Below are positions 1 through 64,000 of a DNA stretch of 64,000 nucleotides, one piece after another. A model generated the notes under the pieces. It saw only the letters and a list, made by a program, of their open reading frames with translations. It was not told where the DNA came from and searched no databases. A program made the translations under genes and the position numbers. Position 1 is the stretch's first letter, and each line of letters begins with the position of its first letter. This DNA comes from Carbonactinospora thermoautotrophica (GTDB taxonomy: Bacteria > Actinomycetota > Actinomycetes > Streptomycetales > Carbonactinosporaceae), in contig NZ_JYIJ01000017.1 in NCBI RefSeq assembly GCF_001543895.1, forward strand, positions 620,001 to 684,000, in the 5' to 3' direction.

Positions 1-1079
1 TGATGGCGGTGGTGAAGGCGGACGGGTACGGCCACGGCATGGTGCCCGCCGCCCGGGCCGCGCTGGCCGGCGGCGCCACGTGGCTCGGGACCGCGTTCAT
101 CAGCGAGGGGCTGCGGCTGCGTCAGGCCGGGATCACCACCCGGATCCTGAGCTGGCTCGCGGTGCCCGGCGACGACTGGGCCGCCGCGATCCAGGCCGCG
201 ATCGACCTGTCCGCGAACGCCGTGTGGGCGATCGAGGAGATCGCCGCCGCGGCCGCCCAGGCCGGCGTGCCCGCCCGAGTGCACCTGAAGATCGACAGCG
301 GCCTGGGCCGGGCCGGCGCCACTCCGCAGGAGTGGCCGCGGGTGGTGGACGCCGCGCTCAAGGCGCAGGCCGACGGGCTCCTCCAGGTGGTGGGCCTGTG
401 GTCGCACTTCGCCTGCGCCGACGAGCCGGGGCACCCGTCGATCACCCGGCAGCTCGCCACCTTCCGCGAGGCGGTCGAGTACGCCGAGCGCGCCGGGATA
501 CGGCCCGAGGTGCGGCACATCGCCAACTCCCCCGCCACCCTGACGCTGCCCGAGGCGCACCTGGACCTGATCCGGGCCGGCATCACGATCTACGGCCTGT
601 CCCCGGCGCCCGAGCTGGGCACCGCCCGCGAGCTGGGCCTGCGACCGGCCATGACCCTGGCCGCGCGGCTCGCGCTGGTCAAGCGGGTGCCGCCGGGGCA
701 CGGGGTGTCGTACGGCCACCGGTACGTGACCGACCGGAACACCACGCTGGCGCTGGTCCCGGTGGGGTACGCCGACGGGGTGCCGCGGGCCGCCGGCGAC
801 CGCTGCGAGGTGCTGCTGGCCGGCCAGCGGCGCGCGATCCGCGGCCGGGTGGCGATGGACCAGTTCGTCGTCGAGCTCGGTGACGACGACGCGGCCTGCG
901 GGGAGGAGGTGCTGCTGTTCGGTCCCGGCGACTTCGGCGAGCCCACGGCGGATGACTGGGCCCGGGCGCTGGACACCATCGCGTACGAGATCGTCACCCG
1001 GGTCGGTCCTCGCGTGCCACGGGTCTACCTGGGTGCTCCCCAAGCTGAGCAAGCGAGCGGGATAGGGGTGAGCCGGTGA
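1..1079 (+). CDS. alr: Alanine racemase, 5' end missing
   Basis: PLP-dependent alanine racemase, which makes D-alanine for peptidoglycan. The window opens inside the gene. The first visible residues, MAVVKADGYGHG, hold the lysine that binds PLP (family pattern AVVKA[DN]AYGHG), so about 30-35 N-terminal residues lie outside the window. The catalytic tyrosine region is seen as VSYGHRY, followed by LALVPVGYADGVPR and the MDQFVVEL strand of the C-terminal domain. The TGA overlaps the GTG of the next gene (GTGA at 1076-1079), so the two are probably translationally coupled. The identification is firm; only the true start is unknown. Confidence 0.95.
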   Translation, partial: MAVVKADGYGHGMVPAARAALAGGATWLGTAFISEGLRLRQAGITTRILSWLAVPGDDWAAAIQAAIDLSANAVWAIEEIAAAAAQAGVPARVHLKIDSGLGRAGATPQEWPRVVDAALKAQADGLLQVVGLWSHFACADEPGHPSITRQLATFREAVEYAERAGIRPEVRHIANSPATLTLPEAHLDLIRAGITIYGLSPAPELGTARELGLRPAMTLAARLALVKRVPPGHGVSYGHRYVTDRNTTLALVPVGYADGVPRAAGDRCEVLLAGQRRAIRGRVAMDQFVVELGDDDAACGEEVLLFGPGDFGEPTADDWARALDTIAYEIVTRVGPRVPRVYLGAPQAEQASGIGVSR

Positions 1080-2209
1080 CCGTGTGGGAGAAGGTCGGCA
1101 AGCGGGCCGGCGCGTTCGGCCTCGCCGTGAGCGCCGTGGCCGCCGGGGCGGCGATCGGGCTCGCGGCGGAGCGGTACGCGATCGGCCGGTCCTTCCGGCG
1201 TGACCAGCGGGCCAAGAGCGAGCCGTTCGGGCTGCTGCGGGGCGAGCCCCGGTACGTGACCGCCGAAGACGGGGTCCAGCTCTACGTGGAGGTCGAGGAG
1301 CCCGAGCAGGCGGAGTCGCCGGTCACGCTGGTGTTCTCCCACGGGTACGTGCTGAACCAGGACTCCTGGCACTACCAGCGCAAGGAGTTCCGGCGACGGT
1401 TCCGCTGCGTGTTCTGGGACCAGCGCGGCCACGGCCGGTCCTGGCGGGGCGCGCCGGAGACGGCCAACATCGACCAACTGGGCCGCGACCTGCGCGCCGT
1501 GCTGGAGGCCACCGCGCCGGACGGTCCGGTCGTGCTGATCGGCCACTCCATGGGCGGCATGACCGTGATGGCCCTGGCCGACCAGTACCCGGAGCTGTTC
1601 GGCGACCGGGTGCTCGGCGTCGGGCTGGTCAGCACCTCGGCCGGGCGGCTCGCCGACGTCACGCTCGGCATCCCCGCGTACACCGCGAAGATCGTGCGCC
1701 GCCTCGCCCCACGCCTGATGGAGACCCTGCGCCGGCAGGCCGAGCTGATCGAACGCGGCCGCCGGGCCAGTAGCGACCTCAGCTACGTGCTGACCAAGCG
1801 GTACTCGTTCGCCTCCGACGTGCCGCCGGCGCTCGTGGAGTTCGCAGCTGAGATCATCGAGTCCACGCCGATCGACGTGGTCGCCGACTTCTACCCGGCC
1901 TTCGACAGCCACGACAAGCTGCGCGCGCTGCCGGTGCTGCAACGCACCGAGACCCTGGTCCTGGTCGGCGAGCGGGACCTGCTCACCCCGGTCGAGCACA
2001 GCGCCGCGATCGTCGACGCGGTGCCCGGCGCGGAGCTGGTGATCGTCCCGCACGGCGGCCACCTGGTGATGCTCGAACATCCCGAGGTCGTCAACCGGCA
2101 CATCGTCGAGCTGGTCGAGCGCTGCGCGCGGTACCTGGCCGCCGAGCGGAAGAGCCGGCGCGACCGGCGCGCGGACGGGACCACCATGTCGGAAGGCCCG
2201 GCCGCGTGA
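1076..2209 (+). CDS. Alpha/beta hydrolase with N-terminal membrane anchor
   Basis: A 377-residue alpha/beta-hydrolase-fold protein. Residues about 8-32 form an Ala/Gly/Val-rich hydrophobic segment that looks like an uncleaved anchor. The nucleophile elbow GHSMGG lies near residue 157. A GERDLLTP strand end near 300 should give the catalytic aspartate, and PHGGHLVMLEHP near 328 the histidine. The substrate cannot be told. It overlaps alr by four bases at its start and the uracil-DNA glycosylase by four bases at its end (GTGA at 2206-2209), so it belongs to the alr-tsaE transcription unit. A hydrolase between alr and tsaE is common in actinomycetes. The GTG start is chosen because of the overlap. 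Confidence 0.88.
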   Translation: MTVWEKVGKRAGAFGLAVSAVAAGAAIGLAAERYAIGRSFRRDQRAKSEPFGLLRGEPRYVTAEDGVQLYVEVEEPEQAESPVTLVFSHGYVLNQDSWHYQRKEFRRRFRCVFWDQRGHGRSWRGAPETANIDQLGRDLRAVLEATAPDGPVVLIGHSMGGMTVMALADQYPELFGDRVLGVGLVSTSAGRLADVTLGIPAYTAKIVRRLAPRLMETLRRQAELIERGRRASSDLSYVLTKRYSFASDVPPALVEFAAEIIESTPIDVVADFYPAFDSHDKLRALPVLQRTETLVLVGERDLLTPVEHSAAIVDAVPGAELVIVPHGGHLVMLEHPEVVNRHIVELVERCARYLAAERKSRRDRRADGTTMSEGPAA

Positions 2210-2829
2210 CCGGAGCCGACTGGCCCGCGAAGGCCGCGCCGACCGCGGCCACCTGGGACGACCTGGTCGCCCTGGCGGTCCGCTGCACCGCCTGCGCGGA
2301 ACTCGCCGCGACCCGCACCACCGTCGTGGTCGGGGTGTACCCGCCCGGGGCGGACGTGCTCCTGATCGGCGAGGCGCCGGGCGCGCAGGAGGACGCCGCC
2401 GGGGTGCCGTTCGTCGGCAAGGCCGGCCAACTGCTGGACGCGCTGCTGGCCGAGGCCGGGCTGGAGCGCGGCCGGGTCGCGATCGCGAACGTCCTCAAGT
2501 GCCGGCCGCCGGGCAACCGCAAGCCGCGGCGGAGCGAGATGGAGCGCTGCCGGCCCTGGCTGGCCCGCCAGATCGAACTGGTCGACCCGTTGGTGATCTG
2601 CACGCTCGGCGGGACCGCCACGGAGTGGGCGCTCGGCCGCGGGACCCGGATCACCGCCGTGCGCGGCACCGAGCAGGCGTACGCCGGGCGGCCGCTCATA
2701 CCCACGTACCACCCGTCCGCCGCGATCCGGTTCGGCCCGCAGGGCGCCCCGCTGGCGGCGCTGCGCGAGGACCTGGCCCAGGTGGCGGACCTGGCCCGGC
2801 GGCTGCGCGCCGAGCGGGCCGTACGATGA
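2206..2829 (+). CDS. Family 4 uracil-DNA glycosylase (4Fe-4S)
   Basis: Removes uracil from DNA in base-excision repair. The protein has 207 residues. Motif 1, GEAPGAQED, lies at residues 55-63, followed by PFVGKAG. The C-terminal PTYHPSA motif is typical of the UdgA-like type 4/5 superfamily. Four cysteines at 27, 30, 99 and 115 match the spacing of the Fe-S cluster of family 4 enzymes, a family best known from thermophiles but common in actinobacteria. The gene sits between the alr-linked hydrolase and tsaE, with four-base or near overlaps on both sides. Confidence 0.93.
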   Translation: MTGADWPAKAAPTAATWDDLVALAVRCTACAELAATRTTVVVGVYPPGADVLLIGEAPGAQEDAAGVPFVGKAGQLLDALLAEAGLERGRVAIANVLKCRPPGNRKPRRSEMERCRPWLARQIELVDPLVICTLGGTATEWALGRGTRITAVRGTEQAYAGRPLIPTYHPSAAIRFGPQGAPLAALREDLAQVADLARRLRAERAVR

Positions 2830-2837
2830 GAACCTCC

Positions 2838-3335
2838 ATGGACTCCGTGACGCTCACCGTCCCCACCGGCGAGGACATGCGCGAGCTGGGCCGCCGCCTC
2901 GCCCCGCTGCTGCGCGCCGGCGACCTGGTCCTGGTCACCGGGGACCTCGGCGCCGGCAAGACCACGCTCACCCAGGGGATCGGCGCCGGCCTGCAGGTGC
3001 GCGGGCACATCACCTCGCCCACGTTCGTGATCGCCCGCGTCCACCCCTCCCGGGTCGGCGGCCCGCCGCTGGTCCACGTGGACGCCTACCGGCTCGGCAG
3101 CCTGGAGGAGGTCGACGACCTGGACCTGGACGCCGCTGTCCAGGACTCCGTCACGGTCGTCGAGTGGGGCGAGGGCAAGGTCGAGGGCCTGAGCGAGAAC
3201 CGCCTGGAGATCCTGATCACCCGCCGCCGCGGCGAGCCCGCCGCGGACCCGGACGCCCCGGACGTCCGCGAGGTCCGGATCACCGGGATCGGCCCCCGCT
3301 GGGCCGGCGTGGACCTGGCCGGCGTCATCGGCTGA
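2838..3335 (+). CDS. tsaE: tRNA t6A biosynthesis ATPase TsaE
   Basis: P-loop ATPase that works with TsaB and TsaD to make N6-threonylcarbamoyladenosine at position 37 of ANN-decoding tRNAs. The Walker A motif GDLGAGKTTL is followed by the family block ITSPTFVIARVHPS and the acidic DAYRL and VVEWGEG segments. Length is 165 residues from the ATG at 2838. An ATG at 2826 overlaps the previous stop codon and would add four residues. TACGAT at 2822-2827 has the form of a -10 box close to the 2838 ATG, so a leaderless mRNA is possible. tsaB and tsaD lie 3-5 kb downstream, separated by unrelated genes. Confidence 0.93.
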   Translation: MDSVTLTVPTGEDMRELGRRLAPLLRAGDLVLVTGDLGAGKTTLTQGIGAGLQVRGHITSPTFVIARVHPSRVGGPPLVHVDAYRLGSLEEVDDLDLDAAVQDSVTVVEWGEGKVEGLSENRLEILITRRRGEPAADPDAPDVREVRITGIGPRWAGVDLAGVIG

Positions 3336-3406
3336 ACCCGGGTTCGCCCGGTCCCCCACACGAGGGCTGGGCGGATCTACGTCGTTCCTGGCCGCGCGTA
3401 CGGGCG

Positions 3407-3428
3407 TAGCCTGGTGATGATCTCACCA
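3407..3428 (+). promoter_or_regulatory. Possible -10 box and overlapping operator of the XRE gene
   Basis: TAGCCT at 3407-3412 fits an actinobacterial -10 box. It runs directly into the inverted repeat TGGTGA-TGATC-TCACCA (3412-3428). The next gene encodes an XRE-type DNA-binding protein, so the repeat could be its own operator. This is inferred from position and symmetry only. Confidence 0.35.
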
Positions 3429-3514
3429 TCACGCGGGAGACACGTACCGCCGGCCCCGGCACCCCCTGGGCGGCGGTACGTCGCACTCCTGCCACCTGCG
3501 CCGGAGGTGACACG

Positions 3515-4723
3515 GTGGAGCCGGAGACCATCGGCGAGCGCATCCGCGCCTGCCGCCGCTTCCGTGGCATGACCCTGCAGGAACTCGCCGACCTCTCGGG
3601 CCTGTCCAAGGGCTTCCTCTCCATGGTCGAGAACGGGCGGCGCACCCTGGACCGACGCTCGCACCTGGATGCCGTCGCCAACGCGCTGCAGGTGTCGCTC
3701 AGCGAGATCACGGGCAAGCCGTACCTCGGCACCCCTCGGATGCGGGCCGTCGCGCAGGCCGCCGTCCCGGCGCTGCGCCTGACCCTCATGGACTGCTCGC
3801 TTGAGGACCCGCCCGACGTGCCCTCACGGCCGCTGCCCGTGGTCGCCGAGGAGGTACGGAAAGCCGAGCGGCTGCAGGACCGGTGCGACTACGTGGCACT
3901 CGGCCGGCCCGTTTGCGAGCTGCTCCCCGAGCTGCATGTGATGGCGGCCAACGGTCCCCGGGAGGAACGCGCCGAGGCGCTGCGGTTGCTGATCCAGGCG
4001 AGCCATTTCGCCCAGGGGCTGTTGACCTACCTGGGATATGAGGATCTCGCCTGGGTGGCCGCCGAACGTGCCCGGGAAGCGGCCAAGGCCCTGGCCGAAC
4101 CCGGGTGGGCCGGCATGACCGAGTTCCTGCGCTGCCAAGCGCTGATGTGGGCGAAGGGCCGCAGCCAGGCGCTCAGCACCGCCGTGCGGGCAGCGGATCG
4201 GCTGACACCGCACCTCGACGACGAGGCCGCCGCGGAGTCGTACGGGATGCTGCACCTGACCGCGGCACTGGCCAGTGCGGCTCTCTCCCAAGGCGACGCG
4301 GCCCGGGACCACCTGGCGGAGGCGGCACGGATCGCCGACCGCACCGGCGAGCGCGGATCGGGCCTGCTGGGGTTGGGATTCGGTCCGACCAACGTCGGGA
4401 TGTGGCGCGTCTCGGTCGAGCTCGAGCTTGGCGACCCCGAACGCGCGGTCGAGGCGGCGCACGCCGTGTCCCCGGAACGGCTCCCCCTGCCCCGACGCCA
4501 GGCGATGTACTACGCCGACGTGGGACGGGCGCTCGCCAAACTTCCCGGCAAGCAGCGGGAGGCGGTCCAGGCGTTGCGCACGGCCGAACGGCTCGCGCCG
4601 CAGCGGGTCCACGCGAGCCCGATCGTGCGCGACACCGTGGCCATGATGCTGAACCGCGCCCGCGCGCAGGCCGGCGGCCGGGACCTGCGGGGGCTCGCCT
4701 ACCGGATGGGCATCCCGCACTGA
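3515..4723 (+). CDS. XRE-family transcriptional regulator with TPR-like C-terminal region
   Basis: A 402-residue protein. Residues 5-70 form a lambda-repressor-like helix-turn-helix (IGERIRACRRFRGMTLQEL, then SGLSKGFLSMVENG). The remaining ~320 residues are helical and alanine-rich with repeated pairs of helices, resembling the TPR-like half of Streptomyces multidomain XRE regulators. Ligand and targets are unknown. The GTG start is supported by GGAGG about six bases upstream. The phosphotransferase gene follows by about 50 bp, so the two may be co-transcribed. This is a member of a large actinobacterial family, with no evidence for a specific role. Confidence 0.8.
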   Translation: MEPETIGERIRACRRFRGMTLQELADLSGLSKGFLSMVENGRRTLDRRSHLDAVANALQVSLSEITGKPYLGTPRMRAVAQAAVPALRLTLMDCSLEDPPDVPSRPLPVVAEEVRKAERLQDRCDYVALGRPVCELLPELHVMAANGPREERAEALRLLIQASHFAQGLLTYLGYEDLAWVAAERAREAAKALAEPGWAGMTEFLRCQALMWAKGRSQALSTAVRAADRLTPHLDDEAAAESYGMLHLTAALASAALSQGDAARDHLAEAARIADRTGERGSGLLGLGFGPTNVGMWRVSVELELGDPERAVEAAHAVSPERLPLPRRQAMYYADVGRALAKLPGKQREAVQALRTAERLAPQRVHASPIVRDTVAMMLNRARAQAGGRDLRGLAYRMGIPH

Positions 4724-4770
4724 CCGAATTCACGCGCGGCCGGGCGGGGTCGGCGGGCAGGATCAGACGG

Positions 4771-5645
4771 GTGAGCACGAGGCTTCCCGATCGGGGGGGG
4801 AGCGCCCGGGCGGCGGCGGTGGCCGTGGCCCGGGCGCACGGGGTGCGGTGCGCCGATCCGGTGGTGCTGGCGGACCGCTACAACGTCCGGGTACACCTGC
4901 GGCCGGCTCCGGTCGTGGCCCGGGTGGCGACGACGACCGCGCTGGTCCGCCCCGACCCGCTGGCCTCGCTGCAGCGGGAACTCGCCGTCGCCCGGTTCCT
5001 GGCCGGGCGCGGGGCGCCGGTGGTGCCGCCCAGCGACGAGCTGCCACCCGGCCCGTACCGGTACGACGGCCTGGCGGTGAGCTTCTGGCGGTTCGTCGCG
5101 TGCGACCCGGACCGCACCCCGCGCCCCGACCAGGCCGGGCGGCTGCTGGCCGAGCTGCACACGGCGTTGCGGGACTATCCCGGTGCGCTGCCTTACCTCG
5201 CGCCGTGGGACGAGCTCAGGCGCGTCCTGGACGCGCTGGAGCGCACCGCCGATCCCGGCGCGCGGGACCCGGCGCCGCTGCGGGAGGCGTACCAGCGGCT
5301 CACGCCCGTGCTGCGCACGCCTCGGGGGCCGGTGCAGGCGCTGCACGGCGACGCGCACCCGGGCAACCTGTGCGTGACCGCCGGTGGTGTGCTGTGGAAC
5401 GACTTCGAGGAGACCTGCGCCGGCCCGGTGGCCTGGGACCTGGCGTGCCTGCGCCGCACCTCGGCCTGGACGGGCGGGCCGCGCTGGAGGCCTACGGGCA
5501 CCCGCCGGATGACGCGGAGCTGGAACCCTACCTCCAGGCCCGGCGGTTGCAGTCGGTCGCCTGGTCACTGCTGCTGGCCCGGCGCCTTCCCCGGCACGCC
5601 GAACACGCGGCGGCCCAGTCGCAGCACTGGCAAGAGCGGGCTTGA
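4771..5645 (+). pseudogene. Aminoglycoside-phosphotransferase-fold kinase, frameshifted
   Basis: Reads as an APH/choline-kinase-like phosphotransferase: the catalytic loop LHGDAHPGNLCV and the metal-binding WNDFEETCAGPVAWDL are both present. After LRRTSAW the first frame loses all family character. From about 5470 the +2 frame continues the expected ending (GRAALEAYG, PYLQARRLQSVAWSLLLARR) to TGA at 5645. One frameshift in the GC-rich stretch near 5465-5485 therefore separates the last ~55 codons. A run of eight G residues near 4793 is a second weak point for sequencing error. It is either a recent pseudogene or an assembly error in an intact gene. The GTG at 4771 is the likely start. Confidence 0.7.
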
Positions 5646-5657
5646 CCGGGCCGTTGA

Positions 5658-5837
5658 ATCGCCTCCACCCGCATCCTCGGCCCCGACCACCCCCACACCC
5701 TCACCAGCCGCAACAACCTCGCCGCAATCCTCGCGGCCATCGGCAACGCATCTCCGCGACGGAGGAGGCGGCAAGCCGCCGTGGTCGCGGCCGGTGTCCT
5801 CGCGGTGCTCGCGGCGGCGCTGGCCTGGTACCTGTAA
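5658..5837 (+). pseudogene. Tail fragment of a TPR protein fused to a membrane-spanning end
   Basis: No start codon or ribosome site is seen, but the frame ending at TAA 5835-5837 encodes RILGPDHPHTLTSRNNLAA. This is the hallmark of the TPR_10/TPR_12 repeats of actinobacterial NB-ARC/TPR proteins (G-DHP-TL-SRNNLA). An arginine patch and a hydrophobic stretch (AAVVAAGVLAVLAAALAW) follow. It begins 12 bases after the phosphotransferase stop and looks like the leftover 3' end of a deleted gene. Confidence 0.6.
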
Positions 5838-5847
5838 CCGGGGACGG

Positions 5848-5899
5848 CGTTGAGTGTGCGTGTCGTCACACGCGTGTGACGACACGCACACTCGACGCA
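5848..5899. terminator. Long perfect palindrome, probable bidirectional terminator (intact copy)
   Basis: Positions 5852-5893 are a perfect 42-bp palindrome with half-site GAGTGTGCGTGTCGTC plus ACACG. With one mismatch the symmetry extends to 5848-5899. It lies between a + strand gene end and the end of a - strand gene, where a two-way terminator is expected. No U-tract follows. The same 16-bp half-site recurs at 38287-38319, and as two separated halves at 23296 and 32971 flanking the integrated element. This copy equals the reconstructed attB exactly. Confidence 0.8.
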
Positions 5900-5918
5900 A
5901 GCACCGCCGACCGGGCCT

Positions 5919-6482
5919 TCAGCGAATCACGATGATCTTGGTGCCCACCGGGGCGAAGTCCCACAGCGCGCGGGCGTCCGCGGCCCGCTGGCGGACGTCC
6001 CGCGACGGCTGCCCGCCCGTGGCGAGCAGGTCCACGCCGGGCACCGTCTCGAACGCCAACGGCTTGCCGTCCCGCCCGTACGCGAACCGGACCACGTACT
6101 GCGCCGGCGGCCCGTTCGGGTCGTCGGCCAGCGTCGAGGCCCGCTCGTACACCTTGTACGCGCCCACCGGCAGGCTGCGGCGGGGGCCGGACACCGCGTA
6201 GTAGCGCACCACCCGGTTGCGCTCGTCGATCAGCCAGACGCGCTGCTTGGACAGCGAGTAGACGACGCGCTTGCCGGTGCCGGACCGGGCCGGGGGCCGC
6301 ACCTCGACGATCGCCGCGCTCAGCGTCGGGGTGGGCGAGGCGGTCACGGTCGCGCCCTGCGTGGTCGCGGTCCTGCCCGGCGGCTCCGGTACCGACCGCG
6401 CGGCGGCCAGGGTCAGTACGCCGACCACGGCCAGTGCCGCGCCGGTGATGCCCGCGACGGCCAGCATGGGGCGTGAACTCAC
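5919..6482 (-). CDS. Membrane-anchored protein with a YkuD-like strand pattern but no catalytic cysteine
   Basis: A 187-residue protein with an N-terminal hydrophobic segment (about 8-28) and a Thr/Pro/Ser-rich linker. From residue ~70 it has a domain resembling the start of L,D-transpeptidase folds (VVYSLSKQRVWLIDE, then SGPRRSLPVGAYKVYERAS). The HxxN...SHGCVR active site of real L,D-transpeptidases is absent, so cross-linking activity is unlikely; a binding or regulatory role is a guess. GTG start at 6482. Transcribed towards the palindrome at 5848. Confidence 0.65.
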   Translation of the reverse strand: MSSRPMLAVAGITGAALAVVGVLTLAAARSVPEPPGRTATTQGATVTASPTPTLSAAIVEVRPPARSGTGKRVVYSLSKQRVWLIDERNRVVRYYAVSGPRRSLPVGAYKVYERASTLADDPNGPPAQYVVRFAYGRDGKPLAFETVPGVDLLATGGQPSRDVRQRAADARALWDFAPVGTKIIVIR

Positions 6483-6592
6483 TGACGATGCTCCTCGAAA
6501 GATCCGACCCGTTGCCCGGATTCTGACGTTACCGGAACACGCGCACCGTGCCGCGCACGGATCCGCACCCCTGCCTGGGTAGCCTGAGGGCC

Positions 6593-7246
6593 GTGCTGCT
6601 GCTCGCGTTCGACACCGCGACCCCCGCCGTCACGGTCGCGCTCTTCGACGGGGACCGGGTGCTGGCCGCCTCCACCGTGGTCGACGCGCGCCGCCACGGC
6701 GAGCTGCTCGCGCCGGGCATCGCGCGCGTGCTGGACGAGGCCGGCCGTACCCTCCGCGACGTCACCGACATCGCGGTCGGCGTCGGCCCCGGCCCGTTCA
6801 CCGGCCTGCGGGTGGGCCTGGTGACCGCGCGGTCGTTCGGGGACGCGCTCGGCGTCCCCGTGCACGGGGTGTGCACGCTCGACACCATCGCGTACGGCTC
6901 CGAGCTCGCCGGCCCGCTCGCGGTGGTCACCGACGCGCGGCGCCGGGAAGTGTACTGGGCGCGGTACGCCGACGCGCGCACCCGGTTGACCGAACCGGCG
7001 GTGGACCGCCCGGCGGATATCGCCGCCGAGCTGGCCGGCCTGCCCGTCGCCGGCCAGGGGGCGCGGCTGTACCCCGACCATTTCCCCAAGGCCGTGGATC
7101 CGGAGTACCCGGACGCGGCGACGCTCGCGCGGCTGGCCGCCGAGCGGCTGGCCGGCGGCGGGGCGTTCCTGCCGCCGCTGCCCTTGTACCTGCGTCGCCC
7201 GGACGCGGTAGAGCCGGGACCCCGCAAGCGGGTCCTGCCCGGTTAG
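6593..7246 (+). CDS. tsaB: tRNA t6A biosynthesis protein TsaB
   Basis: Inactive ASKHA-fold partner that binds TsaD (and TsaE) in the bacterial t6A complex. The N-terminus LLLAFDTATPAVTVAL and the block VGVGPGPFTGLRVGL are the family signatures; the length of 217 residues is normal. The GTG at 6593 lies eight bases after TAGCCT (6580-6585), so the transcript is probably leaderless. rimI and tsaD follow at once in the usual actinobacterial order. Confidence 0.95.
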   Translation: MLLLAFDTATPAVTVALFDGDRVLAASTVVDARRHGELLAPGIARVLDEAGRTLRDVTDIAVGVGPGPFTGLRVGLVTARSFGDALGVPVHGVCTLDTIAYGSELAGPLAVVTDARRREVYWARYADARTRLTEPAVDRPADIAAELAGLPVAGQGARLYPDHFPKAVDPEYPDAATLARLAAERLAGGGAFLPPLPLYLRRPDAVEPGPRKRVLPG

Positions 7247-7287
7247 TCTTCCTACATGGGAATCCCGCGCTTCCGGCTGGCGGTGCG

Positions 7288-7761
7288 ATGAGCGTGACCC
7301 TGCGCCGCATGCGCTGGTGGGACATCGCCCCTGTCATGGAGCTGGAGCGCGCGCTGTTCCCCGAGGACGCCTGGTCCCCGGAGCTGTTCTGGTCCGAGCT
7401 GGCCGACCCGGACAACCACTGGTACGTGGTGGCCGAGGAGGCGGGCGAGCTGGTCGGGTACGCCGGGCTCGCCGTGATCGGCGACGAGGGGCACGTGCAG
7501 ACGATCGCGGTGCGCCGGGACCGGCAGGGCCGCGGTGTCGGGCGTACGCTGCTGTCGGCCCTACTCGACGAGGCGGCCCGGCGCGGCTGCCGGGAGGTGC
7601 TGCTGGAGGTACGCGCCGACAACCCGCGCGCCCAGGAGCTGTACCGGCGTTTCGGGTTCACCGTGCTCGGCGTCCGGCCCAGGTACTACCAACCGGCCGG
7701 GGTGGACGGGATCGTGATGAGGCTCAAGGACGTGCAGCGAAGGCTTGCCGCATATGGCTGA
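7288..7761 (+). CDS. rimI: Ribosomal protein S18-alanine N-acetyltransferase RimI
   Basis: GNAT-family acetyltransferase of 157 residues. The acetyl-CoA-binding loop [14 protein letters not shown] follows the GHVQTIAV strand, and [18 protein letters not shown] is the typical RimI C-terminal motif. It acetylates the N-terminus of S18, or related targets in actinobacteria. Placed between tsaB and tsaD as usual; its 3' end overlaps tsaD by eight bases. The ATG at 7288 fits the family length. Confidence 0.92.
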
Positions 7762-8800
7762 CGAACCACTGGTACTCGGGATCGAGACCTCCTGCGACGA
7801 GACCGGGGTGGGGATCGTCCGGGGGACCACGCTGCTCGCCGACGCGGTCGCGTCCAGCGTGGACGAGCACGCCCGGTTCGGCGGGGTGGTGCCCGAGGTC
7901 GCGAGCCGTGCCCACCTGGAGGCGATGATCCCGACCGTGCGGCGGGCGCTGGACCAGGCCGGGGTCACCCTGCGCGACGTCGACGCGATCGCCGTCACCG
8001 CCGGGCCGGGGCTGGCGGGCACGCTGCTGGTCGGCGTGGCCGCGGCGAAGGCGTACGCGATGGCGCTGGACAAGCCGCTGTACGGGGTCAACCACCTGGC
8101 CGCGCACGTGGCGGTGGACCAGTTGGAGCACGGCCCGCTGCCCGAGCCGTGCGTGGCGCTGCTGGTGTCCGGCGGGCACTCCTCACTGCTGCTGGTGCCG
8201 GACGTGACCGGGGACGTGCGGGAGCTGGGCTCGACGATCGACGACGCCGCCGGCGAGGCGTTCGACAAGATCGCGCGCGTGCTGGGGCTGCCGTTCCCGG
8301 GCGGCCCGCACATCGACCGGGTGGCGCGCGAGGGCGACCCGTCGGCGATCGACTTCCCGCGCGGGCTCACCGGGCCGCGCGACCCCGCGTACGACTTCTC
8401 GTTCTCCGGCCTCAAAACCGCGGTCGCCCGCTGGGTCGAGGCGCGGGAGCGGGCCGGGGAACCGGTCCCGGTCGCGGACGTGGCCGCCTCCTTCCAGGAG
8501 GCCGTGGTCGACGTGCTCACCGCGAAGGCGGTCCGCGCCTGCCAGGAGCACGGGGTGGATCACCTGCTGATCGGCGGCGGTGTGGCGGCCAACTCCCGGC
8601 TGCGCGCGCTCGCCGAGGAACGCTGCGCACGGGCGGGCATCCGGCTGCGCGTGCCGCGCCCCAAGCTGTGCACGGACAACGGGGCGATGGTGGCCGCGCT
8701 GGGAGCGGAACTGGTGGCCCGGAACGTCACCCCCTCGGAACTGGACCTCCCCGCGGACTCGTCGCTGCCAGTGACCGAAGTCGTTGTCGCTGCTTCCTGA
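7754..8800 (+). CDS. tsaD: tRNA N6-adenosine threonylcarbamoyltransferase TsaD
   Basis: Catalytic subunit that transfers threonylcarbamoyl to A37 of tRNA. It has the ASKHA start [11 protein letters not shown] and the metal-binding NHLAAH motif near residue 115. [34 protein letters not shown] and the C-terminal CTDNGAMVA follow. From the ATG at 7754 the protein has 348 residues. An in-frame TTG at 7745 would add three. Coupled to rimI by overlap. Confidence 0.96.
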
Positions 8801-8816
8801 GCAACGGAGGTGCCGC

Positions 8817-9083
8817 ATGACCGCCCGCACCACTGCCAGCATGTGGGAGACCCGCGCGAGGCCGGGTGCGGCCGACGCGCTCGTGAACTGGGTCTTCGAC
8901 AAGGCGCTGCCGGAGCTGCGGGACGCGGGCGGGCTGGAGCGGACCGAGGTCTTCCGCAGCGGCGACGAGCGCGTGCTCGTGATCACCTGGTGGTCCGGGG
9001 ACCCGGTGGCCCTACCGGAGCCGCCGGCCGACCTGGTCGCCCGGCCGCCGCACACGTGGGAGTTCGAGCAGGTACACCGCTGA
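8817..9083 (+). CDS. Small dimeric-barrel-like protein, function unknown
   Basis: An 88-residue protein with GGAGG upstream of the ATG, 16 bases after tsaD. The pattern (MWETRARPGAADALVNWVF, then an acidic turn and RVLVITWWSG) suggests a single dimeric alpha/beta barrel of the antibiotic-biosynthesis-monooxygenase type, but no active-site residues can be assigned. Probably the last gene of the tsaB-rimI-tsaD operon. Confidence 0.65.
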   Translation: MTARTTASMWETRARPGAADALVNWVFDKALPELRDAGGLERTEVFRSGDERVLVITWWSGDPVALPEPPADLVARPPHTWEFEQVHR

Positions 9084-9148
9084 AGCGCGCCCGGTACCCG
9101 CGCGCGGTTCCGCGCCCTGGCGCAGGATGCGGTCAGGCAGGAGGGGTC

Positions 9149-10075
9149 GTGCTGATCGGGCTCGGGCTGCTGCTCGCCGCCGCCGTGCTGCTCGTGGTGG
9201 GCGCGGAGCTGTTCGTGGAGAACGCGGCCGCGGCCGCGCGCACGCTCGGGGTGTCCGTGCTGGCCGTGGGCATCCTGCTGGCCGGGGCGGAGCCCGAGGA
9301 GATGCTCACCGGAATCCTCGCCGCGCTGGACGGGCGCGGCGGGCTGGCCGCCGGGGACGCGATCGGGGCCAACGTGACCATGCTCACCGCGGCGCTGGGG
9401 CTGGCGGCGCTGGCCCGGCCGCTGCCGTTCGGGCCGCGCGTGCGCACGTACGCGCTGCTGTCCGCGCTGGCCGGGGCGTTCGCGCTGGCGGCGCTGTTCG
9501 ACGGGCGCGTGTCCCGGCTGGAGGGCGGGCTGCTGCTGGCCGGGTACGCCGCCGGGGTCGGGCTGGTGTGGTGGCGCGAGCAGGCCCCGCCCACGATCGG
9601 GGAGCTGGCCGAGGCCGAGGAGGAGCCCACCGGCCGCCGGGCCCCGGTGACGGGCCTGCTGCTCGCCCTGCTCGGGGTCGGGATCATGCTCGGCGGCGGC
9701 GACGCGGCCGTCACCGGGGCGGAGCGGGTGGTGGTCGCGCTGGGGCAGAGCGACACCGCGGTCGGGCTCACGATCCTGGCGCTCGCCACCACGGCGGAGC
9801 TGTTCGCGCTGGTGTTCGCTGCCGCCCGGCACGGGGTGAGCGAGATCGCGGTGGCCGGGGTGGTGGGCGCGGCGGCGTACAACGCGACCGCGTCCCTGGG
9901 TGCGGCGGCGCTGGCCCGCCCGCTCGTGGTGGCCGGCATGACGGGCGCGGCGACGCTGGCGGCGCTGCTGCCGGTCGCGGCCGTGGTGCTCGCGTCGCGC
10001 GGCCGGCTGGGCCGGGTCCCCGGTGCGGCGCTGTGCCTGGCGTACGCGGCGTACGTGGTCGTGGTGCTCGCTTGA
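9149..10075 (+). CDS. Sodium/calcium exchanger (CaCA) family membrane protein
   Basis: About 308 residues, almost wholly hydrophobic, with roughly ten membrane segments in two halves. Each half carries a diverged alpha-repeat: AGAEPEEMLTGILAAL followed by AAGDAIGANVTML in the first, and LALATTAELFALVFAAARHG followed by GVVGAAAYNATASLG in the second. The acidic residues of the repeats are conserved (GAEPEE, TTAELF), though the second is atypical. The GTG at 9149 follows GGAGGGG closely. Cation specificity cannot be predicted. Confidence 0.8.
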   Translation: MLIGLGLLLAAAVLLVVGAELFVENAAAAARTLGVSVLAVGILLAGAEPEEMLTGILAALDGRGGLAAGDAIGANVTMLTAALGLAALARPLPFGPRVRTYALLSALAGAFALAALFDGRVSRLEGGLLLAGYAAGVGLVWWREQAPPTIGELAEAEEEPTGRRAPVTGLLLALLGVGIMLGGGDAAVTGAERVVVALGQSDTAVGLTILALATTAELFALVFAAARHGVSEIAVAGVVGAAAYNATASLGAAALARPLVVAGMTGAATLAALLPVAAVVLASRGRLGRVPGAALCLAYAAYVVVVLA

Positions 10076-10145
10076 GCCCCCGGTTTTCCACAGGCATGTC
10101 GAGGTTGTGGAAACTCTCGGCCCCGGATCGCCGGAAACCGGGATC

Positions 10146-10161
10146 ATGGCTGTACAGCCAT
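10146..10161. promoter_or_regulatory. Perfect 16-bp palindrome, candidate operator
   Basis: ATGGCTGTACAGCCAT is fully symmetric and lies about 30 bases before the GTG of the decayed peptidase gene, which still has a good GGAGG. It may be a repressor site that has outlived its gene. A second inverted pair, TTTTCCACA (10084-10092) and TGTGGAAAC (10106-10114), lies just upstream after the exchanger gene and may act as its terminator. Confidence 0.35.
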
Positions 10162-10189
10162 CGCCCGCGCAGATTTCCGGAGGATTTTC

Positions 10190-10608
10190 GTGAACGCGCC
10201 CGCACGCACGGCCGAGCGGCTCGCCGCCGAGTGGGCCACGGCCGGACCCGAACCGCCTGCGGTACCTGACGCCGCCCTTGGAGCGGCCGGTCCGGTTCAG
10301 CGGCACCCCACAGGTGACCGTGCGCGCCTCGGTCGACGGCCGCTCCCCGTAGCTGACCGCGCTGCTCGTCGACTACGGCGAGGACACCCGCTGGGCGGGC
10401 CTGGAGGCGACGGAGGAGACCGCGTGCCTGGGCGAGAGCATCCCCTGGCAACAGCGGCTGCTGGCCCGTGTACCGGGACCGGACCGCGACCACGCCGCCC
10501 GGGATCGTGACCCGCGGCTGGCTCGACGTGCGCAACCACCACTCGGCCAGCGTCACCGAGCCGGTCGAGCCCGGTCACACGTACCCGTTCCGTTGGAAAC
10601 GCGCTGAT
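10190..10608 (+). pseudogene. Remnant of an X-Pro dipeptidyl-peptidase / CocE-type hydrolase
   Basis: Only pieces of the C-terminal jelly-roll domain survive: RYLTPPLERPVRFSGTPQV, then TALLVDYGEDTRW, then in another frame TRGWLDVRNHHSASVTEP and EPGHTYPFRW. These are the typical end of PepX_C domains. There is a TAG in frame at 10350-10352, a frameshift near 10455, and the alpha/beta-hydrolase core is missing. The GTG at 10190 with its Shine-Dalgarno starts an unrelated-looking reading frame. This explains most of the 640 bp between the exchanger and the next gene. Confidence 0.72.
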
Positions 10609-10718
10609 CAGACGCGAGCTGATCCAACCGGCCCGACCGGCGCACGAGCGGCGCGGACCGGCGCCTGCCTGCGGCGAGCAGGCGCGGCCGGCCGCATGAC
10701 CAGGACCCAGGAGACGGC

Positions 10719-11675
10719 ATGACCAGGCTTGGCGTGGAAGTGACGGTGACCGCCCGGGCGGCGCTCGCCCTGGCGTCGACGGTGGCGAGGACGGTCCGGC
10801 CCCGCCGGCCGGATCCGCGCTGGGTCGCCCAGCTCGAACCGGTCGGCGCGCCGCGTGCCCGGCGCGGCGTGACCCTGCACGCCATCACGCAGAACGAGTT
10901 CGGCGCGCTCACCGCCGCGGTCGCCCAGGGGCGGCTGCGCCCGGCCTTCTCGCCGATGACCGTGGGGGCGTTCCTCGTGGAGCACCCGGAGGCGCGGTTC
11001 CTGGTCGACGCGGGCGTGTGCCACGACGCGCGGCGCCGGCACGTGCCGCGACTGCCGGCCCTGGGGCGGGCGCTGCTCGCCGGCTCCCCGCCCCGGGTCG
11101 GCCTGGCCGACGGCGTCCGCGAGGCCGGGTTCGACCCGGACGGCCTGGCGTTCGTGCTGCTCACGCACCTGCACTGGGACCACTGCTCGGGGCTGGCGGA
11201 GCTGCCCGGCGTCCCGGTCCGGCTGTCCCGCGCCGAGTACGAGTTCGCGGCGGCCCCGCCGGACGTGCTGCTCAGGCACTGCGTGGTCCCCGAGACCTAC
11301 GCCGCCACGCGGCTCGACCCGGTCGAGCTGGACGGCCCGCCGGTGGAGACGTTCCCGGCCAGCCACGACGTGTTCGGCGACGGCAGCGTGCTCGTGGTCA
11401 GCCTCCCCGGCCACACACCCGGCCACGTGGGCGTGTTGCTCACCCTCCGCTCCGGCCGCCGGGTCCTGCTGGCCGGCGACGCGGTGTGGAGCGCGTACGC
11501 GGTGGCCGAGGCACGCGAACGCGCTCCCGTGGCCGCCTGCCTGGTCGACGCCGACCGGGACGAGGCGTACCGCTCGGTGCTGCGCCTGCACCGCCTGCCC
11601 GGCGACGTCACCGTGCTGCCCGCCCACGACCTGCGCGCGATCCGCGCGGCCTTCCCGGCCGGCCCGCTGCGGTAG
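10719..11675 (+). CDS. MBL-fold metallohydrolase
   Basis: A 318-residue metallo-beta-lactamase-fold enzyme. The zinc motif THLHWDH lies at about residues 148-154. Further ligands are SLPGHTPGHVG, the aspartate in LLAGDAVW, and PAHD near the end. The pattern resembles lactonase-like members of the glyoxalase II superfamily. The N-terminal ~40 residues are basic and alanine-rich without a clear signal cleavage site. AGGAG precedes the ATG. The substrate is not inferable from context. Confidence 0.85.
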   Translation: MTRLGVEVTVTARAALALASTVARTVRPRRPDPRWVAQLEPVGAPRARRGVTLHAITQNEFGALTAAVAQGRLRPAFSPMTVGAFLVEHPEARFLVDAGVCHDARRRHVPRLPALGRALLAGSPPRVGLADGVREAGFDPDGLAFVLLTHLHWDHCSGLAELPGVPVRLSRAEYEFAAAPPDVLLRHCVVPETYAATRLDPVELDGPPVETFPASHDVFGDGSVLVVSLPGHTPGHVGVLLTLRSGRRVLLAGDAVWSAYAVAEARERAPVAACLVDADRDEAYRSVLRLHRLPGDVTVLPAHDLRAIRAAFPAGPLR

Positions 11676-11775
11676 GCCAGCCCGGGTCATGGGCTCCTTC
11701 CAAACGTAGATCACGCGGAGTTCACCCGGATGCCGCGTCGGCGTCGGCTACGGGGTCTAGGAACGAGGCGGCGCT

Positions 11776-11808
11776 GATCAGCCGTGTTCGATCAGCCGTG
11801 TTCGATCA
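11776..11808 (+). repeat. Tandem 14-bp repeat upstream of the PhoD gene
   Basis: GATCAGCCGTGTTC occurs twice head to tail (11776-11789, 11790-11803) and is followed by GATCA. It ends about 16 bases before the ATG of the phosphatase, so it could affect a promoter or be slippage duplication. Confidence 0.6.
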
Positions 11809-11824
11809 ATGAGAGGGGGAACCC

Positions 11825-13393
11825 ATGGTCGATGAGCCGCTCCCCGACCGGCGCGCGGTGCTCCGCGGCGGGCTCGCGCTCGGCGGCGGCCTGGCCGCTA
11901 CGACGCTGCTGCCGGCGACCGCGCGGGCGGTCGCCGCGCCCGCGTTCGTCCGCGCGGGACGCCCGGCGATCACCCACGGGATCCAGTCCGGTGACCTGAC
12001 CGCGACCGGCGGGGTCGTCTGGGCGCGGGCCGACCGGCCGGCCCGCATGATCGTCGAGGTGAGCCCGACGTCGAGCTTCCGCACGGTGCGGCGGTTCCGG
12101 GGGCCGCTGCTCACCCCGGACAGCGACTTCACCGGCAAGACGCTGCTGCACGGTCTGCCGTCGGGCCAGGAGGTGTTCTACCGGGTGGTCCTGACCGACC
12201 CGGACGACGAGTCGCTGCGCGGCGAGCCGCTGGCCGGCCGGTTGCGCACCGCCCCGGTCACCCGGCGTGACATCCGGTTCTGCTGGTCGGGCGACCTCGC
12301 CGGGCAGGGCTGGGGCATCGACACCGGCCGCGGCGGCTACCGGATCTTCGAGGCGATGCGGCGGCTGGAGCCGGACTTCTTCGTCCTGAACGGCGACACG
12401 ATCTACGCCGACAACCCGATCCAGCCGAGCGTCCAGCTCCCGGACGGCTCGGTCTGGCGCAACATCACCACCCAGGAGAAGGCCAAGGTCGCCGAGACCC
12501 TGGACGAGTACCGCGGCAACTACCGGTACAACCTGCTGGACGAGAACCTGCGCCGGTTCGCCGCCGAGGTGCCGCAGGTCAACCAGTGGGATGACCACGA
12601 AGTTGTCAACAACTGGTATCCGGGGGAGATCCTGGACGACCCCCGGTACACCGAGAAGCGCGTCGACGTGCTGGCCGCCCGGGCCGCGCGGGCGTTCCAC
12701 GAGTACACTCCGATCGCCCCGCGGAAGGACGGCCGGATCTACCGGGTGCTGCGGCACGGGCCGCTGCTGGACGTGTTCGTGCTGGACATGCGCACGTACC
12801 GGAACGCCAACTCCCCGGGCCGGCAGCCGGTCGACCGGCAGGGCGTCCTCGGCGAGCGCCAGCTGGCCTGGCTCAAGCGCGAGCTGCTCGCCTCCCGAGC
12901 CACCTGGAAGGTGATCGCCGCGGACATGCCGCTCGGGCTGATCGTGCCGGACGGCCCGGTGGACATCGAAGCCGTCGCCCAGGGCGACCCGGGCCGCCCG
13001 CTCGGCCGTGAGCTGCAGTTCGCCGACCTGCTCAGCTTCGCGAAGCGGCACCGGATCAGCGGGATCGTGTTCATCACGACCGACGTGCACTACGCCGCCG
13101 CCCACCACTACCACCCGAGCCGGGCGGCGTTCACCGACTTCGACCCGTTCTGGGAGTTCGTCGCCGGCCCGCTGAACGCCGGCGCGTTCGGCCCGAATCG
13201 GCTGGACGCCACGTTCGGCCCCCGGGCGGTGTTCGTCCACGCCCCGCCCGCGCCGAACACCTCCCCCGCCGTCGGGGCGTACCAGCACTTCGGCGAGATC
13301 GCGATCGACGGCTCGACCGGCGTGCTGACCGCCCGGCTGCGGGACGCCGACGGCCAGGTCTTGTACTCAGTGGACCTGGACCCGGCGCGCTGA
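11825..13393 (+). CDS. PhoD-family alkaline phosphatase, Tat-exported
   Basis: A 522-residue secreted phosphodiesterase/phosphomonoesterase of the PhoD type. The N-terminus carries a twin-arginine signal (DRRAVLRGG at 8-16, then a hydrophobic stretch and ARA). Metal-binding blocks visible are CWSGDLAGQ, LNGDTIYAD, QWDDHEVVNNW and the late TTDVHYAAAHHYHP. A PhoD N-terminal domain precedes them (THGIQSGDLTATGGVVWAR). It probably releases phosphate outside the cell. GAGAGGGG precedes the ATG. No pho box could be identified with confidence. Confidence 0.93.
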   Translation: MVDEPLPDRRAVLRGGLALGGGLAATTLLPATARAVAAPAFVRAGRPAITHGIQSGDLTATGGVVWARADRPARMIVEVSPTSSFRTVRRFRGPLLTPDSDFTGKTLLHGLPSGQEVFYRVVLTDPDDESLRGEPLAGRLRTAPVTRRDIRFCWSGDLAGQGWGIDTGRGGYRIFEAMRRLEPDFFVLNGDTIYADNPIQPSVQLPDGSVWRNITTQEKAKVAETLDEYRGNYRYNLLDENLRRFAAEVPQVNQWDDHEVVNNWYPGEILDDPRYTEKRVDVLAARAARAFHEYTPIAPRKDGRIYRVLRHGPLLDVFVLDMRTYRNANSPGRQPVDRQGVLGERQLAWLKRELLASRATWKVIAADMPLGLIVPDGPVDIEAVAQGDPGRPLGRELQFADLLSFAKRHRISGIVFITTDVHYAAAHHYHPSRAAFTDFDPFWEFVAGPLNAGAFGPNRLDATFGPRAVFVHAPPAPNTSPAVGAYQHFGEIAIDGSTGVLTARLRDADGQVLYSVDLDPAR

Positions 13394-13666
13394 CCGGAAA
13401 CGATCAACGGGCCCGTGCGGCGTTCGGCTGCTCGCTCCGGCCGCGCGCCGTTGCGGGCCTTCGCCCGCCCGCGTCACCGACCTGTCCGAACAACACACAT
13501 CAGGGCGCGGATGGTGATCCGGCCCAGGCAGCGGACGTAGGACTCGATGGTCTCGCTCGGCCTGGGCCAGACCCGGGGCGGCTCAGAGCGGGCTTCGCGA
13601 GGGACACGAAGATGGAATCATGAGTCGCGCGTGATGTAGTAAAAAAGATGGTCACCACTACGGGGG

Positions 13667-14248
13667 GTGGGTACCACGGACGAGGACGCACGCGTTGTCG
13701 CACGCGTGGTGGCTGGCGATCTCGGCGCGTTCGAAGTGCTCGTTACGCGCTGGCAGCAGGTCGCCCATCGGACCGCGTTGGCGTTGGGCGCTGGCGCGGA
13801 GGCCGAGGACATAGTGCAGGAGGCGTTCCTCAAGGCGTTCCAAAACCTGGCCGGGTTTCGGTCGGGATATTCATTTCAGCCATGGTTGCTGCAAATCGTA
13901 GCGAATGAGACCAAGAACCTGCGCCGGTCTCGCTACCGAAGGCAACGCCTGGAATTTCGGCTTACCGCATTGTTTCTGTCGGATGGGAACATCGCTGGCG
14001 AGGATCCGTATGCAGCCGTGCTACGGGACGAACGAGAACGGCTGCTGTGGAAGACGCTGCAGGAGTTACCGGACAAGTACCGGTTGGTGCTGACCTGCCG
14101 CTACCTCCTGGAGTTATCCGAGGCCGAGACTGCCCAGGTGCTGGGATGGAGACACGGCTCGGTGAAATCCCGAACGTCGCGAGCGCTGGCCAAGTTGCGT
14201 GCCCTGTTGATCCCTGTCGAGACGGGAGAGGTGACCATCCATACCTGA
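13667..14248 (+). CDS. ECF RNA polymerase sigma factor without an adjacent anti-sigma gene
   Basis: A 193-residue extracytoplasmic-function sigma factor. Region 2 runs from about 20 to 85 (EAEDIVQEAFLKAFQNLAGF, then PWLLQIVANETKNLRR) and region 4 from about 125 to 180 (LPDKYRLVLTCRYLLELSEA, then VKSRTSRALAKLR). GTG start within a G-rich leader. Base composition is visibly less GC-rich than in the neighbours. Downstream, where an anti-sigma gene is expected, there is only an IS3 remnant, so the partner may have been lost. Confidence 0.87.
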   Translation: MGTTDEDARVVARVVAGDLGAFEVLVTRWQQVAHRTALALGAGAEAEDIVQEAFLKAFQNLAGFRSGYSFQPWLLQIVANETKNLRRSRYRRQRLEFRLTALFLSDGNIAGEDPYAAVLRDERERLLWKTLQELPDKYRLVLTCRYLLELSEAETAQVLGWRHGSVKSRTSRALAKLRALLIPVETGEVTIHT

Positions 14249-14649
14249 TCCGGATGACAGCCAACCGCGAGAGACGTCGACCGGACGCCGGCTTGACCTG
14301 CCACCTCCGCCGGGGCCGCCGGTACACCTCGGCCGCGTTCGGCGCGCTGTGCGACTCCCTCGGCGTGCCGAGGCCGCACCGGCGTGCGCCGGATAACTGC
14401 CGCCGCCGAAAGCTGTTCGCCAGCCTGAAAAAAGAGCTGTTACACCGGCGCTCCTTCGCCACCCGGGCCGAGGCCCGCCGCGAGATTTCTTGCTGGATCA
14501 AGACCCGGTACAACCGGCGGTGCCTCCACACGAGCCCGGGCTACCTCACGCCCATCGAATGGGAGCATCAGCACCGCACAGACGGTCTGGTACCGTCCGC
14601 CAAACCACATAAGCCAGGCGTCCGGCTGTCGGAGGGAACTCCAGGTTAG
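14249..14649 (+). pseudogene. IS3-family transposase (orfB) 3' remnant
   Basis: The frame ending at 14649 encodes the degraded end of an IS3-type integrase-core transposase. GLTCHLRRGRRYTSAAFGAL corresponds to the usual GLIHHSDRG-QYTS; ASLKKELLHRRSFATRAEAR and TRYNRRCLHTSPGYLTPIEW follow. The catalytic aspartate of HSDRG is lost. No 5' half and no left end are seen. GCCAGGCGTCCGGCTGTC near 14613-14630 may be part of the right terminal repeat. Confidence 0.82.
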
Positions 14650-14874
14650 CTCGCGCCGGGGATAGCGCAGGAGCCATCACTCTCGAGCGCGCCCGCTCGG
14701 TACTGCCTTCCGCCCTCCAGACCGATCTGCCGACGCACTCCAGGCTGAACAAGCCCTCCAACGATTTTCGGTCGCTGTGGAACCTTCACGCCGCCAGCGG
14801 TGTATCAACAGTAGCCCCGCAGGGAGGGCCGTGGCTCGTTCCGCAAGAGTCGATTCGCCTGAAGGAGATTCATA

Positions 14875-15363
14875 ATGCGCCGGTTGACTGCTCGATTAAC
14901 CTTGACGATCAGCGTCTTCGCCAGCCTCTTGGGCTCAGTACTGGCCGCCGCTGATGCCAGCGAGACAACTGGAGCGCCGCTTGCTCCCGCAGCCGTTGGC
15001 GCTGCCGACCCGGCACCGGTTGTCGGCTACACGCCCGTCGTCATGTCCTCTGCCGAACGCGCCGGGGCCACCGGAAGGGACGCCGTGAAGGCCCGCGCCA
15101 AGCACTGGTACGTCAAGGGCAGGCTGGGCGCGTTCCACATCCGCGAAACTCGCAGTGCGACCAGCCGCATCCTCGAAACGGTTCCGGCTGGCCGTGGTGC
15201 CTGGTGCTGGAACCAGCAGCGGGACTGCGGACCCGCCTACAGGGGCGGCAAGTACCGCTGCTCCAGGAGCACACCCCAGTACAGCGACTGGATCCCGGTG
15301 GCCACCTCCAACCGCAAGAAGGGCTGGGTCGCTCGGCACTGCGTCTACGCAACGTATGAGTAG
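14875..15363 (+). CDS. Secreted small protein with SH3-like domain
   Basis: A 162-residue protein with a Sec signal peptide (residues 1-28, MRRLTARLTLTISVFASLLG, then AADA). Its mature part has four cysteines (WCWNQQRDC, KYRCS, RHCV). The segment from HIRETRSATSRILETVPAG to KKGWVARHCVYAT has the strand pattern of bacterial SH3 domains. AAGGAG lies seven bases before the ATG. Neighbours are IS remnants on both sides, so it may be acquired DNA. No enzymatic role is suggested. Confidence 0.75.
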   Translation: MRRLTARLTLTISVFASLLGSVLAAADASETTGAPLAPAAVGAADPAPVVGYTPVVMSSAERAGATGRDAVKARAKHWYVKGRLGAFHIRETRSATSRILETVPAGRGAWCWNQQRDCGPAYRGGKYRCSRSTPQYSDWIPVATSNRKKGWVARHCVYATYE

Positions 15364-15586
15364 ACCTCGTCCGCACCCGTCCTGCGCACGACCTGACGTT
15401 CCCTCCCGGCGGTTAGGTCTGTGGCCGCGCGTCATGCGGGTTATCAGCCGGTCTGCGGCATAACCTGCCTTGGCGTGTGACGGCCGCCAGCGGAACCTTC
15501 AACGAAGACCGGCGTCGAGGCTCCTGGCGAGGGGCTCGGCGCCGGTCGCCGAGGTATTCCCCGCCTCGACCGCTGAAGTCGCTCGC

Positions 15587-15922
15587 TTAACCCCTGAGAG
15601 CGTGTGCGGGTGGGTCTAGGCTGACCTGTGCGGCAGGTCGAGGGTGTCGGTGGCGCTGGGGCGCGTGCGGCCTGGGCTTGCCCGCGTCGTAGCCGCGCTC
15701 GGCGGTGCCGTCGGCCTCCCCGCGGGCGAAGTCGTCATAGGCGGTGGTGGGGGGTGGGAAGGCGTGCGGCAGGTACCGCCAGGGGATGCCGGTGCGGGCC
15801 AGGTACAGGATGGCGTTGACGGTCTCGCGGAGGTCGTGTGTGCCGATGCGCACCGGGCGGGGTGGCAGCAGCGGGGCGATCAGGGTCTGTCGCTCAGGTC
15901 GGTCGGCGCTGAGCTGGGTCAC
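15587..15922 (-). pseudogene. IS5-family transposase remnant, internally deleted
   Basis: Read on the minus strand from the GTG at 15922: [20 protein letters not shown], then [38 protein letters not shown]. This is the DUF4096-type N-terminal domain of IS5/IS1182-like transposases. It then jumps to GYDAGK, which belongs to the middle of the enzyme (GYDAGKKVKGRKRH), and runs out of frame. The DDE core is missing. The remaining 15364-15586 shows only the inverted pair GACCGGCG / CGCCGGTC and no gene. Confidence 0.8.
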
Positions 15923-16017
15923 GGCAAACCGCGGTACCCGCCGTGCGCAGCCCCGATCAGGAAAATTCCCGGTCCTCAACCCGGATACCCGCATGATCGG
16001 GGCACATCGGACACGCG

Positions 16018-17499
16018 TTAAAGACACGGGCGGGCGTCGCGCACGGGCCCGTGATCGTTTCCGACCGACCGCCAGGCCGCGGGCAGGTGGTCGATCACGT
16101 CGTGGGCGGCGATCGGGGCGTCGTCCGCGGCGAGCCGCCCAGCCAAGCCGTGCAGGTACGCGCCCACAGAAGCCGCGTCGAGGGCGGGAAGGCCGGCGGC
16201 GAGCAGCGAGCCGATCAGGCCGGAGAGCACATCCCCGGTCCCGGCGGTGCCCAGCCACGGGGTGCCGGTCGGGTTGACCCGGACCGCGCCGGCCGGGTCG
16301 GCTACCAGCGTGGTCGAGCCCTTGAGCAGGACGGTTGCCCCGGTCCGCTCAGCCAGCTGGCGGGTGTGCTCCAGCCGGCGAGCCTCCACGTCGGCGCGCT
16401 CGGCCCCGAGCAGGCGGGCGCACTCACCGGCGTGCGGGGTGAGCACGGTCGGCGCGGACCGGTCGGCCCGGCCCCCGAAGTACTTGCCGAGCAGGGTCAG
16501 GCCGTCCGCGTCGACCAGCACGGGCACGTCGCTGGCCAGCACCTCGGCCAGCCGGTCACGGGCCACCTCGTCGGTGCCCATGCCCGGCCCCACCACCCAC
16601 GCCTGCACGCGCCCGGCCTCACCCGGCCGGGCCTCGCTGCACACGGTCTCCGGCCAGCGCTGGAGCACCAGGTCGATGACACGCCGGGGAGCGGCCAGCC
16701 GCACGTACCCGGCCGCCCCGTACAGCGCGCCGCCCACGGTGAGCACGGCCGCGCCGGGGAACCGGTCGGAGCCGGCGACCACGCCGACGACGCCGCGCCG
16801 GTACTTGTCGGTCTCCGCCGACAGCTCGGGCAGCAGCCGGGCCACGTCACCCGCCTGGAGCGCCGCGACGGTCGGCTCCGCCGGCAGGTACGGGCCGAGT
16901 CCGATGTCGACCAGCTCAACCACGCCCGCGTGCGAGGCGCCGGGGTCGACCAGCAGCCCCGGCTTGTACGTGCCGAAGGTGACGGTGACGTCCGCCCGCA
17001 CCGCCGGCCCCTCGACAACGCCGGTCGAGGCGTCCACCCCGCTCGGCACGTCAACGGCCACGACCAGGGCCTGCGCGCCGGCCGCCCGCGCGGCCAGTTC
17101 GGCGGCGCCCGGGCGCAGGCCGCCCTGGCCGCCGATGCCGGTGATCCCGTCCACGACCAAGTCAGCGGCGTCGATGACCGCTGGATCGCCGGTCATCCGG
17201 CCGCCTGCCGCCCGCAGCGCGGCCAGCCCACCCGCGTGCGCCCGCTCCGGGTTGAGCAGGATCGCGTCCACCCGCGCCCCGCGCCGGGCGAGCCGCGCTC
17301 CCGCGTACAGGGCGTCGCCCCCGTTGTCGCCGCTGCCGACCAGCAGCACCACCCGCCGCCCGTACACCCCGCCGAGCAGTCGCGCGCAGGTCGCGGCCAG
17401 CCCGGCCGCGGCCCGCTGCATGAGCGTCCCCTCCGGCAGCCGGGCCATCAGGGCGGCCTCGGCCGCCCGCACGTGCTCGACGTGGTACGCGTTCCTCAC
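16018..17499 (-). CDS. nnrD: Bifunctional NAD(P)H-hydrate epimerase / ADP-dependent dehydratase
   Basis: Repairs damaged NAD(P)H hydrates. Residues ~1-210 form the epimerase (YjeF_N/NnrE) domain: [20 protein letters not shown] and [13 protein letters not shown]. Residues ~220-490 form the ribokinase-like dehydratase (NnrD): [29 protein letters not shown] and the catalytic [11 protein letters not shown]. The GTG at 17499 is preceded by GGAGG; 493 residues is the normal fused length. acpS and glmS lie upstream on the same strand, the normal actinobacterial series. alr, normally next, lies far away and inverted. Confidence 0.94.
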
Positions 17500-17633
17500 C
17501 TGGCCTCCTCCGACGATCACACCCCACCAGTAAAACGGGTGCCCAGGAGACATGCCCGGAACACGGCGGGCGGGCGGCGGTCAGCGGATCCGGGCGAGCA
17601 GGTCCCGGACGGCGGTGACACCGGGAGTGGCGG

Positions 17634-17984
17634 TCACCCCTCCGCGATCACGACCGCCGAGGCGATGCCGGCGTCATGGCTCAGCGACAGGTGCCAGCGG
17701 CGCACCCCCAGTTCGGCGGCGCGGGCCGCGACCGTGCCGCGGACCTCCAGCAAGGGCTGGCCGGAGTCGGCGCGGACCACCTCCGCGTCGTGCCAGCGCA
17801 GGTTGCCGGGCGCGCCCAGCGCTTTGGCCAGTGCCTCCTTCGCGGCGAACCGGGCGGCCTGCGACGCCAGGGGCAGTTCCCGCTCGGCCGGCGTGAAGAC
17901 CCGCTCGGCCAGCCCGGGGGTGCGCTCCAGCGACTCGGCGAACCGGTTGATGTCCACCACGTCGATGCCCACGCCGACGATCAC
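17634..17984 (-). CDS. acpS: Holo-[acyl-carrier-protein] synthase
   Basis: Transfers 4'-phosphopantetheine from CoA to acyl carrier protein. The [13 protein letters not shown] start holds the magnesium-binding aspartate; [13 protein letters not shown] and [16 protein letters not shown] are the other two family blocks. 116 residues from the GTG at 17984. A tiny GTG frame of 18 codons (17581-17637) overlaps the stop codon on the same strand and fills the gap to nnrD; there is no sign that it encodes a real protein. Confidence 0.94.
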
Positions 17985-18036
17985 GCCTACACCGTACGCC
18001 TCGGGTACGCGTGACGGCCCCCGCACCCGGCGAGCC

Positions 18037-19878
18037 TCACTCGACCGTCACCGACTTGGCCAGGTTCCGCGGGCGGTCGACGTCGTGGCCGCGGGCCAGG
18101 GCCAGCTCGCAGGCGAACACCTGCAGCGGCACGGTGGCGACCAGCGGCTGCAGCAGGGTCGGTGCCGCGGGCACGTAGATGAGCGTGTCCGCGTACGGGG
18201 CGACGGTCTCGTCGCCCTCCTCGGTGATCACGATCGTCTTGGCGCCGCGGGCGCGGATCTCCTGGATATTGCTGAGGATCTTGTCGTGCAGCACCGAGCG
18301 GCCCCGGCGCGGCGGCACCACCACCACCACGGGGAGGTCCTGCTCGATGAGCGCGATCGGCCCGTGCTTCAGCTCGCCCGCCGCGAACGCCTCGGCGTGC
18401 ATGTACGCGAGCTCCTTGAGCTTGAGCGCGCCCTCCAGCGCCACCGGGTAGCCGACGTGGCGGCCGAGGAACAGCACCGCCTTGGCGTCGGCGAGCGACC
18501 GGGCCAGCTCGCGGACGGGCTCGATCGTGTCGAGCACCTTCTCCACCTTGTCCGGCATGTCGGCCAACTGCGCGATGATGGCGCGGATCTCGTCGCCGAA
18601 CATGGTGCCGCGCACCTGCGCCAGGTACAGGCCGACCAGGTAGCAGGCGACCAGCTGGGTCAGGAACGTCTTGGTCGCGGCGACGCCGACCTCCGGGCCG
18701 GCGTGGGTGTACAGGACGGCGTCGGACTCACGCGGGATCGTCGAGCCGTTGACGTTGCAGATGGCCAGCACCCGGGACCGCTGCTCGCGGGCGTGCCGGA
18801 CAGCCATCAGCGTGTCCATGGTCTCGCCGGACTGGGAGATCGCGATCACCAGCGTGTCCCGGTCCAGGATCGGGTCCCGGTACCGGAACTCGCTGGCCAG
18901 CTCCACCTCGCACGGGATCCTGGTCCAGTGCTCGATCGCGTACTTGGCCACCAGCCCGGCGTGGTACGCCGTGCCGCACGCCACGATGATGATCTTGTCG
19001 ATCTCGCGCAACTCGTCGTCGGAGAGCCGGATCTCGTCGAGGGTCAGCCGGCCGTTCGCGTCGATCCGCCCGAGCAGCGTGTCCGCGACCGCGCGCGGCT
19101 GCTCGGCGATCTCCTTGAGCATGAAGTAGTCGTAGCCGCCCTTCTCCGCAGCCGAGGCGTCCCAGTCGACGTAGTACTCCTTCGGCGTGACCGGGTTGCC
19201 GTCGAAGTCGGTCACCGTGATCGAGTCGCGGCGCAGTTCCACGACCTGGCCGTCGGCGATCTCCATGGCGTTGCGCGTGTGCGAGATGAAGGCCGCGACG
19301 TCGCTGGCGAGGAAGTTCTCACCCGCGCCGCGCCCGACGACCAGCGGTGAGTTGCGCCGGGCCGCCACCACCACGTCCGGGTCGCCGGCGTGCATGGCGA
19401 CGAGCGTGAACGCGCCGTCGAGCTTGCGGCAGACCCGTCGCATCGCCTCGGCCAGGCTGCCCTCGAACTCCTCGGCCAGCAGGTGCGCGACCACCTCGGT
19501 GTCGGTGTCGGACCGCATCTCGTGCCCGCGCTTCTCCAGTTCGGCGCGCAGCCTGGCGAAGTTCTCGATGATGCCGTTGTGGACGACCGCGACCTGGCCG
19601 TCGTTGTCCAGGTGAGGGTGTGCGTTGCGGTCGTTCGGAGCACCGTGCGTCGCCCACCGGGTGTGCCCCATGCCCACCATGCCGGAGGGCAACGGGTGCT
19701 CGGTCAACGTCTTCTCCAGGTTGGTTATCTTCCCGGCGCGTTTCTCCGTGGCCAGCTTCCCGTCCGCGAGCACCGCGACCCCTGCGGAGTCGTACCCGCG
19801 GTACTCCAACCGCCGCAAGCCCTCGAGCACCACGTCGAGGGCTGGCTTCTCACCGACGTACCCAACGATCCCGCACAT
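18037..19878 (-). CDS. glmS: Glutamine-fructose-6-phosphate aminotransferase
   Basis: First enzyme of UDP-GlcNAc synthesis, 613 residues. The N-terminal glutaminase begins MCGIVGYVG with the nucleophilic Cys2. [13 protein letters not shown] and [12 protein letters not shown] bind glutamine. Two SIS domains follow, with [19 protein letters not shown] and the C-terminal [10 protein letters not shown] that carries substrate to the active site. It is transcribed away from coaA. No glmS ribozyme is expected or seen. Confidence 0.97.
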
Positions 19879-20022
19879 GGCGGCCAGCGTAACCGGTGCC
19901 GGACGCTGCCCCCTGTCCGGCCGCTCAATATCATTTTTGCTTTTACTGATATATGCCCTTGTGGATCAAACGAAACCAGGCCCGCCGCGAAAGGGCCGTG
20001 AGCCACGGCCGACAATGGCGCA
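19879..20022. promoter_or_regulatory. Divergent promoter region of glmS and coaA
   Basis: The 144 bases between the two starts contain the only AT-rich stretch nearby (about 19924-19956, with ATATCATTTTTGC and TGATATATG). Divergent promoters must lie here. I could not choose single -35/-10 pairs with confidence. Confidence 0.45.
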
Positions 20023-20988
20023 ATGAGTCCGGCGACCCTGGTGAACAGCCGCGAGGTAACCACTCCGTACGTCGAGTTCGACCGCAGAACGTGGGCGCGG
20101 CTGCGCGACAGCACGCCGCTCACGCTCACCGAGGAGGATCTGGAGCGGTTGCGCGGTCTCGGGGACCGCATCGACCTGGACGAGGTCGTCGAGGTCTACC
20201 TGCCGCTGTCCCGGCTGCTGAACCTGTACTTCGCCGCCTCCCGCCGGCTGCACGGGGTGCTCACCACGTTCCTCGGCGAGCAACCCTCGAAGACGCCGTT
20301 CATCATCGGCATCGCGGGCAGCGTGGCGGTGGGCAAGTCCACGACCGCCCGGATCCTGCGCGAGTTGCTGGCCCGCTGGCCGGACCACCCGCGCGTCGAG
20401 TTGGTCACGACCGACGGGTTCCTGCTGCCGAACGCCGAGCTGGAGCAGCGCGGGATCTTGCACCGCAAGGGCTTCCCCGAGTCGTACGACCAGCGCGCGC
20501 TGCTGCGGTTCGTGTCCGAGATCAAAGCGGGCAAGCCCGAGGTCGCCGCGCCGGTGTACTCGCACCTGACGTACGACATCGTGCCCGGCGAGCGGCTGGT
20601 GGTCCGCCAGCCCGACATCCTGCTGCTGGAGGGCCTGAACGTGCTGCAACCGGCCCGCCCCCGGCCGGACGGCCGGCCGCGGCTGGCGGTGTCGGACTTC
20701 TTCGACTTCTCGATCTACGTGGACGCGAAGACCGACGACATCCGGCAGTGGTACGTGGACCGGTTCCTGATGCTGCGGGAGACCGCCTTCCGCGACCCGT
20801 CGTCGTACTTCCACCGGTACGCGTCGCTGACCCACGCGCAGGCCGTCGAACGGGCGCTGCGGATCTTCCGCGAGATCAACGAGGTCAACCTGGTCGAGAA
20901 CATCCGCCCGACCCGAAGCCGCGCCACGCTGGTGCTGCAGAAGGCCGAGGACCACACGGTGCAGCGCGTCCGGCTGCGCAAGCTATGA
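20023..20988 (+). CDS. coaA: Type I pantothenate kinase
   Basis: First step of coenzyme A synthesis, 321 residues. The P-loop [15 protein letters not shown] lies near residues 97-111. [17 protein letters not shown] and the C-terminal [10 protein letters not shown] and [10 protein letters not shown] are family landmarks. It lies divergent from glmS in the usual actinobacterial coaA-glmS neighbourhood and supplies the CoA used by AcpS, encoded 2 kb away. Confidence 0.96.
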
Positions 20989-21081
20989 CCAACGGCTGTG
21001 ACCCACCGCCGAACGGCTGACCCGCCGGCCCGCCCCAGCGAGTCGATGGTAGTGGATCACCATGCTCGGTAGCCTGGCAGC

Positions 21082-21852
21082 GTGACCGGGGAACAGGTGA
21101 CTTCACCCGGCCTCGTCCTGGTGTCCGGTTCGTCCGGTAACATCGGCGCGGCCACGGCACGGCTGTTCCTCGACCGGGGCTTCGAGGTGGTCGGGCTGGA
21201 CAACCGCAAGCCCGACACGATGCCGCTCGGTTCGTTCCACCACGTGACCGTCGACCTCGCCGACGAGCGGGCCACCGCCCAGGCGGTCGCCGAGATCACC
21301 GCGGCCGCGCCCGTGCAGCACGTGTGCGGCATCGCCGGGGGCGCCCTCCCCGACGACGGCGGCGCGACCGGCTGGCAGCTTCCCACGCCGGAGGTGTTCC
21401 GCGCCAGCATCGAGCGGAACCTGCTGTCCCAGTACCACCTCGTCCACGCGGCGCTGCCCGCGCTGGAGGCCGCCCGGGGTGACCGCTCCATCACGCTGTG
21501 CTCCTCGGTGAACGCGCTGGGCGCGTGGGCGCGCCCGGCGTACTCGACCGCCAAGGCCGGCCTGCTGGGCCTCACCCGCGTGCTCGCCGAGGCGCTCGGA
21601 CCGCGCGGCATCCGGGTCAACTGCGTGGCGCCCGGCAGCGTGCTCGACGAGGCCAACGGCGCGGTCGGGCGGGAGAGCAACGGCAGCGTGATCCGCGAGC
21701 TGGAGCGGACGATCCCGCTGGGCCGCGCCGCCCACCCGGTGGACGTGGCCCGCTGCTTCGTCACGCTCGCCCTGGATCTCACCCACGTGCACGGCGAGAC
21801 GCTCGTCGTGGACGGCGGCCAGGAGATCCGCCGCCGGTCGCGCACGTCCTGA
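21082..21852 (+). CDS. SDR-family oxidoreductase
   Basis: Short-chain dehydrogenase, 256 residues. The nucleotide-binding turn is SGSSGNIGAATA (about 14-25) and the acidic LDNRKPD end of strand 2 favours NAD over NADP. The catalytic set is CSSVNALG and YSTAK (Tyr ~154, Lys ~158), followed by RGIRVNCVAPGSV. The GTG at 21082 follows TAGCCT by six bases, so a leaderless transcript is likely. The substrate is unknown. Confidence 0.88.
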   Translation: MTGEQVTSPGLVLVSGSSGNIGAATARLFLDRGFEVVGLDNRKPDTMPLGSFHHVTVDLADERATAQAVAEITAAAPVQHVCGIAGGALPDDGGATGWQLPTPEVFRASIERNLLSQYHLVHAALPALEAARGDRSITLCSSVNALGAWARPAYSTAKAGLLGLTRVLAEALGPRGIRVNCVAPGSVLDEANGAVGRESNGSVIRELERTIPLGRAAHPVDVARCFVTLALDLTHVHGETLVVDGGQEIRRRSRTS

Positions 21853-21994
21853 ACCGGGCGCCGGCTCTCGCCCTCCCGCGGCGCCCAGGCCTGCTGTCGG
21901 TGGGTTGCTGGACACTGTCCATGCGGCTCTGACCAGTGGAAACGCTCCCGGAACAGGGGCCGGTGCGATTACCCGACCGTGCCTTGGGGGGATC

Positions 21995-23254
21995 ATGAGC
22001 GTGCAACCCGACTCCACGGACCAGATCCAGGAGCGGCTCGTGGGCCTGGTCCGCGAGATCCACGAGTCCCTGCTCGACCTCGACTTCGGCGGCCGGCTCG
22101 ACCCGCGCGTCCACCAAGGCTGGTGGGTGCTGCTCGACACGGCCGCCCGCCGCGAGGACGTGATCGACTTCATCACGGCCAACCCCTCCATGGTGATCAC
22201 CCTGATCGGGGACGACGCCGTCCCCTGGGACCCGGCGCTGCGGATGACCGCCTTCTACGTGACCTGGCAGGTCTTCCGGCGCAGCGGGCTGGTGGCCGAG
22301 CAGAACGCGCTGCTCGGGGCCCTGGAGGTGCCGAACGGGGAGGTCCATCCGCTCGGCCCGTACGGGGGGATGAGGCTGATCCGGGCGTTCCGCGCCCTGC
22401 TCACCGCGAACCTGGCCGGGGCCAGCGAGCCGCAGCTGCGGGAGGCGTTCGAGGACGCCAGCAGGATCGTGCGCATGTACCCGCAGGTGCTCGCCTTCAA
22501 CCGGCTGCGCCGTTCGGTCGGCACCGCGCTGCTGGAAGCCCTCGGGGAGGAGGAGCAGCACAGCGAGTACGCCCAGGCGGTGCTGCGGGCGGTCCGCGAG
22601 GACTTCGTCCGGGAGCACGAGGCCGACCCCCGCTGGCTCACCCCGCAGCTACGCGCCGAGGCGCTGGCCGCCGAGGCCCGGCTGCTGTGCCTGCCGCTGG
22701 TCGAGGACTACGACCAGGCGATGCGGCTGATCGCCGAGGCCCGCCGCCTCGACCGGCGCTCCGAGGACGAGAGCCAGGCCCAGTTACAGGCCCGGCTCGT
22801 CGCGTACGAGCAGCAGATGCTGCTGGTCCGCTCGCTGCGCCGGGTCCGCGACGTCGAGCAGGTACTCACCCGCAAGCTCGAGGAACGCGGCCAGGCGACG
22901 GCCGCGGCGCTGGTGGAGACGCAGGAGGAGTACCGGCGCGAGTCGATCCAGCTACTCGGCCTGCTCGCCGCGGTGATCGCGCTGATCACATCGGTGGCCG
23001 GCAACCGCGGCGACGGCGGCCTGGGCGTGCTGCTGCTCCAGACGCTGGCGACCGGCGGCGTGATCCTGCTCACGTTCGCGCTGTTCCCGCTGATCGTGCA
23101 GGGCCCCAGCAGGCACCGCTGGCTCGCCGCCGCGGCCGGCGCGGCCCTGCTGGTCGCGAGCGTGATCCTGTTCACCCAGGCCCCGCAGGAGGCCCAGTAC
23201 GCCCCGGACGGCCCGTCCCCGACGCCGCAACGCAGCAGCGGCCTGCGGTTGTAA
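21995..23254 (+). CDS. Helical protein with three C-terminal membrane segments, function unknown
   Basis: A 419-residue protein not recognised. Residues 1-310 are soluble, leucine- and glutamate-rich and probably all-helical, with a coiled-coil-like stretch around 255-310 (RRLDRRSEDESQAQLQA, EEYRRES). Three membrane segments lie at about 320-336, 343-368 and 376-396, followed by a Pro/Ser tail. ATG with GGGGGG upstream. An upstream in-frame ATG at 21905 has no ribosome site. The gene ends 40 bp before the left half of the split palindrome, which was probably its terminator before the element integrated. Confidence 0.7.
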   Translation: MSVQPDSTDQIQERLVGLVREIHESLLDLDFGGRLDPRVHQGWWVLLDTAARREDVIDFITANPSMVITLIGDDAVPWDPALRMTAFYVTWQVFRRSGLVAEQNALLGALEVPNGEVHPLGPYGGMRLIRAFRALLTANLAGASEPQLREAFEDASRIVRMYPQVLAFNRLRRSVGTALLEALGEEEQHSEYAQAVLRAVREDFVREHEADPRWLTPQLRAEALAAEARLLCLPLVEDYDQAMRLIAEARRLDRRSEDESQAQLQARLVAYEQQMLLVRSLRRVRDVEQVLTRKLEERGQATAAALVETQEEYRRESIQLLGLLAAVIALITSVAGNRGDGGLGVLLLQTLATGGVILLTFALFPLIVQGPSRHRWLAAAAGAALLVASVILFTQAPQEAQYAPDGPSPTPQRSSGLRL

Positions 23255-23295
23255 GGCGCATCCGCTGTCATCCGCACCCGTCCGGGCACCGCGTC

Positions 23296-23327
23296 GAGTG
23301 TGCGTGTCGTCACACGCGTGTGCTTGC
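23296..23327. other. attL: left half of the split host palindrome joined to the element
   Basis: 23296-23322 repeats the first 27 bases of the intact palindrome at 5852, ending CACACGCGTGTG. The element sequence CTTGCTGG starts at 23323. The core shared with attR is GTGTG (23318-23322). Confidence 0.85.
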
Positions 23328-23365
23328 TGGTTAAGTCAGTAGCACTGTACCAGCAAGGAGCTATC

Positions 23366-23686
23366 ATGATGCGTCTCGTTGGTAGAAGGGTGTACCTGAT
23401 CGCCCCGTTCGACGCCGAGCAAGAGGCCGCCACGTGGCTTATCCGCCGAGGAGCGGCGTCGATTATAATTCCCCGCGCGCTCCCGGACACGCTCAGCGCC
23501 GAGGAAGCCGAGCACATCTACTGGATGCGCGTTAGCGACGTGTGCTTTGCGGATGCTGTGGTCCGCACTGTCGATGCGCCGCATGCGCCGGTGGAGATCC
23601 GGGTTGCGAGCGCACTTGGACTGCCGATCCTCACCGTTGCCCGCGACCGCTATGGGCGCGGGTTCGAGCCCATCGGTGAGGATTAG
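23366..23686 (+). CDS. Nucleoside 2-deoxyribosyltransferase-like / DUF4406-like small protein
   Basis: About 106 residues. VYLIAPFDAEQEAATWLIRR, then MRVSDVCFADAVVR and EIRVASALGLPILTVAR, resemble the compact nucleoside-deoxyribosyltransferase-like fold of phage DUF4406 proteins (YLAGP..., D-AV, E---A--LG-P). The family glutamate seems present in PVEIRVA, but this is by eye. Two adjacent ATGs (23366, 23369) follow AAGGAG at 23355-23360. That site overlaps one arm of the inverted repeat CTTGCTGGT / ACCAGCAAG (23323-23331, 23349-23357), which could fold over it. First gene inside the element, followed by a strong terminator. Confidence 0.6.
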   Translation: MMRLVGRRVYLIAPFDAEQEAATWLIRRGAASIIIPRALPDTLSAEEAEHIYWMRVSDVCFADAVVRTVDAPHAPVEIRVASALGLPILTVARDRYGRGFEPIGED

Positions 23687-23712
23687 CGCCAGCGGCCGAG
23701 CGCTGGCAGCAG

Positions 23713-23747
23713 AAGGAGCCCAGGTAGGTGCGTTACCTGGGCTCCTT
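23713..23747 (+). terminator. Intrinsic terminator after the first element gene
   Basis: AAGGAGCCCAGGTA (23713-23726), a 7-base loop, and TACCTGGGCTCCTT (23734-23747) form a perfect 14-bp stem ending in TTT. It closes the transcript of the gene at 23366, and could also serve the opposing Cys-rich gene. Confidence 0.8.
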
Positions 23748-23796
23748 TGGCGTTCCTGGATGCGTTGCCCTGTTCAGGGGAGTGATGTCGACCGGA

Positions 23797-24105
23797 TCAC
23801 GTGAACGGTATCCAACCACCTCCCGTCCCAACGCCGAAGATGTCGCATTTAGTACACCTACACTCGGCCGGATGCACGTACATCACGCCGGAGCAGACGG
23901 TGTCAGGTACGCGCTGGCACCAGTGAGCGCGGCATGTGGGGCAGGCGTAACACTTCAGCCCGTTCTGCTCACGGACGTACAGCGGATGCCCCAACCAAGT
24001 CGACTCGGGCACGACCGGTCCGCGCCCTAAGTCGCGGGTCGGTGGGGAATCGCCGTTGAAGCTTGCGATCGTTGACCTCCCTTCCGTCTCGGTATAGCAC
24101 GGCAA
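23797..24105 (-). CDS. Cysteine-rich small protein (probable zinc binding)
   Basis: Up to 102 residues from a TTG start at 24105. Eight cysteines lie at 52, 55, 58, 63, 71, 82, 84 and 87 of this version (KCYACPTC, ECRCTKC), suggesting one or two zinc sites. GGGAGG occurs inside the N-terminal part, so the true start may be later; the Cys region is unaffected. The only element gene besides the integrase on the minus strand. Not recognised beyond its zinc-ribbon look. Confidence 0.5.
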   Translation of the reverse strand: MPCYTETEGRSTIASFNGDSPPTRDLGRGPVVPESTWLGHPLYVREQNGLKCYACPTCRAHWCQRVPDTVCSGVMYVHPAECRCTKCDIFGVGTGGGWIPFT

Positions 24106-24170
24106 TTGCCGAGCCTACCGGAAAATGTCGATCAGCGGGAGGGGTTCATCAATCTGGGTACCGTCTCGGC

Positions 24171-24407
24171 GTGTCGCGCGAATGGCTGACCACGCAGGAA
24201 GCGGCGGCCCTGCTGGGCGTGTCCGAGCGCCGGATGCGCCAGCTTGCCGCGCGGTTGGGCGCGAGGAAGCAACCCGATGGTCTACTGCTGTTTCCGCGCT
24301 CAGCAGTGGAGCAGGAACGGGAGCGACGCGCGTCGGGTAGGCCCGTGGCTGAGCCTGAGCGACCACGGCGACCGGTTGCAGACGTGCTTGAGGACTTGCT
24401 TCAGTGA
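24171..24407 (+). CDS. Small helix-turn-helix protein, excisionase-like
   Basis: 78 residues from the GTG at 24171. LTTQEAAALLGVSERRMRQ, then a short wing (KQPDGLLLFPRSAVEQ), is the MerR-like HTH_17/excisionase fold. A short Arg/Pro tail follows. Such proteins act as recombination directionality factors or as repressors in integrative elements; its position near attL fits either. The ribosome site is weak. Confidence 0.7.
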   Translation: MSREWLTTQEAAALLGVSERRMRQLAARLGARKQPDGLLLFPRSAVEQERERRASGRPVAEPERPRRPVADVLEDLLQ

Positions 24408-24527
24408 GGTTCGAGCGCTCCGTCGCGCTGTCGAGCGCGGGAAGGACGCCGAGGACGACGGCGACGGCCAGAGCCGGTAGCGCGCTCGGCGGAACGCGCT
24501 CGGCGGCAAGGGCGCGGGCGGGTGGAG

Positions 24528-24716
24528 CGCCGGGAGAGCGGGGCGGCAGTCGGTAGGGAAGTGGATTTTAGGTGGACGTGACGTGCAAGAGTAACTGTTG
24601 ATTGATTGTACAAGTTGTGTTTGCTGCTTTAGATACAACAAACTCAGTGAACTTTTAGTTGTCACCTCCACCCAAAATCCACTCTCGATCGGCCGATCGC
24701 GCCCGCTCTCCCGGCG
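24528..24716. repeat. Long imperfect inverted repeat around an AT-rich spacer
   Basis: Arms at 24528-24582 and 24661-24716. The inner 23 bases (24560-24582 versus 24661-24683: AGTGGATTTT, then GGTGGA, then GTGAC) match at 21 of 23. The outer CGCCGGGAGAGCGGG blocks match over 14-15. The 78-bp spacer is the most AT-rich DNA in the element. The right arm contains the perfect palindrome GATCGGCCGATC (24687-24698). It has the look of a replication origin, a partition site or a small inverted-repeat insertion. It occupies the 24408-25160 gene-free gap. Confidence 0.75.
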
Positions 24717-25160
24717 TCGACCCCGCCGCGCAGACCGCGCCCGCCGGTCGAGCTGGCATCGCCCGCGATCGTCAGGACTGCCCGTAGAACGCCACAGGAC
24801 GCGATCTGAGCGTCTTTTCATGGTTGTTCGGTACTCCAGGACCAACGGCAGCGTTTTAGCCCGCCAGAGACCGTCTGTGGCCGTTCCTGAGTCCGCCAGC
24901 GGAGTCCTGACCGTACCGCCGCCGCGCCCCCGGCGTTCCTATCGGCCAGCACGTTTCGGAATCCGGGAATTTCCACGAATTTTCTGGCGATCTAGGCTGT
25001 GACTGGGGCAGGTAGCACCAGCATCGAAGGCGGACGGCACTCCTAGCTTTCGATGTCCGAAAAGGTACCGGTTTCTGTGCTACCCCGCTGGCCCATTTCT
25101 TCTATAGAAGCGGCGGATGACTCTTGCCGCTCTCGGGTCACTGCGGACGGATTCGGGTCG
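24717..25160. other. Gene-free stretch, probably leader or regulatory DNA
   Basis: No convincing coding sequence on either strand. Possible leader of the transcript that ends at, or reads through, the terminator at 25161-25200. A short ATG frame from 25117 shows no coding signature and continues as a shadow through the next gene. Confidence 0.4.
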
Positions 25161-25200
25161 CCCGTCCGGCCACGTCATGGGCCGGGCGGGTCTTCTTTTT
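25161..25200 (+). terminator. Intrinsic terminator or attenuator before the zinc-ribbon gene
   Basis: CCCGTCCGGCC (25161-25171), an 8-base loop and GGCCGGGCGGG (25180-25190; one T-G pair), then TCTTCTTTTT. This is a textbook terminator. It stands 37 bases before the next ATG in the same direction with no gene just before it, so it suggests attenuation or a short upstream RNA. Confidence 0.75.
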
Positions 25201-25237
25201 GGCGCTGAAACCGTTAGTCACAGTTTCTGGAGGGACG

Positions 25238-25525
25238 ATGCCCGCTGTGTGCGTGGTGTGCGGTACGCAGCTACCGCCAGACAGCCGCTCGCATCGCCAG
25301 ACGTGCAGCGGGCGCTGTCGCCACCGTCTTTACGTCCGGCGCCGGAGAGAGCTTGGGCGGCGGTTGCTCGACGATTTCGCGAGGTTCGTCGACGAGTACG
25401 GCACGCCGGAGCAACAGGCCGCGTTCCGCGAACTGCTGGAGACCGTTCCCGGCGCTGATGTCACGTTCGGAGACGCGCTGTACCGAGCTGCGTTGCTCGA
25501 CGCCTTCAAGGAGGATGCCCGATGA
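25238..25525 (+). CDS. Small zinc-ribbon protein of the element
   Basis: 95 residues. The N-terminus has a four-cysteine knuckle (CVVCGTQLP, then CSGRCRHR; Cys 5, 8, 23, 27) typical of small DUF2116-like zinc ribbons of phages and mobile elements. The rest is helical and charged. GGAGG lies five bases before the ATG. Its TGA overlaps the next ATG (ATGA at 25522-25525), so the two are coupled. Confidence 0.65.
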   Translation: MPAVCVVCGTQLPPDSRSHRQTCSGRCRHRLYVRRRRELGRRLLDDFARFVDEYGTPEQQAAFRELLETVPGADVTFGDALYRAALLDAFKEDAR

Positions 25526-25836
25526 CCACGCCGGGAGATGTTGTCCACAGTCTTGCCGCGTTGGACCGCGTGCTCAAGCTGGCACGTGCGGCGCAGTACG
25601 AGCCTTCGAGGCTCTTCGAACAGCTGTCAGCTCCCAACGGCGGCCCAGACGAGACGGCATCGATCGCGCTCGATTCCGGCCGCCTCGACTTGAGCGACGC
25701 TGTTCGCGCAGCGGAGGATACCTTGGAGGCCGTGGTTGAGTGGATTGAGCATTGCAGGTGGCAAATCACACGTGCCCTGGAACGTGGGTACGTCGACAAC
25801 GCTGAGAGCTCAACCGCAGCGTCCGCCGCGTGTTGA
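25522..25836 (+). CDS. Element protein of unknown function
   Basis: 104 residues, acidic and helical (SLAALDRVLKLARAAQ, AVRAAEDTLEAVVEWIEH). No family is recognised. Translationally coupled to the zinc-ribbon gene by the ATGA overlap, so the two products may act together. Confidence 0.6.
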   Translation: MTTPGDVVHSLAALDRVLKLARAAQYEPSRLFEQLSAPNGGPDETASIALDSGRLDLSDAVRAAEDTLEAVVEWIEHCRWQITRALERGYVDNAESSTAASAAC

Positions 25837-26157
25837 ACGCCATTTCGGCGCTGTGCGGTGATTGGAATGGACCGCAAGCCCTGCCAGAAATAGGGAGCGC
25901 GCCCGTCCTTCCCGCGTTCCTGGCGACCTTCAAGCTTCCGGCCGGCAAGGAGTCGCGACCTCGCCGGCCGGAGGGTCGCTCTGAATCAGCGCGACGGGAA
26001 CACAGAGGCCGCTCGCGGCGCAGCGATGACCGTTCGGCGTGGGAAACCGAGCGTGAGCGCGTCGCGAGTGGCCTCTGCCGTTGCTCTGGGCCGAGCGACC
26101 GTTCTGTTTCCCGCGTTCCCGCGCGGGCGTTCCCGTCGAGCTGGTTGGAGAAACGAT
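25837..26157. other. Gene-free stretch with a 15-bp inverted repeat
   Basis: Leader of the HNH gene. ACAGAGGCCGCTCGC (26002-26016) pairs with GCGAGTGGCCTCTGC (26064-26078) with two mismatches, so the leader can fold. No coding sequence was recognised. Confidence 0.45.
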
Positions 26158-26997
26158 ATGAAGACAATAGACGAGGCGAATCTTGGGACCGCGGCGAAGC
26201 GCTGTACTCAGTGCGGTGAGATCAAACCACTGACTGAGTTCAACCGCGACGCCCGGAGCCGTGATGGTCGGCGGGCGTACTGCAAGAGGTGCCATCGCGC
26301 CCGCGCTCGCGCCCGTGTCGAGGCTGGTCTGTGTCGCGCGGATGGATGCCCAAACCTCGCGGCTGAGGGAAAGACCCGCTGCGTCGCGCATCTTGAAGCC
26401 AATCGCGTCCACGATCGCGCCCGCCGCCGTGCCCGTGTCGAGTCCGGTCTGTGTCGCGAGGATGGATGCCCAAACCTCGCGATGGCCGGCAAGACCCGCT
26501 GTGTCGAGCACCTTGAAGACAAGCGCGCCTACAATCGCGCCCGCCGCACCGCTCTCGCCGAGCGGACACCAGAGCAGATCGCGGCTGACCGATCGAGACT
26601 TCGACCAAACGGTCTGAAGCGCTGCCGAAAGTGTCGGGAGCGGCTCCCGTTCGAAGCGTTCGCGGTAAACGTTGTGAACCCTGACGGTCTGCACTACGAC
26701 TGCCGCACATGCGCCAACACCGCACTCCTTCGCCGCGCTCTCCCGCGCTGGTCGGAACTGGACACGTGGACCTGTGTCTACTGCGGTCAGGACTTTGCCC
26801 ACGTCGACCACGTGGTCCCGGTCTCCCGTGGTGGCACTGATGATCCCGCGAACCTCGCCCCGGCGTGTCAGTCCTGCAACATCAGCAAGAACGCAACGCC
26901 AGTTCTCGCCTTCATCGACCGCCAGTACCCCGGCCTTCTCGACCAGCTCTCCCACTGGCCGGTCCGCTACGTCGAGCTGGTCGGCGAAGTCGCGTGA
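26158..26997 (+). CDS. HNH endonuclease with tandem zinc-binding repeats
   Basis: 279 residues. An N-terminal Cys4 knuckle (CTQCGEIKP, CKRCHRAR) is followed by two 40-residue repeats at about 52-91 and 92-131 (GLCRxDGCPNLA, GKTRCVxHLE). A further Cys pair (RCRKCRERLPFEAF) comes next, and then the HNH domain from about 206: CVYCGQDFAHVDHVVP, with ACQSCNISKN closing the motif. The catalytic His is in VDHVVP. The repeats are also alike at DNA level (120-bp period), so they arose by a recent duplication. GGAG precedes the ATG. HNH proteins of phages can be homing nucleases or packaging cofactors; which applies here is open. Confidence 0.85.
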   Translation: MKTIDEANLGTAAKRCTQCGEIKPLTEFNRDARSRDGRRAYCKRCHRARARARVEAGLCRADGCPNLAAEGKTRCVAHLEANRVHDRARRRARVESGLCREDGCPNLAMAGKTRCVEHLEDKRAYNRARRTALAERTPEQIAADRSRLRPNGLKRCRKCRERLPFEAFAVNVVNPDGLHYDCRTCANTALLRRALPRWSELDTWTCVYCGQDFAHVDHVVPVSRGGTDDPANLAPACQSCNISKNATPVLAFIDRQYPGLLDQLSHWPVRYVELVGEVA

Positions 26998-27324
26998 ACA
27001 GCTTCGGTACCACTGGCCTATTACTAGGGCGTAGGCATACTGAGTCGGCCCTAGGACTTCCGAGATTGATCGTCTCGGGCAGAACGCGCACGGCTGGTCA
27101 CCGTCGCGTTGTCGTCTCCGGCTCCATGTGCTGTCGGTCGGTCACGGTGGTTGGCGGCGCCCCGGTTCCTGCGTCTGATCAACGCGGGACCGGGGCGTTC
27201 GCATACGCAGACCGACGGACTTCGAGCCGAGGCGACAAAACCACGACCCCGCGTGGCTGACCACCGCGCGGAGACCACCACCGACACCGAAGACACCGAC
27301 GCATGAGCACATGGAGGATGGGAG
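26998..27324. other. Gene-free stretch with terminator-like hairpin
   Basis: CGCCCCGGTTCC (27158-27169) and GGGACCGGGGCG (27186-27197) form a 12-bp stem with one mismatch. It may end the HNH transcript. No gene is supported on either strand. Confidence 0.5.
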
Positions 27325-28476
27325 ATGTCTGCCGAGACCCATTCGCTTCCCGAAGACGTTCGTAACCGCTTCGCCGCGCTGGTCGCCAAGTACTATCGCG
27401 GGAGAGTCCGGCTCATCATGTTCCGAGGGTGGGCGTTCGGCGAGCCTAAGATGCCGCTCCCTGAACCGTGCCAACTCGCCGGAGACGTGATCGCGCCCCT
27501 GCTGGAATCCGAGTTCCGCGTTGTGTGGAGCTATGACGATAAAGTAACCGCTGTCAGGGTGCGCCGAGACGATCCCACGAAGGCCGATCCTATCCCCCGG
27601 CGCAAGCTTCGCGAGATCGTCTGCGCGGTGCTGAGCGAGTTTCCGGATTACGAGCGGGAGCACCATAACGGCAAGCGCGGAGCGTTCTTCGTCGACATTC
27701 GCCAAGCCATACGCAACGCCCGCCGAGTGGCTAAGGTCGGCACTCGGCGAAGCAACAGATGGGTCAACGACCTGATCTCGGCAACGATTGATTACCTGGG
27801 CGCGCTCGACCCCGACGTTGAAGTCGTCTGGCGGCGGTCCTCAGACTCGCTGACCGCCGAGCAAACGCGGCATGCGAGACAGTACCTAGAACAGCTCTCG
27901 CCCGGCGTCTATCGACCGCTCGAACTGTTCGAGGCGTACCGCACCGCTCCCGGCGCGAAGGTTACGCCCGCGGATATGGCGGCGTTTCTGCGATTGGCGG
28001 ATGACGTGCTCGGTAGGCGTATGAAGCTTGGCGGACGTTCGGTGTACCGAGTTGTCGCGAAGAACACGCCGGAGCACGCGCGACAGTTCTTGGCGTCGCT
28101 CGCACCTGGTCGCTACCGGACGACCGAGATTTGGCAGCGGTACCGCGTGGCGTGTGAGCGAGACGGCATCAAGCCGATGGGCAAGCGTGCTTTCTACGCG
28201 CTGGCCGATGAGGTGATCGGTAAGCGAGTCACGGTCGATGGCTACCAGTGCTACCGAGTAAAGGAGACCCGCATGGGACCCGCACAGCACCGGAACGAAC
28301 TCGCCCGGATCGTCCTTGACCGGATCGTGGACAAACTCGTTGCTGAGGTGCGCGAGACGATCGCCACGGGCGGAGTGGACGCCGACCAGCAGACCACGTC
28401 GGCACCAACGACCGTTCAGGCGACCGGCTCAAACATTGTCGACCTCGCTTCCCGGCGTGCGCGCCGCACGGTCTGA
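27325..28476 (+). CDS. Element protein with a duplicated, possibly winged-helix domain
   Basis: 383 residues, not assigned to a named family. Two similar ~62-residue segments lie at about 182-244 and 252-312. Both run ARQ[YF]L, then LxPGxYR, then a Y-R turn, a hydrophobic FxxLADxVxGxR helix and a final YRV. The pattern recalls winged-helix domains of phage and plasmid primases, so origin binding is one possibility. The N-terminal ~170 residues (FRGWAFGEPK, RRKLREIVCAVLSEFP) show no catalytic motif. GGAGG lies seven bases before the ATG. Its place in the middle of the element suits a replication initiator, but no primase or helicase motif is seen. Confidence 0.6.
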   Translation: MSAETHSLPEDVRNRFAALVAKYYRGRVRLIMFRGWAFGEPKMPLPEPCQLAGDVIAPLLESEFRVVWSYDDKVTAVRVRRDDPTKADPIPRRKLREIVCAVLSEFPDYEREHHNGKRGAFFVDIRQAIRNARRVAKVGTRRSNRWVNDLISATIDYLGALDPDVEVVWRRSSDSLTAEQTRHARQYLEQLSPGVYRPLELFEAYRTAPGAKVTPADMAAFLRLADDVLGRRMKLGGRSVYRVVAKNTPEHARQFLASLAPGRYRTTEIWQRYRVACERDGIKPMGKRAFYALADEVIGKRVTVDGYQCYRVKETRMGPAQHRNELARIVLDRIVDKLVAEVRETIATGGVDADQQTTSAPTTVQATGSNIVDLASRRARRTV

Positions 28477-28676
28477 CGCTCCGAGCGGCGTCTCGGCAGG
28501 CTGCGCCGCTCGTTCCAGACCGACCCCGGCTGTTCCCTCCGCGTTCTCGGCGGCTGCGTGGAGGTCGAGCGGTCGGGGTCGGCTCATTTCACGCCGACAA
28601 GCCGCCGCAAGTGACCCGCGATTGTCCTGTTCCTGCGACCACGAAAGATACGCGAGATGTCTCGAAGGAGCCGCCT

Positions 28677-28829
28677 ATGAGCAATACTCGACGTCGTTCC
28701 GCGCCGTTGCGCGTCCATCCAGCCGGACCGAAGCCAACAGACGTCCCAAACCGCCGGCGCTCGGTGCCGATGAGCCCTTCGCCGAAGACGACACCAGCCC
28801 GGCGTCCCCGTCGATCTCGGAACACCTGA
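28677..28829 (+). CDS. Small basic proline-rich protein
   Basis: 50 residues, rich in Arg, Pro and Ser (NTRRRSAPLRVHP, ARRPRRSRNT). Supported by AAGGAG at 28665-28670, six bases before the ATG, and by its fit between two element genes. Nucleic-acid binding is a guess. The preceding 200 bases hold a large hairpin (CCGACCCCG 28520-28528 with CGGGGTCGG 28574-28582) that may end the previous transcript. Confidence 0.5.
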   Translation: MSNTRRRSAPLRVHPAGPKPTDVPNRRRSVPMSPSPKTTPARRPRRSRNT

Positions 28830-28854
28830 CCGACCAAAGGAGGAAGTCCCAACC

Positions 28855-29838
28855 ATGCCGAAGCTCGCTGATCGTCCCCTGTACTCCGGCTTGCTGGGTG
28901 CGGCGGCCTACGAGGAACCGGAGCCTGACCCCGCCGAGATGGCCGCGCGCGTTCTCCGACGTCGTGCCGAGATGGAGGGCGGTAACGCTCCAGACCCCGC
29001 CGTGTTCGCGGCCCGCCAGACTGATGACGAAGAGATCGTCAAGGCTGCGACGTACCTTGCCGATGTCGGCCGGTTGCCGAGTTGGACTGAGGTTCGCACT
29101 CCGGCACCTGTCGCTGAAGCGATCGGGCGCCTGAACAAGGCTGTTGAGGTCGGGGAGGTCGCTCTTCGCAAGATCTACGAGCTCGACCGCGCCCGGCTCG
29201 ACGCCGCGAGGAAGGCAGAAGCCGAAGCGGTCGAAGCGATCGAGGCCGGAGAGCGACCGAAGCCGTTCAAGCTGGACCCGAAGCTGATCGAGGATCGAGA
29301 GGCCGCCGTTGTCGAGCTGCGCGCCGCGCTGAAGGTCGTTGGTAGGCGCCGGACTGCTGTCGATGCCGCGATTCGTGACGCGCTGCCCGCGTGGCTGATC
29401 GAGCTGCGCGAGGTGTTTCGTGAGCACGTTGAAGGTATGCGCGAGCATGTCGGCCGGTTGCTCGATCACTTCGAGTCGTGGAAGCGTGCCGCGTTCGACG
29501 TCATCAACGCCGACGCCCACGCTGCGACGATGCCCGGTACTCGCGATCGGTCGCTGCGCCCCGGTGCGTCTGGGTTCGTGTCCCGCGTCAACGCTGTGTC
29601 TTACGGCGATGTCGCGTACATCGGGCATTGGTTGCGGGAGCTGGAGCGGGCCTTGAACAACCCGCAGTCGACGGATTGGCTGCGCTGGATCGATGCGATT
29701 CCGCTCGTTCCCGGCGATGTCGTCGACGATGGCAACGCCAGCAACGCGGACAGCGGTACCGACAACAGCACCGACAACAGCACCGACAACGGCAGCGATA
29801 GCAGCGCCAGCGGTGCACGGCGTCGTTCACGTGGGTGA
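28855..29838 (+). CDS. Helical element protein with Asp/Asn/Ser/Thr-rich tail
   Basis: 327 residues, not recognised. Mostly amphipathic helix with a long charged stretch (LDAARKAEAEAVEAIEAGER). The tail contains a short repeat (STDNSTDN), reflected in the DNA as repeated ACAACAGCACCG units near 29760-29790, and ends RRRSRG. AAAGGAGG lies ten bases before the ATG. A structural or scaffolding role would fit a phage-like element, but nothing in the sequence proves it. Confidence 0.6.
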   Translation: MPKLADRPLYSGLLGAAAYEEPEPDPAEMAARVLRRRAEMEGGNAPDPAVFAARQTDDEEIVKAATYLADVGRLPSWTEVRTPAPVAEAIGRLNKAVEVGEVALRKIYELDRARLDAARKAEAEAVEAIEAGERPKPFKLDPKLIEDREAAVVELRAALKVVGRRRTAVDAAIRDALPAWLIELREVFREHVEGMREHVGRLLDHFESWKRAAFDVINADAHAATMPGTRDRSLRPGASGFVSRVNAVSYGDVAYIGHWLRELERALNNPQSTDWLRWIDAIPLVPGDVVDDGNASNADSGTDNSTDNSTDNGSDSSASGARRRSRG

Positions 29839-30323
29839 CGTCGGGTAGCACTACCCGGCGCACCGTGGGTGCGCCCGGCGTGAATCAGTAGTGAACGATC
29901 GCAACGCGGGTAGCGGTCGAGCGAAACAGTCCGCTACCCGCTTGCGCACACTCAACACGCTGAGCGTGAATCGTCGCGCACACTCGACCCACCGCGCGCG
30001 AATCGTCGAGCACACAAGCGCCAACGTTTGACACTCGACAGCACCAGCACCCGCACACGAGCGAGAGTCAGGCGCGACATGTGCGCTTAGCCGAGCACAG
30101 CGAGACGACACAGTGTGCTGAGTCCGAGCACGCTGTGCGTGAACGGTGTGCGCGCTGGTGTTGGCGTTGCGTTGCCTAGTCAAGATGTCCGAGTTTACCC
30201 GTAGGTGGGGGTATGACCCCCTGGGAGGGGGGTCCCTCACCGCGGCGGCAATGCAGCTCAGCCTGAGCGCATTGCTTGCCGTAGATTTTGCCAAAATCGG
30301 CCGGTTTCACGGGAGATTTTGTC
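29839..30323. other. Repeat-rich gene-free region, possible origin or control site
   Basis: 485 bases without a supportable gene. GCGTGAATCGTCGCGCACAC (29964-29983) and GCGCGAATCGTCGAGCACAC (29996-30015) are direct repeats 32 bp apart with 18 of 20 identical bases. More GCACAC motifs are scattered to 30145. At 30204-30241 G/C runs form overlapping hairpins (GACCCCCT-GGG-AGGGGGGTC at 30215-30234). Iteron-like repeats followed by a hairpin are found at plasmid and element origins. Confidence 0.5.
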
Positions 30324-30722
30324 ATGCCAGATCTGGAAAATCCGCTCGATCTCGGCGACGCCGGGCGCGCGTTTTACGCCGAGGTCACCGCGAAATACGA
30401 ACTGAATGTTGACGAATTGCGCATCCTCGCGGCCGCGGCGAAGACGTTGGACGAACTCGCCGCGCTGGAAGCGATGGTGAAGGAACACGGCGTTGTCGCG
30501 AAGGGTTCACGGGGACAGTTGCGCGTGTCGCCCGCGATCGAAGCTATTCGCGAACATCGCGCGCTATTCCTGCGACTCGTTGGCGCGCTTGCGCTACCGC
30601 AAGACGACGGTTCGACACTCGCGACCGGCACAGTGTCGCGCGCCCGTCGCGCGGCCGAAGCACGGTGGCGCAACCACCGCGCGGCTAAGGCGACTGCCCG
30701 TGCGCACTTCGGCACGGCGTAG
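30324..30722 (+). CDS. Phage terminase small subunit, P27-like
   Basis: 132 residues from the ATG at 30324 with GGGAG eight bases upstream; an in-frame ATG at 30288 is less likely. The run LGDAGRAFYAEVTAKYEL, then DELRILAAAAKTLDELAALE, a glycine/serine turn (VVAKGSRGQLRVSPAIEAI) and REHRALFLRLVGALALP fits the short P27-like small terminase subunits of actinobacteriophages and their elements. This protein would recognise DNA for packaging. No large subunit gene is present in the window, so it would need a helper phage or be a relic. Confidence 0.75.
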   Translation: MPDLENPLDLGDAGRAFYAEVTAKYELNVDELRILAAAAKTLDELAALEAMVKEHGVVAKGSRGQLRVSPAIEAIREHRALFLRLVGALALPQDDGSTLATGTVSRARRAAEARWRNHRAAKATARAHFGTA

Positions 30723-30781
30723 CGCACACCGCGCGCACGCTACAGCACATCAGCGACACACGGCGACACCTGAGGGCACCC

Positions 30782-31111
30782 ATGGCGCGACTGAAACAAC
30801 ACACAGAGAACACAGACGCAGCACTCCCGGAACACCTCCGGCGTCGGTGTGTGTCGGATTGGCTCACCGCCGAAGAGGTCGCCGAGTACACCGAGCGTGG
30901 CGACTACCTAGGTGCGATGATCGAAGCGTTCTACAGGCACGCCGACGCCTTCAATGACGCGACCAAGGCCCTTCCGCACGGAGAGCAATCGGCGCTGTGG
31001 TTCGGCATCGATCCGGTGCCGCGCTGGTCGCCGGACAGCGCCGAGCCGCCAGACGCCGAGGTCGAGCCGGCCGGCGGCATCGCGGACATGAGCGCCCTGT
31101 CTACTGACTAG
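30782..31111 (+). CDS. Element protein of unknown function
   Basis: 109 residues. A helical N-terminal half (RRCVSDWLTAEEVAEYTERG, then YRHADAFNDATKALP) is followed by an acidic Pro-rich tail. GAGGG precedes the ATG by about seven bases. It follows the small terminase gene by 59 bp and is closed by a terminator that overlaps its stop codon, so the two genes probably form one transcript. Confidence 0.6.
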   Translation: MARLKQHTENTDAALPEHLRRRCVSDWLTAEEVAEYTERGDYLGAMIEAFYRHADAFNDATKALPHGEQSALWFGIDPVPRWSPDSAEPPDAEVEPAGGIADMSALSTD

Positions 31112-31135
31112 ACGCGGTAGGCAGGGCGCTTTTCG
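31091..31135 (+). terminator. Intrinsic terminator of the small-terminase operon
   Basis: AGCGCCCTG-T-CTAC (31091-31104) pairs with GTAG-G-CAGGGCGCT (31117-31130), followed by TTTCGTG. It overlaps the stop codon (TAG 31109-31111), as is common in compact phage genomes. Confidence 0.8.
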
Positions 31136-31500
31136 TGTCTTGGCCACAGAAGGCCGTAGAGCGGCCGTAGCGCGATCCAGGTGCGGCTCTCGTGTGATTG
31201 CCTAGAGACGCCACGAAATCGCGTCCACGGCCGTTTCTGGGCCGTCTCTGGGGCATTCCTGGCCGGCAAGGCTGATCGCTGCTGCCCACCGCCCCGTCCA
31301 TCGCGCCGGGGAGCAGCGCCGGAAGGCGGCCGGCTGGTGTGCAGATGTGCAAGGATGCAAGCTTTAGTACCTCTTATATTTTCTCTACTCTGTTGACCTC
31401 TCTCTTTGTGTAGAGACCTAAAGAAAACAGCAAAACTGCACTACTTGCATGCCCCCGCCATCCTTCCCGGCGCTCCTCCGGCGCGCGGACGCCGTGAGAG
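31136..31500. other. Gene-free stretch with AT-rich patch
   Basis: Lies between convergent genes. 31362-31440 is AT-rich with pyrimidine runs. TGCAAG occurs in both orientations (31348-31362 and 31449-31455). It may hold the terminator of the integrase on the minus strand. No gene is seen. Confidence 0.4.
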
Positions 31501-32925
31501 CTAGTCGAAGTCCGCCGGTCCCTCGCGCCAATAGATCCGAATCCGCTTAGGATCGAACCGCCGTCCCGTGGCCGGCTCGACCGTCGCGGCCGCGATCGCG
31601 TCCAACAACAGCGACCGCCGGCCGGGAACGTCCCGCACCTGCCACTCGTCGGAGAGCGTCCGATCAGTCCGGACCATCTCGACCCGCGTCTCGGTAGGCA
31701 ACGCGGCCCGGCGTTCCCGCTCGGCGTGAAGAGACTGAAGCCGAGCGAACAACTCGGCCGACGGGTTCTGTCCCAGCTCCGCCAACGTCGCAGCGATCGC
31801 GTCTTCGACCTCGGCCAGTCCGTTGTCGGCCGCAACCACACGGCGGATGACCAGCGGGAGGCGGCCGTATGCGCCGAGAAACAGCTGCTCGACCGTCTGA
31901 TCGGCGCGTTCGGCGGAGATGGCGACCGGTCGCGGACAGGTGAACCCGTCACTAGCCGCCGCGCAGCGGTAGTTGGGTGGCGAGACACGCAAAGGCCTGG
32001 AGCATCCCGAGCACTTCAGCACACCGGAGAGCAACCGGGCGTGTGGTCGACCGCCCTTGCGGATTGGTGAACCCTCACCCGCGCGCAGGATCGCACGCAG
32101 CGCGGCATGCTCGGCCGGTGTGATGATCTGTGGCCACGCCTGGACCGGGTACCCATCGTCACCGCGAACGGGCGCGCCGCGATACGTGATCCGGCCGAGG
32201 ATCGCATTACCGGTAAGACAAGCGATCAGGGACGGGCGCGTCCAAGACTTGCCCCTGCGCGGTTTTACGCCTTGCTCGTTCAACCATCGAGCCGCAGCAC
32301 CAGGGGAAGCGCCGGAGAGGATCATCTCAGCGGCCGCGCGCAAGGCGTCGGCCTCACTCGGTTCGATCTCCAGTGCCTTCCCGGCGCCATCGGGGTGCGG
32401 AACGACGCGGTACCCGAACGGGACGTGGCCGCCGTACCAGCGCCGGGCCGCGATCAGACGTTGCTGTAGCGCTGCGTTACGCGCGCGAATCCGCTCGCGT
32501 TCCTTCCGTGCGCCTTCGGCCTCCAGCACGAACCGAATCCGGAACGCGAACTCGTCTTCAGAGTCCAATCCGTGACAGTCGATGAACCTCACGGGCGGAC
32601 GAACGACACGGCCAGTAGTCGTGTCCTTCCCCTCGACCACGTCGAGGATCATCGCTGCTGCTTGCAGACCCTCACGGGTCAAGCGGTCCACGTGCCATGT
32701 CGCTAGGACGTCTACACGTCCCTCCCGCGCGTCGTCCAACCAGGCTAGGAACTCCGGGCGGTTCCGGATCGCGCCGGATCGTCCGTCGTCAACGTGAACC
32801 GGACCGACCTCGGCGCCGATCCGAGCGCACGCGGCCCGAATGTCATCTTCCATACCATCCCGGCTCAGGTTGCCGTCGCCCGCGGCGTGCGAGAGCCGGA
32901 TGTAAGCGCTTGCCTTGCTTGCCAT
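31501..32925 (-). CDS. Large serine recombinase (integrase)
   Basis: 474 residues from the ATG at 32925. The resolvase domain starts ASAYIRLS, with the catalytic serine at residue 12. It continues through HVDDGRSGAIRNRPEFLAWL and TWHVDRLTREG. The long helix (RKERERIRARNAALQQRL) leads to a recombinase domain (HVPFGYRV, WLNEQGVKPRRGKSWTRPSL). A zinc ribbon (LKCSGCSRPL, CAAASDGFTCPRP) and a coiled-coil segment follow. This is the architecture of phage-type serine integrases. It lies 46 bp from attR and reads away from it, so its promoter overlaps the att site. Longer upstream frames run into host DNA and are not starts. Confidence 0.95.
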   Translation of the reverse strand: MASKASAYIRLSHAAGDGNLSRDGMEDDIRAACARIGAEVGPVHVDDGRSGAIRNRPEFLAWLDDAREGRVDVLATWHVDRLTREGLQAAAMILDVVEGKDTTTGRVVRPPVRFIDCHGLDSEDEFAFRIRFVLEAEGARKERERIRARNAALQQRLIAARRWYGGHVPFGYRVVPHPDGAGKALEIEPSEADALRAAAEMILSGASPGAAARWLNEQGVKPRRGKSWTRPSLIACLTGNAILGRITYRGAPVRGDDGYPVQAWPQIITPAEHAALRAILRAGEGSPIRKGGRPHARLLSGVLKCSGCSRPLRVSPPNYRCAAASDGFTCPRPVAISAERADQTVEQLFLGAYGRLPLVIRRVVAADNGLAEVEDAIAATLAELGQNPSAELFARLQSLHAERERRAALPTETRVEMVRTDRTLSDEWQVRDVPGRRSLLLDAIAAATVEPATGRRFDPKRIRIYWREGPADFD

Positions 32926-32956
32926 GGCTCCATCTTCCGGTGTACTGTGCTTATCG

Positions 32957-32998
32957 GCAAGCATACGCGGGTGTGACGACACGCACACTCGACGCAAG
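32957..32998. other. attR: element end joined to the right half of the host palindrome
   Basis: Element end GCAAGCATACGCGG (32957-32970), core GTGTG (32971-32975), host half ACGACACGCACACTC (32976-32990) and GACGCAAG. The last 23 bases after the core match 5879-5901 exactly. The reconstructed attP (32957-32970 + GTGTG + CTTGC) is itself an imperfect palindrome with GCAAGCA / TGCTTGC ends. Confidence 0.85.
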
Positions 32999-33128
32999 TG
33001 GCCGTCCGCCGCGCCCTGGTGAGCCCACCCCGTCCTCGACCTGCCCGGTGTCATCGGCCACCCGCGCTACCGGGGCGACCACTGGCCCTGCTCGCCAAGC
33101 TCCCCTGGTCGCGGCGCGAACCAGCCGG

Positions 33129-33626
33129 TCATAGCTCCACGTGGCCGGCAGCCGCGAGTGCCGCCGAGAGCTCCCGCTGGTAGGGAAAGCTGCCCGGGCG
33201 GTAGCCGCACCAGGGTTCCTCCGCGTACGCGTCCCCGGTCAGGGCGAAGGCGCGGGAGCGCGATCCGCCACACACGGTGCGGAACTCGCACCTCCCGCAC
33301 CGCCCGAACGCCGCGATCTCGCGCAGCAGTTTCTCGGCCTGTGCGGTGTCCAGCTCGGCCGGGTCCCGCCGGATGCGGGCCTCCGCCCGGCAATGCCGAC
33401 AGGCCAGGGAGCGGGCGCGGGTCGCTTCCCAGATGACGATGAACGGCCGGATGCTGGGGTCGTGGCGCAGCATGCGTACCGGCCGGGGGCCGTCGTCCGG
33501 GCGTCGGACCCGCGCGCCGGTCACGGCTGACCCGCTTCCGGGCTTCGCGCAGTCCGGCAGGTGCCCGCAGCAGTTGGCCATGCTCCGTCTCCCAGCTCTC
33601 GGGCAGGCGCTGCCCCGATCCTTCAC
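33129..33626 (-). pseudogene. Radical SAM/SPASM protein with its central core deleted
   Basis: The frame joins the N-terminal end of a radical SAM/SPASM protein (MLRHDPSIRPFIVIWEATRA, LACRHCRAEARIRRDP, then AEKLLREIAAFG) directly to its C-terminal SPASM end (GRCGRCEFRTVCGGSRSRAF, then EEPWCGYRPGSFPYQ). Roughly 250-280 residues between them, the whole SAM barrel, are missing. The first cysteine of CxxxCxxC has become Arg (ATRARSLACRHC). The reading frame stays open across the joint. Transcribed towards the split palindrome. Without the barrel it cannot be a normal radical SAM enzyme. Confidence 0.75.
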
Positions 33627-34115
33627 GGGCGAAACTCAGCGGGACAGGTGCCGAAGGACCCACAGCGCGAAGACCTTGGTCCTTCCCTGAGCAGACGAAT
33701 GCGCCGGCTGGAGCGCTGCCCGGCCGCAGCGGCGGTTCACGGTCGAGTGCGCCCCCGACGGCGGCCGGGACGTTGCCCGTTCAGGAAGCGCCCCGGGCAC
33801 TCACCTGCCGCGGCCTCCGTCGCTCAGCCACATCAACTGAAGAGCACCCCAGCCGGGGTGCAGATACAAAATTCCCACTTTCGTGGGCAGGCGCGGCGGC
33901 GTCCCTTGACGGGTGCGAACACGCCGATTACGAAGATCCACCACACGCGGCCGCCAGCCGCGGGACGACGAACTTCGCAGGTCACGGGGGTATCCGGGCG
34001 GTCACGCGCGCCCGCACGGGGGCCGGGTTTCGCCGGCGTACCCGTCGACGCACTCCGCCGCGTCCCGGTCGCGCACGGTGTGCCGTGGCCCGGTTCCCGG
34101 GGGAAGGAGCGCCCC
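33627..34115. other. Gene-free stretch with hairpins
   Basis: GAAGGACC/GGTCCTTC (about 33654-33684), GCACCCC-AGCC-GGGGTGC (33844-33861) and CCCAC-TTTC-GTGGG (33873-33886) are inverted repeats. The region is the leader of the Rv3235-family gene on one side and upstream DNA of the deleted radical SAM gene on the other. No gene is supported. Confidence 0.4.
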
Positions 34116-34685
34116 ATGCCAGAGAACCCGTCGGCACGCGCCCGGCTGCGCGTCGTACCCACGCCGGACACCGGACCGGCCCCGCGGACGGTCACCAGGC
34201 CACCGCTGGTCGACGGCAATCTCGCGCTCGCGGCCCGGCCCGCGCCAGCCCCGTGCCGGCCGCCGCTGCACCTGGTGCCTCCGTCACCGCCCGAGCCGCC
34301 GGAGGAGCCGCGGCCGGCCGAACCCCGAGAACCCGCCCCGGCCCGCCAGAGCGCCCCGGCGGTCCCCGAACCGGTGCGGGTGGCGACCCGGCTGGTCGGC
34401 GCGGTCCTGGAGGTGGCGGCCGGGGTGCGGCAAGAACGCCAGCTGGCCCGCTGGCCGGCCTCGCCGGAAGCCCGGGCGGCCATGCTCGCCCGCGTCCGGG
34501 AGCTTCGGCGAAGCCGTACCGCCGCGCCGCTGCGGCCCGGCTGGTTCCGCTACCGCTGGGTACGGCCCGCCACCGTGGCCGAGGTCTGCGTGGTGCTGCG
34601 CGACGGGACCCGCGGCTGGGTGGGCGCACTGCGCCTGGAGAAGACCGGCGCCGGCTGGACGTGCACGGCCTTCACCCTGGTGTAG
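34116..34685 (+). CDS. Rv3235-family protein
   Basis: 189 residues from the ATG at 34116, preceded by AAGGAG. A long Pro/Ala/Glu-rich, probably disordered first half leads to the conserved C-terminal domain: VLEVAAGVRQERQLARWPA, then RYRWVRPATVAEVCVVLRDG and ALRLEKTGAGWTCTAF. This matches the actinobacterial Rv3235 family (function unknown, usually near secA and SpoU-like genes). No secA is in this window. Confidence 0.75.
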   Translation: MPENPSARARLRVVPTPDTGPAPRTVTRPPLVDGNLALAARPAPAPCRPPLHLVPPSPPEPPEEPRPAEPREPAPARQSAPAVPEPVRVATRLVGAVLEVAAGVRQERQLARWPASPEARAAMLARVRELRRSRTAAPLRPGWFRYRWVRPATVAEVCVVLRDGTRGWVGALRLEKTGAGWTCTAFTLV

Positions 34686-34886
34686 GACCGCGCCGCCGCA
34701 AGGTGCGCCGCAGGGTACGCCGCCAAGGGGGTACGCCACGCCCACAACCGCCGCTCAGGGTGATCCCCGACCGGCGGGTCAGGGGTGATCAGCCGATCGG
34801 CCGAACCGGATTCGTACCCGAGCGGTACCCCAACCGAATACCGAAGGAGGACGCGGCGAGCGGCCGGAACCCAGTACGGTCCCAAC

Positions 34887-35810
34887 GTGTCCCTAATACA
34901 GACCCAGTCACTGACGAAGCGGTACCCCAACGGGGTGACGGCGCTCGACGAGCTCACGGTCGAGGTGGCGCCGGGCATCGTGGGGCTCGTCGGCGCGAAC
35001 GGGGCAGGCAAGAGCACGCTGATCAAGATCCTGCTCGGGCTGCTGACCCCCACCAGCGGCCAGGTGCGGGTGCTCGGCCTGGACCCGGTCGCGCAGGGCG
35101 GGCAGGTCCGGGCCCGCGTGGGCTACATGCCCGAGCACGACTGCCTGCCCCCGGACGTCACCGCCGCCGAGTTCGTCACGCACATGGCGCGCATGTCCGG
35201 GCTGCCGAAGACGGCCGCCCGGGAGCGTGCCTCGGAGGCGCTGCGCCACGTCGGCCTGCACGAGGAGCGGTTCCGCCAGATCGGCGGCTACTCGACCGGC
35301 ATGAAGCAGCGCGTGAAGCTGGCCACCGCCCTGGTGCACGACCCGCAGCTGCTGCTGCTGGACGAGCCGACCAACGGGCTGGACCCGGCCGGGCGCGACG
35401 CCATGCTGCGGCTGGTCCACCGGATCGGCAGCGAGTTCGGGATCTCGATCGTGGTGTGTTCACACCTGCTCGGCGAGATCGAGCGGATCTGCGACTCCCT
35501 GGTGGCGATCGACGGCGGCCGGCTGCTGCGGCAGGCTCGGATGACCGCGTTCACCGAACGGCAGCAGGTGCTGGCGGTCGAGGTGGACGAGGGCACCGAC
35601 GAGCTGGCCGCCAAGCTGGCCGCCGAGGGCCTGCCCGCGCGCCGCGACGGGCGGGTGCTGCTGGTGCCGATCGACGGCGACCACACCTACGACCGGATCC
35701 GCGACGCCGTCGCCGAGCTGGGCCTGCCGCTGCACCGCATGGAGCAGCGCCGGAACCAGGTGGCCGAGCTGTTCCGCGACCCGACCCCGCAGGAGGTGTC
35801 CCGTGGCTGA
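34887..35810 (+). CDS. ABC transporter ATP-binding protein (first of two)
   Basis: 307 residues from the GTG at 34887. Walker A GANGAGKST, signature YSTGMKQR, Walker B LLLLDEPTNGLD and the switch CSHLL are all present. The C-terminal ~80 residues form the extra domain common in ABC-2 exporters. TACGGT (34876-34881) lies just before the GTG and could be a -10 box of a leaderless mRNA. The upstream in-frame GTG at 34785 has no family match. It overlaps the permease gene by eight bases. Confidence 0.9.
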   Translation: MSLIQTQSLTKRYPNGVTALDELTVEVAPGIVGLVGANGAGKSTLIKILLGLLTPTSGQVRVLGLDPVAQGGQVRARVGYMPEHDCLPPDVTAAEFVTHMARMSGLPKTAARERASEALRHVGLHEERFRQIGGYSTGMKQRVKLATALVHDPQLLLLDEPTNGLDPAGRDAMLRLVHRIGSEFGISIVVCSHLLGEIERICDSLVAIDGGRLLRQARMTAFTERQQVLAVEVDEGTDELAAKLAAEGLPARRDGRVLLVPIDGDHTYDRIRDAVAELGLPLHRMEQRRNQVAELFRDPTPQEVSRG

Positions 35811-36654
35811 TCCGACGGGTGTCATCCATGACCTCGGGTACCAGCGGTACGCCGGGGAACGGCTGGGCCGCGGCTACGCCTTCCGCACCCTGTACTTCCA
35901 CAGCCTGCGCGCGGCGTTCGGGCTGGGCCGGGGCACGAAGGCCAAGCTGCTGCCGTTCGCCATGCTGGCGCTGAGCTGCCTGCCCGCGGTGATCTCGGTC
36001 GGGACGCAGGCGCTCTCCGGCCAGAAGCTGATCGCGTACCAGGACTACCCGCGCGCGCTGCAGCTCCCGCTGATCGTGTTCCTCGCCGGCCAGGCGCCGG
36101 AGCTGGTCTCGCGGGACCTGGGCAACCGGGTGCTGCCGCTGTACTTCTGCCGCCCGATCGAGCGGGACGACTACGCGCTGGCGAAGCTGGCCGCGATGGT
36201 CACCGCGGTGTTCGCGGTGCTGCTGGCGCCGCTGCTGATCGCGTTCCTGGGGTCGGCGTTCGCCGGCAGCGGGCTGGACCACCTGTGGACGGAGACCAAG
36301 GAGTTCCTGCCGGGGCTGGTGAACGCGGCCCTGCACGCGCTGGTCCTCGCGCCGCTCGCGCTGCTGGTGGCCGCGACGACCGGTCGGCGGGCGTTCGCGA
36401 CCGGCGGCGTCGTCGCGGTGTTCCTCGCCACCGCCCCGGTCGCCGGGGTGCTGTTCGCGGCCGGCGGTGACGTGGCCAGGCTGGCCGGCCTGCTCAACCC
36501 GTTCGAGCTGCTCAACGGGGTGCGGGAGTGGCTGTTCGGCGGGGGCGCGGCCGACATCGGGCGGTTCGGCCCGCTGTACGGCTTCGTGGCCTTGTGCCTG
36601 TTCGTGGCGACGACCGGCGGCCTTCTCCTGCGGTACCGGAAGGTGGCGACATGA
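35803..36654 (+). CDS. ABC-2 type transporter permease (first of two)
   Basis: 283 residues with about six membrane segments (for example LLPFAMLALSCLPAVISVG, LAAMVTAVFAVLLAPLLIAF, LYGFVALCLFVATTGGLLL). VISRDLGNRVLPLYFCRP-like context (LVSRDLGNRVLPLYFCRPIE) resembles the ABC-2 permease segment before TM3, where energy coupling occurs. GTG start within the ATPase gene; its TGA overlaps the next ATG (ATGA 36651-36654). Confidence 0.87.
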   Translation: MADPTGVIHDLGYQRYAGERLGRGYAFRTLYFHSLRAAFGLGRGTKAKLLPFAMLALSCLPAVISVGTQALSGQKLIAYQDYPRALQLPLIVFLAGQAPELVSRDLGNRVLPLYFCRPIERDDYALAKLAAMVTAVFAVLLAPLLIAFLGSAFAGSGLDHLWTETKEFLPGLVNAALHALVLAPLALLVAATTGRRAFATGGVVAVFLATAPVAGVLFAAGGDVARLAGLLNPFELLNGVREWLFGGGAADIGRFGPLYGFVALCLFVATTGGLLLRYRKVAT

Positions 36655-37562
36655 CCCTGATCGAGCTGAAGCACGCGTCCCGCTGGTACGGGAACCTGGT
36701 CGCCGTCAACGACATCACCATGACGGTCGGCCCGGGGGTGACCGGCCTGCTCGGCCCGAACGGCGCCGGCAAGACGACGCTGCTGCACCTGATGGCGGGC
36801 TTCCTCGCCCCCTCCCGCGGCGAGGTCCTGGTCGGCGGCCGGCCCGCCTGGCGCGACCACGAGGTGTACCGGACGCTGGGCCTGGTCACCGAGCGCGAGT
36901 CGGTGTACGGCTTCCTGACCGGCTGGGAGTTCGTGTACGCGAGCGCCAAGCTGCACCGGCTGCCCGACCCGGAGGCCGCGGCGCGGCGCGCGATCGCGGT
37001 CGTGGACCTGGCCGACGCGCAGGACCGGCGGATCGAGACGTACTCCAAGGGCATGCGCCAGCGGGCCCGGGTGGCCGCCGCGCTGGTGCACGACCCGCAG
37101 GTGCTGTTGCTGGACGAGCCGTTCAACGGCATGGACCCGCGCCAGCGGCTGCACATGATGGACCTGCTGCACCGGATGGCCGAGGAGGGCCGGACGATCC
37201 TGTTCAGCTCCCACATCCTGGAGGAGGTCGAGCAACTGTCCGGCACCGTCCAGGTGATCGTGGCGGGCCGGCTCGCGGCATCCGGCGACTACCGCAAGAT
37301 CCGCCGGCTGATGACGAACCGCCCGCACGTGTTCGTGGTCCGCTCCAGCGACGACCGGCGCCTGGCGTCCCGGCTGATGGCCGAGGAGTCGGTGACCGGG
37401 GTGGAGCTGGAGCCCGCCGGGCTGGTCGTCCGGGCCGGCGACTACGGCACGTTCACCCGCGCCCTGGCCCGGCTGGCCCGCGACGAGAGCATCTCGCTGC
37501 GCGAGGTGCTGCCCTCCGACGAGTCCCTGGAAAGCGTCTTCTCCTACCTGGTGGCGTCATGA
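36651..37562 (+). CDS. ABC transporter ATP-binding protein (second of two)
   Basis: 303 residues. Walker A GPNGAGKTT, signature YSKGMRQRA, Walker B LLLDEPFNGMD, switch SSHIL. It differs from the first ATPase in the substitution NGMDPRQ for NGLDPAG and in the C-terminal domain, so it is not a simple recent copy. Coupled by four-base overlaps to permeases on both sides; together they most likely form one heteromeric exporter or two closely regulated ones. Confidence 0.9.
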   Translation: MTLIELKHASRWYGNLVAVNDITMTVGPGVTGLLGPNGAGKTTLLHLMAGFLAPSRGEVLVGGRPAWRDHEVYRTLGLVTERESVYGFLTGWEFVYASAKLHRLPDPEAAARRAIAVVDLADAQDRRIETYSKGMRQRARVAAALVHDPQVLLLDEPFNGMDPRQRLHMMDLLHRMAEEGRTILFSSHILEEVEQLSGTVQVIVAGRLAASGDYRKIRRLMTNRPHVFVVRSSDDRRLASRLMAEESVTGVELEPAGLVVRAGDYGTFTRALARLARDESISLREVLPSDESLESVFSYLVAS

Positions 37563-38272
37563 GCCTGTTCAACCCCACCGTCGCCTGGATCACGCTGCGC
37601 GGCCTGCTCGGGCGCCGGCGGTTCCTGCTGCTGTTCCCGCTGCCGACGCTGCTGCTGGTCCTCACGGTGGTCACCCGCGACCTCACCGACGCCTGGGCCA
37701 CGCCTGTGCTGCACGGGCTGGGTTTGTCGGTGGTCCTCCCGCTGGCCGCGCTGATCACCGGCACGAGCGTGCTCGGCTCGGAGATCGACGACGGCACGGT
37801 CGTGCACGTCCTGGCCAAGCCGCTCCCCCGGCGTGAGATCGTGCTGTCGAAGTTCGTCGTGGCGTTCGCGGTGACCGTGGTCACCGCAGCGGTGCCGCTG
37901 GCCGTGGCGGGCGCGATCGGCGGCGGGGTGAGGCTCGCGGCCGGCCTGCTGACCGGGGCGAGCGTCGGCGCGTTCGCCTACTGCGCGCTGTTCGTGGCGC
38001 TCGGCATCGTGACCCGCCGCGCGGTGGCCGCCGGCCTGCTGTACGTGCTGGTGTGGGAGGGCCTGCTGGGCAACCTGCTGACCGGGACCCACGTGCTGAG
38101 CGTCCAGCAGTACGCCCTCACCATCGCCGACCGGATCGCGGCCAGCGACGCCCTGACCGCCCGGCTCTCCCTGGGGGTGGCCGCCGCCATGAGCGGCGTC
38201 CTGGCGGTCGCCGGTCTCGCGTGCGCGATCGACCGCCTGAAGGCGTTCAGCCTGACCGGGGAGACCGGCTGA
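37559..38272 (+). CDS. ABC-2 type transporter permease (second of two)
   Basis: 237 residues with six membrane segments (RRFLLLFPLPTLLLVLTVV at the start, SVVLPLAALITGTSVLGSEI, and later AAAMSGVLAVAGLACAI). GSEIDDGTVVHVLAKPLPRR is the conserved ABC-2 coupling segment, typical of NosY-like permeases. Last gene of the operon; the palindromic terminator at 38287 follows after 15 bases. Confidence 0.88.
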   Translation: MSLFNPTVAWITLRGLLGRRRFLLLFPLPTLLLVLTVVTRDLTDAWATPVLHGLGLSVVLPLAALITGTSVLGSEIDDGTVVHVLAKPLPRREIVLSKFVVAFAVTVVTAAVPLAVAGAIGGGVRLAAGLLTGASVGAFAYCALFVALGIVTRRAVAAGLLYVLVWEGLLGNLLTGTHVLSVQQYALTIADRIAASDALTARLSLGVAAAMSGVLAVAGLACAIDRLKAFSLTGETG

Positions 38273-38286
38273 CCACCCCTCGCGTC

Positions 38287-38319
38287 GAGTGTGCGTGTCG
38301 TCAGACGACACGCACACTC
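38287..38319. terminator. Palindrome, short-loop copy, probable bidirectional terminator
   Basis: GAGTGTGCGTGTCGTC, one A, then the exact reverse complement (16-bp arms). Compared with 5852-5893 the middle nine bases (ACACGCGTG side) are missing. Lies between the converging ABC operon and glmM. Confidence 0.8.
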
Positions 38320-38335
38320 CAGCCGTCAAAGGTCC

Positions 38336-39682
38336 TCAGAGCGCCAAGGCCGACCGGACCACCCCGGCCAGGCGCTCGGCCACCTCCCGGGCCTGCGCCT
38401 CGGTCGCGGCCTCGACCATGACGCGGACGACCGGCTCGGTGCCGGACGGGCGCAGCAGGACCCGGCCGGACTCCCCCAACTCGGTCTCGGCGGCGGCGAC
38501 CGCGGCCTGGACCTCCTCGCAGGTCGTGACCCGGGACTTGTCCACGCCCTTCACGTTGACCAGCACCTGCGGCAGCCGGGTCATCACCGCGGCCAGCTCG
38601 CTCAGCGACTTGCCGCTGGCGGCGACCCGGGCGAGCAGGTGCAGGCCGGTGAGGACGCCGTCACCGGTGGTGGCGTGCTCGAGCATCACCACGTGGCCGG
38701 ACTGCTCCCCGCCCAGGGAGTAACCGCCCTCCTTCATGGCCTCCAGCACGTACCGGTCGCCGACGGCGGTTTGCACCAGCTCGACGCCGGCGCGCTGCAT
38801 CGCGAGCTTGAGCCCCAGGTTGGACATGACGGTGGCGACCAGCGTGTCCTTGTGCAGGGTGCCGGCCTCCTTCATGGCGAGCGCGAGGATCGCCATGATC
38901 TGGTCGCCGTCGACCACCGAGCCGTCGGCCGCCACGGCCAGGCAGCGGTCGGCGTCGCCGTCGTGGGCGATGCCGGCGTCGGCGCGGTGCTCGACGACCG
39001 CGGCCCGCAGCGTCTCGATGTGCGTGGAGCCGCAGCCTTCGTTGATGTTCAAGCCGTCGGGTTCGCAGCCGATCGTGACGACCTCGGCCCCGGCGCGGCG
39101 CAGCACCTCCGGCGAGACCCGGTACGCGGCGCCGTGCGCGCAGTCGACGACCACGCGCAGCCCGTCCAGACGGTGCGGCAGCGTGCCGATCAGGTGCTCG
39201 ACGTACCGCTCGAACAGGTCACCGTCCTCGCGCACCCGGCCCACGCCCGGGCCGACCGGCCGTTCCCAGTCCTCCTGGAGCCGGGCCTCGATCTGGTCTT
39301 CGACGGCGTCGGGCAACTTGTACCCGCCCCGGGCGAAGAACTTGATCCCGTTGTCAGGGGCGGGGTTGTGACTGGCGGACAGCATCACGCCGAGGTCGGC
39401 GCCGAGGGCGTCGGTCAGGTACGCGACGGCCGGGGTGGGCACCACCCCCGCCCGCAGCACGTCGACCCCGGCGCTGGCCAGGCCCGCCACGACGGCGGCC
39501 TCCAGGAACTCGCCGGAAGCACGCGGGTCACGGCCAACCACCGCGGTCGGTCGGTGACCTTCGAAGGCCCCGGCGTCACCGAGCACGTGCGCCGCCGCGA
39601 CCGCCAGGTCGAGGGCGAGCTCGGCGGTGAGGTCGCGGTTGGCGACCCCTCGTACGCCGTCGGTACCGAAGAAACGTCCCAT
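38336..39682 (-). CDS. glmM: Phosphoglucosamine mutase
   Basis: Converts glucosamine-6-phosphate to glucosamine-1-phosphate for UDP-GlcNAc, acting after GlmS. 448 residues from the ATG at 39682: [19 protein letters not shown] start, phosphoserine loop [19 protein letters not shown], metal loop [12 protein letters not shown], sugar loop EQSGHV, and C-terminal [12 protein letters not shown] phosphate-binding loop. Downstream of rplM-rpsI as usual in actinobacteria. Confidence 0.97.
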
Positions 39683-39728
39683 GCGACGAAAACTCCCAGG
39701 GTGAATGCGGTGCTGTCGCGCGATACGC

Positions 39729-39764
39729 GCACGCCCCGGGGGCATAGGTGCCACCGGGGCGTGC
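39729..39764 (-). terminator. Hairpin after rpsI
   Basis: GCACGCCCCGG (39729-39739) and CCGGGGCGTGC (39754-39764) form an 11-bp stem between the rpsI stop and the glmM start. No U-run; probable terminator or attenuator. Confidence 0.6.
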
Positions 39765-39827
39765 CGGAAAACTTGATTCGAGCTGCTTCCCTGCGCGGGG
39801 GGCGCATGCCGCTTCCCGCACAGTGCG

Positions 39828-40316
39828 TCAGCGCTTGCTGTACTGCGGCGCCTTGCGGGCCTTCTTGAGGCCGTACTTCTTCCGCTCCTTGACCCGGGCG
39901 TCACGGGTCAGGAAACCGGCCTTCTTCAACGCCGGCCGGTTGGCCTCGGTGTCCGCCTCGTTCAGCGCGCGGGCGATGCCCAGGCGCAGCGCACCGGCCT
40001 GGCCGGACACGCCGCCGCCGGTGATGCGGGCGATGACGTCGTACTTGCCCTCCAACTCGAGCACCTTGAAGGGCTCGTTCACCAGCTGCTGGTGAACCTT
40101 GTTCGGGAAGTACTCCTCCAGCGAACGCCCGTTGATCTTCCACTGGCCGGAGCCGGGGACGAGCCGGACGCGCGCGATGGCCTCCTTGCGGCGGCCGGTC
40201 GCGGCGGCCGGGACGATCGCGGAGACGCGCGCCTCGGCCGAAGCCTCCGGCGTTTCGGTGGTGTAGGCCTCGACGACCTCGTCGGTCTGGACCGGGGTCT
40301 CGACAGTGTCCGCCAC
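39828..40316 (-). CDS. rpsI: 30S ribosomal protein S9
   Basis: 162 residues. The universal part starts at about 42 ([17 protein letters not shown]) and ends with [14 protein letters not shown], whose arginine tail reaches the tRNA in the P site. The N-terminal ~40 residues are an acidic Thr/Glu/Val-rich extension common in actinobacteria. Forms the rplM-rpsI operon. Confidence 0.96.
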
Positions 40317-40357
40317 GGTTCTCCTCAGCTTCTTTCCTTGATCAGCGGTGGCCGTGG

Positions 40358-40801
40358 CTACTGGGCGATCTGGGAGATCTCGAACGGCACCGGCTTCTGG
40401 GCCTGGTGCGGGTGCTCCGGCCCCGCGTAGACCTTGAGCTTCTTCAGCATCTGCCGACCGAGCGAGTTCTTCGGGAGCATGCCCTTGACGGCCTTCTCGA
40501 TGGCCCGCTGCGGGTTCTTCTCCAGCAGCTCCCGGTACGGGACCGAGCGCAGACCGCCGGGGTAACCCGAGTGGCGGTACGCCATCTTCTGCTCGCGCTT
40601 GTTGCCCGTGAGCGCGACCTTGTCGGCGTTCACGATGATGACGAAGTCACCGGTGTCGACGTGCGGCGCGTAGACGGGCTTGTGCTTACCCCGGAGCAGG
40701 ATGGCGGCCTGGCTCGCGAGCCGGCCGAGGACGACGTCGGCCGCGTCGATGACGTACCACTGACGCTCGACGTCGCCGGGCTTGGGGCTGTACGTGCGCA
40801 C
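40358..40801 (-). CDS. rplM: 50S ribosomal protein L13
   Basis: 147 residues, full length: [19 protein letters not shown] at the start, [17 protein letters not shown], and the conserved [20 protein letters not shown]. First gene of the rplM-rpsI operon; its promoter must lie in the 40802-40930 leader. Confidence 0.97.
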
Positions 40802-41255
40802 GGTCGTAGCCTTCGTTTCGTCGTGAGTGTTACCTGAAGGGATGGGCCGCCCCTACTGCTCGGGCGGCGAGCGGTACGACCTGCGAAGGCAGGCCGATAC
40901 ACGCAACGAACTGGCAGGATACCGGCCCGTTGACCACGGGGTCAAAACGGGAGGGTTCCCGGCTGGACCGCCAGCCCTGACCAGGGTAACCCGGCCGAGG
41001 GACCGTCGCGCCCGCAGGCTCCCGTCCACGAAGGTCGAGTCGCCTCGATAACGGTACCTGGTCGGGTGAACTCAGCTTCTCGCCCGTGCGGCCGGCCGGG
41101 GTGCGGAAGGCCGGGGAACGCCGCGCGGCCAGGAACGGCCGCCCGCCGGGTACGCCCGGTCGTCGAACGGCTGGCGCGACTAGGCCGCTGGGGTGACCTG
41201 TTCACGGCTGAGAAACCAGGGGTTTGCTGGGAATTTGCTAACTTTGCAAGGACAC
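40802..41255. other. Upstream region of rplM, no gene
   Basis: About 450 bases without a supportable gene. Contains the rplM promoter on the minus strand (not pinpointed). The composition turns AT-rich from 41218 on, at the possible + strand promoter. Confidence 0.4.
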
Positions 41256-41400
41256 AGCAAGTTATTTCGTAAAGCCTCAGCAAGTTTTCAGCTATGCTTT
41301 CTCACGGGGAAGTTGAGCATTGGCGTCGCTCCACGCCAGGCTCGAAAGAGGGTTGAAGGGTGATGACGGCCCTGCCCGTACTCGGGCAGGGCCGTCGCTT
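41256..41400 (+). ncRNA. Candidate short transcript between rplM and truA
   Basis: AGCAAGTT occurs twice in direct orientation (41256-41263 and 41279-41286), followed by TATGCT at 41293-41298 as a possible -10 box, all in AT-rich DNA that is unusual here. A perfect 14-bp terminator ends at 41396. The RNA would be about 90-100 nt and antisense to nothing annotated. It could instead encode a 20-residue peptide (ATG 41294 to TGA 41356) without a clear ribosome site. Evidence is promoter-like composition plus terminator only. Confidence 0.35.
41365..41400 (+). terminator. Strong hairpin terminator
   Basis: GACGGCCCTGCCCG-TACT-CGGGCAGGGCCGTC (41365-41396) is a perfect 14-bp stem with tetraloop, followed by GCTTT. 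It can also act on the minus strand after truA. Confidence 0.75.
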
Positions 41401-41499
41401 TACCGGGCACCGGGTCACGCCACCGGGTCCGACGCACCCGTCCGGGGACCCGGACCGGTGCTAGCCGAACCAGCGATGCACCTGGTCCCTGGCAGGAAG

Positions 41500-42336
41500 T
41501 CAACCCTCCGACAGCGTCCGCAGCCGCCGGCTCTCCAGGGCGCGGGCGGCGAGCTGGTCGTCCGGCGGGTAGGTGACCTCCTCCAACGTGAGGCCCAACG
41601 CCGGCACCACGGTCACCCCGGGGTCGCGCTGCCGCCCGGCCAGCACCGCGGCCGGCCACTCCACCGGCCGCCGGCCGTCCCCCACGGCCAGCAACGCGCC
41701 CACCAGGGCCCGCACCATCGAATGGCAGAAGGCGTCCGCCCGCACCGTCGCCACCGCATACCCGTCCGCGTCCCGCTCCCACACCAGCTCGAGCAGCCGG
41801 CGCACGGTGGTGGCGCCCTCCCGCCGACGGCAGTACGCGGCGAAGTCGTGCTCCCCCAGCAGCAGCCGGGCGGCGGCGTTCATCCGGTCCAGATCGAGTG
41901 GGCGTGGATACCACAGCACGTCGCGGCGACGGAGCGGATCCACCCCCACCGGGTGGTCGCACACCCGGTACCGGTAGCGCCGGGCGCACGCGGAGAACCG
42001 GGCGTCGAACCCGTCGGGCGCCACCGCGACCCGCCAGACCCGCACATCGGGCGGGAGCAGGCCGGACAGGCGCCGGACCAGGGTGTCCGCGACTCGTGCC
42101 CAGGCGTCCGCCGGCACGTCGACGTGCGCCACCTGGCCGCGCGCGTGCACGCCCGCGTCGGTGCGCCCCGCGACCGTCAGCCGGGCCGGGGGGTCGAGCC
42201 GCAGAACGCGGTTCAAGGCCTCCTCGACCACCCCCTGGACCGTGCGCCGCCCCGGCTGGCGCGCCCAGCCGAAGAAGTCGGTCCCGTCGTAGGAGAGGTC
42301 GAGCCGGAGGCGTACGAGTCGAGTCACGGCATCCAT
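41500..42336 (-). CDS. truA: tRNA pseudouridine(38-40) synthase TruA
   Basis: 278 residues from the ATG at 42336. [20 protein letters not shown], catalytic [16 protein letters not shown] (Asp nucleophile), RYRYRVCD and the C-terminal [14 protein letters not shown] are typical. An upstream GTG at 42348 lies inside the rplQ terminator stem and a GTG at 42327 is also possible; the ATG is a compromise. Follows rplQ as in most actinobacteria. Confidence 0.94.
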
Positions 42337-42344
42337 GAAAGGGC

Positions 42345-42380
42345 ACACCGGCGGGGACCCAGGTGGGCCCCCGCCGGTGT
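42345..42380 (-). terminator. Terminator after rplQ
   Basis: ACACCGGCGGGG (42345-42356) pairs perfectly with CCCCGCCGGTGT (42369-42380). It separates rplQ from truA and marks the end of the alpha operon. Confidence 0.7.
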
Positions 42381-42392
42381 CAGGCGACGGTC

Positions 42393-42929
42393 TTACTTGT
42401 TGTTCTCGCCCTCGGCCTGGTCCTTCTCCCCGGCCTCGGGGGCGGAGGCGCCGGCCTCGGCTGCCTGCTCGTCGGAGCCCTCGGCCTTGGCCTGGGCGGC
42501 CTTGGCCTCCTGCTCCTTGACCGCGCGCTTGGTCGCGGCCTCGGCCTCGCCGACCGCCTCCTGGGCGACCGTGAGCGGCTCCACCAGTTCGATCACCGCC
42601 ATGGGCGCGTTGTCGCCCTTGCGCGGCCCGATCTTGACGATCCGGGTGTAACCGCCCGGCCGGCCGGTGTAGCCCGGCGCGATCTCGGTGAACAGCTTGT
42701 GCACCACCGACTTGTTCCGGACCACGGTCAGCACCTGCCGGCGGTTGTGCAGGTCACCGCGCTTGGCCTTGGTGATGAGCCGCTCTGCGAGCGGGCGCAG
42801 CCGGCGCGCCTTGGCCTCGGTGGTGGTGATCCGGCCGTGCTCGAAGAGAGCGGTGGCGAGGTTCGCCAGCATCAGCCGCTCGTGGGCCGACCCACCGCCG
42901 AGACGCGGGCCCTTCGTGGGCTGGGGCAT
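42393..42929 (-). CDS. rplQ: 50S ribosomal protein L17
   Basis: 178 residues from the ATG at 42929, preceded by GAGGAG nine bases upstream; the frame is open further but lacks similarity. Conserved core: [20 protein letters not shown] and [18 protein letters not shown]. After residue ~120 there is a long Ala/Glu/Lys-rich acidic tail, as in Streptomyces, without known function. Last gene of the alpha operon. Confidence 0.96.
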
Positions 42930-42995
42930 CGGTTCGTACTCCTCGTCCATGGTCGCGCCCGGCCGGAAAGCCGGGCGCGCCGGCCAACAGCTCGA

Positions 42996-44015
42996 TCAGT
43001 ACTGCTCGGTCTCGGCGAAACGCTGGTCGTCGTCGTCCGTGCCGTACGACGCCGCAGCGGCGCCCGCGTCGAACCCGGGCGGGCTGTCCTTCAGCGACAG
43101 GCCCATCGCGGCCAGCTTCTGCTTGACCTCCTCGATGGACTTCTGGCCGAAGTTGCGGATGTCCAGCAGATCCGCCTCACTCCGCGACACCAGCTCGCCG
43201 ACGGTGTGGATGCCTTCGCGCTTGAGGCAGTTGTACGACCGGACGGTGAGCTCCAGCTCCTCGATCGGCAGCGCCATGTCAGCCGCCAGCGCCGCGTCGG
43301 TCGGCGAAGGACCCATGTCGATGCCCTCGGCCTCGACGTTGAGCTCGCGCGCCAGGCCGAACAGCTCGACCAGGGTCTTGCCGGCGCTCGCCACCGCGTC
43401 ACGCGGCTTCATCGACGGCTTGGTCTCGACATCGATGATCAGCTTGTCGAAGTCGGTGCGCTGCTCGACACGCGTCGCCTCGACCCGGTACGAGACCCGC
43501 AGCACCGGCGAGTAGATCGAGTCGACCGGGATCCGGCCGATCTCCTGGCCGGCCTGCTTGTTCTGCGCGGCGGAGACGTAGCCGCGGCCGCGCTCGACCG
43601 TCAGCTCCATCTCCAGCTTGCCCTTGGCGTTGAGGGTGGCGATGTGCAGGTCGGGGTTGTGCACCTCGACGCCGGCCGGCGGCGCGATGTCCGCGGCGGT
43701 CACCACGCCGGGGCCCTGCTTGCGCAGGTACATGACCACCGGCTCGTCGTGCTCGGAGCTGACGACGAGCTGCTTGATGTTGAGGATGATGTCGGTCACG
43801 TCCTCCTTGACGCCCGGCACGGTCGAGAACTCGTGCAGAACGCCGTCGATCCGGATGCTGGTGACCGCGGCACCGGGAATCGACGACAGGAGGGTGCGCC
43901 GCAGCGAGTTACCGAGGGTGTAGCCGAAACCCGGCTCCAGCGGCTCGATCACGAACCGTGAACGGTACTCGTCGACGACTTCTTCGGTGAGCGTGGGTCG
44001 CTGTGCGATGAGCAA
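42996..44015 (-). CDS. rpoA: DNA-directed RNA polymerase alpha subunit
   Basis: 339 residues if started at the TTG at 44015 ([20 protein letters not shown]), which matches the family start and has GGAGG five bases before it. The upstream ATG at 44027 (MEDP...) contains that very Shine-Dalgarno and would add four residues. Assembly domain with [18 protein letters not shown]-terminal DNA-binding domain with [16 protein letters not shown] and [16 protein letters not shown]. Confidence 0.97.
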
Positions 44016-44108
44016 GGGATCCTCCATAGTCCCGGGCGCCCGCCATATGACGCCACAAGGGATGGGGACGGGTGGTGGACCCGCTGGACCCACCACCCAG
44101 CTGAGCTC

Positions 44109-44735
44109 TTACTTGGAGTAGAGCTCGACGATCAGCTGCTCCTGCACCGGCGTGTCGATGACCTGCCGGGACGGGAGCGAGTGGACGAGGATGCGCATCT
44201 TCGAGGGGATGACCTCGAGCCACGCCGGCACGTTCTTCTCACCGGCCTCGGCCCGAGCGACCACGAACGGAGTCAGCTCCAGCGAACTCCTGCGCACCTC
44301 GATGATGTCATTCTCGCTGACCCGGTACGACGGGATGTCAACCTTCTTCCCGTTGACCAGGAAGTGGCCGTGCCGCACCAGCTGCCGGGCCATGTCGCGG
44401 CTCTTCGCGAAGCCCGCGCGGTACACGACGTTGTCCAGACGGCTCTCCAGGATCCGGAGCAGGTTCTCACCGGTCTTGCCCTGCTTCCGGTTGGCCTCCT
44501 CGTAGTAGTTGCGGAACTGCTTCTCGAGGACGCCGTAGATGCGCGCGCACTTCTGCTTCTCGCGCTTCTGGAGCAGGTACTCGCTCTCCTTGGCGCGACC
44601 GCGGCCGTGCTCACCCGGTGGGTACGGCCGGCTCTCGATGGGGCACTTGGGGGACTCGCACTTGCTGCCCTTGAGGAACAGCTTCATCTTCTCGCGGCGG
44701 CAGCGCTTGCAGTCCGCACCGGTGTAACGAGCCAT
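44109..44735 (-). CDS. rpsD: 30S ribosomal protein S4 (zinc-binding C+ form)
   Basis: 208 residues. Cysteines 9, 12, 26 and 31 (CKRC, CESPKC) form the zinc knuckle of the C+ type. The S4 RNA-binding domain follows ([20 protein letters not shown], then [18 protein letters not shown]). Initiates 30S assembly. Lies between rpsK and rpoA in the alpha operon. Confidence 0.97.
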
Positions 44736-44757
44736 GGCTTACTACGTACTCTCCTAC

Positions 44758-45162
44758 TCAGACCCGACGACGCTTCGGCGGACGGCAGCCGTTGTGCGGC
44801 ACGGGGGTCACGTCCTGAATCGACCCCACCTCCAGGCCGACGGCCTGCAGGGAACGGATCGCGGTCTCCCGACCGGATCCGGGGCCCTTGACGAACACGT
44901 CGACCTTGCGCATGCCGTGCTCCTGGGCGCGGCGCGCGGCGGCCTCGGCAGCCATCTGCGCGGCAAACGGGGTCGACTTACGCGAGCCCTTGAAGCCGAC
45001 CTGCCCAGCGCTGGCCCACGAGATCACGTTCCCCTGCGGGTCCGTGATCGAGATGATGGTGTTGTTGAACGTGCTCTTGATGTGCGCGTGCCCGTGGGCG
45101 ATGTTCTTCTTTTCCTTGCGGCGCACCTTCTTGGCGCCGGACTGACGGCTCTTAGGAGGCAT
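44758..45162 (-). CDS. rpsK: 30S ribosomal protein S11
   Basis: 134 residues, complete: [19 protein letters not shown] and [20 protein letters not shown] are the universal blocks, with basic C-terminus [10 protein letters not shown]. Part of the 30S platform near the Shine-Dalgarno helix. 22 bases separate it from rpsD. Confidence 0.97.
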
Positions 45163-45253
45163 TGGCTGGAAACTCCTGCTGCACTCGGGCCGGGATCGCT
45201 GTACCCGGCTGTATCGAGGTCGTCGGCCCGCTCAACGGGACCGGTCAAGCGGA

Positions 45254-45634
45254 CTACTTCTTGCCTGGCTTCTTCTTGCCGGCGACCGTCTTGCGCGGAC
45301 CCTTCCGGGTACGCGCGTTGGTGTGCGTGCGCTGGCCGCGAACCGGCAGGCCGCGACGGTGCCGCAGGCCCTGGTAGCAGCCGATCTCGATCTTGCGGCG
45401 GATGTCCGCGGCGACTTCGCGCCGGAGGTCACCCTCGACCTTGTAGTTGGCCTCGATCCAGTCCCGGAGCTTGATCAGCTCTTCGTCGCCGAGGTCCCGC
45501 ACGCGAAGATCCGGGCTGATGCCGGTCGCCGCGAGGGTCTCCTTGGCGCGCGTACGGCCGATGCCGTAGATGTAAGTCAGGGCGACCTCGAGCCGCTTGT
45601 CACGCGGCAGGTCGACACCGACGAGACGTGCCAT
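45254..45634 (-). CDS. rpsM: 30S ribosomal protein S13
   Basis: 126 residues from the ATG at 45634: [32 protein letters not shown], and [20 protein letters not shown] with a lysine-rich tail that reaches the P-site tRNA. The frame is open upstream across the rpmJ gap but without similarity. Confidence 0.97.
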
Positions 45635-45681
45635 GGTGGCGTTTCTCCCAGAGTTCGGCGGAGGTCTCCAGCAGCACCGTT

Positions 45682-45701
45682 CCCGGGCCTTCCGGCCCGG
45701 G
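45682..45701 (-). terminator. Hairpin between rpmJ and rpsM
   Basis: CCCGGGCC-TTCC-GGCCCGGG, perfect 8-bp stem in a 168-bp gap inside the alpha operon. Partial terminator, attenuator or RNA processing site. Confidence 0.55.
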
Positions 45702-45802
45702 TCCCCGGCCTCCGTCCGGGGGTGGCGTCCCGCGCTCACGCACGCGCCGCGCGGGGGTCGGGTACTGCCCCTTCCTTCAACTGTGTCTGCCGTGCCAGCC
45801 GC

Positions 45803-45916
45803 TCAGCCCTGGCGCTGCTTGTGGCGCGGGTCCTCGCAGATGACCATGACCCGGCCGTGGCGCCGGATGATGCGGCACTTGTTGCAGATCTTCTTGACGC
45901 TCGGCTTGACCTTCAT
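45803..45916 (-). CDS. rpmJ: 50S ribosomal protein L36
   Basis: 37 residues: [19 protein letters not shown], then [18 protein letters not shown]. The zinc set Cys11, Cys14, Cys27, His32 is complete, so this is the zinc-binding form. Too short for many ORF callers. Lies between infA and rpsM. Confidence 0.96.
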
Positions 45917-45994
45917 CGGTGGTGTTCTCCCAGGGCAAGCGTCACCGCAGGCCGCCGCCCTCTCGCCGGTCCAACCGCCATTAGAGCGGCGGGG

Positions 45995-46216
45995 TTACTT
46001 GTACCGGTAGACGATCCGACCCCGGGTCAGGTCGTACGGGCTCAGCTCGACGACCACCCGGTCATCGGGAAGGATCCGGATGTAGTGCATCCGCATCTTC
46101 CCGCTGATGTGCGCGAGGACCTTGTGCCCGTTGTCGAGTTGCACCCGGAACATGGCGTTCGGGAGTGATTCGATAACGGTGCCCTCGATTTCGATGGCCC
46201 CTTCCTTCTTGGGCAT
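45995..46216 (-). CDS. infA: Translation initiation factor IF-1
   Basis: 73 residues, single OB fold: [20 protein letters not shown], then [19 protein letters not shown] and [11 protein letters not shown]. Binds the 30S A site. First gene of the alpha-operon transcript infA-rpmJ-rpsM. Confidence 0.98.
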
Positions 46217-46577
46217 GTCCTCCGCGTTTCCGTGTCTGGTCGGGATCAGCTACCTGGTGGCTCAGCGCACGCTGACGGGACCCTCGTCACGCCGTTTCCA
46301 GCCGCTGGGCGCACGAAGGCGAAGCTACGTAGTGAGCCGAAGCGAAAGTCTACGTCAAGTCCGTTACGTAGGTAAAACCGGAGCGGCCTGCTCCACCCGA
46401 TCGCGCGCCGCCTGTCTCGATCCGATCGCACAGCGTGAACACGTAACTACGAATAGATGACATACATCTCCCGGCGTACCCACTCCTTATGGCAGAGTGA
46501 CCGCAGCAGCGGAGGGTACCGCCTCCGGGACAACCCAGGGCGGAGTTCCGTGATCCGGAACAAGGGCGTCAACGGGG
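46217..46577. promoter_or_regulatory. Intergenic region with a possible infA promoter
   Basis: On the minus strand TTGACG (46353-46358) and TCACTA (46330-46335) are 17 bases apart and 114 bases before the infA start; the -35 is good, the -10 weak. The other half is the leader of the MFS gene on the plus strand, where I see no clear promoter. No gene is supported in this stretch. Confidence 0.45.
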
Positions 46578-47852
46578 ATGGGTTCCTACAGGATGACCGT
46601 GACCAGCAGTGCCGGAGTGGGCTTCCGGGAGCTTCTGCTCCATCGCGAGATCCGCGGCGTTCTCCTCGCGCAAGCCACGAGCGACATCGGTGACAACTTC
46701 ACCCGCGTGGCCGTGGCCACTCTCGTCCTCGTCCGCGCCGACTCCGCGCTGCTCTCCGCGCTCACGTTCGCGATCGCGTTCGTGCCGCCGCTGTTCGGCA
46801 CCCCGCTCCTCACCCCCTTCGCGGACCGGCTGTCTCGCAAGAGCGTGATGCTGCTGTGCGACCTGGCGCGCGCCGGGATCGTCGCGGTGCTCACCGTGGC
46901 GGCCTGGCTCGAGGCGCCGCTCGCCGCACTGTTCGGGCTGCTCGTCCTGAGTGAGATCTTCGGGGTGCCGTTCCGCGCCGCCCGGCAGGCCATGCTCCCG
47001 GACATCCTGCCCGACCAGCAGCGGTTCCTCGCCGTGCAGGGGCTGTCCCAGACGCTCAACCAGACCAACCAGGTGATCGGCCTGGTCTCAGGCGGCCTGC
47101 TGACCTCACTCACCCACCCGGTGCTCGCGCTGTCGATCGACGGGCTGTCCTTCCTCGTCTCCGGGCTGCTGGTCGCCACCCACGTGGTACGGCGGAGCGC
47201 CCCCCTGCCGGGGAAGATCGGCGCCAGCACACTTGTCTCCGACATGGGCCAGGCCGTGCGGATGATCTTCTCCGAACCCGTCCGGCGCGCGTTCGTGCCG
47301 TTCGCCTGGGGCATCGCGTACGTGCTGGTCGCTCCCGAGGCGGTGGCGCTGCTGTACGCACAGCAGCAAGGATCCCGGGGCCTGAGCGGTTTCCTGCTGG
47401 CCTCCGTCCCGGCCGGCGCCGCGATCGGGGCGGTGATCGTCACCCGCCGGTCCCCCGCCCGGGCGCTGGATCACATGCGCCTGACCGCGATCCTGGCCGC
47501 GATCCCGCTGGTGCTGACCGGACTGAACCCGCCGCTGCCCGTGACCCTGGCGCTATGGGTGCTGGCCGGCCTCGCCCAGGGCTTCTTCGTGCCCACCATG
47601 TTCATGACCGTGACGCTGGCTACCCCGATGGAGTACCGCGGCCGGGTCATCGGCTTCGCGTCGTCGATCTTCTCGGTCATGACGGTCGTGGGGTACGTCA
47701 GCACCGGCGCCCTCGCCGACCTGTGGAGCCCGGCGGCGGCGGTGGCGTCGGCCGGTGTGTTCGGCGTGCTGGTGGCGGCTGGGCTGATCGCCGCCTGGCC
47801 CGGGGACGCGCTGCGCCGGCTCGTCGACCAGGGGACCCCGGCCCGGGCCTGA
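46578..47852 (+). CDS. MFS transporter
   Basis: 424 residues, about 12 membrane helices. The start GVLLAQATSDIGDNFTRVAV and the loop FADRLSRKSVMLLCDLARAG (the MFS motif between TM2 and TM3) fit the MFS_3/enterobactin-exporter-like group often annotated as multidrug exporters. A second ATG at 46593 is possible. It is the only plus-strand gene in this long minus-strand ribosomal region and may be an insertion between the alpha and map-adk-secY units. Substrate unknown. Confidence 0.85.
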   Translation: MGSYRMTVTSSAGVGFRELLLHREIRGVLLAQATSDIGDNFTRVAVATLVLVRADSALLSALTFAIAFVPPLFGTPLLTPFADRLSRKSVMLLCDLARAGIVAVLTVAAWLEAPLAALFGLLVLSEIFGVPFRAARQAMLPDILPDQQRFLAVQGLSQTLNQTNQVIGLVSGGLLTSLTHPVLALSIDGLSFLVSGLLVATHVVRRSAPLPGKIGASTLVSDMGQAVRMIFSEPVRRAFVPFAWGIAYVLVAPEAVALLYAQQQGSRGLSGFLLASVPAGAAIGAVIVTRRSPARALDHMRLTAILAAIPLVLTGLNPPLPVTLALWVLAGLAQGFFVPTMFMTVTLATPMEYRGRVIGFASSIFSVMTVVGYVSTGALADLWSPAAAVASAGVFGVLVAAGLIAAWPGDALRRLVDQGTPARA

Positions 47853-47933
47853 CGGCTCACCACACCTCTGCGACGCGGTGACGAACCCGTGTCGCGGAAT
47901 CGCCCACGGCCGGACCCGTCAGCGCTCTCCCCC

Positions 47934-48722
47934 TCAGCGGGCACCCAACTCGGCGAGCTTGGCCTCGCCGCCGTCCAGGGCGGTGAGCACCCAGGGGCCG
48001 TCGTCGGTCAGGGCGACGGTGTGCTCGAAGTGCGCGGAGTAGCTGCCGTCCCGGGTCTTCACGGTCCAGCCGTCGTCCAGCAGCACGGTGTGCCGGGAAC
48101 CCAGGTTGATCATCGGCTCGACCGCCAAGACCATGCCCTTCACCAGCTTGGGCCCGCGCCCGGGACGGCCGTAGTTCGGCACCTGCGGATCCTGGTGCAT
48201 CTCAGTGCCGATGCCATGCCCGACGTACTCCTCGACGATGCCGTACCGGCCCTGCGAGCGGACGTACGACTCGATGGCGTGGCCGATGTCGGTCAACCGG
48301 CCACCCGGCCTGGCAGCGGCGAGGCCACGCCACAGCGCCTCCTCGCAGACCCGGATCAGCTCCCGGAGTTCGGGGGTGACCTCCCCGACTGGGACGGTCA
48401 CCGCCGAGTCGCCGTGCCAGCCGTCCAGGATCGCCCCGCAGTCGATCGAGAGGATGTCGCCCTCACGTAGCACCCGCTTGCCGGGGATGCCGTGGACGAT
48501 CTCGTCGTTGACCGAGGCGCAGATGGTGGCCGGGAACCCGTGGTAGCCCAGGAACGAGGGGATTGCGCCGGCCTTGCGGATGGTCTCCTCGGCCAGCGCG
48601 TCCAGCTCCGCGGTGGTCACGCCCGGAGCGACCGCCTGCTTCAGCACCTCCAGCGTGTGCGCGACCACCAGCCCGGCCTCACGCATCTTCGCGACCTGGG
48701 CCTCGGTCTTGTACTGGATCAT
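47934..48722 (-). CDS. map: Methionine aminopeptidase, type I
   Basis: 262 residues from the ATG at 48722 (MIQYKTEAQVAKMREAGLVV). Metal ligands are seen in SIDCGAILDGWHGDSAVT, GHGIGTEMHQDP and AVEPMINLG; FEHTVALTDDG holds the last glutamate region. An alternative ATG at 48740 overlaps the adk stop (TGATG) and would add six residues. Removes initiator methionine. Downstream of secY-adk as usual. Confidence 0.96.
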   Translation of the reverse strand: MIQYKTEAQVAKMREAGLVVAHTLEVLKQAVAPGVTTAELDALAEETIRKAGAIPSFLGYHGFPATICASVNDEIVHGIPGKRVLREGDILSIDCGAILDGWHGDSAVTVPVGEVTPELRELIRVCEEALWRGLAAARPGGRLTDIGHAIESYVRSQGRYGIVEEYVGHGIGTEMHQDPQVPNYGRPGRGPKLVKGMVLAVEPMINLGSRHTVLLDDGWTVKTRDGSYSAHFEHTVALTDDGPWVLTALDGGEAKLAELGAR

Positions 48723-48739
48723 CGGTCTCTTGCGCCTCA

Positions 48740-49396
48740 TCAGGAGCGGCTGAACGGGCGTAGCGCCGTGATCGCCCGCTCGGTGACCTCGTCCACCGGG
48801 CCGGCGGCGTCGATGCCCACGAGCACCCCGCGCTCGGCGTAGAACCCGATCAGCGGGGCGGTCTGCTCCTGGTACACCTCCAGCCGGTGCCGGATCGTCT
48901 CCTCCCGGTCGTCGTCCCGTTGGAACAGCTCGCCGCCGCAGTGGTCGCACACCCCCGGCTTCGTCGGCGGGTCGAAGTCCACATGCCAGACGTGGTTGCA
49001 CTTGCGACAGGTCCGACGGCCCGAGAGGCGGCGCACCACCTCGTCGTCGTCCACCACCAGCTCCAGAACGACGTCGAGCTTGGTGTCCATCTCGAGGAGC
49101 ATCTCGTCGAGCACCTCGGCCTGGCGGACGTTTCGGGGGAACCCGTCGAGCAGGAAGCCGTCGACGGCGTCGTCTTGCGCGAGCCGGTCCTTGACCATCG
49201 CGATGGTGATCTCGTCCGGGACCAGATCACCGGCGTCCATGTACTTCTTGGCTTCCTGGCCGAGGGGGGTTCCTTGGCTCACGTTCGCGCGGAAGATGTC
49301 GCCCGTCGAGATCTTGGGGATCGACAGGTGACTGGCGATGAACTGGGCCTGGGTCCCTTTCCCTGCACCGGGCGGCCCCACGAGAACGATACGCAC
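48740..49396 (-). CDS. adk: Adenylate kinase
   Basis: 218 residues. P-loop [15 protein letters not shown] domain [31 protein letters not shown], and a zinc-type LID ([19 protein letters not shown], then CDHCGGEL), the Cys4 form of Gram-positive enzymes. GTG start overlaps the secY stop (TAGTG at 49394-49398). Confidence 0.97.
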
Positions 49397-50712
49397 TACC
49401 GCAAGAACCCCTCGTAGTTACGCTGCTGGAGCTGGCTTTCGATCTGCTTCACGGTCTCCAGCCCCACACCGACGATAATCAGGATGCTGGTTCCACCGAA
49501 CGGGAAGTTCTGGTTGGCCTGCGGGATGACCGACAACGCGATCATCGGGATGAGCGAGACGAGCGCCAGGTACAGCGAACCTGGCCAGGTCAGCCGCGTC
49601 AGGATGTAGTCGAGGTACTCCGCGGTCGGTCGGCCCGCCCGGATACCCGGGATGAAACCACCATACTTCTTCATGTTGTCGGCGACTTCCTGCGGGTTGA
49701 AGGTGATCGCCACGTAGAAGAACGTGAAGAAGATGATCAGCACGAAGTACGCGGCCATGTAGACCGGGTGATCGGCCTGGACGAAGTACCGCTCGATCCA
49801 GGTCGCCCATTTCGGCCGGTCCTGGCCCATCAGGTTGACGACCAGCGCCGGGATGTACAGCAGCGACGAGGCGAAGATGACCGGGATGACACCCGCCTGG
49901 TTGACCTTCAGCGGAATGTAGGTGGACGAGCCACCGTACATCCGCCGCCCGATCATCCGCTTGGCGTACTGGACCGGGATCCGCCGCTGCGCCTGCTCGA
50001 CGAAGACGACCGCGGCCACGATGAGCAGACCGATACCGATGACTGCGAAGAACACCGGCCAGCCGTCGCCGTACTGGCTGCCTTCCTTGATCGCCCACAG
50101 GCTGGCCGGGAAACCGGCCGCGATCGAGGTGAAGATCAACAGCGACATGCCGTTGCCGACCCCGCGATCGGTGATCAGCTCACCGAGCCACATGATGATC
50201 GCCGTGCCCGCCGTCATGACGAACACCATGACGATGGTCCCGAAGACACCGACGTCGGAGTAGATGACGTTCTCCGGGCAGTTCGGGAACAGCTGGCCCG
50301 CCCGCGCCGTCGCGATGATGCCCGTGGACTGCAGCACGGCCAGGGCCACGGTGAGGTACCGGGTGTACTGCGTCAGCTTGGCCTGACCGGCCTGGCCTTC
50401 CTTCTTCAGCGCCTCGAACCGCGGGATCACCACCGTCAGCAACTGGATGATGATGCTCGCGGTGATGTACGGCATGATGCCCAGCGCGAAGATCGAGAGC
50501 TGGAGCAGCGCGCCACCGCTGAAGAGATTGACCAGCGCGAATAGCTGGTTGTCCTGGAGCGCGGGCGCCAGGCACTTGTTGACGGCTGTAAGGTCCACAC
50601 CCGGAGCGGGGATCTGCGACCCGAACCGGAAGAGGGCGATGATGCCCAGTGTGAACAGCAGTTTCTTGCGCAGGTCGGGCGTACGGAACGCCCGGGCGAA
50701 CGCGGTGAGCAC
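49396..50712 (-). CDS. secY: Protein translocase subunit SecY
   Basis: 438 residues, ten membrane helices: [20 protein letters not shown] at the start, [40 protein letters not shown], and the loop [20 protein letters not shown] before the last helices. Channel of the general secretion system. Separated from rplO by a hairpin and ~280 bp, so it may have its own promoter at the head of secY-adk-map. Confidence 0.98.
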
Positions 50713-50992
50713 GGTCCCTCCTGCGCCTCACCCGGAAGGCGGGCTGATCATCATCGGACGGTTGGGGTGACCTTCGCGGACAGCCCGGTGGCTTGGGTCG
50801 CGGACCCCGTCCACCGCACCGTCAAGAGAAGGCATAGACCCTACGGACAATAACAGCCCTCGGGGTCAGGGTAGATGAATACCACCACCGCTCGTGTGAC
50901 GTGTGGCAAGAGCCACATCTTGACCGGTGATGCGCTGATAGGCCAATGGGGGCGCCATACGGGTGCCCCCATTGGCCTACCCCGCCGAGCTC
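50713..50992 (-). promoter_or_regulatory. rplO-secY gap with terminator hairpin
   Basis: GGCCAATGGGGGC (50941-50953) and GCCCCCATTGGCC (50965-50977) form a 13-bp stem just after rplO. The remaining ~230 bases before secY contain no gene and probably hold a separate secY promoter. Confidence 0.65.
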
Positions 50993-51433
50993 CTACAGCT
51001 TCGTAACCGTCCCGCCGGCGGCGGTGATCTTCTCCTTCGCCGCGCCGGAGAAGGCGTGCGCCTTCACCTGCAGGGCGACGTTGATCTCACCGTCACCGAG
51101 GACCTTCACGAGCCGGCCCTTGCGCACCGCGCCCTTGGCGACCAGGTCCTCGACGGTGACCTCGCCGCCTTCCGGATACAGCTCGGCGAGCTTGTCAAGG
51201 TTCACGACCTGGTACTCGGTGCGGAAGGGGTTCTTGAAGCCCTTCAGCTTGGGCAGCCGCATGTGGAGCGGCATCTGCCCACCCTCGAAGCGGGCCGACA
51301 CCTGATGACGGGCCTTCGTGCCCTTGGTGCCGCGACCCGCCGTCTTACCCTTGGACGCCTCACCGCGACCCACGCGGGTCTTCGGCTTGTTGGCGCCCCG
51401 GGCCGGACGGAGGTGGTGGACCTTCAACGTCAT
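50993..51433 (-). CDS. rplO: 50S ribosomal protein L15
   Basis: 146 residues: [60 protein letters not shown], and C-terminal [19 protein letters not shown]. Last gene of the spc operon before the hairpin. Confidence 0.97.
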
Positions 51434-51434
51434 A

Positions 51435-51617
51435 TCAGTCGACCTCCTCGACGGCGACCAGATGGGTCACCGTCGCGACCATTCCCCTGATCTCGGGGCG
51501 GTCCTCCTTGACCACCACGTCGCCGATGCGCTTGAGGCCCAGCGATCGCAGGGTGTCCCGCTGGTTCTGCTTCGTGCCGATGGTGGAACGGACCTGGGTC
51601 ACCTTCAGTCGTGCCAT
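51435..51617 (-). CDS. rpmD: 50S ribosomal protein L30
   Basis: 60 residues: [38 protein letters not shown] and [16 protein letters not shown]. The start at 51617 is set by similarity; it begins one base after the rpsE stop. Confidence 0.97.
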
Positions 51618-51618
51618 C

Positions 51619-52221
51619 TCATGCCCCCACTCCGGCGCGCGCCCGCAGCAGCTGCGGAGGCGCGACCTCCTCGAGCGGCAGACCACGGCGAGCCGCGATC
51701 TCCTCGGGCCGCATGAGCTGCTTCAGCGCAGCGACGGTCGCGTGCACGATGTTGATCGGGTTCGACGAACCCAGCGACTTGGAGAGCACGTCGTGGATGC
51801 CCGCGCACTCCAGCACGGCACGCACCGGGCCACCGGCGATGACACCGGTACCGGGGCTGGCCGGCTTGAGCAGCACGACACCCGCGGCCTCCTCGCCAAG
51901 CACCGGGTGCGGGATGGTGCCGCCGATACGGGGGACCTTGAAGAAGTGCTTCTTGGCCTCCTCCACACCCTTGGCGATGGCGGCCGGCACCTCCTTGGCC
52001 TTGCCGTACCCGACACCTACGGTGCCGTCGCCGTCACCCACCACGACCAGGGCGGTGAAGCTGAAGCGGCGACCACCCTTCACGACCTTGGCGACGCGGT
52101 TGATGGCGACGACACGCTCGACGTAGGCGGTCTTCTCGGTAGCGGTGCTCTCACCGCGACGGTCGCGGCGATCCCGCTTCTCACCGCCGGCGCCGCCACC
52201 GCGGCGCTGGGGTCCTGCCAT
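51619..52221 (-). CDS. rpsE: 30S ribosomal protein S5
   Basis: 200 residues from the ATG at 52221 (GAGGG upstream). A basic Arg/Gly-rich N-terminal extension leads to [40 protein letters not shown] and [20 protein letters not shown]. Fidelity protein of the 30S body. Confidence 0.97.
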
Positions 52222-52339
52222 CAGAAGTCCCTCTCGGTAACTGTCGTCTTTCCCTTGTCCTGTTCGTTTGCTCGCTTCCCCGCCCACGCACGGCTCCGCC
52301 GGCCTTCATCCTCCGGTCCAGAAACCGTGTTCCGCGGGG

Positions 52340-52369
52340 GACACCCCCACGTTCCCGCGCGGGGGTGTC
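52340..52369 (-). terminator. Hairpin between rplR and rpsE
   Basis: GACACCCCC (52340-52348) and GGGGGTGTC (52361-52369): 9-bp stem in the only long gap (169 bp) inside this part of the spc operon. Attenuation or processing are possible. Confidence 0.5.
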
Positions 52370-52390
52370 GCAAGCGCCGAGCAGCCGTCA

Positions 52391-52771
52391 TCAGAACGCC
52401 AGGCCGCCCTCGCGTGCGCCCTCGGCAACAGCCGCCACGCGACCGGTGTACTTGTTGCCACCCCGGTCGAACACGACCGCCTCGATGCCGGCGGCCTTCG
52501 CCCGTTCCGCGAGCAGCTTGCCGACCTCGCGCGCCTTGTCGGTCTTGGTCGCCTGCATCGCCCGCAGGTTGTCCTCCATCGTGGAGGCGGACACCAGCGT
52601 GTGCCCGGCGTAGTCGTCCACGACCTGGGCGAAGACGTGGCGCAGCGAGCGGGTCACGACCAGGCGAGGACGCTCCGGAGTGCCCGTGACCTTCTTCCGC
52701 ACGCGAAGGTGCCGGCGAGCGCGGGCGGCACGCTTGTCAGTGCCCCGGACCTGCTTCAGACCAGCAGCCAT
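52391..52771 (-). CDS. rplR: 50S ribosomal protein L18
   Basis: 126 residues: [60 protein letters not shown]. 5S rRNA-binding protein. Four bases after rplF. Confidence 0.97.
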
Positions 52772-52774
52772 TGC

Positions 52775-53311
52775 TTACCTACCAGCCTTTCCGACCTTGC
52801 GGCGGATGACCTCGCCCTCGTAGCGCACACCCTTGCCCTTGTACGGGTCCGGCTTGCGCAGCTTACGGATGTTCGCCGCGACCTCACCGACCTTCTGCTT
52901 GTCGATGCCGGAGACGACGAACCTCGTCGGGGACTCGACCGTGAACGTGATCCCCTCGGGCGCCGTGACCGTGACCGGATGGCTGAAACCAAGCGAGAAC
53001 TCCAGGTCCGAGCCCTTGGCCTGAACCCGGTAGCCGACGCCGTGGATCTCGAGCCGCTTGCTGTAACCCTGGGTGACACCGGTGATCATGTTGGCCACCA
53101 GCGTCCGGGTCAGGCCGTGCAGCGCCTTGACCTTGTTCTCGTCGTTCGGACGGACGACACGAAGCTGCCCGTCCTCCTTCACCACCTCGATCGGGGCGAC
53201 AACAGTGTGGGTGAGTTCGCCCTTCGGCCCCTTCACCGTGACCGTCCGGCCCTCGATCGTGACGTCCACGCCCGAAGGGATCGGGATGGGCAGCCGACCG
53301 ATACGCGACAT
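52775..53311 (-). CDS. rplF: 50S ribosomal protein L6
   Basis: 178 residues from the ATG at 53311: [32 protein letters not shown], and the C-terminal [20 protein letters not shown]. The open frame continues upstream as a shadow of rpsH. Confidence 0.97.
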
Positions 53312-53334
53312 CTGGCTGTACCTCCCTTCCCTAC

Positions 53335-53733
53335 TCACCAGATGTAGGCGAGGACTTCCCCGCCCACGCCCTTCTTCTGGCACTGCCGGTCGGTCAGCAG
53401 CCCCTGCGAGGTGGAGATGATCGCCACCCCGAGGCCGCCGAGGACGCGCGGCAGGTTCGTGGACTTCGCGTACACCCGCAGACCGGGCTTCGAGACCCGG
53501 CGGACGCCCGCGATCGAGCGCTCGCGGTTCGGACCGTACTTCAGCTCGAGGGTCAGCGTCTTGCCGACCTTCGCGTCCTCGACGCGCCAGCCCGCGATGT
53601 AACCCTCCTGCTTGAGGATCTCCGCGATGTGCGCCTTGATCTTGCTGTACGGCATAGACACGGTGTCGTGGTATGCCGCGTTCGCGTTCCGCAGACGCGT
53701 GAGCATGTCTGCGATCGGGTCTGTCATGGTCAT
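53335..53733 (-). CDS. rpsH: 30S ribosomal protein S8
   Basis: 132 residues from the ATG at 53733 ([20 protein letters not shown]); an upstream TTG at 53739 would add two residues. AGAGG lies nine bases before this ATG. C-terminal [18 protein letters not shown] and GGEVLAYIW are universal. Confidence 0.97.
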
Positions 53734-53821
53734 GGCCAAGGGCCTCTCTCACCGGGGTTTCCCGTCCCGTTGCTCGGGACGGGACCTACGGCGTTCGAAG
53801 GGACACTTGCTTGTCGGCAGC

Positions 53822-54007
53822 TCACCACGAGCTCTTGGTGACGCCCGGCAGCTCGCCCGCGTGCGCCATCACGCGGAAGCAGATCCGGCACAGGCCGAAC
53901 TTCCGGTAGACGGAGTGCGGCCGGCCGCACCGCTGGCACCGGGTGTAGGCGCGCACCTTGAACTTGGGCTTGCGCTGGGCCTTGATGATCAGGGCCTTCT
54001 TCGCCAC
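53822..54007 (-). CDS. rpsN: 30S ribosomal protein S14, type Z
   Basis: 61 residues, short zinc-binding form: Cys24, Cys27, Cys40, Cys43 ([14 protein letters not shown]), ending [14 protein letters not shown] second, zinc-free S14 is often found elsewhere in actinobacterial genomes. Confidence 0.98.
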
Positions 54008-54053
54008 GGTCAGGACTCCTTGTCGCGTTCCTCAGCCGCCCGTCGGACGACCG

Positions 54054-54623
54054 TCACGCTTCCTTGAACGGGAAGCCGAGGTGCCGCAGGAGGGCCAGGC
54101 CCTCCTCGTCGTTCTTGGCAGTGGTCACCACGGTGATGTCCATACCGCGGACCCGGTCGATCTTGTCCTGGTCCACCTCATGGAACATGCTCTGCTCGGT
54201 CAGGCCGAACGTGTAGTTCCCGTTGCCGTCGAACTGCTTCGGCGACAGACCGCGGAAGTCCCGGATCCGGGGCAGCGCGAGGGTCAGCAGCCGGTCCAGG
54301 AACTCCCACATCCGGTCGCCGCGCAACGTCACGTGGGCGCCGATCGGCTGACCAGCGCGCAGCTTGAACTGCGCGATGGACTTCTTGGCCCGCGAGATCG
54401 CCGGCTTCTGGCCGGTGATCGCGGCGAGGTCCCGCACAGCGCCCTCGATCAGCTTGGAGTCACGGGCAGCCTCACCGACACCCATGTTGACCACGATCTT
54501 GGTCACCATGGGCACCTGGTGGATGTTCTTGTACCCGAACTCCTCGCGCAGCTTGCCGAGGATCTCCTCGCGGTACCGCTGCTTGAGCCGCGGAACCGGA
54601 CGCTCAGTCACAGTCGTCGTCAT
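54054..54623 (-). CDS. rplE: 50S ribosomal protein L5
   Basis: 189 residues: [31 protein letters not shown]-type block ([20 protein letters not shown]), [20 protein letters not shown] and [19 protein letters not shown]. 5S rRNA binding. Start overlaps the rplX stop by one base. Confidence 0.97.
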
Positions 54624-54970
54624 CAGATGTCCTCACCGGTCCGCTTGGCGTACCGGATCTTGTTGCCGTTCTCGTCGAAGCGGTAACCCACGCGGGTCGG
54701 CACCTTCTTGCCCTCGTGCTCCACGACCAGCATCACGTTGCTGACGTGGATCGGGGCCTCCTGCGTGATGATGCCGCCGGTCTTCGCACCCCGGGCGGTC
54801 TGGCCCACCTTGGTGTGCTTCTTGATCCGGTTCACGCCCTCGACGAGCACACGCTGCTCGCGCGGGTACGCGGCGATGACCCGGCCTTGCAGGCCCTTGT
54901 CCTTGCCAGAGATGACCTGGACCAGGTCACCCTTCTTGATGCGCATCGGCTTGGCTCGCTTGCCCGCCAT
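54623..54970 (-). CDS. rplX: 50S ribosomal protein L24
   Basis: 115 residues: [20 protein letters not shown] (KOW motif), [12 protein letters not shown], and [20 protein letters not shown]. Two bases after rplN. Confidence 0.97.
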
Positions 54971-54972
54971 GC

Positions 54973-55341
54973 TCAGAGCACCTCCGGCGCCAGCGAGATG
55001 ATCTTCATGAACTTCTTCTCACGCAGCTCGCGGCCGACCGGGCCGAAGATGCGGGTCCCGCGGGGTTCACCGTCGCCCTTGAGGATGACGGCGGCGTTCT
55101 CGTCGAAGCGGATGTAGGAGCCGTCGACACGCCGGCGCTCCTTGGTGGTCCGCACGACGACCGCCTTGACGACATCGCCCTTCTTGACGTTGCCACCGGG
55201 GATCGCGTCCTTCACGGTGGCGACGATGACATCGCCGATACCCGCGTAGCGCCGACCCGAGCCCCCGAGGACACGGATGCAGAGCAGTTCCTTGGCACCC
55301 GTGTTGTCGGCGACCTTGAGTCGCGACTCCTGCTGGATCAC
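54973..55341 (-). CDS. rplN: 50S ribosomal protein L14
   Basis: 122 residues: [60 protein letters not shown] and the end [13 protein letters not shown]. Highly conserved. Confidence 0.98.
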
Positions 55342-55391
55342 GTCTAACTCCTGATCGTCAGGTCAGCCCGATCCCAGTACGCGGGACTGAA

Positions 55392-55685
55392 CTACTTCGC
55401 CTTCTCGAGGATCTCGACGACGCGCCAGCGCTTCGTCGCCGACAGCGGCCGCGTCTCCATGAGGAGCACGCGGTCGCCGACGCCGCACTGGTTGTGCTCG
55501 TCGTGCGCCTTCAGCTTGGAGGTACGGCGGATGACCTTGCCGTAGAGCGGGTGCTTGACCCGGTCCTCGACAGCGACGACGACGGTCTTGTCCATCTTGT
55601 CGCTGACGACATAGCCCTCGCGGGTCTTGCGGAAGCCCCGCCGCTTGGTCTGCTCGGTCACGTTGTTCGCTGCCTTCTCGGTCAT
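55392..55685 (-). CDS. rpsQ: 30S ribosomal protein S17
   Basis: 97 residues: [40 protein letters not shown] and MHDE-like [24 protein letters not shown] overlap with rpmC (55682-55685). Confidence 0.97.
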
Positions 55686-55921
55686 GCCGCGCCCTCCGTG
55701 GTCTCCACGGTGGAGATGCCGAGCTCGCGCTCGCGCAGAATCGTGTAGATGCGGGCGATGTCCTTACGGACGGCCTTGAGCCGGCCGTGGTTCTCCAGCT
55801 GGCCCGTGGCCGCCTGGAACCGGAGGTTGAACAGCTCCTCCTTGGCCTCACGCAGCTTCGTGAGGAGTTCCTCATCCGTGAGGTTCCGCAGCTCGCTCGG
55901 CTTGGTCCCGGCAGCCATCAC
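55682..55921 (-). CDS. rpmC: 50S ribosomal protein L29
   Basis: 79 residues: [59 protein letters not shown]. Overlaps rplP by four bases and rpsQ by four. Confidence 0.97.
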
Positions 55922-56337
55922 GCTTCACCTGCCTCGCGCTTGATGAACCGCGCCTTGATCGGGAGCTTGTGGATCGCCCGGCGCATGGCCTCGCGGGCCA
56001 CCGGCTCCGGGACACCGGACAGCTCGAACATGACGCGGCCAGGCTTGACGTTCGCGACCCACCACTCCGGGGAGCCCTTACCGGAGCCCATCCGGGTCTC
56101 GGCCGGCTTCTTGGTCAGCGGGCGGTCCGGGTAGATGTTGATCCAGACCTTGCCGCCACGCCGGATGTGCCGGGTCATCGCGATACGCGCGGACTCGATC
56201 TGACGGTTGGTGATGTACCCGGGCTCCAGCGCCTGGATCCCGTACTCACCGAACGCGATCTTCGTACCGCCCTTCGCCATGCCGGAGCGCTTCGGGTGGT
56301 GCTGCTTGCGGTGCTTGACCCTACGCGGGATCAGCAT
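55918..56337 (-). CDS. rplP: 50S ribosomal protein L16
   Basis: 139 residues from the ATG at 56337: [40 protein letters not shown], and [20 protein letters not shown]. The upstream open frame is a shadow of rpsC. 7 bases after rpsC. Confidence 0.97.
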
Positions 56338-56344
56338 GGTGAGG

Positions 56345-57190
56345 TCAGCCCTCCTTCGCGGCGTTCTGCTCAGTGGTCGCCGCGGCCTGGTTGCTCGTGG
56401 CCTCAGTGACCCGGGTGGGCGGGTTGGTCTGCTGGGTCGCCTCGGGCGCCTGCTGCTGGCCCTGCTGACCGGCGCGGCCCTTGCCGCCGGGGCGGCGGGA
56501 GCGGGGCGGACGGCTCGGACGGCCGGCGCGGGCGGACTGCGCGGCCGCTTCACGCTCAGCCCGCAGGCTCGTCACGTCGCCCTTGTAGATCCACACCTTC
56601 ACGCCGATCCGGCCGAAGGTGGTCCGGGCCTCATAGAAGCCGTAGTCGATGTTCGCCCGCAGGGTGTGCAGCGGCACGCGGCCCTCGCGGTAGAACTCCG
56701 ACCGGGACATCTCAGCACCGCCGAGCCGACCCGAGCACTGCACCCGGATGCCCTTGGCGCCCGCCTTCATCGCGCTCTGGATGGCCTTGCGCATGGCCCG
56801 CCGGAACGAGACCCGGCTGGACAGCTGCTCGGCCACGCCCTGTGCGACGAGCTGGGCGTCGATCTCCGGATTCTTGACCTCGAGGATGTTGAGCTGGACC
56901 TGCTTGCCGGTCAGCTTCTCGAGGTCGCCGCGGATCCGGTCGGCCTCCGCACCGCGGCGGCCGATGACGATGCCTGGCCGGGCGGTGTGGATGTCGACGC
57001 GGACACGGTCCCGTGTGCGCTCGATCTCGACCTTGGAGATGCCCGCGCGTTCCATGCCCTGCGTCATCATCCGCCGGATGGCCACGTCTTCCTTGACGTA
57101 GTCCTTGTACAGCTTGTCGGCGTACCACCGGCTCTTGAAGTCGGTGGTGATACCCAGGCGGAACCCGTGCGGGTTGACCTTCTGCCCCAC
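56345..57190 (-). CDS. rpsC: 30S ribosomal protein S3
   Basis: 281 residues from the GTG at 57190 ([20 protein letters not shown]), which overlaps the rplV stop (TAGTG) and has GGAGG upstream. KH domain with [20 protein letters not shown], then [20 protein letters not shown]. After residue ~225 comes a basic, then Gln/Thr/Ala-rich tail ([17 protein letters not shown]), longer than the E. coli protein but usual in high-GC Gram-positives. Confidence 0.97.
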
Positions 57191-57606
57191 TAGCGGGTCC
57201 TCCTCTTCTGGTTGTTCGGCTTGCTCTTCGACGCCGCGGCGGGACGCGACTCGACGACCACGGTGATGTGGCTGGTGCGCTTGCGGATCCGGTACGCCCG
57301 ACCCTGGGCGCGCGGGCGGTACCGCTTGAGGGTCGGGCCCTCGTCGACGTACGCCTCGCTGACCACGAGCGTGGCCGGGTCGAGCTGCTTGTTGTTCTCG
57401 GCGTTGGCGACGGCGGAGGCCAGCACCTTGCTCACCGGCTCGGTGGCTGCCTGCGGTGCGAACCGCAGCACCGCCTGAGCCTCGTCCACGGGCAGGCCAC
57501 GGATGAGGTCGATCACGCGGCGGCACTTGTACGGCGACATGCGCACGTACCGCGCCTGCGCGAGAGCGGCCGTCGCCGGAAGCTTCTTGGCCTTGTTCTC
57601 AGCCAC
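57190..57606 (-). CDS. rplV: 50S ribosomal protein L22
   Basis: 138 residues: [39 protein letters not shown], and [20 protein letters not shown] with basic tail. Lines the exit tunnel. Overlaps rpsS by eight bases. Confidence 0.97.
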
Positions 57607-57880
57607 GGCGGGACCTCCGGTCTTCCTTGACGTGGCCGCGGAACGTCCGGGTGGGCGCGAACTCGCCGAGCTTGTGCCCCACCATCGCCTCGGTGATGAA
57701 CACGGGGACGTGCTTGCGGCCGTCGTGAACGGCGATCGTGTGCCCGATCATGGCCGGCACGATCATCGAACGCCGGGACCAGGTCTTGATGACGGTCTTG
57801 GTGCCCTTCGCGTTCTGCTCCTCCACCTTCTTCATGAGGTGGTCGTCCACGAAGGGACCCTTCTTCAGGCTGCGCGGCAT
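57599..57880 (-). CDS. rpsS: 30S ribosomal protein S19
   Basis: 93 residues: [40 protein letters not shown], and [20 protein letters not shown]. 14 bases after rplB. Confidence 0.98.
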
Positions 57881-57894
57881 CTCGGACCTTGCTC

Positions 57895-58731
57895 CTAGCG
57901 CTTCTTGTTGGCCTTACGGCGACGGACGATGAACTTGTCGCTCGGCTTCTTCGCCCGCCGGGTACGGCCCTCGGGCTTGCCCCAGGGACTCACCGGGTGA
58001 CGACCACCGGACGTCTTGCCCTCACCACCACCGTGCGGGTGGTCGATCGGGTTCATCGCGACGCCTCGGACCGAGGGACGCTTGCCCTTCCACCGCATCC
58101 GGCCGGCCTTGCCCCAGTTGATGTTCGACTGCTCGGCGTTGCCGACCTCGCCGACCGTCGCGCGGCAGCGCACGTCGACGTTGCGGATCTCGCCCGACGG
58201 CATCCGCAGCTGGGCGTACGGGCCCTCCTTCGCGACCAGCTGCACGCTGGCGCCGGCCGCGCGGGCGATCTTGGCGCCGCCGCCCGGACGCAGCTCGATG
58301 CAGTGCACGAACGTGCCGACCGGGATGTTCCGCAGCGGCAGGTTGTTGCCCGGCTTGATGTCCGCCTGCGGACCGTTCTCGACGATGTCGCCCTGCTTCA
58401 GCTTGTTCGGCGCGATGATGTAGCGCTTCTCGCCGTCGAAGTAGTGCAGCAGCGCGATGCGCGCGGTGCGGTTCGGGTCGTACTCGATGTGCGCGACCTT
58501 CGCCGGCACGCCGTCCTTGTCGTCGCGGCGGAAGTCGATGACCCGGTACGCCCGCTTGTGACCACCGCCCTGGTGGCGGGCGGTCACGCGGCCGTGGTTG
58601 TTGCGGCCGCCCTTGTTGTGCAGGGGACGGACCAGCGACTTCTCCGGCTCCGACCGCGTGATCTCGACGAAGTCGGCAACGCTGGCGCCACGACGGCCCG
58701 GCGTCGTCGGCTTGTACTTGCGGATGCCCAT
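57895..58731 (-). CDS. rplB: 50S ribosomal protein L2
   Basis: 278 residues: [40 protein letters not shown], and [20 protein letters not shown] containing the histidine near the peptidyl transferase centre. Basic C-terminus. Confidence 0.98.
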
Positions 58732-58764
58732 GTTTCAGATCCTCGCGCTCAGTTCGTCACTCGG

Positions 58765-59067
58765 TCAGGAGACCGGTCCACCGAAGATGTCGATCCGGTC
58801 GCCTTCGGCCACGGTCACGATGGCGCGCTTGGTGTCCTTACGCTTGCCGTAACCGAAACGGGTGCGCTTGCGCTTGCCCTGCCGGTTGATGGTGTTCACG
58901 TTCTTGACCTTGACGCCGAACACCTTCTCGACCGCGATCTTGATCTCGGTCTTGTTGGCCTCCGGGTGGACGAGGAACGTGTACTTGTTCTCGTCCAACA
59001 GGCCGTAGCTCTTCTCGGAGACGACGGGGGCGAGCAGGATGTCGCGCGGGTCGCGGTTCAGGTTCAC
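58765..59067 (-). CDS. rplW: 50S ribosomal protein L23
   Basis: 100 residues: [60 protein letters not shown]. Docking site for SRP and trigger factor at the tunnel exit. Overlaps rplD by four bases. Confidence 0.97.
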
Positions 59068-59756
59068 TGGGCGGCCTCCTCGCTCTCGGCGACCTCGCTC
59101 TCGCGGGCCACGGCGGTCACCGACTTGCCCTTGGGCGAGCCGCTGATGAACCGCTGGAACGCGGCCTCGGTGAACACCACGTCGTCCGAGACCATCACGT
59201 CGTACGTGTTGAGCTGGTCCGGGGCGATCAGGTGCACCTCGGGCAGGTTCCGCAGGCTCTTCCAGGTCAGCTCGTCGTCCCGCTCGACGACCACGAGCAC
59301 GTGCTTGCGCTCGGTCAGCCGCCGGAGCGCCTGCAGACCGGCCTTGGTCGACGGCACGTCACCCTCGATGAAGGACGACACCACGTGCACGCGGCCGTTG
59401 CGCGCCCGGTCGGTCAGCGCGCCGCGCAGCGCGGCCGCCTTCATCTTCTTCGGCGTCCGCTGCTCGTAGTTGCGCGGCGTCGGGCCGTGCACGGTGCCTC
59501 CGCCGGTGAACTGCGGCGCCCGGATCGAGCCCTGGCGGGCCCGGCCGGTGCCCTTCTGGCGGTACGGCTTCTTGCCGCCGCCGCTGACCTCGCCACGGGT
59601 CTTGGTGTCGTGTGTACCCTGGCGCGCCGCGGCGAGCTGTGCCACCACGACCTGGTGGATCAACGGCACGTTGACCTGGACGTCGAAGATCTCCGCCGGG
59701 AGCTCGACCGTGCCGGTGATCTCGCCGGCGGGCGACAGAACGTTCACAGTGCTCAT
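59064..59756 (-). CDS. rplD: 50S ribosomal protein L4
   Basis: 230 residues from the ATG at 59756: [20 protein letters not shown], the basic loop [20 protein letters not shown] that reaches the exit tunnel, and [20 protein letters not shown]. Overlaps rplC by four bases. A short Glu/Ala-rich end. Confidence 0.97.
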
Positions 59757-60418
59757 TCGGCGGCCCCCACAGGCTGAGCGGCCTTGGCCGCGGTCTTCAC
59801 CAGGACGAGCCCGCCGTTCGGACCGGGGACGGCACCCTTGATCAAGAGGATGCCCTTCTCCGCGTCCACGGCGTGAACGGTCAGGTTCTGCACGGTCACG
59901 CGCTCGCCACCCATCCGGCCGGCCATCCGCAGGCCCTTGAACACGCGGCCCGGCGTGGCGCACGCGCCGATCGAACCCGGCGAGCGGTGCTTGCGCTGGG
60001 TACCGTGCGAGGCGCCCAGACCGCCGAACCCGTGGCGCTTCATGACACCCGCGGTGCCCTTGCCCTTGCTGGTGCCGACGACGTCGACCTTCTGGCCGGC
60101 TTCGAAGATGTCGACCGTGATCTCCTGGCCGAGCGTGTACTCGCTCGCGTCGTCCGTACGCAGCTCGACGAGGTGACGTCGCGGAGTCACCCCGGCCTTC
60201 TCGAAGTGACCGGCGAGCGGCTTCGTGACCTTGCGCGGGTCGATCGCGCCGTACGCGATCTGGACGGCTGAGTAGCCGTCCTTCTCGGGGGTACGTACCT
60301 GGGTCACGACGCAGGGCCCGGCCTTGACCACGGTCACCGGAACGACGCGGTTGTTCTCGTCCCAGACCTGGGTCATGCCGAGCTTCTCGCCCAGGACGCC
60401 CTTAATCTGCTTGGCCAT
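59753..60418 (-). CDS. rplC: 50S ribosomal protein L3
   Basis: 221 residues from the ATG at 60418: [60 protein letters not shown] and [15 protein letters not shown]. An earlier in-frame start at 60457 overlaps the rpsJ gap and is unlikely. Confidence 0.97.
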
Positions 60419-60431
60419 CGCGGTGCGTCCC

Positions 60432-60740
60432 TCAGAGCTTGATCTCGATGTCGACACCGGCCGGCAGGTCGAGCCGCATCAGCGAGTCGACCGTCTTCGG
60501 CGTGGGGTCGAGGATGTCGATGAGGCGCTTGTGCGTGCGCATCTCGAAGTGCTCGCGCGAGTCCTTGTACTTGTGCGGCGAGCGGATGACGCAGTACACG
60601 TTCTTCTCAGTCGGCAGCGGCACCGGGCCCGCGACCTGCGCACCCGTGCGCGTCACCGTCTCGACGATCTTCCGCGCCGAGCTGTCGATGACCTCGTGGT
60701 CGTAGGCCTTGAGCCGGATGCGGATCTTCTGTCCCGCCAT
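60432..60740 (-). CDS. rpsJ: 30S ribosomal protein S10
   Basis: 102 residues: [60 protein letters not shown]. First gene of the S10 operon; also serves as NusE in antitermination. Confidence 0.98.
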
Positions 60741-61072
60741 GGCTTCTTCGTCGTCCTTCTCTCGTACCGCTGCTTGGTCCCGGCCGGCGCTTCCGACCGG
60801 TCGGCGCCAGGATTGGCGCCCCGAGAAAATTGCCTGATTTCTCCGACCCCCGCGGTCGGGCGTGTCGCCGCTGTGACCATACGAGGCCCTGAGCTTCGCA
60901 CAGAGGGGGCTCCTCGCGGGGAACGGAGGAACCAGGCGGACGCCCTTCCAGGCTCAACAGATCGAGCCTGGTCGGACCACGGGCGGCTGAGTTGTGTTTG
61001 GACACATCCCAGCCGCCCGACAGCAACTGGTCCATTATGCCGCAGACAGCGCGGCTTTGGCCAATCGAGAGG
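60741..61072 (-). promoter_or_regulatory. S10-operon leader region with hairpins
   Basis: Between tuf and rpsJ. On the minus strand, in order: GGGCGGCTG / CAGCCGCCC (60981-60989 with 61010-61018), CCAGGCTC / GAGCCTGG (60948-60971), a possible -10 TATGGT (60876-60881), and a leader hairpin GGCGCCA / TGGCGCC (60805-60822). The first two may back up the tuf terminator; the last lies in the rpsJ leader and could regulate it. No gene. Confidence 0.45.
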
Positions 61073-61095
61073 CTGCCCGGCGGGACGCCGGGCAG
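61073..61095 (-). terminator. Terminator of tuf
   Basis: CTGCCCGGC-GGGAC-GCCGGGCAG, perfect 9-bp stem four bases after the tuf stop codon. Confidence 0.7.
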
Positions 61096-61099
61096 GACC

Positions 61100-62293
61100 T
61101 CACTTGAGGATCTTGGTGACGCGACCGGCGCCGACGGTACGGCCACCCTCACGGATCGCGAAGCGGAGACCCTCCTCCATCGCGATCGGCTGGATGAGCT
61201 CGACCCGCATCTCGGTGTTGTCACCCGGCATGACCATCTCGGTGCCCTCGGGCAGGTGCACCACGCCGGTCACGTCCGTGGTCCGGAAGTAGAACTGCGG
61301 GCGGTAGTTGTTGAAGAACGGCGTGTGCCGACCACCCTCGTCCTTGGACAGGACGTAGACCTGGGCCTCGAACTCGGTGTGCGGGGTGACCGAACCCGGC
61401 TTGCAGACGACCATGCCGCGCTCGACGTCCTCGCGCTTGGTGCCGCGGAGCAGCAGACCGACGTTCTCACCGGCCTGGCCCTCGTCCAGCAGCTTGCGGA
61501 ACATCTCGATGCCGGTCACGACCGTCTTCTGCGACTTCTCGCGGATGCCGATGATCTCGACTTCCTCGTTCAGCTTGATCACGCCACGCTCGATACGGCC
61601 GGTGACGACCGTACCGCGACCGGTGATCGTGAAGACGTCCTCGATCGGCATCAGGAACGGCTTGTCGACGTCCCGCACCGGGGTCGGGATGTTCTCGTCG
61701 ACCGCGTTCAGCAGCTCCATGATCTTCTCGGCCCACTCGGGGTCACCCTCGAGCGCCTTCAGGGCGGAGACACGGACGACGGGAACATCGTCACCCGGGA
61801 ACTCGTACTCGTTGAGGAGCTCCCGCACCTCGAGCTCGACCAGCTCCAGGATCTCCTCGTCGTCGACCATGTCGGCCTTGTTCAGGGCCACGACGATGTA
61901 GGGCACGCCGACCTGGCGGGCCAGCAGGACGTGCTCCTTCGTCTGCGGCATGGGGCCGTCGGTCGCAGCGACCACCAGGATCGCGCCGTCCATCTGGGCG
62001 GCACCGGTGATCATGTTCTTGATGTAGTCCGCGTGACCCGGGCAGTCAACGTGCGCGTAGTGGCGCTTCTCGGTCTGGTACTCGACGTGCGCGATCGAGA
62101 TGGTGATACCGCGCTGCCGCTCCTCCGGCGCCTTGTCGATCTGATCGAACGGCGTGAAGGGGTTGACGTCCGGGTACTTGTCGTGCAGCACCTTCGTGAT
62201 CGCCGCGGTCAGGGTCGTCTTCCCGTGGTCGATGTGGCCGATGGTGCCGATGTTGACGTGCGGCTTAGTGCGCTCGAACTTCGCCTTAGCCAC
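61100..62293 (-). CDS. tuf: Elongation factor Tu
   Basis: 397 residues. GTP-binding motifs: G1 [11 protein letters not shown]3 DCPGHADY, G4 [17 protein letters not shown] is the effector loop. Domain 2/3 landmarks include [12 protein letters not shown] and [27 protein letters not shown] precedes the ATG. It carries aminoacyl-tRNA to the ribosome. The str-operon order fusA-tuf is preserved. Confidence 0.98.
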
Positions 62294-62403
62294 TTTGGGG
62301 GGTCCTCCTGTGGACTGGTGCTTAACGCCGTACGACGTTTGGCGATTCGGGATTGGTGACTCCGGTCAGGACCGGGGTGGGACGGTGGCCGGCTCGTGGC
62401 TGG

Positions 62404-64000
62404 TCACTCGCCCCGAGCCTTCTTGATGATTTCGTCCGCGACGTTCTTCGGAACCTCCGCGTACGAGTGGAACTGCATGGTGTAGGAGGCTCGACCCTGC
62501 GTCTTGCTCCGAAGGTCACCGACGTACCCGAACATCTCCGACAGCGGGACCAGCGCCTTGACGACGCGGGCGCCCGCACGCTCCTCCATAGCCTGGATCT
62601 GGCCACGGCGGGAGTTGAGGTCGCCGATGACTTCGCCCATGTAGTCCTCGGGCGTGGTCACCTCGACGGCCATCATGGGTTCGAGCAGCACCGGGTCCGC
62701 CCGCCGCGCGGCCTCCTTGAACGCCATGGAACCGGCGATCTTGAAGGCCATCTCGGAGGAGTCGACCTCGTGGTACGCGCCATCCTGGAGCGTGACCTTG
62801 ACGTCGACCAGCGGGTAGCCGGCGAGCACGCCGAACTCCATGGCCTCCTGGCAACCGGCGTCGACCGCGGGGATGTACTCCTTCGGGATGCGACCACCGG
62901 TGATGTTGTTGACGAACTCGTAGCCGCCGTCACCGCCGCCTGTGGGCTCGATGTCGATGACCACCCGGGCGAACTGGCCGGCGCCACCCGTCTGCTTCTT
63001 GTGGGTGTACTCGACCTTCTCGACCTTCTTGCGGATGGTCTCCCGGTAGGCGACCTGCGGCTTGCCGATGTTCGCCTCGACCTTGAACTCGCGCTTCATG
63101 CGGTCGACCAGCACCTCGAGGTGCAGCTCGCCCATGCCCGAGATGACGGTCTGCCCGGTCTCCTCGTCGGTCCGCACCTGGAAGGTCGGGTCCTCCTCAG
63201 CGAGCCGCTGGATGGCGGTGGCCAGCTTGTCCTGGTCCGCCTTCGACTTCGGCTCGATGGCGACCGAGATGACCGGCGCCGGGAAGTTCATCGACTCGAG
63301 GATGATGGGCGCCTCGGGACCGCAGAGCGTGTCACCGGTCGTGGTGTCCTTCAGACCCATGACGGCGACGATCTGGCCGGCCGACGCGAGCGAGATCTCC
63401 TCCCGCTTGTTCGCGTGCATCCGGTAGACCTTGCCGATCCGCTCCTTGCGGCCCTTGGTGCTGTTGAGCACCTGGGCGCCGGGCGTGAGCGTGCCGGAGT
63501 ACACCCGCACGTAGGTGAGCTTGCCCAGGTGCGGGTCACTCATGATCTTGAACGCCAGCGCCGACAGCGGTGCCTTCGGGTCCGGCTCGCGCTCGAGGAT
63601 CTCGTCCTCGTTGCCGACCGCGTGGCCCTCGACGTTGCCGATGTCCAGCGGCGAGGGCAGGTACCGCACGACCGCGTCCAGCATCGGCTGCACGCCCTTG
63701 TTCTTGAACGCGGAGCCGCACAGGACCGGGGTCAGCTTCAGGGCGATCGTGGCGCGACGGATGGCCTGGATGATCTGCTCCTCGGAAGGCTCCTCACCCT
63801 CCAGGTACAGCTCCATGATCTCGTCGTCGGCCTCGGCCAGAGTCTCGATCAGCCGGTCACGCCACTCGCGGGCGGCTTCGGCGTGGGTCGCCGGGATGTC
63901 GAGGACGTCGTACTTCTCGCCCTTGTCGTCGCCCTGCCAGATCAGCGCCTTCTGCGCGATCAGGTCGATGACGCCCTTGAAGTCCGCCTCGGCGCCGACT
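62404..64000 (-). CDS. fusA: Elongation factor G, N-terminal part outside the window
   Basis: 532 C-terminal codons are visible; the G domain motifs lie beyond position 64000. The visible part starts [20 protein letters not shown] in the late G domain. It continues through domain II ([20 protein letters not shown]), domain III ([19 protein letters not shown]), domain IV ([18 protein letters not shown]) and domain V ([20 protein letters not shown]), ending KKARGE. Drives translocation. tuf follows after 110 bases. Confidence 0.98.

Follow-up and report, generated by a model that had tools for sequence, protein, structure and literature searches.

A giant palindrome as a candidate replication origin in a satellite-like serine-integrase element of an actinobacterium

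What is the function of a long inverted repeat wrapped around AT-rich DNA in an actinobacterial chromosome? The initial annotation of a 64-kb window (the whole stretch analysed here, C17:620001-684000 of a 5.13-Mb actinobacterial draft genome) had marked such a repeat as a candidate for an integrative element's origin or control locus. Its inner arms (24560-24582 and 24661-24683) match at 21 of 23 positions and lie 78 bp apart, exactly as claimed, and the short sequence reported inside one arm, GATCGGCCGATC, is indeed there. The repeat is also larger than was thought: the arms, put at about 55 bp, reach about 100 nt, and the whole forms a single imperfect palindrome of 220 bases. The outer arms (24517-24542 and 24702-24727) match at 81%, and once small indels are allowed the structure folds as one stem of 81-88 pairs, with a predicted energy of -125.2 kcal/mol on the plus strand and -117.4 kcal/mol on the minus strand (z about -10; 0 of 200 shuffles match the fold). 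The arm-to-arm alignment scores 43, whereas 300 shuffles gave 22 at most. The palindrome ranks first in the window (score 44; next 30) and has the top score, 46, across the 524 kb of the genome that was scanned. Its core has 33-40% GC, against approximately 65% for the mobile element in which it lies.

This element, E1, is 9.7 kb long and lower in GC than its surroundings, and the palindrome is located between its HTH_17 regulator and its downstream gene cluster (Table 1). The region had been described as non-coding from 24408 to 25237; this is true of 24484-25237, in which no conserved protein was found, and the first part, 24408-24483, holds the HTH gene's C-terminal tail. The conserved stretch immediately downstream of the palindrome, which is probably a promoter/operator region, gave about equal similarity in all six frames, a pattern not specific to coding sequence. 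Among the ten element proteins scanned, we detected no capsid, tail or large-terminase gene, and the absence of capsid genes suggests a satellite-like island. The combination of a serine integrase and an HTH_17 protein within 9.7 kb, no structural gene, and terS without TerL is what would be expected of phage satellites, and by its gene content E1 resembles either a reduced prophage or a phage satellite. No known Rep, primase or helicase was recognised in the element proteins; because this satellite primase/rep module was not found, E1 is compared with phage-inducible islands (PICIs) here and is not filed as one. Relatives of the integrase in genome contigs were distant Firmicutes proteins only, and those of the orphan protein at 28855 were weak partial matches only. 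We also noted that the HNH gene contains a 120-bp tandem duplication (26294-26533, 83%) of a zinc-ribbon-like segment.

Table 1. Features of the palindrome and of the surrounding element, in window coordinates.
Feature	Position	Strand	Remarks
attL: left half of host palindrome, then element end	23291-23340	+	
Zinc-ribbon protein, divergent from HTH gene	23797-24105	-	Conserved in E2 and E3
HTH_17 / excisionase-like protein, BldC/Xis fold	24171-24407	+	Tail 24408-24483 frameshifted relative to paralogue
Giant imperfect palindrome, GC-rich outer arms and AT-rich core	24512-24731		Arms about 24512-24610 and 24634-24731
Two GTGGA boxes 11 bp apart, left arm (24561, 24572)	24561-24576	+	Mirrored as TCCAC at 24667, 24678
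AT-rich core, candidate melting region	24585-24665		GC profile, 33-40% GC
GATCGGCCGATC, perfect 12-bp palindrome within right arm	24687-24698		
Non-coding stretch downstream of palindrome	24745-25062		About 74% identical in E2
Intrinsic terminator before zinc-finger gene	25160-25198	+	E2: same place, other stem sequence
Treble-clef zinc-finger protein, first gene of downstream cluster	25238-25525	+	
DUF7169 protein	25522-25836	+	
HNH endonuclease	26158-26997	+	PHROG endonuclease VII / HNH
Orphan protein, two wHTH-like repeats; candidate initiator	27325-28476	+	
Orphan protein, no family	28855-29838	+	
P27-like terminase small subunit; element without large subunit	30324-30722	+	PHROG 1496, E 9e-14
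Large serine integrase	31501-32925	-	44% to Streptomyces phage Dubu integrase; start codon by inspection
attR: element end, then right half of host palindrome	32945-32996	+	

A 31-bp sequence marks both ends of the element in opposite orientations (23291-23321 and 32965-32995), the two copies being the halves of a perfect host palindrome, GCGTCGAGTGTGCGTGTCGTCACACG plus its reverse complement. The host palindrome measures 48-52 bp (GTCGAGTGTGCGTGTCGTCACACG plus its reverse complement, with a variable centre) and is present in dozens of copies in the genome, including a further site in the window at 5849-5896; intact copies were read at several loci. Half-sites number 60 in the forward and 63 in the reverse direction (up to 2 mismatches; control, 0), and, allowing up to 3 mismatches, we counted 27 occurrences of the 38-bp centre, a self-complementary pattern that none of 98 other genomes in the order contains. 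Since the element ends are half-palindromes and intact copies exist elsewhere, E1 occupies the middle of one copy of this palindrome, which its serine integrase appears to use as attB. One contig (C16) breaks off within the right end of the element (403300-403378) and another (C13) starts within its left end (1-79), each edge adjoining a half palindrome with different flanks (L196 and L197). These edges are probably a second near-identical copy of the element, seated in another copy of the palindrome and split by the assembler, a join that we infer.

A DNA search with E1 identified a paralogous element, E2, on contig C13. It aligns with the window at 23497-24546 (68% identity) and at 24712-25062 (74%), with no alignment between these segments. 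The E2 middle, about 370 bp and unrelated to that of E1, likewise forms a giant palindrome around an AT-rich core; its arms (L140 14236-14391 and 14434-14568) are identical in 104 of 159 aligned columns. Exact TGGAACTT boxes occur 11 times in it, distributed over both strands and mirrored in order about the core; no 8-mer reached more than 3 copies in 500 shuffles. In the 524 kb scanned, the E2 palindrome is second in strength only to that of E1, a ranking that is not wholly independent, as the C13 stretch was included partly for an earlier short match there. Position and architecture thus persist between the two elements while the sequence turns over, a pattern best matched by a replication origin of the iteron/AT-rich kind or by a site of nucleoprotein assembly. 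An architecture kept without its sequence argues against a chance inverted duplication or a miniature inverted-repeat transposon (MITE) and for a functional DNA site, and the comparison also argues that the recognition boxes of such a site evolve or get exchanged as a cassette. The earlier suggestion, that an integrative element has its origin or control locus here, is therefore supported in part: the site belongs to a serine-integrase element whose paralogue has an iteron-rich giant palindrome, unrelated in sequence, at the same position.

E2 is decayed, retaining after the palindrome a terminator and a zinc-finger fragment before the chromosome resumes at what looks like metG. It is flanked by a 57-bp direct repeat (CTGTCCGCCCGGCTGAGCCGGTGACGGGG...CCCGTAG; L140, about 13430-15700), just upstream of the metG-like gene, a boundary different in kind from that of E1. 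A unit composed of 'TGGCCCATTxCTC..' and a hairpin is present twice in tandem before the E2 terminator (L140 13620-13840, minus strand) and once in E1 (about 25090-25140). On contig C15, a third element, E3, keeps only the zinc ribbon and the HTH gene; the palindrome region is absent and there is no array. A strong terminator hairpin after the first gene of E1 (23713-23747) is kept in E2 and E3 with different stem sequences.

We found no third element with such a palindrome, and no homologous element in the genomes searched. The inner-arm pattern had 24 matches in viral contigs, 0 of them with a mirrored arm, and no comparable palindrome was present at 16 loci of TerS homologues or in the integrase-related phages Dubu and Samy (for Samy, in the end region). 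Two candidates were set aside: a high palindrome score at one TerS locus (L115) was caused by a run of N, and a strong palindrome at L200, close to a weak HTH match, is unrelated and resembles the telomere of a linear chromosome.

Which protein might recognise the arms? The HTH_17 protein matches BldC and the Pukovnik Xis in fold, and BldC is known to bind 9-bp direct repeats cooperatively (PMC5859096). Here too, a protein of the same winged-helix (wHTH) fold adjoins boxes that lie 9-11 bp apart within a cluster in E2 and 11 bp in E1, and it may be the box-binding protein, as an initiator or a regulator. The sites themselves differ: the BldC consensus is AATTNNNN(C), whereas those here are TGGAACTT (E2) or GTGGA (E1) in a palindromic arrangement. 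The GTGGA boxes are a possible counterpart of the TGGAACTT boxes, though a weak one taken alone; the window's own palindrome holds five GTGGA in 260 bp, not convincing as an iteron array, and each E1 arm has only two or three short boxes. The tail of the HTH gene lies in another frame in E1 and is intact and in frame in E2, a difference that may be due to decay, or to an error in the sequence of a collapsed repeat. Another candidate for the initiator or partner of the site, as yet unproven, is the orphan protein 27325. Its similarity is limited to two weak wHTH repeats, its predicted structure is a low-confidence fold too poor to interpret, and no relatives were found in viral contigs, genome contigs, phages, plasmids, 392 genomes of the order or 395 of the class.

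Bacterial replicon origins typically comprise an AT-rich region plus repeats, and both palindromes place an AT-rich candidate melting region beside repeats (core GC 33-40% in E1 and 33-43% in E2). We consider it about an even chance (probability roughly 0.5) that the palindrome is the replication origin, or origin core, of the 9.7-kb satellite-like element. The short repeated boxes in both arms would bind an element-encoded protein symmetrically around the core, either the adjacent HTH_17 (Xis/BldC-like) protein or 27325 with its two wHTH repeats; the core would then open, and the excised circle would be copied. We infer these steps of binding, melting and replication from what is directly observed, namely the palindrome, the element with its ends, and the paralogue. 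Short iterons also characterise the origins of SaPIs (PMC7581432) and of PLEs (PMC7145576). The case for an origin is weakened by the lack of a recognised initiator, by E1 boxes that do not persuade as iterons, and by the lack of a third element. A more specific version, which we put forward tentatively, is a palindromic origin whose symmetry and position are conserved and whose box set has been wholly replaced between flanks 68-74% identical, in an element that would spread within the genome via its repeated attB.

Such an anatomy could also belong to an operator or to an excision/synapsis complex. As an alternative to an origin, the palindrome may be a nucleoprotein assembly site on which the HTH_17 protein oligomerises at the arm boxes and controls a downstream promoter or excision. 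This reading is possible, if doubtful: the HTH gene is directly on one side of the palindrome and the downstream operon on the other, with the conserved promoter-like region and terminator adjacent, the fold is shared with BldC and the Pukovnik Xis, which oligomerise on DNA, and AlpA/HTH_17 proteins control PICMI satellites (PMC10803314). However, an array of 220-300 bp symmetric about an AT-rich core exceeds the needs of an operator, and E3 has no array, although it retains both the HTH gene and the zinc ribbon. A structured non-coding RNA, in the form of a 220-nt regulatory or RNase III-processed hairpin within a transcript running from the HTH gene to 25198, is improbable despite the very stable fold and a terminator that would close such a transcript. 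Most arm differences are transversions (30 of 47), and those involving wobble show no G-U bias on either strand (5 versus 3 in E1, 5 versus 4 in E2), so the symmetry looks to have been maintained as a property of the DNA and not of an RNA stem. There was also no Rfam match, in either a scan of the window or a permissive scan of the region, and E2 lacks a counterpart of the smaller hairpin predicted downstream.

Similarly improbable is a packaging (pac/cos-like) or single-strand-initiation site, recognised by the small terminase or converting single strands to duplex. Long imperfect hairpins are typical of single-strand origins, and the element does encode a P27-like TerS and an HNH protein without TerL; nevertheless, the palindrome is 5.6 kb from terS, decayed E2 retains its array without terS, and no rolling-circle initiator was recognised in the element proteins. 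The least probable reading, and a very unlikely one, is that of a MITE or other palindromic insertion, which the initial annotation had raised on the grounds of its resemblance to a small inverted-repeat transposon. Its anatomy is indeed that of terminal inverted repeats, and the genome contains a two-copy foldback element of approximately 190 bp, MITE-like, with ends GAGCGTGTTGCG (L130:8147-8320 and L131:3233-3423). A search for further copies of the palindrome found none in its own genome, in relatives, or in phage and plasmid DNA, with 99 genomes of the order giving only short GC-rich matches. Nor is a target-site duplication visible at 24511/24732, and the sister element carries a different palindrome at the same position.

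If the palindrome is indeed an origin, its closest parallel is with the iteron origins of SaPIs and other PICIs, in which short repeated boxes likewise occupy a non-coding region of a small integrative element, a likeness best seen in E2. In SaPIs, however, the origin immediately follows a Rep helicase gene (PMC7581432), whereas in E1 an HTH_17 gene is the neighbour, no Rep helicase is recognised, and a single giant palindrome makes up the whole site. PICMI satellites, which combine int, AlpA/HTH_17 and a primase, share with E1 an integrase, an HTH_17-type regulator, few genes and no capsid genes. E1 differs in having no recognised primase, a large serine integrase, terS with HNH and an actinobacterial host, and in integrating in a dispersed palindrome, not beside fis. 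The Streptomyces satellites MulchRoom and MiniFlayer are also actinobacterial and encode HNH and small terminase proteins, but they carry large terminase, portal and capsid genes (PMC10690885), all three of which E1 lacks.

E1 and E2 offer a testable pair, with unrelated sequences in an equal palindrome architecture; specificity would be expected to follow the HTH gene if incompatibility drove the turnover of the palindrome. To our knowledge, the origins of actinobacterial satellite-like elements are largely uncharacterised. The integrase, in turn, would provide a natural example of a serine integrase for which a single genome holds dozens of near-identical attB sites.
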